From a virus: a stretch of DNA of 21,708 bases. Below are positions 1-21,708 of the stretch, piece after piece; positions within the stretch are counted from its first letter, which is position 1, and every line of letters begins with the position of its first letter. The notes under the pieces are model-generated. The model did not search any database, was not told the origin of the DNA, and saw nothing but the letters and a program-made list of their open reading frames with translations. Position numbers and translations under genes: made by a program. The stretch is from IMG/VR virus record IMGVR_UViG_3300033144_002253, positions 1 through 21,708 of that record; one strand, given 5' to 3'.

Positions 1-1953
1 ATTGCCATAGTCCAGTAGGAAGAAACCCTGGCCTGCGCCACTAGCACCCGTAACCGAACCCGAGTCCCACGTACCACCGATGAATGCCATGTTGCGAGCC
101 GAATCACTGGCGTCGTTGTTGTCCTGTACGACGATAGCGAACCCGAGAATACTGTCGAACCGGGTATGTAGCGCAACGAAGTTCGTGCAACCACGTTGGA
201 ACACCATCGCGTGACGCTTGGCGTGATTGAAGTGGACGTTGTAGAACGCACCGGAATAGTCCATGCGATCAGTCAGAATCAGAATATCGTTGACCTTGTT
301 CGTGTCGTGCTTGCCGTATAGTGCGATGTTCTCCATCCGACCACGCCAGTTACTTGCTGTGGCTTCTGTCTGGATTAGCGGCCCGCCGCCATCCGACCCG
401 TTCCACGCTATACGCACCACGGGCTCAGACCCACTGGAGTTCATGCCCTCACCATTTGTCTTGACGCGCCATGTCAGTGTGGACGTTATCTGGTACGTAC
501 CGTACGGAAAGTAGACCGTCGAGGCGCGACCGTCTGGATCGTCATCTGCGGCGTTGAGCGCGTTCTGAACGGCAGTGGTAGAGTCCGAGGACCCAGTAGG
601 ATCGGCACCAAAGTCCCGCACTACGTCAATAGCTAGTGATGTATATAGGTCCTCGAATCCGGTCTTCCATGCAGATCCATTATAGGTACGCGTCTTATCG
701 TCTGTATTATCGAAGTACGTACAGCCGGTCCACGGATTCGTTGGTGCCGTAGTTGCTACAGGAAGGGCTGTACGTGGCCCCATGATGTCAGTATCACCGT
801 AGATGTAGCTCCGCATTGCTGCCGCACTCGGCGTATCAGCTATCGTATGCCCACCAAACGTAAACAGCGGGATTGTGTAGATTCCATCTGTAACGCCTGC
901 ACCCACGGCTGTCGCGGTATTGTCTATCAAGTACATACCCATCTGTGACCAGCCGAGGGTCAGGTATCGACCCGTTACCATCACGTAGTCTACCGTCTCG
1001 CTCATCTTGATAAACGCAGCAGGTGTCACGGTGGCCTCACCACCGATATGGATATTGTCGTAGCTCAGATAGACATTGGTACGGTTACCGTTCTCGCCGT
1101 AGTTATTGTTGTGACCAATCCCGATCAGTGCGCCCTCTGCGTTGCCTTCGCCCGTGTAGTACGGGTCAAGGTCAATATTTAGCTCGAAGTTGATGTTCGA
1201 TAGTACCACATGAGCAGCAGGACTTGCGGCCGTGTTCTCGTAGTCGAACCGCATAAAGCCTTGGCCATTACCGCTAGAACCCTCCGCGCCGAACGCTGCC
1301 GTGATGTCCCTGTATACGTTTAGCGTGACACCCTCAGACTGCTGTGTAGATTCGTATATTACACACCACTCCAGCATCTCATCGAACCGTGTGGCGTTGT
1401 GCATATGGAAGTTAGTGGCACCACTATGGAAGATAATGCCGTTGTTCAGGCCGTGGAACTTGCACTCACGGATATAGGACGGCATGTCCATCTTGGCATT
1501 GAACTCAATAGCGTAGTCTGGTACGTTGCCAAGTGTTCGGAATTGCAGCCGCTCGAAGGTATTATAGCCCCACACACCTTCGTCCGACGTGGACATCATC
1601 GTGCCACCAGCAGCACCGTTCCAATTCAAGCGTGTGTAGTGGATCGTATTGGCATCGTGATAGTTGCCCTTCACGTGGACATGGTTCGGTATGTCCAGTG
1701 TGCTAGATATCTTATAGTTGCCATATGGTAGATTCACTACGGACGAGCCGTCACCTGTCATAGCATCAGCCGCATCGAGTGCATTCTGGATAGCTGTGGT
1801 TGCGTCAACGGACCCAGAGGGATCAGCCCCAAAGTCACGTACTACATCAACTTCCTGCGACAGATACAACTCGTCGAAGTTATCGTTGATCTTACCACCA
1901 CCCGCTGGTAGGGTATCACCGGGGTCAATAATATCTATTACTTGTTTCGTCAT
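1..1953 (-). CDS. Tailspike/tail fibre with two pectate-lyase-type beta-helix starts (partial)
   Basis: The frame is open from the ATG at 1953 to the left edge, giving at least 651 codons with no stop, so the C-terminus lies outside the window. The start has GGGAG about 6 bases upstream. Residues 14-30 (LPAGGGKINDNFDELY) resemble the N-terminal segment common in phage fibres. Residues 36-90 carry VVRDFGADPSGSVDATTA, the signature of the pectate lyase superfamily beta-helix N-terminus used in tailspikes. The same module returns at about 443-495 (VVRDFGADPTGSSDSTTA), with 33 of 52 residues identical. Between them lies a stretch (WTGCTYFDNTDDKTRTYNGSAW) typical of fibre linkers. The likely role is receptor binding or capsule/exopolysaccharide depolymerisation at the tail tip. 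It is the last visible gene of the late operon. The fold is well supported; the substrate and enzymatic activity are unknown. Confidence 0.85.
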   Translation of the reverse strand, partial: MTKQVIDIIDPGDTLPAGGGKINDNFDELYLSQEVDVVRDFGADPSGSVDATTAIQNALDAADAMTGDGSSVVNLPYGNYKISSTLDIPNHVHVKGNYHDANTIHYTRLNWNGAAGGTMMSTSDEGVWGYNTFERLQFRTLGNVPDYAIEFNAKMDMPSYIRECKFHGLNNGIIFHSGATNFHMHNATRFDEMLEWCVIYESTQQSEGVTLNVYRDITAAFGAEGSSGNGQGFMRFDYENTAASPAAHVVLSNINFELNIDLDPYYTGEGNAEGALIGIGHNNNYGENGNRTNVYLSYDNIHIGGEATVTPAAFIKMSETVDYVMVTGRYLTLGWSQMGMYLIDNTATAVGAGVTDGIYTIPLFTFGGHTIADTPSAAAMRSYIYGDTDIMGPRTALPVATTAPTNPWTGCTYFDNTDDKTRTYNGSAWKTGFEDLYTSLAIDVVRDFGADPTGSSDSTTAVQNALNAADDDPDGRASTVYFPYGTYQITSTLTWRVKTNGEGMNSSGSEPVVRIAWNGSDGGGPLIQTEATASNWRGRMENIALYGKHDTNKVNDILILTDRMDYSGAFYNVHFNHAKRHAMVFQRGCTNFVALHTRFDSILGFAIVVQDNNDASDSARNMAFIGGTWDSGSVTGASGAGQGFFLLDYGN

Positions 1954-1968
1954 TACTGTCTCCCGTAG

Positions 1969-1994
1969 AGGGGCCGAGCCGAAGCCCGACCCCT
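1969..1994 (-). promoter_or_regulatory. Stable cUUCGg hairpin before the tailspike gene
   Basis: In the leftward transcript the 11-base arms AGGGGTCGGGC and GCTCGGCCCCT pair completely, with two G-U wobbles, around a TTCG loop closed by C-G. This is the very stable cUUCGg tetraloop. It fills the gap between the stop of the 135-aa gene (2002) and the tailspike start (1953). No T-run follows, so it is not a classical intrinsic terminator. It could be an mRNA processing or stability element, or a partial attenuator that sets tailspike dose. Confidence 0.7.
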
Positions 1995-2001
1995 ATTACC
2001 C

Positions 2002-2409
2002 TTATCCAGTGACTGTGATGTTCGGTGTGATCTTGTAAGTGTCATTCACGTTGATGTCATACGGGCCAGATCCGTCGATCTCAACGTATAGGAGTCGCTG
2101 CGTTGTGCCTACGGACGCGATGAAGTACCCGTAGACATCTGTATTATAGTCCGTGCCTGTGCAGGTAAAGGTCTGCTGCGCATAATCTGCCACACCAGCA
2201 GTCACGTTCCAACTAGCATCTGTTAGGGTTTTACGGGCATACCCACCTCCGGTAGGCTCAGTAATAGTTGCCTCCGTAATCGTATCAGCATCTGGTGTTG
2301 CATCAGTGAACAACCCCATCTCCATAGTCGCGGCACGATCAACGTGACCATCCAAATGTACGATCTGAGCGATTAGGTGCTCGCCCTCGTCTGGAACGAA
2401 CCCAGCCAT
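2002..2409 (-). CDS. Small virion-type protein, 135 aa
   Basis: The start at 2409 has a strong AAGGAGG site 7-8 bases upstream. The protein is acidic and rich in Thr, Gly and Val, with alternating hydrophobic residues suggesting a beta fold. The N-terminus (MAGFVPDEGEHLIAQIVHLDG) and the body (TLTDASWNVTAGVADYAQQTFT) resemble small proteins encoded beside tail fibres and connectors in many phages. It lies between the connector candidate and the tailspike, so a tail-associated or fibre-attachment role is plausible. It has no catalytic motif, signal peptide or membrane segment. Function is inferred from place and composition only. Confidence 0.7.
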   Translation of the reverse strand: MAGFVPDEGEHLIAQIVHLDGHVDRAATMEMGLFTDATPDADTITEATITEPTGGGYARKTLTDASWNVTAGVADYAQQTFTCTGTDYNTDVYGYFIASVGTTQRLLYVEIDGSGPYDINVNDTYKITPNITVTG

Positions 2410-2426
2410 TGTAGTCCTCCTTCAAG

Positions 2427-3071
2427 TTATCCAGAAATCCTACGAAGTTGCTTTTTAGTAGTCACAACCCTAACACCCAGGGTAGGACCATCGTTCTCAA
2501 ACTCTTGGGGCAGGAGCCTTGAGCGGACATAAGCCATACCCCTAGACAGCCATTCGCCCGCTCGCAGCTCCTCACCCAGATCCAACAGGGCGTGGTATGT
2601 AGAAAACTCTACAATCGCCCTGTCAAAGGTAGGGAGCAGAACTGTCTTATCACTGTTCGCACTCAGGGCAGTAGGCACCTTATTATACAGCAGGCGTAGG
2701 GTTAGTTCTTCCTCTGGCGTAGGTTGCAGCCTGAGAGTGTTCCCCTGCCTAGTCCAGTATTCGGGTGCCCCTACCTCAGTATGATCAAGAATACTCCAGA
2801 ACTGCTCCTCGGAGATTTTGATCAGTGGGTTCTCTGCTGTATCATCCTTGATAGACCTCACCCATGAGGCATCAGTAGGCAGACTGATACTGTTGGTATC
2901 AGCTACCAAGGTCGCTGTTGATAGACCATGAAGCTCAAGAAAGTCAAACGCTCCAGTGAGGTCAAAATACCCATCGTTGACCCAGGCTTCCAGTTGACCT
3001 CTAGGAAGGTCCCTGTTGCCGAGATTAAAAGCCAGTCGGGATTTGAACCCCGCGAACGTTGTGTTTCCCAT
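2427..3071 (-). CDS. Putative head-tail connector/adaptor protein
   Basis: A 214-aa mostly helical protein. Its N-terminus (FKSRLAFNLGNR, then LEAWVNDGYFDLTGAFDFLELHG) fits the pattern of phage adaptor proteins, which begin with a short helix and an amphipathic segment with W-[IV]-N. Such proteins attach below the portal and close the head. The central part (about 75-130) is beta-rich, with ISEEQFWSILDH and YWTRQGNTLRLQPTP, also a common feature of this group. The ATG overlaps the upstream stop as TAATG, suggesting translational coupling, and its own Shine-Dalgarno site is weak. Its place after the capsid genes and before tail genes agrees. The family assignment comes from pattern recognition and was not searched. 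Confidence 0.65.
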   Translation of the reverse strand: MGNTTFAGFKSRLAFNLGNRDLPRGQLEAWVNDGYFDLTGAFDFLELHGLSTATLVADTNSISLPTDASWVRSIKDDTAENPLIKISEEQFWSILDHTEVGAPEYWTRQGNTLRLQPTPEEELTLRLLYNKVPTALSANSDKTVLLPTFDRAIVEFSTYHALLDLGEELRAGEWLSRGMAYVRSRLLPQEFENDGPTLGVRVVTTKKQLRRISG

Positions 3072-3325
3072 TATACTAAGTCCACATCAACAGGTCCGTT
3101 GCCTTCAACATAGATGATCTTGACCCTTCTAGGGCGGATGCCATTAAATAGGTAGAGAGGTTCAGATCCATCGAGGGTGACCTGACAACTGTCTGGGCCA
3201 CAATCCAAGTTGATCTTGAACCAATCTTCTTTGGTCGTACCTGTTAGTTGAATCCCCTTGCAGTCCTCGCTACGGACCCAAGAGGATTCAGCCGGTGCGA
3301 CACTCTGCAACAGTAGAGGCTTCAT
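3071..3325 (-). CDS. Hypothetical protein, 84 aa
   Basis: The frame can be extended to a GTG at 3343, but the ATG at 3325 is preferred. AAGGA lies 9 bases before that ATG, inside the segment the longer form would translate. The protein is small and beta-rich (WFKINLDCGPDSCQVTLDGSEPLYLFNG) with two nearby cysteines, and has no recognised domain. The stop overlaps the ATG of the connector gene (TAATG). It sits in the capsid-to-connector block, so a virion or assembly role is likely, but the function is unknown. Confidence 0.7.
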   Translation of the reverse strand: MKPLLLQSVAPAESSWVRSEDCKGIQLTGTTKEDWFKINLDCGPDSCQVTLDGSEPLYLFNGIRPRRVKIIYVEGNGPVDVDLV

Positions 3326-3328
3326 CTT

Positions 3329-3343
3329 GTGCAATCCTTGCAC
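3329..3343. repeat. GTGCAA-N3-TTGCAC palindrome over a ribosome site
   Basis: The plus strand reads GTGCAATCCTTGCAC. In the leftward mRNA this is GTGCAAGGATTGCAC, a 6-bp stem whose loop region carries the AAGGA Shine-Dalgarno site of the gene starting at 3325. Related palindromes lie at 11434, 19097 and 20894. Confidence 0.55.
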
Positions 3344-3346
3344 TAG

Positions 3347-3637
3347 TTAGGCGTTGGGGTTGTCGTAGTAAAGCACTACGAGAAACCCGTTAGCCGAGGA
3401 AGTAGCACTTCCGTTGTTGATCGTATCAGCAGCAGTAATGGTAAACTCGCTGGTTAGATCAGCAACACTATCGATACCGTCTGCACCACTCACTTGGTGA
3501 GCAAGTACAGAGATAAGTTTATCTCCAAGTGCGATACCAGTAATAGTTACATCACCAGCCGCCGCACCTGCAGCTACGAAAGTACGCATCCTGGGGTTAA
3601 TCCCAGTCTCTTGCATTACTTCAGTTACAGGAGTCAT
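3347..3637 (-). CDS. Small virion-type protein, 96 aa
   Basis: The start at 3637 follows a strong AAGGAGG site. After an N-terminal TPVTEVMQETGINPRMRTFV segment, the protein is Ala/Thr/Gly-rich and beta-like (GDVTITGIALGDKLISVLAHQ, then EFTITAADTINNGSATSSANGFLVVLYYD). This composition is common among small head-decoration or head-fibre proteins encoded next to the major capsid gene, which is its immediate upstream neighbour (12-base gap). It has no signal peptide or membrane segment. Decoration is an inference from context. Confidence 0.65.
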   Translation of the reverse strand: MTPVTEVMQETGINPRMRTFVAAGAAAGDVTITGIALGDKLISVLAHQVSGADGIDSVADLTSEFTITAADTINNGSATSSANGFLVVLYYDNPNA

Positions 3638-3649
3638 ATCTAATCCTCC

Positions 3650-4558
3650 TTAGGTCCCGGTGGAGCCATACCACGGCCGCCAATCCGGTGCGAGAACGCT
3701 GAACCGAGACTTCACGAAGAACATCATCACACCAGCCCTCTCGTCGAAGGTCTTACCAGTGCGAGGACGACGCCTCCAGAAGAACATCGGCCCTGCCTGC
3801 TGTCCAGGCTTGAAGGCATACCAAGAATCCGTATCAGTCAGATACTTGTATGTCTTCGGGACCATGCTAAACTCATCGCGTAGAATGTTCCGCTCGTTGT
3901 TAGCCGTAAACGGCTTGAACTCTGCGGACAAGATCTCGCGAACGATCCAGAAGTTGTTCGGATGGTGAACAACGTAGAACTGACCACTATCCATACTGAG
4001 CATCAGTCCCCTGTCGTCAGTCAGGAGCATATAGTGCTCAATAGCAGTCTGCAGCGCGGTCAGACTAATATCCGCGTTGCTTCCGTGCTGATTACTAATG
4101 TCGCTAATCCCAATACCTGGGTGAGCGGTATCAATCAGCGAGATACCATCGTAACTCAGCTGGGTCGTAAAGGCCAGGTTAAAGACACTAGCGGCCTTCT
4201 TCTCCTCAGCATCTCTGTGAGCGTCCGCCAGAAAGCGGCTACTCTTAGGCACGATCACCTTATACAGATCGTCCTCAACCATTTCTTCCGTAATCTCAAA
4301 GCCCAGGCCATACCCTCTATGGGACACCCTTGCGGTGCCAAGTGGGTAAGGCTTATCAAGAGCCAAATCTTGACCTTCAGGCTTCTCCGGCATAGTACCG
4401 AGTCCAGACGAGAACAGATAGTCCTCGTAAGCACGCTGACTCGTCTCAATCTTGAAGAATTGAGTGTACTGCGCCGGCAGATTCGGGTAGTGCTTGACGA
4501 AAGCCTTCTTCGCCCCGGGAGCAAGCCAGTTGCTCCAATCACCCCGAGCGACTGCCAT
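3650..4558 (-). CDS. Major capsid protein
   Basis: A 302-aa protein, a usual size for an HK97-fold major capsid protein lacking a cleaved domain. The ATG at 4558 has GGAGGA upstream. Recognisable stretches are an extended N-terminal region (SNWLAPGAKKAFVKHYPNLP), the E-loop-like QRAYEDYLFSSGLG, the helix FLADAHRDAEEKKAASVFN followed by DGISLIDTAHPG, and the C-terminal SRFSVLAPDWRPWYGS. This order resembles the Mu gpT-like and related capsid families. It lies after scaffold and decoration-like genes, as expected for head modules. It would form the icosahedral shell. The assignment rests on pattern and context, with good confidence. Confidence 0.85.
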   Translation of the reverse strand: MAVARGDWSNWLAPGAKKAFVKHYPNLPAQYTQFFKIETSQRAYEDYLFSSGLGTMPEKPEGQDLALDKPYPLGTARVSHRGYGLGFEITEEMVEDDLYKVIVPKSSRFLADAHRDAEEKKAASVFNLAFTTQLSYDGISLIDTAHPGIGISDISNQHGSNADISLTALQTAIEHYMLLTDDRGLMLSMDSGQFYVVHHPNNFWIVREILSAEFKPFTANNERNILRDEFSMVPKTYKYLTDTDSWYAFKPGQQAGPMFFWRRRPRTGKTFDERAGVMMFFVKSRFSVLAPDWRPWYGSTGT

Positions 4559-4574
4559 TTCTCAATTCCTCCGA

Positions 4575-5039
4575 TTAAACGTAAGTACCACCGAGTTCCG
4601 CCTTAGCGGCGATTACTTCAACTTCCCACAAGTTCCTAATGAGGTCGATACCAGTCACCACAACTAGGGTGTTGGTAGTCTCACCATCATCAATCGAGAA
4701 AGTTCCATCTGACTCCAGCAGGACTCCGTAGTCCACCCCTAGGTTTGTTGCAGCAGGAGCTGTATCGTCCGTCTCAGTCATAAGGAAAGTACGTCCTGGT
4801 CCAGCTATGGCAACCAAGACATAGTCAGTGTCAAACTGCCTTGTTCCACCTTGTCCAAAACTCGTGCCACCATCAGCAGGAGTCATGGCAACACCACTGC
4901 ACAGAACTGCATCAGTAGCGCACTCAACCATCTCTCCGCTACTCAATACAACAAAGGCACCAGCGTCGAAAGTGGCAGCGGAAGCAACAGGAAACTCCAT
5001 TATCATCCTGTTCTTGTTAGGAATTACTGCCCATCTCAT
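4575..5039 (-). CDS. Probable capsid decoration protein
   Basis: The 154-aa protein starts at 5039 with AAGGAG 6 bases upstream. The N-terminal half (AATFDAGAFVVLSSGEMVECATDAVLCSGVA) follows the pattern of DUF2190-like and lambda gpD-like decoration proteins, where a beta-sandwich sits on the capsid threefold axes. The rest (DTDYVLVAIAGPGRTFLMTETDD, then TNTLVVVTGIDLIRNLWEVEVI) is also beta-rich. The gene ends 16 bases before the major capsid gene, the usual place for a decoration gene. It could instead be another small head protein; the fold was not computed. Confidence 0.65.
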   Translation of the reverse strand: MRWAVIPNKNRMIMEFPVASAATFDAGAFVVLSSGEMVECATDAVLCSGVAMTPADGGTSFGQGGTRQFDTDYVLVAIAGPGRTFLMTETDDTAPAATNLGVDYGVLLESDGTFSIDDGETTNTLVVVTGIDLIRNLWEVEVIAAKAELGGTYV

Positions 5040-5042
5040 TGT

Positions 5043-5525
5043 TTACTCCTTCTCAGGCATTATAAGAGAAACTTCTTCCTCTCTGTCCCTGATGTCTCCA
5101 GTAGGCCGTCCCCTATGGGGCCCAGCTGCGAGACCCTTCATACTCTCGTAATAAGCTTCACTAGAGCGTGTGGCCTCATGCTTGGCACGAGCAGCAACCT
5201 CAGCGTCCGCAAGGAGGCGGACGTCTTTTGGTACGGACATTAAGACTAGATCTCCGACCTGAATCTTGTTGCCTACCTTGCCATGAGGTAATTCGAACCC
5301 CTCATCAGTGGGATCCACGAGCGAGTAACCAGCAACCTCCCGACGCCAGATTTGGCTATGCTTCTGGTCATGCTCGGGAGAATAGACCCAGCGTAACTCC
5401 ACATCTGGATGCGCTTCCTTCACCTTGTCTTCGATTGTAGTCATAAGCGAGGAGGTCTGTCCCCTCGACCTTGCCCGCACTTTAGGCGGGGCCTTCTTCT
5501 TGGTACTAGAGCTGCGAGTCGCCAA
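5043..5525 (-). CDS. Hypothetical head-module protein with basic N-terminus
   Basis: A 160-aa protein with an unusual TTG start at 5525, supported by GGAGG six bases upstream. The start lies within the last 20 bases of the scaffold gene. Residues 1-25 are strongly basic (KKKAPPKVRARSRG), suggesting nucleic acid or scaffold contact. The middle (DVELRWVYSPEHDQKHSQIWRREVAGYSLVDP) and the segment GDLVLMSVPKDVRLLADAEVAARAKHEATRSSEAYYESM are typical of small phage proteins between scaffold and capsid genes. It has no known catalytic motif. A role in head assembly is inferred from location only. Confidence 0.7.
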   Translation of the reverse strand: MATRSSSTKKKAPPKVRARSRGQTSSLMTTIEDKVKEAHPDVELRWVYSPEHDQKHSQIWRREVAGYSLVDPTDEGFELPHGKVGNKIQVGDLVLMSVPKDVRLLADAEVAARAKHEATRSSEAYYESMKGLAAGPHRGRPTGDIRDREEEVSLIMPEKE

Positions 5526-6234
5526 GAGGTACCTCCACTTCTATATCGTCGTCCATGTCACGCCACTCGGCGAATTCTGCATCAGTTTCAAAGCCCATCG
5601 CCCTGGCCACTTCCTGCTCAACGGTGGTGATTTTAACCTCAGCCTTCACAGGCTCAGGAGCCGAAGGAGGCTCATTGTGCACCGCAGCTGCGACAGCGGC
5701 TTTCTCAGCCTGCAGGGCTTCATTCCCCTTGGACATGAGGTATGCAGCGCGGACCGTATGATCCGTGACACGTTGGCCAGGATTCTGTGCCAGTATAGCT
5801 TGCACAGTATCACGGTGCTGCTCAAAGTCTGAAAACTCTCTCTCAACTCTAAGGACAGCAAGCTGAGACATATCCTGATCTATCTCCTCTGCGCGCTTGC
5901 CATACTTCTCTTCCATCTTCAACTCAATGGCCTTCTCAGGGTCATCGAAGATGAGGGTCTTGAAATCCACAGGTTCAGGTGCAGGCTCCACAGGCGCGGG
6001 CTCTGGTGCAACTACCGGAACGTTCTGAGCGGCCTCAAGCTGCGTCCTTAGGGCCTCAACCTCAGTATTCCTCGCATCCAGAACCGTAGCAGCAGAGGAC
6101 CACAAACTGGTGATCTCCGTCTGACTCTTACCCTTCCACTCCTCAGGCATTCCCTCGGCCCACGCGTCTGGCGTAGGTGTGGGATCTGCCTCTGGTTCTG
6201 CCCCCTCATCAGGGACGATCGGGTCGTCTGGCAT
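5506..6234 (-). CDS. Scaffolding protein
   Basis: A 242-aa acidic protein with ATG at 6234 and GGGAG upstream. Residues 1-25 are Pro/Asp/Glu-rich, with WAEGMPEEWKGKSQTEITSLW nearby. A coiled-coil-like stretch (VLDARNTEVEALRTQLEAAQ) is followed by a Pro-Glu-Ala linker, then long charged helices (DDPEKAIELKMEEKYGKRAEEIDQDM). Low complexity, high helix content and charge, and position between portal and capsid genes are the hallmarks of tailed-phage scaffolds. These guide capsid closure and leave the procapsid. The C-terminus is very acidic (DMDDDIEVEVPLG), whereas many scaffolds end in a basic capsid-binding segment. That is a small oddity and may relate to the basic N-terminus of the next gene product. 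Confidence 0.8.
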   Translation of the reverse strand: MPDDPIVPDEGAEPEADPTPTPDAWAEGMPEEWKGKSQTEITSLWSSAATVLDARNTEVEALRTQLEAAQNVPVVAPEPAPVEPAPEPVDFKTLIFDDPEKAIELKMEEKYGKRAEEIDQDMSQLAVLRVEREFSDFEQHRDTVQAILAQNPGQRVTDHTVRAAYLMSKGNEALQAEKAAVAAAVHNEPPSAPEPVKAEVKITTVEQEVARAMGFETDAEFAEWRDMDDDIEVEVPLGDSQL

Positions 6235-6454
6235 TTTCGTCTCCCTTTTCGACTAGATAATCGAGGTATAGGACGGCCTTATCTAGACCGTCACACTGTC
6301 CCTGCTTGAAGTGTATCCTGTCTACCTCCTTTTCACGGGCCAACGACTCTAAGATTTCCCTCCTCAGCTCCAGCAGCTGCCCGGAGAGTATTCTCCAATT
6401 CTTCGATCTGCTCAAGGATCTTAGTATCTGCAAGTCTTCTTTCGATATCTTCAT
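6209..6454 (-). CDS. Small gene overlapping the portal 3' end, 81 aa
   Basis: This frame overlaps the last 122 bases of the portal gene in a different phase and the first 26 bases of the scaffold gene. The frame stays open further upstream, but ATG 6454 is chosen because GGAGGA lies about 11 bases before it. The product (MKISKEDLQILRSLSRSKNW, later ILSGQLLELRREILESLARE and HFKQGQCDGLDKAVLYLDYLVE) is helical and charged. The last part lies mostly outside the portal gene and reads as genuine protein. Small helical proteins at the portal-scaffold junction are common in phages; their function is unknown to me. Confidence 0.65.
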   Translation of the reverse strand: MKISKEDLQILRSLSRSKNWRILSGQLLELRREILESLAREKEVDRIHFKQGQCDGLDKAVLYLDYLVEKGDENARRPDRP

Positions 6455-8312
6455 TTCCGCCGAGGTCCTCCGGAGATGGAAGTACCTTCTCAATAACAGT
6501 AAGAGTTGCGAGGGCTTCATCTGGATTCTGGATGTCGAAGCGCTCCAGAACCTGCCACAAGAAGTCCTTAGACGTTGTAGCCATGCTACCAGCGATGATA
6601 GCCATGATCTCAGGGGGCGCACCTATAGCCTCCAGTAGTGGGAAGAACTCTCGGTACATCTGAATCAGAAGGTTGAATACAGCCAGATATTGCTGGCGCT
6701 GTGCCTCCTTGTTGAGCTGACTCGTGGGTGCGGCGGCCTCAAAGCCTAGGCCCATATCCACGGTCTTGTAAGGCAGGCTGAAGATCGCATTGATTGCCTT
6801 ACCTCTGGTACCCAACCACTGCACAGGTTTGGACGGTTCTACGCCAAACTGAAAGTAGTAGATAAAGATGAAGTCTGCGATCTCCTTCAACCCAGAGCGG
6901 ATCTTCCTAATAGTCTGGTCGAATCTCTTAGCCTGTTCAGCTAGGAGCGCACTCTGGGCAGATGCTGTGGTTCGAGTGACAGGCTGTGCACCCCTCTGTG
7001 CGTCACTCACACCACTCAGACGATCAACATAGCCGCGGGCTATCTCCTCGTTCATCACGGTAGATGGATAGATCTCACCAAGCTGGAAAGGCTCGATGTC
7101 GTCCATCTCTGTGACCTCGATGATCTGACCTGCGTAGATTGGGTCACCCGGCTTCAAGGCCTGTGATAGTTTCCTGACCTTGATGGCCCTTATATTGGCT
7201 AGGGTAGCATTATCTAACCTCTGGTTGTGTACCGCAGTGATCTCCTCTTGAAGCTGCTCCAGTTGTTCACATAGCCCCTGGCCATAGAACCTGTACTCCA
7301 CAGGGAAGTATATCAGAGAGATAAATGGCCTCTTACCGTGCCAATAAGGATTATACTCCACACGCATGATTGTATTAGTGCGCATATGGTAGTATACCCT
7401 GATCTCCCACAGCTTACCTTTGCCATTTACATCGAAGGCACCCCACCACTCAAAGATCTCATACGTATCTCGAATTGTAGGTACTGCGTCCTGCGCCTCC
7501 TCATGGGATTCCAACACAGGTTCGTCTTGTAAGAGATCCCCTGTTTCAGCTAGATCCCCAGGCTCGCTAACAAGTACATCCGAGACGTTACTGAATATAC
7601 CTGCCTTGCTTCTCTGATCCAGTTCAACAGTATTCAACCTGTATCGCTTGGCTACCCACCTTGCGTCTTGTATATCCGTAGAGCTGAAAGGTATAAGGAA
7701 GTCTTGCAAAGGTACATTATAGACCGTTGGGCCTTCCCTGACTGGCCTTGTTTCCGGCCAAGCGGTCTTACCATCCCTGCTATGCATCATAACATTCCGA
7801 GAGACGCGTTCGTACGTCACCTGGAGGATAGCTGTACCATACTTCACGGCCTCAAGAATCCAGACCTCGAGGTTCTTGTCCATCTTCATATCTTCACGAG
7901 CAGCCCTGTCTAGGAACCTCTCGATAGTACCTGCAAATGTCTTCCAGCCAGCGTTATCTGTCTTAACTACCCAACGTGGCGAAGGAGTTAAGATGCTCTG
8001 TGTCAACTGGGCCGTCAACGTATTGACAGTCTCTTTGATGACAGGCACAGTTATGTCTGCGGCCCCGGCGAAGGGGAAGTCTTTAGCCTCCTCGTTACGA
8101 GGTGCATCATAGGCTTCCTGCCACCTTACCAGGTTCTCATCAAACTGACCCCTATCACCCACAGCTCTACGTATCTCATCTTCAAGATACGCCTTGAGGG
8201 CTGTCTCCCGCTCTTCCGATAGAGATATCTCCCTGACTAGAGGAGTCTCCATCTGGGAGTACATTTCCTCAGCTGCTGGTGGTGTATCTAGTACCTTAAC
8301 TGTATCAGCCAC
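6333..8312 (-). CDS. Portal protein
   Basis: A 659-aa protein in the size range of large portals of short-tailed phages. It starts at GTG 8312 with AAGG upstream. Recognisable parts are DENLVRWQEAYDAPRN and DFPFAGAADITVPVIKETVN near residues 60-95, ARWVAKRYRLNTVELDQRS in the wing region, HGKRPFISLIYFPVEYRFYG, the stem helix ISGVSDAQRGAQPV-type segment, and ASAQSALLAEQAKRFDQTIRKIRSGL. A dodecamer would form the DNA channel at one capsid vertex, where the terminase docks. It is followed by the scaffold and capsid genes as expected. Unusually it is separated from the large terminase by about 7.5 kb. Confidence 0.9.
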   Translation of the reverse strand: MADTVKVLDTPPAAEEMYSQMETPLVREISLSEERETALKAYLEDEIRRAVGDRGQFDENLVRWQEAYDAPRNEEAKDFPFAGAADITVPVIKETVNTLTAQLTQSILTPSPRWVVKTDNAGWKTFAGTIERFLDRAAREDMKMDKNLEVWILEAVKYGTAILQVTYERVSRNVMMHSRDGKTAWPETRPVREGPTVYNVPLQDFLIPFSSTDIQDARWVAKRYRLNTVELDQRSKAGIFSNVSDVLVSEPGDLAETGDLLQDEPVLESHEEAQDAVPTIRDTYEIFEWWGAFDVNGKGKLWEIRVYYHMRTNTIMRVEYNPYWHGKRPFISLIYFPVEYRFYGQGLCEQLEQLQEEITAVHNQRLDNATLANIRAIKVRKLSQALKPGDPIYAGQIIEVTEMDDIEPFQLGEIYPSTVMNEEIARGYVDRLSGVSDAQRGAQPVTRTTASAQSALLAEQAKRFDQTIRKIRSGLKEIADFIFIYYFQFGVEPSKPVQWLGTRGKAINAIFSLPYKTVDMGLGFEAAAPTSQLNKEAQRQQYLAVFNLLIQMYREFFPLLEAIGAPPEIMAIIAGSMATTSKDFLWQVLERFDIQNPDEALATLTVIEKVLPSPEDLGGNEDIERRLADTKILEQIEELENTLRAAAGAEEGNLRVVGP

Positions 8313-8327
8313 GTCTCTTACCTTGTT

Positions 8328-8900
8328 TTAGACTCCGAGAGCCTCATGATTCACAAAGACCTTCAACGTGTCATCTGCAGTCTTCGGGAACGAGCCAGCA
8401 AAGGCATAGCCAGTCAGCATAATCTCGGACGCGCCCGGAGCTGGATTCGTGATAATACCATGAGTGATAGCAGCATCATCGAAGTCTGCCTTACCCCACT
8501 CGCCCAGGTGAGTGCAAATATCCACGCCGGCACCAGTGTTATCTCCGTCCGCATCGTTAGTCTTGGAATAGCCAGCTGAGTTAGACTTGTCACCATTAGT
8601 AATGGCCGTAAAGTTACTTCGGTTAGCAGTCTTACCTGGCGTACCGGCAGTCTGAAGTTCGTGCCAAGTAAACGTCTGGACGGAGGACGTATTCACACTC
8701 ATACGTTGAGCATAATAGGTATCTCCATCATTTGTCACGATGTTTGAGCCGGGAATGAGGATGCCGAGAGGGTTGTCTCCCTGGCGCAGTACCGCAAGCA
8801 CATTCTGGTGCTTCGGAACTACCATTCCCATAGCCCAGATGCCAGCTTTGGTCTTATAGACCTTGTTGACATACTGGTGGACTCGAATCTTAAGTAGCAT
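8328..8900 (-). CDS. Putative virion protein, 190 aa
   Basis: The ATG at 8900 is preceded by AGGAGTGAGGAG, a clear ribosome site that overlaps the end of the 56-aa gene. After a short basic start (RVHQYVNKVYKTKAGIWAMG), the body is rich in Asn, Thr, Gly and Asp (NIVTNDGDTYYAQRMSVNTS, then AITNGDKSNSAGYSKTNDADG). The C-terminus is a beta-like GYAFAGSFPKTADDTLKVFVNHEAL. This looks like an exposed structural protein, perhaps head or fibre associated, just upstream of the portal gene. It has no signal peptide or known motif, so it remains a virion protein of unknown role. Confidence 0.65.
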   Translation of the reverse strand: MLLKIRVHQYVNKVYKTKAGIWAMGMVVPKHQNVLAVLRQGDNPLGILIPGSNIVTNDGDTYYAQRMSVNTSSVQTFTWHELQTAGTPGKTANRSNFTAITNGDKSNSAGYSKTNDADGDNTGAGVDICTHLGEWGKADFDDAAITHGIITNPAPGASEIMLTGYAFAGSFPKTADDTLKVFVNHEALGV

Positions 8901-8904
8901 CTCC

Positions 8905-9075
8905 TCACTCCTGTTTCAGTACGGCGACAACTGTCTCTTTGATCGGCTCTTTCGAGTTTTGACCACTAATCTTACCTGTTTTGAGCGCCCTACGCAAGGC
9001 AATTACGACCAAAACCAGGAACTCCGCTAGGATTGTGCCAAGAACGGCGCCTAGTACCAATAGAATGTCTCTCAT
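8905..9075 (-). CDS. Small single-pass membrane protein, 56 aa
   Basis: A short gene filling the otherwise empty gap between two genes. The ATG at 9075 overlaps the upstream stop as ATGA, and the TGA at 8905 lies in the ribosome site of the next gene. The product starts MRDILLVLGAVLGTILAEFL and continues VLVVIALRRAL. This gives one hydrophobic span (about residues 4-27), a basic stop-transfer segment (RRALKTGK), and a polar tail (SKEPIKETVVAVLKQE). It could be a holin- or spanin-like partner, or a membrane anchor for adsorption or exclusion. One span alone does not decide. The coupled overlaps make it likely to be real. Confidence 0.65.
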   Translation of the reverse strand: MRDILLVLGAVLGTILAEFLVLVVIALRRALKTGKISGQNSKEPIKETVVAVLKQE

Positions 9076-9392
9076 GGTTGTCTATCCACGATTTCGAGTT
9101 CGTGCACCTCTTCTAAGTGCCTTCCAACACCATCATCTATGACCACTTTGGCAGTATAGTACTGCCCTATCACCAGGGCGATGCCATCTTCCAAGAACTG
9201 AACGTAATCACCTTTACTTCCGGGTATATAGTCCAGTATCTTGGGCCAATCCTCACCAGATACCTGAACCCCGTCGTTGTCGTAGAACGTAACTTGCACA
9301 ACTGCGGTGTTTACGCTCTCCTCGTTTAGTACATCATACAGGTCGTTGAAATAAACCAGGTTATGCGAGTCCTTTAGCGCTACTCTGATCAT
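9072..9392 (-). CDS. Hypothetical protein, 106 aa, beta-rich
   Basis: The ATG at 9392 overlaps the upstream stop (ATGA), with AGGA 9 bases before it. The sequence alternates hydrophobic and polar residues (VQVTFYDNDGVQVSGEDWP), then GSKGDYVQFLEDGIALVIGQYYTAKVVIDDG. This resembles a small immunoglobulin-like beta sandwich, with a W-P and a Y near the strands. It has no signal peptide. Its neighbours are the V-K-V repeat protein and the small membrane protein, so it probably belongs to the surface/tail cassette between terminase and portal. Function unknown. Confidence 0.65.
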   Translation of the reverse strand: MIRVALKDSHNLVYFNDLYDVLNEESVNTAVVQVTFYDNDGVQVSGEDWPKILDYIPGSKGDYVQFLEDGIALVIGQYYTAKVVIDDGVGRHLEEVHELEIVDRQP

Positions 9393-10162
9393 TGTTCTAT
9401 ATCCTGGTTGATTCTAAACACACCTCGGAGCCTTGGTATCACTCGGAACATACCTGTAAGCTGGCCAATTAGGTACACGATTGGAGATATGATGTCCTCT
9501 TTGAATATTCCAACCTGCTCATTCACTACCTTAACTATGCCTAGGACATATACGACTGAGTGTACACTAGATTCAACAGAGCCTATGGTTTCATTCACTA
9601 CCTTGACTATCTCAGAGATGACAGTTATGACAAGCTTCACAGAAGTCTCAACTGACCTCTCAACCTCATCAATAACCTTCACAACTATTTCCTCAAGAGC
9701 ATAGACATTCCTATCATATATCTGCTGTCTCTCTTGCCTAATCCTGACACGCACCAAAACAGGCCTACCTTCTCCAGTATACTCTTCTGGTGGAGGCCAA
9801 GGTATAGGAGGTACAATCCAGGCCCATTCATGTATAACCTTAACTATAGCTTCTTCTATAACAGTAGTGATCTTGAAGTAAGCAGTCTCAGTCGACTCTA
9901 CAGCCTCATCAATGACCTTAATAAGGAAGTCACCAACACTGAGGATGGTTCTATCAAGAGTCTCACCCAGGTTCATGGCCTCATCCATAGAGAAACCATA
10001 GGCCCAGTCAAATAGATCTGTCTCGATAAAGTTCATAACCTCATTGATGGCATGAACTATATCAGCACTGAATAGGATATAGAGTGGTGTAGCCTCAGTG
10101 GGCTTTACCTGCTCATCCCTAATCCTATTAAGAGCCAGTGCTGTGTTGACTACCTCAGGCAT
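9389..10162 (-). CDS. V-K-V-x-[DN]-E repeat protein, 257 aa
   Basis: Five copies of the core [IV]-K-V-[IV]-[DHN]-E occur at residues 81, 107, 161, 186 and 210, spaced about 24-26 residues apart except across a Pro-rich insertion (VPPIPWPPPEE, about 117-127). Each core is usually followed by S-x-E-[TS] and a hydrophobic stretch such as VKLVITVIS. The pattern suggests amphipathic strands or helices in a solenoid or fibrous arrangement. No signal peptide is seen. The gene abuts the upstream stop (TAA then ATG) and overlaps the next gene by ATGA, so it is well embedded in the operon. The same core occurs in two nearby proteins. Function is not recognised; a structural or tail-associated role is inferred. 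Confidence 0.7.
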   Translation of the reverse strand: MPEVVNTALALNRIRDEQVKPTEATPLYILFSADIVHAINEVMNFIETDLFDWAYGFSMDEAMNLGETLDRTILSVGDFLIKVIDEAVESTETAYFKITTVIEEAIVKVIHEWAWIVPPIPWPPPEEYTGEGRPVLVRVRIRQERQQIYDRNVYALEEIVVKVIDEVERSVETSVKLVITVISEIVKVVNETIGSVESSVHSVVYVLGIVKVVNEQVGIFKEDIISPIVYLIGQLTGMFRVIPRLRGVFRINQDIEQ

Positions 10163-11386
10163 TTAGCACCTTACAGTCTCATTTTGAACCTTGACTATGC
10201 CTTCACCAGCTGCTAGCTCAGGTGAGATAGCTATCATAGTCCTATACTTTACATATGTTCCTGATGCAACACTAGGAGTTGCAGCGTCCCAATCAATACT
10301 GTGAGATGCAGCAGTTAGGTCTATACCCCCAAGATTAGCAACGTCCAGTACGTCATCCACATTGAAAGATCGAACATAAGCAGGCCCGCCTGTCACACCT
10401 GGAGGGCCAGGAAGATTGCTGGTTTCATCTATTCGAACCCTGCCATGCATATATCTAGAAGCAGAAAAAGGCACGTACTCAGCCTGTGCAATAATAATAG
10501 CCTTCTGTGAAGCTACTGAAGGAGTATGACTGATCGAACCTATTTCGGTATTATAATTAACGTCATTCAACTCAATTGAACCTACTGTCCATGACCAAGT
10601 TACGTCAGCAAATGCACCCAGGCGGAGAGCAAATACTCTAGATGAAAGCCTCTGATCCAGGGGGTTAGGTGTCGTATCTGTTGCTGATTGTTGAGTGAAG
10701 GTGTTGCTTACCGCACCCAGAGAGAATACTCTAGCAAGTGTTGGGTGTTGGTGCTCATCAGCCTGTTCAACTTCTCTCCTAGTATTTGGTATTGTATCGT
10801 TTGCCTCACCACTTCTCAACATACGGCACATATGATCTATTACATCTTTAGATATATTCTCGGTTTCGGTCTCAGCAGATGTTATAATGAGCCAATCTCC
10901 AACCTGAGATGGTGTAAAGGTTACAGATGCATTATTGCTCGTGGACCAAGTAGTTGAGAGTGCTTGAGTCGCCAAGACCTCATCATAGTACCAATCTGTT
11001 GAGGATAGATCATCAAGGTCTATTGCAATAAGTACCTGTTCATCTAACTCTGCAGTTCCAGTTGATATTTCTTGAAACTGAATCTGTATATCATCTCCAT
11101 TTGCGACCCACTTAGTCATAAGAAAGAAACTCTTAGAATGAGCAGAGTCAGGAGGGCTATATATATCTGTAGTACCAAGAATCTCGTTGAAGCTATGTGC
11201 TAGTCTGACTCCAATCTTCTGGGATGGATCAGTATTTCTTATGATTCCATAAGCAAGAATAAGGTACTCGTGACCGCTGGTAATATCAGTCCCATCGAAC
11301 AATCGGCAAGAGGTAGCCTGCCACCCAGATAAAGTGGTAGACTCCATAGTCAGGTATTCTTTATATGCTATGTTCATGGCAGCCAT
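10163..11386 (-). CDS. Triple-repeat beta protein, probable tail/surface protein, 407 aa
   Basis: Three divergent repeats can be seen at about 37-125, 160-258 and 290-388. Each opens with a hydrophobic strand ending in A-x-[AG] or A-E (YLILAYG, WLIITSAE, AIIIAQAE) and closes with a matching strand (VLIAIDL, RVFALRL, RTMIAIS). Repeats two and three also share a TFTPS/SHTPS lead-in. Such repeats suggest stacked beta-sandwich domains, as in fibre or receptor-binding proteins. A collagen-like bit (LPGPPGVTGGP) lies at about 325-335. The C-terminal tail VKVQNETVRC repeats the V-K-V core of the next gene product and ends in Cys. GAGGTAG precedes the start. No enzyme motif was recognised. Confidence 0.7.
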   Translation of the reverse strand: MAAMNIAYKEYLTMESTTLSGWQATSCRLFDGTDITSGHEYLILAYGIIRNTDPSQKIGVRLAHSFNEILGTTDIYSPPDSAHSKSFFLMTKWVANGDDIQIQFQEISTGTAELDEQVLIAIDLDDLSSTDWYYDEVLATQALSTTWSTSNNASVTFTPSQVGDWLIITSAETETENISKDVIDHMCRMLRSGEANDTIPNTRREVEQADEHQHPTLARVFSLGAVSNTFTQQSATDTTPNPLDQRLSSRVFALRLGAFADVTWSWTVGSIELNDVNYNTEIGSISHTPSVASQKAIIIAQAEYVPFSASRYMHGRVRIDETSNLPGPPGVTGGPAYVRSFNVDDVLDVANLGGIDLTAASHSIDWDAATPSVASGTYVKYRTMIAISPELAAGEGIVKVQNETVRC

Positions 11387-11601
11387 TACTCTACCTCAAG
11401 CACTGTAGGAGCTGACATAGTAGCTTCAACCTCGTGCAATGATTGCACATCTACAGATTGCGTAACCTCAGGCCTGCCAAACTCAACCTCAAAGTTTCCC
11501 TTGAGTTTGATATATGGCTCCACAGCGATCACGATAGTTAGTGAACTGATGAGGGCCACAACCTTCAAGGCTAGTCTAGTAACTCGCTCCTTCATCGACA
11601 T
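11386..11601 (-). CDS. Small N-terminally anchored protein, 71 aa
   Basis: A short protein with a basic N-terminus (MSMKERVTRLALK), one hydrophobic span (VVALISSLTIVIAV, about 14-27), and a Glu/Val-rich exposed tail ending LEVE. It looks like a signal-anchored or exported small protein. Two ATGs six bases apart are possible starts; the first is given. It overlaps the end of the first lyase-like gene by 10 bases, and its stop overlaps the next ATG (TAATG). It may assist the secreted neighbours, but this is inference only. Confidence 0.6.
   Translation of the reverse strand: MSMKERVTRLALKVVALISSLTIVIAVEPYIKLKGNFEVEFGRPEVTQSVDVQSLHEVEATMSAPTVLEVE
11434..11448. repeat. GTGCAATGATTGCAC palindrome inside a gene
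   Basis: This is identical over 15 bases to the palindrome at 20894-20908. Here it lies within the coding sequence of the 71-aa protein (D-V-Q-S-L-H-E). A second exact copy of a 15-base palindrome in coding DNA may be a protein-binding site or chance. Confidence 0.5.
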
Positions 11602-13499
11602 ATTGCCTGAGCTTGGTTAGTGAAGTCAGATGAACCAGATCCATCATAGGCTCGAACCATATACACCAAACCTATTTCGGAATCCTCATCGGTATAAGTT
11701 GTTATATTAGGTCCGACAGACCCAATGAGCTCTGGTGGAACCTCTGTGTCTGGGTCTTGTCTCCAGATCTCGAAGCCCAACTCCCCATCGGAGTTATCAG
11801 TCCAAGTTAGGACCTTGGGGCTCCAGTTCGTTCCGTTGAGATACTCTTCTATGTTGAAATACCCATCCCCAGATATATCTTCTTCTCTATCCAGAGCGGT
11901 ATTACTCCCACTGCACATCATCTCAAACTCGTCCGGCATACCGTCATCATCAGTATCAGCACACCAAGCAGCATAAGGAGCTAGTGGGATAGAGTCCCCT
12001 GTGTAGCCCTTCCAGCTCCCAAGCATAATTGAGTCTGCCCAGTTAACCGCATTAACTGGAACGAAGCCCAACTTGCTCCCAGGACCCACAGTAGGATCTG
12101 GTGACCTTGCCCAGTTTACACGAGATGAATCCAGGCGATCACGAATGAATACTAGCTGGCCAGCGCAGGTCAGCAACTTGTTTGCACCTACATCATCTAG
12201 GATCTCATCCCTAAGATCCTGGTCCATAGTTTCAATCTGCACAGGGTATGTTTTCCATGCTTGTCCGAGTGGTGTAGGTCTCTTGGTAGGAATATCCCAC
12301 TCAGGACTGTTGTCCCAGTCATTGTAGTTTACAGTGTCCCACCTAGTTCCTGCATCTCCATTCTCGCAGATCCCTGGAGAGTCAGTATACCTATAGCGTT
12401 CCGGAAAGAACCTACACCAAATCGTAGCGTTGGAACCGCCCCACTCTTGGTCAATATGAGTAGTAGCTACATAGTTGTTATCGTTTGTTGCGTTACCAAA
12501 GGCGTATATGGACTTCATACAGAAGCCATCACCTACCAACTCAGATTCCTGTGAGCAGGCGTCGCCAAGAGCAAAGGCCCTAGATTGCCAACCTGCCTTG
12601 CCATGCTCAACCCAGTTACTGATCCAATCAATTACAGTATTCGAGGCGGCTTGAGTATACCTGTTTCCTGTCCCACCGTAGGTCACGTTATTCGCAATGA
12701 GTAGGGACTCAGCACCCATCGTGGGCAGTCTATATCCAGGTCCCATATATAGGTTCCTGTGCGAACTGGATCGACTCACAGGTGGATCAGACCTCGGACT
12801 GCCAGAACCAGCAGTGGCTACTCTGGGTTGCCCACCTACAATAAGATTGGCACTGATAGTGTAGTCTCTAACATCCAACGCTTGGACACCTGTATAGTTA
12901 CCTCCCTGGTCTCCAGCCCAGGACATACTGTTATGATCTATAACAGCATTATAACTACCGCCCCCAAGACCTATGTTAGTACCTACACCACCCCTAAACT
13001 TGCAGTACCTAATTAGGTAGTTTCGAACAGAATTAGGCGTCCACTTACCTCTCCACATCTGGACACCCTGGCCAGGAGCTGTCTGGCAAACTATCATAGT
13101 GTTTCGTATATTATAGTTTGACAGTCTTCCATACCTCCCCATATAGATGATACCGGCTGCTGTTATCATGATAATGTTGAGGTCATTTTGGTGCAGAGAT
13201 GCCGACTCTGCGGCAGCCTTCATTGTTCCTTCCAAAGTATCATAATAGCCAAGTTGAGTCTGGGCTGCTTTATCTACCTTCCACACTCTAATCGAAGCCA
13301 GGCCATCTCTAATATCCTGCCTAACTTCATCAAACCCGTCGCAGCCTTCTCCAGTACAGCCTGGGAACATAGGCACATTAGGGCCGGCTGCAAACACTCC
13401 TACAGTTAGGTTCATAGGAGGAGAGAGAATATCTCCCCTGTGAGAGAGTCCATACACCCCTCCAAAGAAGATCAAGGCGAACAGAAGTACATACCTCAT
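11592..13499 (-). CDS. Secreted pectate-lyase-like beta-helix protein (copy 2)
   Basis: The frame extends to TTG 13505, but ATG 13499 is chosen because it makes a 4-base ATGA overlap with the upstream stop and starts a clean signal peptide (MRYVLLFALIFFGGVYG). The 635-aa product has a right-handed beta-helix region (about 40-470) with FPGCTGEGCDGF, IVCQTAPGQGVQMWRGKW, YLIRYCKFRGG and VIDHNSMSWAGDQ. These match the layout of polysaccharide lyase family 1 pectate lyases (GQTAPG, IRY, DH-S-SW). A calcium-loop segment follows at about 514-559 (DTDDDGMPDEFE, then DISGDGYFNIEEYLNGTNW), like thrombospondin-3/dockerin repeats. The last 75 residues (LTWTDNSDGELGFEIWRQ) look like a fibronectin type III domain. 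The protein is likely exported or surface-exposed. Its substrate and catalysis are unproven. Confidence 0.75.
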   Translation of the reverse strand: MRYVLLFALIFFGGVYGLSHRGDILSPPMNLTVGVFAAGPNVPMFPGCTGEGCDGFDEVRQDIRDGLASIRVWKVDKAAQTQLGYYDTLEGTMKAAAESASLHQNDLNIIMITAAGIIYMGRYGRLSNYNIRNTMIVCQTAPGQGVQMWRGKWTPNSVRNYLIRYCKFRGGVGTNIGLGGGSYNAVIDHNSMSWAGDQGGNYTGVQALDVRDYTISANLIVGGQPRVATAGSGSPRSDPPVSRSSSHRNLYMGPGYRLPTMGAESLLIANNVTYGGTGNRYTQAASNTVIDWISNWVEHGKAGWQSRAFALGDACSQESELVGDGFCMKSIYAFGNATNDNNYVATTHIDQEWGGSNATIWCRFFPERYRYTDSPGICENGDAGTRWDTVNYNDWDNSPEWDIPTKRPTPLGQAWKTYPVQIETMDQDLRDEILDDVGANKLLTCAGQLVFIRDRLDSSRVNWARSPDPTVGPGSKLGFVPVNAVNWADSIMLGSWKGYTGDSIPLAPYAAWCADTDDDGMPDEFEMMCSGSNTALDREEDISGDGYFNIEEYLNGTNWSPKVLTWTDNSDGELGFEIWRQDPDTEVPPELIGSVGPNITTYTDEDSEIGLVYMVRAYDGSGSSDFTNQAQAICR

Positions 13500-15442
13500 C
13501 TGCAACCAGCCATAGCAGAGTTTGAGAAGTCACTCTCGGTGGCTCCTGTAAATGCTCTGACCATATAAGATGCACCTACGAAGCTATTTGGATCAGTGTA
13601 GGTTGAGATATCTGGACCTACGGTATCATACAACATTGGAGGTGCCGGATCACCACCAACACCAGATAGATCCTGCTTCCATATCTCAAACCCGAGTTCA
13701 TTATCAGAGTTATCTGTCCACGTGAGGACTCTATCACCCCAGTTAGTTCCGTTGGCATACTCCTCAAGGTTTATGTAGCCATCTCCACTGATGTCTCCGT
13801 CCCATTCGAGGCTCGTTGCGTCTCCACCACAGAGAACCTCAAACGCATCTGGTAGGTCGTCACCATCTGTATCTGTCCAAGGTGTATGAGCATCTAGGCT
13901 AAAGTCTGGATAGTGGTTTATGATAAACGAATCTCTGTGCACAGAACCAGGCATATTCGTATTCGTACCTGCTCTTACGGTTCTAAATACCTCTCTGTCA
14001 ACACTGTCAGGTAAGCTATAAATCTTTCCTTCAGCATCGACCCTCATCTGGCTACCTACACTACTCAGGATGTCGTCAAATGTCTCTGGGCTCATAGGGA
14101 GAGTATCTAGAGGGAATAGATGATCTATTCTGGTTGATGTGGCTCTGTAAGTTAGGCCAGGTGACACAGAGTCATATCGATATGTAGTTATGAACCTTCC
14201 GTTTGTACCTCTCCAGATGTCATCCTGGCTCTTAGCTGTGTCACCCCAATCTCCATTGAGGTCAAGATGATTCTTGGTAACAAACAACAACCTCATTGAA
14301 TCAGGACATCCTGTACCGTAGTCATCCTCATAGCAGTGACTTAGCCACCCATCGTACTCAGAAACGATAGATACTGGATAGTGCTCTCTGCTTGCTAAAG
14401 AGGTAGTAGTATTTGGGCCCGCATCGTAGAAGTTATAGGATACATCTATCCAGAACATCTGACCAAATTGAGTTCCAGACTGACCCCAGTTATAGATATA
14501 ATTCTGAAAGACTGAGACATACTTACCGTTGGTATTTGGGTGCCTCCAGGTATTACTGTGCCCTTGGCCAGAACCAAATAGACTGTGGGCAAACGTCATG
14601 TAGTTGAAGCATGTCTCTTGTCTTGGCCAGCCACCCTGAGATGAGAGGGTCGAAGAGTCTATGAAGTCATATGCTGGGTCTAGACCAGCTTCACTATTTG
14701 CTAGTTTGCCTTTTATAGTAACCGCATTATATGTATAGCTATGATACTTACTACAAGCTGCTTCACCACTGATACTCTGTCGTATTGTATCATTAGCCAT
14801 AGCCATCATTCTCTCACCGCCATGAGAGATACTGAAGTGGTCAAAAACCAGACGGCGGACACCACTACCTATGTTAACTGTGTTACCGTTGATGTTACCA
14901 ACCATACCTCTAAGAGCAATACCTCTAATAACTATATCCTCAGAATGCTTGTACTCCAGTCTTGCCCATCTACCTAGAACATATGGCCCAGGAGCTAGTT
15001 GACCCATGATATAGAAGCCACGCATATTCTCAATACCGGGGCCTGGAGACATAAAGACGTTTCCAGAGGCCTTAATGAGGATGAAGTCTAGTTGCTTATC
15101 GACCTTGTTTCGGTCTGCATATACAGAATCAAAAGCAGCCCTAAGGCTTCCTTCTGTAGTTCCTAGGTTAGTTACAAGCAGCTTCCTGTAACCATTAGGT
15201 CTATATTGCTGCAAAGCCCCACAGCCCCAACCTTCGCATCCAGGGAAGGCAAGTATAGAGTCTGGAGTGCCTGGCCCGCTGCCCACAGAACTCACAGTAG
15301 ACATCATATAAGGCACAGGGTTAGTTATACTAGGCCTTGCTATATCCCGATCAATCTGAAGGTTGACAGGAGTAAGTACAACCTCTCCTGCCTTACCCAC
15401 AGTACCGAATAGGAGCAAACCTACTATAAGAGGCACCCTCAT
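13496..15442 (-). CDS. Secreted pectate-lyase-like beta-helix protein (copy 1)
   Basis: A 648-aa paralogue of the next gene with the same architecture. It has a signal peptide (MRVPLIVGLLLFGTVGKA, cleavage likely near residue 18), a beta-helix with FPGCEGWGCG, LLVTNLGTTEGSLRAAF, MGQLAPGPYVLGRW, IVIRGIALRG and VFDHFSISHGGER, then a calcium-loop segment at about 523-568 (DTDGDDLPDAFE, DISGDGYINLEEYANGTNW) and a fibronectin-like end (LTWTDNSDNELGFEIWKQ). The GTTEGSLRAA block is typical of family 1 pectate lyases. The helix halves have diverged much more than the C-terminal modules. The DH-S-SW-DE-type calcium site reads DHFSISHGGER, so activity may be altered. The start overlaps the upstream stop (TGATG). 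Both copies end in Cys-Arg. Confidence 0.75.
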   Translation of the reverse strand: MRVPLIVGLLLFGTVGKAGEVVLTPVNLQIDRDIARPSITNPVPYMMSTVSSVGSGPGTPDSILAFPGCEGWGCGALQQYRPNGYRKLLVTNLGTTEGSLRAAFDSVYADRNKVDKQLDFILIKASGNVFMSPGPGIENMRGFYIMGQLAPGPYVLGRWARLEYKHSEDIVIRGIALRGMVGNINGNTVNIGSGVRRLVFDHFSISHGGERMMAMANDTIRQSISGEAACSKYHSYTYNAVTIKGKLANSEAGLDPAYDFIDSSTLSSQGGWPRQETCFNYMTFAHSLFGSGQGHSNTWRHPNTNGKYVSVFQNYIYNWGQSGTQFGQMFWIDVSYNFYDAGPNTTTSLASREHYPVSIVSEYDGWLSHCYEDDYGTGCPDSMRLLFVTKNHLDLNGDWGDTAKSQDDIWRGTNGRFITTYRYDSVSPGLTYRATSTRIDHLFPLDTLPMSPETFDDILSSVGSQMRVDAEGKIYSLPDSVDREVFRTVRAGTNTNMPGSVHRDSFIINHYPDFSLDAHTPWTDTDGDDLPDAFEVLCGGDATSLEWDGDISGDGYINLEEYANGTNWGDRVLTWTDNSDNELGFEIWKQDLSGVGGDPAPPMLYDTVGPDISTYTDPNSFVGASYMVRAFTGATESDFSNSAMAGCR

Positions 15443-15624
15443 CAGTAGACCTCAAGGTCTGACGGCGGTTCCAGGCTGACGACGAAATACAGAACCAGTT
15501 CTTCGCTATTCACTTCTTCGTCTATCACCTTGACTATAAGGCCGCCAGTCACAGACTGGGTTATACCAATTCTGTGGACATAATTCTGCCCAGTGGCTTC
15601 GTCCCTACGCAGTACAGCGGGCAT
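15442..15624 (-). CDS. Small protein with V-K-V-I-D-E core, 60 aa
   Basis: The ATG at 15624 follows GAGGGG and overlaps the preceding stop (TAATG). Its stop overlaps the lyase ATG (TGATG), so it is tightly coupled on both sides. Residues 31-36 (VKVIDE), followed by EVNSEELVLYFVVSLEPP, match the repeat unit of the 257-aa protein. This suggests a single-unit relative. The N-terminus (MPAVLRRDEATGQNYVHRIG) is unrecognised. Probably a minor virion or assembly protein; function unknown. Confidence 0.6.
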   Translation of the reverse strand: MPAVLRRDEATGQNYVHRIGITQSVTGGLIVKVIDEEVNSEELVLYFVVSLEPPSDLEVY

Positions 15625-15857
15625 TATCCCCTCATCAGGCCGACGATAACAGTGGCTGTGGTATCCGTGCTCAGTACACGCTTCACTCTAAACTCCAGTA
15701 GAGTCCCAGCAGGTACAGCAGTAAGAACTGCCGAGTTACCGCCAGCGAAGGTAACCGCTAGATTCCCTACTCCACCTACCCAGACAGCATCGTAGTCATG
15801 TTCGGTAGTGTCACTGGGTGTACACAGGCTTCCGTTTCCATACGTTCTGCAGCTCAT
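15624..15857 (-). CDS. Small phage structural-type protein, 77 aa
   Basis: The body reads YDAVWVGGVGNLAVTFAGGN, then AVLTAVPAGTLLEFRVKRVLSTDTTATVIVGL. The G-G-x-G-[ND]-[LV]-A-V, V-P-A-G-T-L-L and [RK]-V-L-x-T-x-T-T-A order is a pattern I know from many small phage proteins encoded near head and tail genes, usually annotated as hypothetical or structural. The ATG at 15857 makes an ATGA overlap with the large terminase stop. It is beta-rich with no catalytic motif. Probably a minor head or tail component. Confidence 0.7.
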   Translation of the reverse strand: MSCRTYGNGSLCTPSDTTEHDYDAVWVGGVGNLAVTFAGGNSAVLTAVPAGTLLEFRVKRVLSTDTTATVIVGLMRG

Positions 15858-17488
15858 CTTAGTACCCTCACCCTTTTGTAGCCGTAGCCAGTTGCGTTAA
15901 ACTTCTTCTTCTGCTTATCCCAAATCGCCCGAATGTCGCGTTGGTGCTCTTCGTTATAGGCAATACCAAAGATCTGCAGCATCTGTGCCAGGGCGTCTAA
16001 TGCGTCACGCTTTGGGCTACGACCAATCGTGGTGTACTCGAGTGTCTCCTCGATTAGATCAGTGAACCCTTCTTGGTACCATATTTGACCTGCGCGAAAG
16101 AGAGGCTGCAGACCCTTGATACGTTCATCCTTTGTTTTCTGCGATCCCGGTTTATATGGCCTGATGGGAGGTACGGGCAAGCCCCGCAGCTCAGCTACTT
16201 GATGGAGCCAGAACTTGATTGAGGCCTGGTAGGCTACGTCCTCAATACTGAGTAGGCCAAGGTTCCACTCCTTGTCTAATTCAAAGAGTAGGTCAATAGC
16301 CTTATCAGGCGTGAAGATTCCAATTCTGGTGTCCAGTACAAAGATGTCTGTTCCGTTAGTGGGCTTTCCAAGAACAAGCATCGCAAGGCGATCAGCTCTT
16401 CGTGACTCTCCGACAGTAGGGTCGTATACCAGAATCCTATCGAGTTCGCTGATTCGAAAGGTCTCAACAACTCCTTCTGGGTTGGTTTTAGCGATGACAC
16501 TGTTCTCGGGCCCCGTAAGTTTGTAGTAACGCAGCCACTCAGGCTGGACTAGGGTTATACCTGAGGCTCTTGGATCATTAGCATATTGGGATGCATACCT
16601 ATGTGGATTCTCACGCAGCATCCGGTTGAAGAACTCTTTGCTGAACATTTCGGGAAAGACGGCTTCGCCGTTCTCCATCGCCTTGCGGCGATATATAAGC
16701 AACTCGCCTACTTTCTCTGCATGAGGTCCGATCTCTATGGGCTTATCTTTGTGGCCGTAAAACTGTTCTATGGCTGCATATACATCGTTTAGGCGCCAGC
16801 GCGTACCGACGAAGTCTATCCGATCTTCAATAGGCGAGATGAGTAGGGACTCTAAGCCTGAGGCCCACTCGATTGTTTTCTCCATCTCAATTTCTGAGTT
16901 AAGTTCCTTCTCGCCGATAATATCGTCGCCGATGATGCGGTTATAGTGGCGGCTAGCAACAGCGCCCTTAGCACCGATAGTGTCAATCGTGGGCTCACGG
17001 AACATGACCTCTCGGGGTACTTCTAACTCGTCCGCGTTCCAACGCGCTTTAGTGATCTCAGGGGGAATGATCTCTGGATAGAGCCACCTGAACATCTTGT
17101 TCATAATGAAGTGCTTTTGGATCTCCAGTAAGAAGCGCTTCGCGTTGGTACTGCTGCTAGCCACCAAAAGGATTCGGATGTTTGGATCGAGAGTTATGTC
17201 CTGCATCGAACTCCCGATGGTGATAATTGTAGTCTTGAAGTGAGAGCGCGGCATCTGTATCATGCGCCGCAACCAGGCACGAGTTTGATCAAGAAAGGTA
17301 CATAGTTCTCCGTGCATATCAGGAGATAAGCGGTCGTAGCCTAGGACGCCCTTGACAAAGAAGAACAGTTCTTCCTTGCCCCTAGCTGCTAGTTCTAGAC
17401 GAACCTTGTCTGATGCACCCGAAGGTACGTCAGCACCAAAGCTAGTCTTCGACGATGGTGTAGTCAGCGTCGATGATATCTCTTGCAC
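15854..17488 (-). CDS. terL: Terminase large subunit
   Basis: A 544-aa packaging motor ATPase/nuclease. The N-terminal ATPase shows the variant Walker A PRSHFKTT (80-87), Walker B RIIGDD (184-189) with a following acidic residue (E193), and the coupling motif VGTRWRLND (228-236). The C-terminal RNase H-like nuclease shows VYDPTVGES (D356), SIEDVAYQ (E416/D417) and KRDALDAL (D495, D498), the usual acidic triad. It cuts concatemers and pumps DNA through the portal. GTG 17488 overlaps the small subunit gene by 47 bases and has only a weak ribosome site, so translational coupling or a start slightly downstream is possible. The identity is secure. Confidence 0.95.
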   Translation of the reverse strand: MQEISSTLTTPSSKTSFGADVPSGASDKVRLELAARGKEELFFFVKGVLGYDRLSPDMHGELCTFLDQTRAWLRRMIQMPRSHFKTTIITIGSSMQDITLDPNIRILLVASSSTNAKRFLLEIQKHFIMNKMFRWLYPEIIPPEITKARWNADELEVPREVMFREPTIDTIGAKGAVASRHYNRIIGDDIIGEKELNSEIEMEKTIEWASGLESLLISPIEDRIDFVGTRWRLNDVYAAIEQFYGHKDKPIEIGPHAEKVGELLIYRRKAMENGEAVFPEMFSKEFFNRMLRENPHRYASQYANDPRASGITLVQPEWLRYYKLTGPENSVIAKTNPEGVVETFRISELDRILVYDPTVGESRRADRLAMLVLGKPTNGTDIFVLDTRIGIFTPDKAIDLLFELDKEWNLGLLSIEDVAYQASIKFWLHQVAELRGLPVPPIRPYKPGSQKTKDERIKGLQPLFRAGQIWYQEGFTDLIEETLEYTTIGRSPKRDALDALAQMLQIFGIAYNEEHQRDIRAIWDKQKKKFNATGYGYKRVRVLR

Positions 17489-17915
17489 TATTACTCGCCA
17501 TTAAGAGTTTCTCTGCTGCCTCAGGGGAGATAACTGAATGAGCTTCAATACGCTTGTCGATCTTGCCGTACCCTGCTCGATCTAGGATTGAGAACGCCGA
17601 CCGCTGGGCAGCATTCTCGTCATCAGAGAAGCGCATAATATCAGTGACTTTATCGAGTGCTTCCCCACTAAGGTGTTCAAGCCTGAGAGCCACGTTGTCA
17701 ATTTTATCAGTTATATGGCGTCTGGTCTCTACGATTATTTCCTGTGCCCGAGGGTCGTTCCTGATAACTGAGACACGCTCTTTATTATAGCCCATCATCT
17801 CAGCGATCTCGTAATTCTTCAGACCAGCAGCGCAGAGTTTCGCTACCTGGATATGTCTAGAATCGAAGACATCTGGTGCATAGTACTTCAGTTCGCCGTT
17901 ACCACGCTTGCCCAT
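17442..17915 (-). CDS. terS: Terminase small subunit
   Basis: The frame extends to 17951, but ATG 17915 with GAGGAG five bases upstream is the clear start, giving 157 aa. Residues about 19-52 (HIQVAKLCAAGLKNYEIAEMMG, then KERVSVIRNDP) form a helix-turn-helix typical of terminase small subunits that recognise the packaging site. The rest is helical (IVETRRHITDKIDNVALRLEHL), consistent with the oligomerisation region, and ends in an acidic tail (DIIDADYTIVED) that may contact the large subunit. It is directly followed by, and overlaps, the large subunit gene. A large hairpin lies just before its ribosome site. Confidence 0.85.
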   Translation of the reverse strand: MGKRGNGELKYYAPDVFDSRHIQVAKLCAAGLKNYEIAEMMGYNKERVSVIRNDPRAQEIIVETRRHITDKIDNVALRLEHLSGEALDKVTDIMRFSDDENAAQRSAFSILDRAGYGKIDKRIEAHSVISPEAAEKLLMASNSARDIIDADYTIVED

Positions 17916-17928
17916 AGTTCTCCTCAAG

Positions 17929-17974
17929 TTACGATGACAGCCGCACCACAAGACGGCTGTAATTTACATCGTAA
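17929..17974 (-). promoter_or_regulatory. Two-tier hairpin in the terS leader
   Basis: Outer arms TTACGATG and CATCGTAA (8 bp) and inner arms ACAGCCG and CGGCTGT (7 bp) are all perfect, with a 6-base one-sided bulge and a 10-base loop. In the leftward mRNA the structure ends a few bases before the GAGGAG of terS. No T-run follows, so it is not a typical terminator. The 17916-18117 gap holds no other gene that I can support. It may be an mRNA element, or on DNA a binding site near the packaging genes. Confidence 0.65.
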
Positions 17975-18117
17975 GCAACCATTTCTTCTACTAGGCCGCC
18001 GGCGCTTATTTCGTGTGGCTACGCAGGCCTTCCCGTTGGGATTATAGTGGTAACGGTGTCAGAACCCACTTTGGTGACTCATAGTTAGGGATGTAGGGCA
18101 CTGGGCATCACCCCCCT

Positions 18118-18414
18118 TCACTTCGGTACGTTATCAAAGAAGTCTACGACTTTCCTTGCCTCTTCGCGAGAGAAGAATCTTCCAGTTTCATCTATAAAGC
18201 CAGCTGGGGTTGTGGCTGTTCCACCTCGAGCCATCTGTGCAAAGAACTCTGCGTCTTGTTCGATTAGGGCTGCTCTTAGCTTCTTATCCTTTACACCTTC
18301 AAACAGGGTGGCGTGTACATCATACCACTGTTCGCCTGACTTCGTAACTACCTTACCTGACTGAGGATCCGTGTAACGTATTGCAGGCCGGAATGTCGGC
18401 CGGCGCTTTGGCAT
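18118..18414 (-). CDS. Hypothetical protein or frameshift extension, 98 aa
   Basis: Residues 1-15 are basic (MPKRRPTFRPAIRYTD). The remainder contains VVTKSGEQWYDVHATLFEGV and a C-terminal GFIDETGRFFSREEARKVVD, a pattern often seen in phage hypothetical proteins. It lies 24 bases after the 217-aa gene. Its ATG has only AGG directly against it, a poor ribosome site compared with its neighbours. The frame is open upstream of the ATG without a stop back to the A9 run ending the 217-aa gene. It may therefore be made as a -1 frameshift extension (see 18441-18450) instead of, or as well as, by independent initiation. Function unknown. Confidence 0.65.
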   Translation of the reverse strand: MPKRRPTFRPAIRYTDPQSGKVVTKSGEQWYDVHATLFEGVKDKKLRAALIEQDAEFFAQMARGGTATTPAGFIDETGRFFSREEARKVVDFFDNVPK

Positions 18415-18437
18415 CCTAAAGTCTGATACTGCCTCAC

Positions 18438-19091
18438 TTAGTTTTTTTTTCCGCCAGTCTTAGCTACCTTACCTAGCTTACCGAATTTACCTGGAAGGGA
18501 GCCTAGCTTCGCTGCAGCGCCCATAGGGTTGGCGCTCTGTATTGGATCCCCCACGAGGCCCAGAGCATTACTAAGCAGGTTGAGTATATCTGGCCCTGCG
18601 CCCTCTTGTGCCGCTAGGCCCGTACTACCTTCCCGTCTTGAGGTGGCTGTCTGCCAGGCCCGCTGTATATTTTCCTTGAGGCTGGGAACTTGCTGCTTAG
18701 GGTCTATGCCAAGATCTACTCGGGTGGCGTCCTGTGCCGCGGCCGGCGGCGATACACTAGGTGTTCTACCTGTCTGCCCTTCTGGAAGCTTCTGCCCTTC
18801 GGACCTTGATCTCCAAGACTGCTCCAGCTCTATATCCTGAAATCTCTGCTGCAACTCTTGGAGGTGCTGCTCATGCCTGGAGAGATCCTGACCTGAGCCT
18901 CTGAGGAACTCCAACTCTGTGAAGTTCTGAGTTATAGACCTCAGCAACATAGTCCTCACTGAGTCCAACTCCTCAGTGCTGAGACTATCCACAGGAAGGC
19001 CAAAGATCATATCTGCCTGGCTCCTACCTTGCATAGCGCCCTGCAACGTAGCCTGCTGTGGTTTGCCGTCTAACCTCGGTTGGAAACTCAT
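18438..19091 (-). CDS. Gln/Ser-rich protein of unknown function, 217 aa
   Basis: The first gene of the leftward operon. The ATG at 19091 is preceded by AAGGA (inside a palindrome) and by CAGG. Residues 1-100 are helical and Gln-rich (LDSVRTMLLRSITQNFTELE, then DLSRHEQHLQELQQRFQDIE), likely a coiled coil. The middle is a Ser/Pro/Gln linker. The C-terminus (MGAAAKLGSLPGKFGKLGKV, then AKTGGKKN) is basic and Gly-rich. No enzyme motif is visible. Such disordered, Gln/Ala-rich proteins in virion operons can be internal or ejection proteins, but that is conjecture. The gene ends in the A9 run, where -1 frameshifting would add about 107 residues. Confidence 0.7.
   Translation of the reverse strand: MSFQPRLDGKPQQATLQGAMQGRSQADMIFGLPVDSLSTEELDSVRTMLLRSITQNFTELEFLRGSGQDLSRHEQHLQELQQRFQDIELEQSWRSRSEGQKLPEGQTGRTPSVSPPAAAQDATRVDLGIDPKQQVPSLKENIQRAWQTATSRREGSTGLAAQEGAGPDILNLLSNALGLVGDPIQSANPMGAAAKLGSLPGKFGKLGKVAKTGGKKN
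18441..18450 (-). other. Candidate programmed -1 frameshift site (A9-C)
   Basis: The leftward mRNA reads GGA-AAA-AAA-AAC-TAA at the end of the 217-aa gene. A-AAA-AAC is a canonical -1 slippery heptamer. After a -1 slip the codons run CTA-AGT-GAG-GCA-GTA-TCA-GAC-TTT-AGG-ATG straight into the 98-aa frame with no stop. A 5-bp G/C stem at 18386-18401 lies about 40 bases downstream, farther than usual stimulators. Confidence 0.5.
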
Positions 19092-19096
19092 ACCTG

Positions 19097-19111
19097 ATGC
19101 AATCCTTGCAC
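19097..19111. repeat. Palindrome in the leader of the first late gene
   Basis: The plus strand reads ATGCAATCCTTGCAC, matching 3329-3343 except for the first base. In the leftward mRNA it places AAGGA 11 bases before the ATG at 19091, so the ribosome site lies in the loop of a possible 5-bp hairpin. Confidence 0.5.
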
Positions 19112-19174
19112 AAGTGAGCCTTGAAGCCCGCCGTCTCTAATGTACCTGCGTGGGCCTAAATGTAATGTAACATT

Positions 19175-19220
19175 TGCAAATGCAAACCGCAAGCTGCAAA
19201 TGCAACCCCATTATTTGCAT
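19175..19220. repeat. TGCAAATGCAA direct repeats
   Basis: TGCAAATGCAA occurs at 19175-19185 and 19195-19205, exactly 20 bases apart, or about two helical turns. An inverted half-site (ATTTGCAT) lies at 19213-19220. GGTTGCATTTGCA, the complement of the second copy, also occurs at 20935-20947 over a promoter -35. This suggests operator sites for one regulator, acting 80-130 bases before the late operon. Confidence 0.5.
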
Positions 19221-19327
19221 GGCACGGAGCGGAGCGACGCAGGCCAGGTAAGCATGCATTACATACCTTGGTGTTATATACCCCTCTTAAGTAACCCAAA
19301 AAAATAGTAAATTTGTGAATACTAGGG

Positions 19328-19343
19328 TGCAAGAATCATGCCA
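19328..19343 (-). promoter_or_regulatory. TGGCATGATTCTTGCA element, leftward
   Basis: Read leftward, GG and GC are separated by 10 bases, as in sigma-54 -24/-12 promoters (TGGCACG-N4-TTGC), with one C-to-T change. It points toward the virion operon. Two relatives face the other way. A shared operator is the alternative. Confidence 0.4.
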
Positions 19344-19365
19344 CGCCTTGGGGGGAGCATGGCCC

Positions 19366-19386
19366 AGATGAGAGTGAGTCTCATCT
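19366..19386. repeat. Perfect 8-bp inverted repeat
   Basis: AGATGAGA and TCTCATCT are separated by GTGAG. It lies between the leftward and rightward TGGCA elements and may be an operator or a small hairpin. No T-run follows on either strand. Confidence 0.5.
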
Positions 19387-19389
19387 TCA

Positions 19390-19405
19390 TGGCACGATTC
19401 ATGCA
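19390..19405 (+). promoter_or_regulatory. TGGCACGATTCATGCA element, rightward
   Basis: Matches the TGGCACG part of the sigma-54 consensus, with GG-N10-GC spacing and ATGCA in place of TTGCA. It faces the rightward genes, 200 bases before the first start. Confidence 0.4.
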
Positions 19406-19416
19406 GGTAGGGGTGG

Positions 19417-19432
19417 TGGCACGATTCCTGCG
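19417..19432 (+). promoter_or_regulatory. TGGCACGATTCCTGCG element, rightward
   Basis: Second rightward copy, 27 bases after the first and identical to it over TGGCACGATTC. GG-N10-GC spacing is kept, but the -12 half (CTGCG) is weaker. Confidence 0.4.
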
Positions 19433-19446
19433 TCGTGTGTGATCCA

Positions 19447-19512
19447 GGTCACCAGTCAAATGTATGTTGGGTCACACATGGTATGTGCGTTAGGTCACCC
19501 AACGTTGGTGAC
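19447..19512. repeat. GGTCAC repeats at 23-bp spacing
   Basis: GGTCAC lies at 19447, 19470 and 19493, exactly 23 bases apart, and the complement-related GGTGAC lies at 19507-19512. The last two copies share TT-[GA]-GGTCAC-[AC]-CA. The even spacing suggests iterons or operator sites just before the rightward genes. Confidence 0.5.
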
Positions 19513-19604
19513 TTTTGTCCTAACGTTCGGTTCAAGATCCATGTAGATTATAGATATGGGCCACGATACGCGAGGCCCACAACGTTGGACGAAAGGACCA
19601 CACC

Positions 19605-19991
19605 ATGAAGACATTTGGCGTGGCCGTCAAGCAGGACGGCACAACGTTGGTATCGTGGGACGGACTCACGACACCAGATCCGAACAACGTGGACGACGCG
19701 GTACGCGAGTACCCGCGTATGGGCTCCACGTCCGAAGTAATCGCCGCTGCCGTGCGGAATCAGATTGTCAACGTTCAAGGTCATATCCGACCGTGGGCGG
19801 AAGCAGTCAAAGAGTCAACGGGGAAATGGCCCACGTTGGCCGCAGTTCAGAAACGTTGCGACGAGTACCGCACCACAGTCCGGCCCCGTGGTAAGGTGGC
19901 GCAACAAAAGGCCGACGTTGACGCGATTATGGCCGACGTTGACGTATCGGCGGAAGATAAGTTGCTGGCGGTTCTCAAGCTGATCAGCTAA
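19605..19991 (+). CDS. Unknown 128-aa protein, first rightward gene
   Basis: ATG 19605 follows GAAAGGA. The N-terminus (MKTFGVAVKQDGTTLVSWDG) is beta-like. The rest is helical and charged (VIAAAVRNQIVNVQGHIRPWA, then QQKADVDAIMADVDVSAEDK), with a near-repeat A-D-V-D encoded by two copies of GGCCGACGTTGACG 21 bases apart. The gene looks richer in G/C and in ACGTTG than the late genes. It is flanked and internally dotted by AACGTT sites and ends at its own terminator, so it forms a single-gene unit that may regulate itself. I do not recognise the family. A DNA-binding or early host-takeover role is possible but unproven. Confidence 0.75.
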   Translation: MKTFGVAVKQDGTTLVSWDGLTTPDPNNVDDAVREYPRMGSTSEVIAAAVRNQIVNVQGHIRPWAEAVKESTGKWPTLAAVQKRCDEYRTTVRPRGKVAQQKADVDAIMADVDVSAEDKLLAVLKLIS

Positions 19992-20002
19992 CCCCAACGT
20001 TG

Positions 20003-20036
20003 GCGGGGAGTGCTACCACAGGCTCCCCGCTTTTTT
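20003..20036 (+). terminator. Intrinsic terminator after the 128-aa gene
   Basis: GCGGGGAG and CTCCCCGC pair over 8 bp around a 12-base loop and are followed directly by TTTTTT. The stem begins at the last base of a CCAACGTTGG palindrome (19994-20003), so a protein bound there could affect termination. Confidence 0.85.
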
Positions 20037-20110
20037 ATGTCCAGACTCCATTCCAACGTTGGATACACTCTTGACCTAGGTATGGCCAGCCTCAGGTATG
20101 TATACATCTT

Positions 20111-20351
20111 ACATCTCCCGCCCAATTCGTCCGGTCATTCCGCGTATGGTACATCTCAGGAATGAATCCAAGAGCGGAGGTAAACACAAGTATGGGACTG
20201 TAGTTATAAGTTTGTATATATATTTATCTATATATATTTTTATATAAGAAGGTAAGTATAACTAAGATATGATTTACACAGGCTTCTAGGTTCACACGCC
20301 TCTCTTGTTCCATACGCGGAATCCAAACATTTTATGGGTGGTAGGAGATGT
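20111..20351. other. AT-rich block inside nested inverted repeats (origin-like)
   Basis: ATTCCGCGTATGG at 20137-20149 is exactly inverted at 20310-20322, and extends to 17 bases with one mismatch. Outer arms ACATCTCC (20111-20118) and GGAGATGT (20344-20351) are also inverted. The midpoint, about 20230, falls on a run of almost pure A/T (about 20215-20246, TATATATATTTATCTATATA and on). The 426 bases between the terminator and the next start hold no gene I can support, only this structure and a promoter. Such symmetry with a melting-prone centre is typical of replication origins, but also of large operator regions. Confidence 0.5.
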
Positions 20352-20362
20352 GGGGGATCACG

Positions 20363-20426
20363 TTGCACACCTATTTGACGTGTTACAATTAGAAGGTTGA
20401 CTTTATGGTATGGTGCGGTTATATTG
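20363..20426 (+). promoter_or_regulatory. Early promoter module, copy 1
   Basis: TTGACT (20397-20402), 17 bases, then TATATT (20420-20425) is a good sigma-70 promoter. Upstream lie GTGTTACAATTAGAAGGTTG (20380-20399) and TTGCAC (20363). All parts recur with identical spacing at 20903-20966. It drives the HNH-like gene at 20463. Confidence 0.7.
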
Positions 20427-20462
20427 AATATGTTGCAGGCTCACACATTCAAGGAGGTATGT

Positions 20463-20891
20463 ATGTCCAGAGAGAGATGGGTGTATCAAGGTAAGACGGA
20501 GTACCAGAAGGTGATGGAGAAGATAAGACAGGATGTGGGTCCATTAGGTTGTTGGTTATGGACAGGTATGGTTGATGGTAATGGCTATCCGCAAATGAGC
20601 GTGAAGAGGAAAGGGAAGTGGACAGCTAGGGCTCCATATCGCATAGTGGCAGAGCATGAGTTTCTCAATGGTGAGAGACTCGGAAGGGACGATCATGTAT
20701 ACCAGAGGTGTCATGTAAAGAGATGCTGTCGGCCTGAGCATTTAGAGATGAATAAAAAGAGGCCACCAGATAAGCACCATTTGCTTGTGGCTATGAAAGC
20801 AGACGGTCACAGTTATGTGGATTGTATCGCTATGATGGTACTGTGGGGAGATGTGGATCAGAGTGATGAGGCACAAGCTGAGTTGAGTTAG
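20463..20891 (+). CDS. HNH-like zinc-loop protein, 142 aa
   Basis: The frame opens at 20397, but ATG 20463 with AAGGAGGT just upstream is the start. The pattern C30-WLWTG, GNGY (39-42), APYRIVAEHEFLNGE (57-71) and C83-x4-C88-x4-H93 (RCHVKRCCRPEHLEM) matches the zinc-binding loop of His-Me finger (HNH) endonucleases. The family usually has H-x-C-x4-C-x-N-P-x-H-L. Here the catalytic His position is Gln81, and the Asn is Arg90, so cleavage may be lost or changed. The C-terminus (MKADGHSYVDCIAMM) resembles a worn helix-turn-helix. It may be a free-standing homing nuclease relic or a DNA-binding regulator. It is transcribed from a recognised promoter module. Confidence 0.75.
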   Translation: MSRERWVYQGKTEYQKVMEKIRQDVGPLGCWLWTGMVDGNGYPQMSVKRKGKWTARAPYRIVAEHEFLNGERLGRDDHVYQRCHVKRCCRPEHLEMNKKRPPDKHHLLVAMKADGHSYVDCIAMMVLWGDVDQSDEAQAELS

Positions 20892-20893
20892 GT

Positions 20894-20908
20894 GTGCAAT
20901 GATTGCAC
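20894..20908. repeat. GTGCAATGATTGCAC palindrome upstream of promoter copy 2
   Basis: An exact 15-base match to 11434-11448. Its right half forms the TTGCAC that starts the second promoter module, and promoter copy 1 keeps only that half. This suggests an operator half-site completed at copy 2. Confidence 0.6.
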
Positions 20909-20966
20909 CTCTCAGGCCAGTGTTACAATCAGAGGGTTGCATTTGCAACACATATGGGTTATATTG
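20903..20966 (+). promoter_or_regulatory. Early promoter module, copy 2
   Basis: TTGCAC (20903), GTGTTACAATCAGAGGGTTG (20920-20939), TTGCAT as -35 (20937-20942), 17 bases, TATATT as -10 (20960-20965). Spacing is identical to copy 1. A GTTGCATTTGCAAC palindrome (20936-20949) covers the -35, so a repressor could compete with polymerase. It drives the 60-aa zinc-ribbon gene. Confidence 0.65.
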
Positions 20967-21031
20967 GTTGGGTAGGGAAGGTGTGTCCAACATGGGACGG
21001 GAAGTGGTCAACGTTGGAAAGGAGCACCAAC

Positions 21032-21214
21032 ATGACGAACACCAGCAACGACATCGGCGGTCAGTGCCACTCTTGCAAGAGGTTCGGCACTGAGATTGAG
21101 ATCAGGCGTGACCCTTGGGTATTGTGGCTTGATCCAGACATGGGTGAATCAGTTATGTTCTGCCCACCGTGTGGCAAGATCAAGCTGGATCAGTACCTGG
21201 CATACCAAGACTAA
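21032..21214 (+). CDS. Small zinc-ribbon protein, 60 aa
   Basis: ATG 21032 follows AAAGGAG; the longer frame from 20903 lacks such a site and would run through the promoter module. Two C-x2-C pairs (QCHSCKRF at 12-15, FCPPCGK at 44-47), 28 residues apart, form a likely zinc ribbon. Between them lies EIEIRRDPWVLWLDPDMGESV. Small zinc-ribbon proteins are common early phage products that bind nucleic acid or host enzymes; the partner is unknown. Its leader shares CAACGTTGGA and an A/G-rich ribosome site with the 128-aa gene. Confidence 0.75.
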   Translation: MTNTSNDIGGQCHSCKRFGTEIEIRRDPWVLWLDPDMGESVMFCPPCGKIKLDQYLAYQD

Positions 21215-21238
21215 GGTACAAGCTGAAAGGAGCAAGGT

Positions 21239-21708
21239 ATGGCCAAGCACACCGAACTGGCGAAGGAACTCGAACCTCGGTTGGAGCGTGCCTGTATCGA
21301 TCAGGCGCGTAGCCGAGGTATCGAGTGGAAGCGACGGACTAGGTTGGTAGCTGGTAACTTCACACAGTGCCCCAAGTCTCAGTCTGATATGTGGGGCAGG
21401 TGTGGGACGAGGCGTACCAGTCATGGACCACAGGTCATCTATGTCAATGTGCGTACCATCCAGGAGCATATACCGAGCCGTATTCTAGGTGCGTTGCATC
21501 GCGCGATGAAGATTGAGGATACACACCTCAGGGACAAGGAGATCAAGAAGATAGCTGAACGCCTCGATGCATGGGTCAGGTACTGGCTAGGTGAGGTGTT
21601 GGCACCGAGAGTGGTGGCCTTCGCCCTCAGTCTGGACTCCAACGGTGGTATAGCTACATCAGAAGGCAGGAACCTATTTACCTCAATCGACACACCGCAG
21701 GTCAACAG
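21239..21708 (+). CDS. Unknown protein, N-terminal part (partial)
   Basis: ATG 21239 has AAAGGAGCAAGGT upstream, and the frame is open to the right edge (156 codons visible). The N-terminus is helical and basic (MAKHTELAKELEPRLERACI, then DQARSRGIEWKRRTR). CPKSQSDMWGRCGTRR at about 44-59 has two Cys, and a charged helix follows (ALHRAMKIEDTHLRDKEIKK). It has no recognised catalytic motif in the visible part. It follows the zinc-ribbon gene by 24 bases, probably in one transcript. Function unknown. Confidence 0.65.
   Translation, partial: MAKHTELAKELEPRLERACIDQARSRGIEWKRRTRLVAGNFTQCPKSQSDMWGRCGTRRTSHGPQVIYVNVRTIQEHIPSRILGALHRAMKIEDTHLRDKEIKKIAERLDAWVRYWLGEVLAPRVVAFALSLDSNGGIATSEGRNLFTSIDTPQVN

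Follow-up and report, generated by a model that had tools for sequence, protein, structure and literature searches.

In PL1 lyases a conserved Asp acts as Ca2+ ligand and an Arg as the base. Described members of this fold include the PL1 pectate lyase PfPL1 (PDB 9buj) of the bacterium Pseudoalteromonas fuliginea and VexL (PDB 6fi2), a Vi-antigen depolymerase (PMC9597891). In phages, characterised depolymerases are mostly tail-bound, with excess tailspike acting at a distance also described (PMC9917116), and some endolysins, among them Lys44 of fOg44, are known to be exported by signal peptide (PMC6116005). A search of the open-licence literature found viral pectate lyases but no work on paired PL1 enzymes with signal peptides encoded in late operons.

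The analysed window, a linear viral contig of 21.7 kb, belongs to a podovirus-like phage. Its minus-strand genes from about 19.1 kb down to position 1 form one head-tail operon in the order TerS, TerL, two small ORFs, genes B and A, a 71-aa ORF, 407-aa and 257-aa ORFs, 106-aa and 190-aa ORFs, SU10-type portal, major capsid protein (MCP), SU10-type adaptor and tailspike. The placing of the lyase-like pair in a virion operon, as proposed in the preliminary description, was therefore borne out, since TerS and TerL lie on one side of it and portal, MCP and adaptor on the other, all on its strand:

17442-17951, minus strand, TerS
15854-17488, minus strand, terminase large subunit (TerL; phrog_38, 1e-64), upstream border of the slot holding the pair
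15442-15624, minus strand, 60-aa ORF with an IVKVIDE tag, overlapping the B start
13496-15442, minus strand, gene B, 648-aa signal-peptide PL1-type lyase with TSP3/dockerin-like segment and FN3
11592-13499, minus strand, gene A, 635-aa paralogue with the same layout as B
11386-11601, minus strand, 71-aa ORF with an N-terminal signal-peptide/anchor-like segment, overlapping the A end
6333-8312, minus strand, SU10-type portal (PF23899, 1.5e-34), downstream border of the slot
3650-4558, minus strand, major capsid protein
2427-3071, minus strand, SU10-type adaptor
1-1953, minus strand, tailspike with two Pect-lyase_RHGA-type stretches and, by the heuristic, no signal peptide

The tailspike gene extends past the contig end and is likely the virion's own depolymerase, separate from A and B. 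An HNH-endonuclease-like ORF lies upstream of the operon on the opposite strand (20397-20891, plus), and neither Rfam nor tRNA features were found in the window. GC3 is lower in the cargo genes between TerL and portal (B 0.40, A 0.45, 407-aa ORF 0.33, 257-aa ORF 0.42) than in TerL, portal and MCP (0.54-0.63), suggesting that 9389-15624 is a swap-prone region.

Genes A and B are two long intact ORFs that are translationally coupled, B overlapping its upstream neighbour by 1 base and A overlapping B by 4 (ATGA) and the following ORF by 10; the start of A is most likely the ATG at 13499, within the overlap with the B stop, and not the TTG at 13505. They are paralogues, as first described (BLASTP 197 bits, E 4e-59, 29% identity over full length), and are laid out alike, with a signal peptide ahead of the PL1-type helix and a post-helix region that leads to the DxDxDG segment and a single FN3 domain:

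15389-15442, minus strand, B signal peptide, MRVPLIVGLLLFGTVGKA followed by GE (cleavage site guessed; the heuristic cut 2 residues earlier)
14093-15259, minus strand, B PL1-type beta-helix region (PL1 profile, AlphaFold model, Foldseek)
13751-13882, minus strand, B DxDxDG segment, bacterial TSP3/dockerin-like
13499-13750, minus strand, B FN3 domain
13449-13499, minus strand, A signal peptide, MRYVLLFALIFFGGVYG followed by LS (heuristic)
12240-13376, minus strand, A PL1-type beta-helix region (PL1 profile, AlphaFold model, Foldseek)
11832-11966, minus strand, A DxDxDG segment, bacterial TSP3/dockerin-like
11595-11831, minus strand, A FN3 domain

Identity between the two falls from 40% in the signal/linker to 29% in the PL1 helix and 23% in the post-helix region, and stands at 57% in the DxDxDG segment and 61% in FN3, in agreement with the earlier observations of a common C-terminal arrangement with DxDxDG loops and FN3-like ends and of helices more diverged than the ends. 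The FN3 domain of A gave weak Foldseek matches to FN3 domains (probability 1.0, E about 0.1). Over the last 124 aligned residues, which are about 60% identical, third codon positions agree at only 42%, and the same codon is used at 31 of 74 identical residues of the C-terminal module; consequently, the resemblance of the ends reflects an old duplication or exchange and not a recent one.

No PL1 match above threshold was returned by Pfam or PHROGs searches with either protein, both staying below the gathering score of PF00544, for which a Bacteroides-type homologue also reaches only 19.5 bits against a cut-off of 24; PelZ was weakly matched in A (NCBIfam). A PL1 profile built from homologues, on the other hand, scored 132 bits with B and 109 bits with A. 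AlphaFold2 models built with 42-row alignments have moderate confidence (pLDDT 70 and pTM 0.75 each) and predict a right-handed parallel beta-helix that comes closest to pectate lyases. PfPL1 was the top PDB match of both models in Foldseek (E 4.6e-10 for B and 1.8e-9 for A), followed by VexL (8.9e-6 for B, 8.4e-5 for A) and, for A, PelA (1.5e-5), phage tailspikes following far behind these and Pel-type lyases. Among viral predicted structures, the only matches of A at E < 0.001 were an unnamed protein of 333 aa and one named as putative pectate lyase, from an Aureococcus virus; tailspikes were matched only at E > 0.02. Neither a phage tailspike-type helix nor a virion-attachment N-terminus was found in A or B by Pfam, PHROGs or Foldseek. 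The family 1 lyase-like helices of the preliminary description are thus supported by both profile and models, and the PL1 active-site residues were located by alignment:

14543-14545, minus strand, B catalytic Arg R300, in the PL1 RxP motif
12729-12731, minus strand, A catalytic Arg R257
14837-14842, minus strand, B invariant Asp-His, D201-H202
12933-12938, minus strand, A invariant Asp-His, D188-H189
14882-14884, minus strand, B N187, in the conserved metal-ligand Asp column
12975-12977, minus strand, A N175, the residue nearest to that column (alignment gap; alternative T174)

The RxP Arg is invariant in 175/175 homologues and is kept in A and B, where R257 and R300 are the equivalents of R218 in PelC numbering; the PDB title of 2ewe names R218K. 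The Asp-His pair (Asp 94%, His 98% across the 175 homologues) is likewise kept in both. A lack of catalytic residues in both proteins, named beforehand as an outcome that would speak against lyases, was consequently not what the comparison found. The metal-column Asp, one strand before Asp-His and present in 80% of homologues, is replaced by Asn in B and by Asn or Thr in A; Asn also occupies this column in a tandem lyase pair of a Gemmatimonadota MAG (L069), and in the alignment VexL has no Asp there. The initial label of pectate-lyase-like therefore stands as far as the PL1 type is concerned and not for ordinary pectate lyases, the usual metal ligand being lost from both proteins. Since this column lacks its Asp, A and B are, as far as sequence and models tell, atypical PL1-like proteins rather than canonical PL1 pectate lyases.

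Compared with described enzymes, the pair shares with PfPL1 the fold, the Arg, the Asp-His and N-terminal motifs of the AFPGxEG/GQTAPG type, whereas PfPL1 keeps the metal-ligand Asp (AEDSMSV), is not a phage gene and lacks the added FN3. VexL has a PL1-like helix, an RNP Arg motif and a metal column without Asp as A and B do, but its alignment stops before the TSP3/FN3 ends. By alignment, A and B resemble VexL and the lyases of bacterial exopolysaccharide loci. The pectate lyases of PHROG 27797 are also phage-encoded PL1 proteins, and another viral lyase (L003) matches this family at 1e-40, whereas A matches it only at E 0.013 and B not at all. Tailspike depolymerases of the Pect-lyase_RHGA type are beta-helical with a polysaccharide-cutting role, yet they are virion-bound, have no signal peptide and belong to another helix family. 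Lys44 would be comparable as a phage enzyme with host Sec export, which is predicted for A and B, although such endolysins target peptidoglycan, for lysis.

A home-made heuristic was used to call signal peptides. By this heuristic both paralogues show an n/h/c layout with small residues at -1/-3, consistent with the signal peptides first noticed, and among the 23 genes of the window only A, B and the 71-aa ORF have signal-peptide-like starts, the core virion genes having none. It is unlikely, in spite of their place among structural and decoration genes with overlaps of 1-10 bases, that A and B belong to the virion as decoration proteins or depolymerases, with an N-terminal hydrophobic stretch that is a buried helix. 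This possibility finds a parallel in MW202554, where in a similar operon a signal-peptide stretch lies ahead of a 197-aa protein that looks like a jelly roll (fold by eye), but the restriction of the classic signal layout to three ORFs, the separate tailspike in the window and the nearest folds, which are secreted or periplasmic bacterial lyases, all argue against it. So does the distribution of the IVKVx[DN]E tag, which is carried by likely virion cargo neighbours and absent from A, B and the export-type protein of a syntenic contig (L068). Export by the host is likely judging from the sequences. Between the host-exported and virion locations that had both been put forward, export is the best reading given the layout of a bacterial secreted enzyme. 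The analysis establishes gene structure, homology, predicted fold, the presence of Arg and Asp-His and the place in the late operon; actual export, with catalysis, substrate and benefit, is what we infer.

The tag in its wider form, [ILV][VIL]KVx[DN]E, turns up in a number of non-exported cargo or decoration proteins of the window (15442-15624; 10163-11386, at the C-terminus; 9389-10162, in 4 copies) and of L068 (3450-3863; 5926-6978, at the C-terminus; 6978-7691), including the C-terminus of a swapped cargo protein, and was found in only 2/3533 background ORFs; it may be a virion docking tag. A C-terminal 'P..LxV' motif, considered as a shared mark of export-type proteins, was not enriched (13/124 vs 77/874) and was discarded.

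The closest bacterial match is the tandem pair of the Gemmatimonadota MAG (B at 8e-34), followed by L070 and L071. The pair in L069 adjoins genes for an acetyltransferase, an aminotransferase and a WecB-type epimerase, L071 lies near an EPS sugar-phosphate transferase (EPS_sugtrans) and a glycosyltransferase, and a tree neighbour (L077) near an XrtA/EPS-type amidotransferase gene; exopolysaccharide is therefore the suggested substrate class, as all three lie by polysaccharide-synthesis-type genes. In the full tree A and B group with Gemmatimonadota-type lyases (98*). When a single paralogue is included, B stays there and A does not, and the very long branches make the placement unsure. Acquisition from a bacterium, suggested at the outset, is plausible, but with at most about 29% identity to any sequence found and such tree positions no specific donor is claimed. 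Gemmatimonadota genomes gave few lyase-region matches to B, and FN3-only matches in others. The sole annotated-phage match to B, MT835984, was rejected as phage: this unverified, unannotated record (MT835984.1), filed among phages, has the look of Bacteroides-type chromosomal DNA and carries two PL1 genes in tandem.

Taken together, A and B are read, with a probability of about 0.6, as late-expressed, host-exported PL1-superfamily lyases directed against host or neighbour exopolysaccharide. They would be made late, together with the virion genes, and exported by the infected host through Sec, to function outside the cytoplasm as beta-eliminating polysaccharide lyases in which the conserved Arg would be the base acting on a uronate-containing polymer, with the TSP3-like segment and FN3 as calcium-stabilised and spacer/binding modules. 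This would strip away the polymer that surrounds infected cells and favour escape and spread of the progeny, and the tandem divergent copies might cover two linkages or polymers, two different substrates being possible. Because the usual metal-ligand Asp is lost, the substrate would be exopolysaccharide or capsule, as with VexL, rather than ordinary pectate, for which A and B are probably not specific.

That the two genes are true auxiliary metabolic genes, for exported lyases of pectate or plant polymers that let the host live on environmental pectin, is quite improbable: the PL1 fold and catalytic Arg are compatible with it, PHROG 27797 is classed under auxiliary genes and mangrove-soil viral carbohydrate genes include pectate lyases (PMC6460857), but the canonical metal-site Asp is lost from both proteins, the nearest bacterial relatives adjoin polysaccharide-synthesis genes, and expression with late virion genes would leave little time for feeding. 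The metal-site substitution could mean loss of activity, and with the long branches and the adhesion-type FN3 and TSP3 modules it would suit exported binding proteins that have lost catalysis and coat the cell as surface lectins or exclusion factors, but this is very improbable, as Arg and Asp-His are kept in both despite 29% helix identity and VexL, also without that Asp by alignment, is used as a Vi depolymerase (PMC9597891). Lyase activity of A and B is considered probable.

As exopolysaccharide lyases, A and B would be EPS-lyase candidates with an altered metal site, in a predicted exported pair that exists alongside a tailspike. If late operons do encode dedicated exported lyases, infected cells would remodel their surroundings before lysis, with a bearing on biofilm dispersal, neighbour protection and the reading of viral 'auxiliary' CAZymes. 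The pair is a clear example of a phage-borne CAZyme gene kind already known from metagenomes, rather than an entirely new system.

Scanning viral contigs for a PL1 motif yielded 62 loci. Of 48 de-replicated viral contigs with PL1 lyases, 23 carry a lyase with a signal-peptide-like N-terminus (heuristic; a few of the calls look doubtful). Within 2.5 kb of viral PL1 genes, further signal-peptide genes are overrepresented (37/225 nearby against 13/261 farther away; Fisher p 4e-5, some of the contigs tested being possibly bacterial), and in phage-marked contigs only the counts are 7/44 vs 2/53 (p 0.07). The view that signal peptides on phage enzymes of this kind are unusual thus did not hold among uncultured phages. 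Viral contigs L053-L056 and L059 encode PL1-domain proteins of 690-1650 aa in tandem, which lack signal peptides and have C-terminal tails similar within each position.

Scans of viral contigs with single proteins, with TerL and with DNA patterns found no syntenic relative beyond L068 (TerL 48%, portal 50%), in whose TerL-portal slot B and A are replaced by an unrelated 688-aa signal-peptide protein with no family assigned. Two other contigs (L044, L048) have signal-peptide genes between TerL and PL1, and in L048 a portal-like gene comes after PL1 (portal by eye). In the podovirus MW202554, an annotated complete genome, several genes in a row after the portal have signal-peptide-like starts: the heuristic flags three, and inspection by eye adds a GH28-type protein. 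From these individual cases and the window it is tentatively proposed, as a possibility that remains doubtful, that the TerL-portal or just post-portal stretch of diverse podo-like phages is a recurrent slot for Sec-exported, largely carbohydrate-active proteins, co-expressed with capsid genes and distinct from IVKVx[DN]E-tagged virion cargo, which would form an exoenzyme kit for the dying host.

In MW202554.1 the terminase large subunit (32005-34542) is annotated in two pieces, the first with an apparent intein-type insertion between terminase parts (by eye). Two viral contigs encode small signal-peptide-like proteins that consist mainly of one FN3 domain of the A/B kind (L160, 310-753; L161, 7847-8347).
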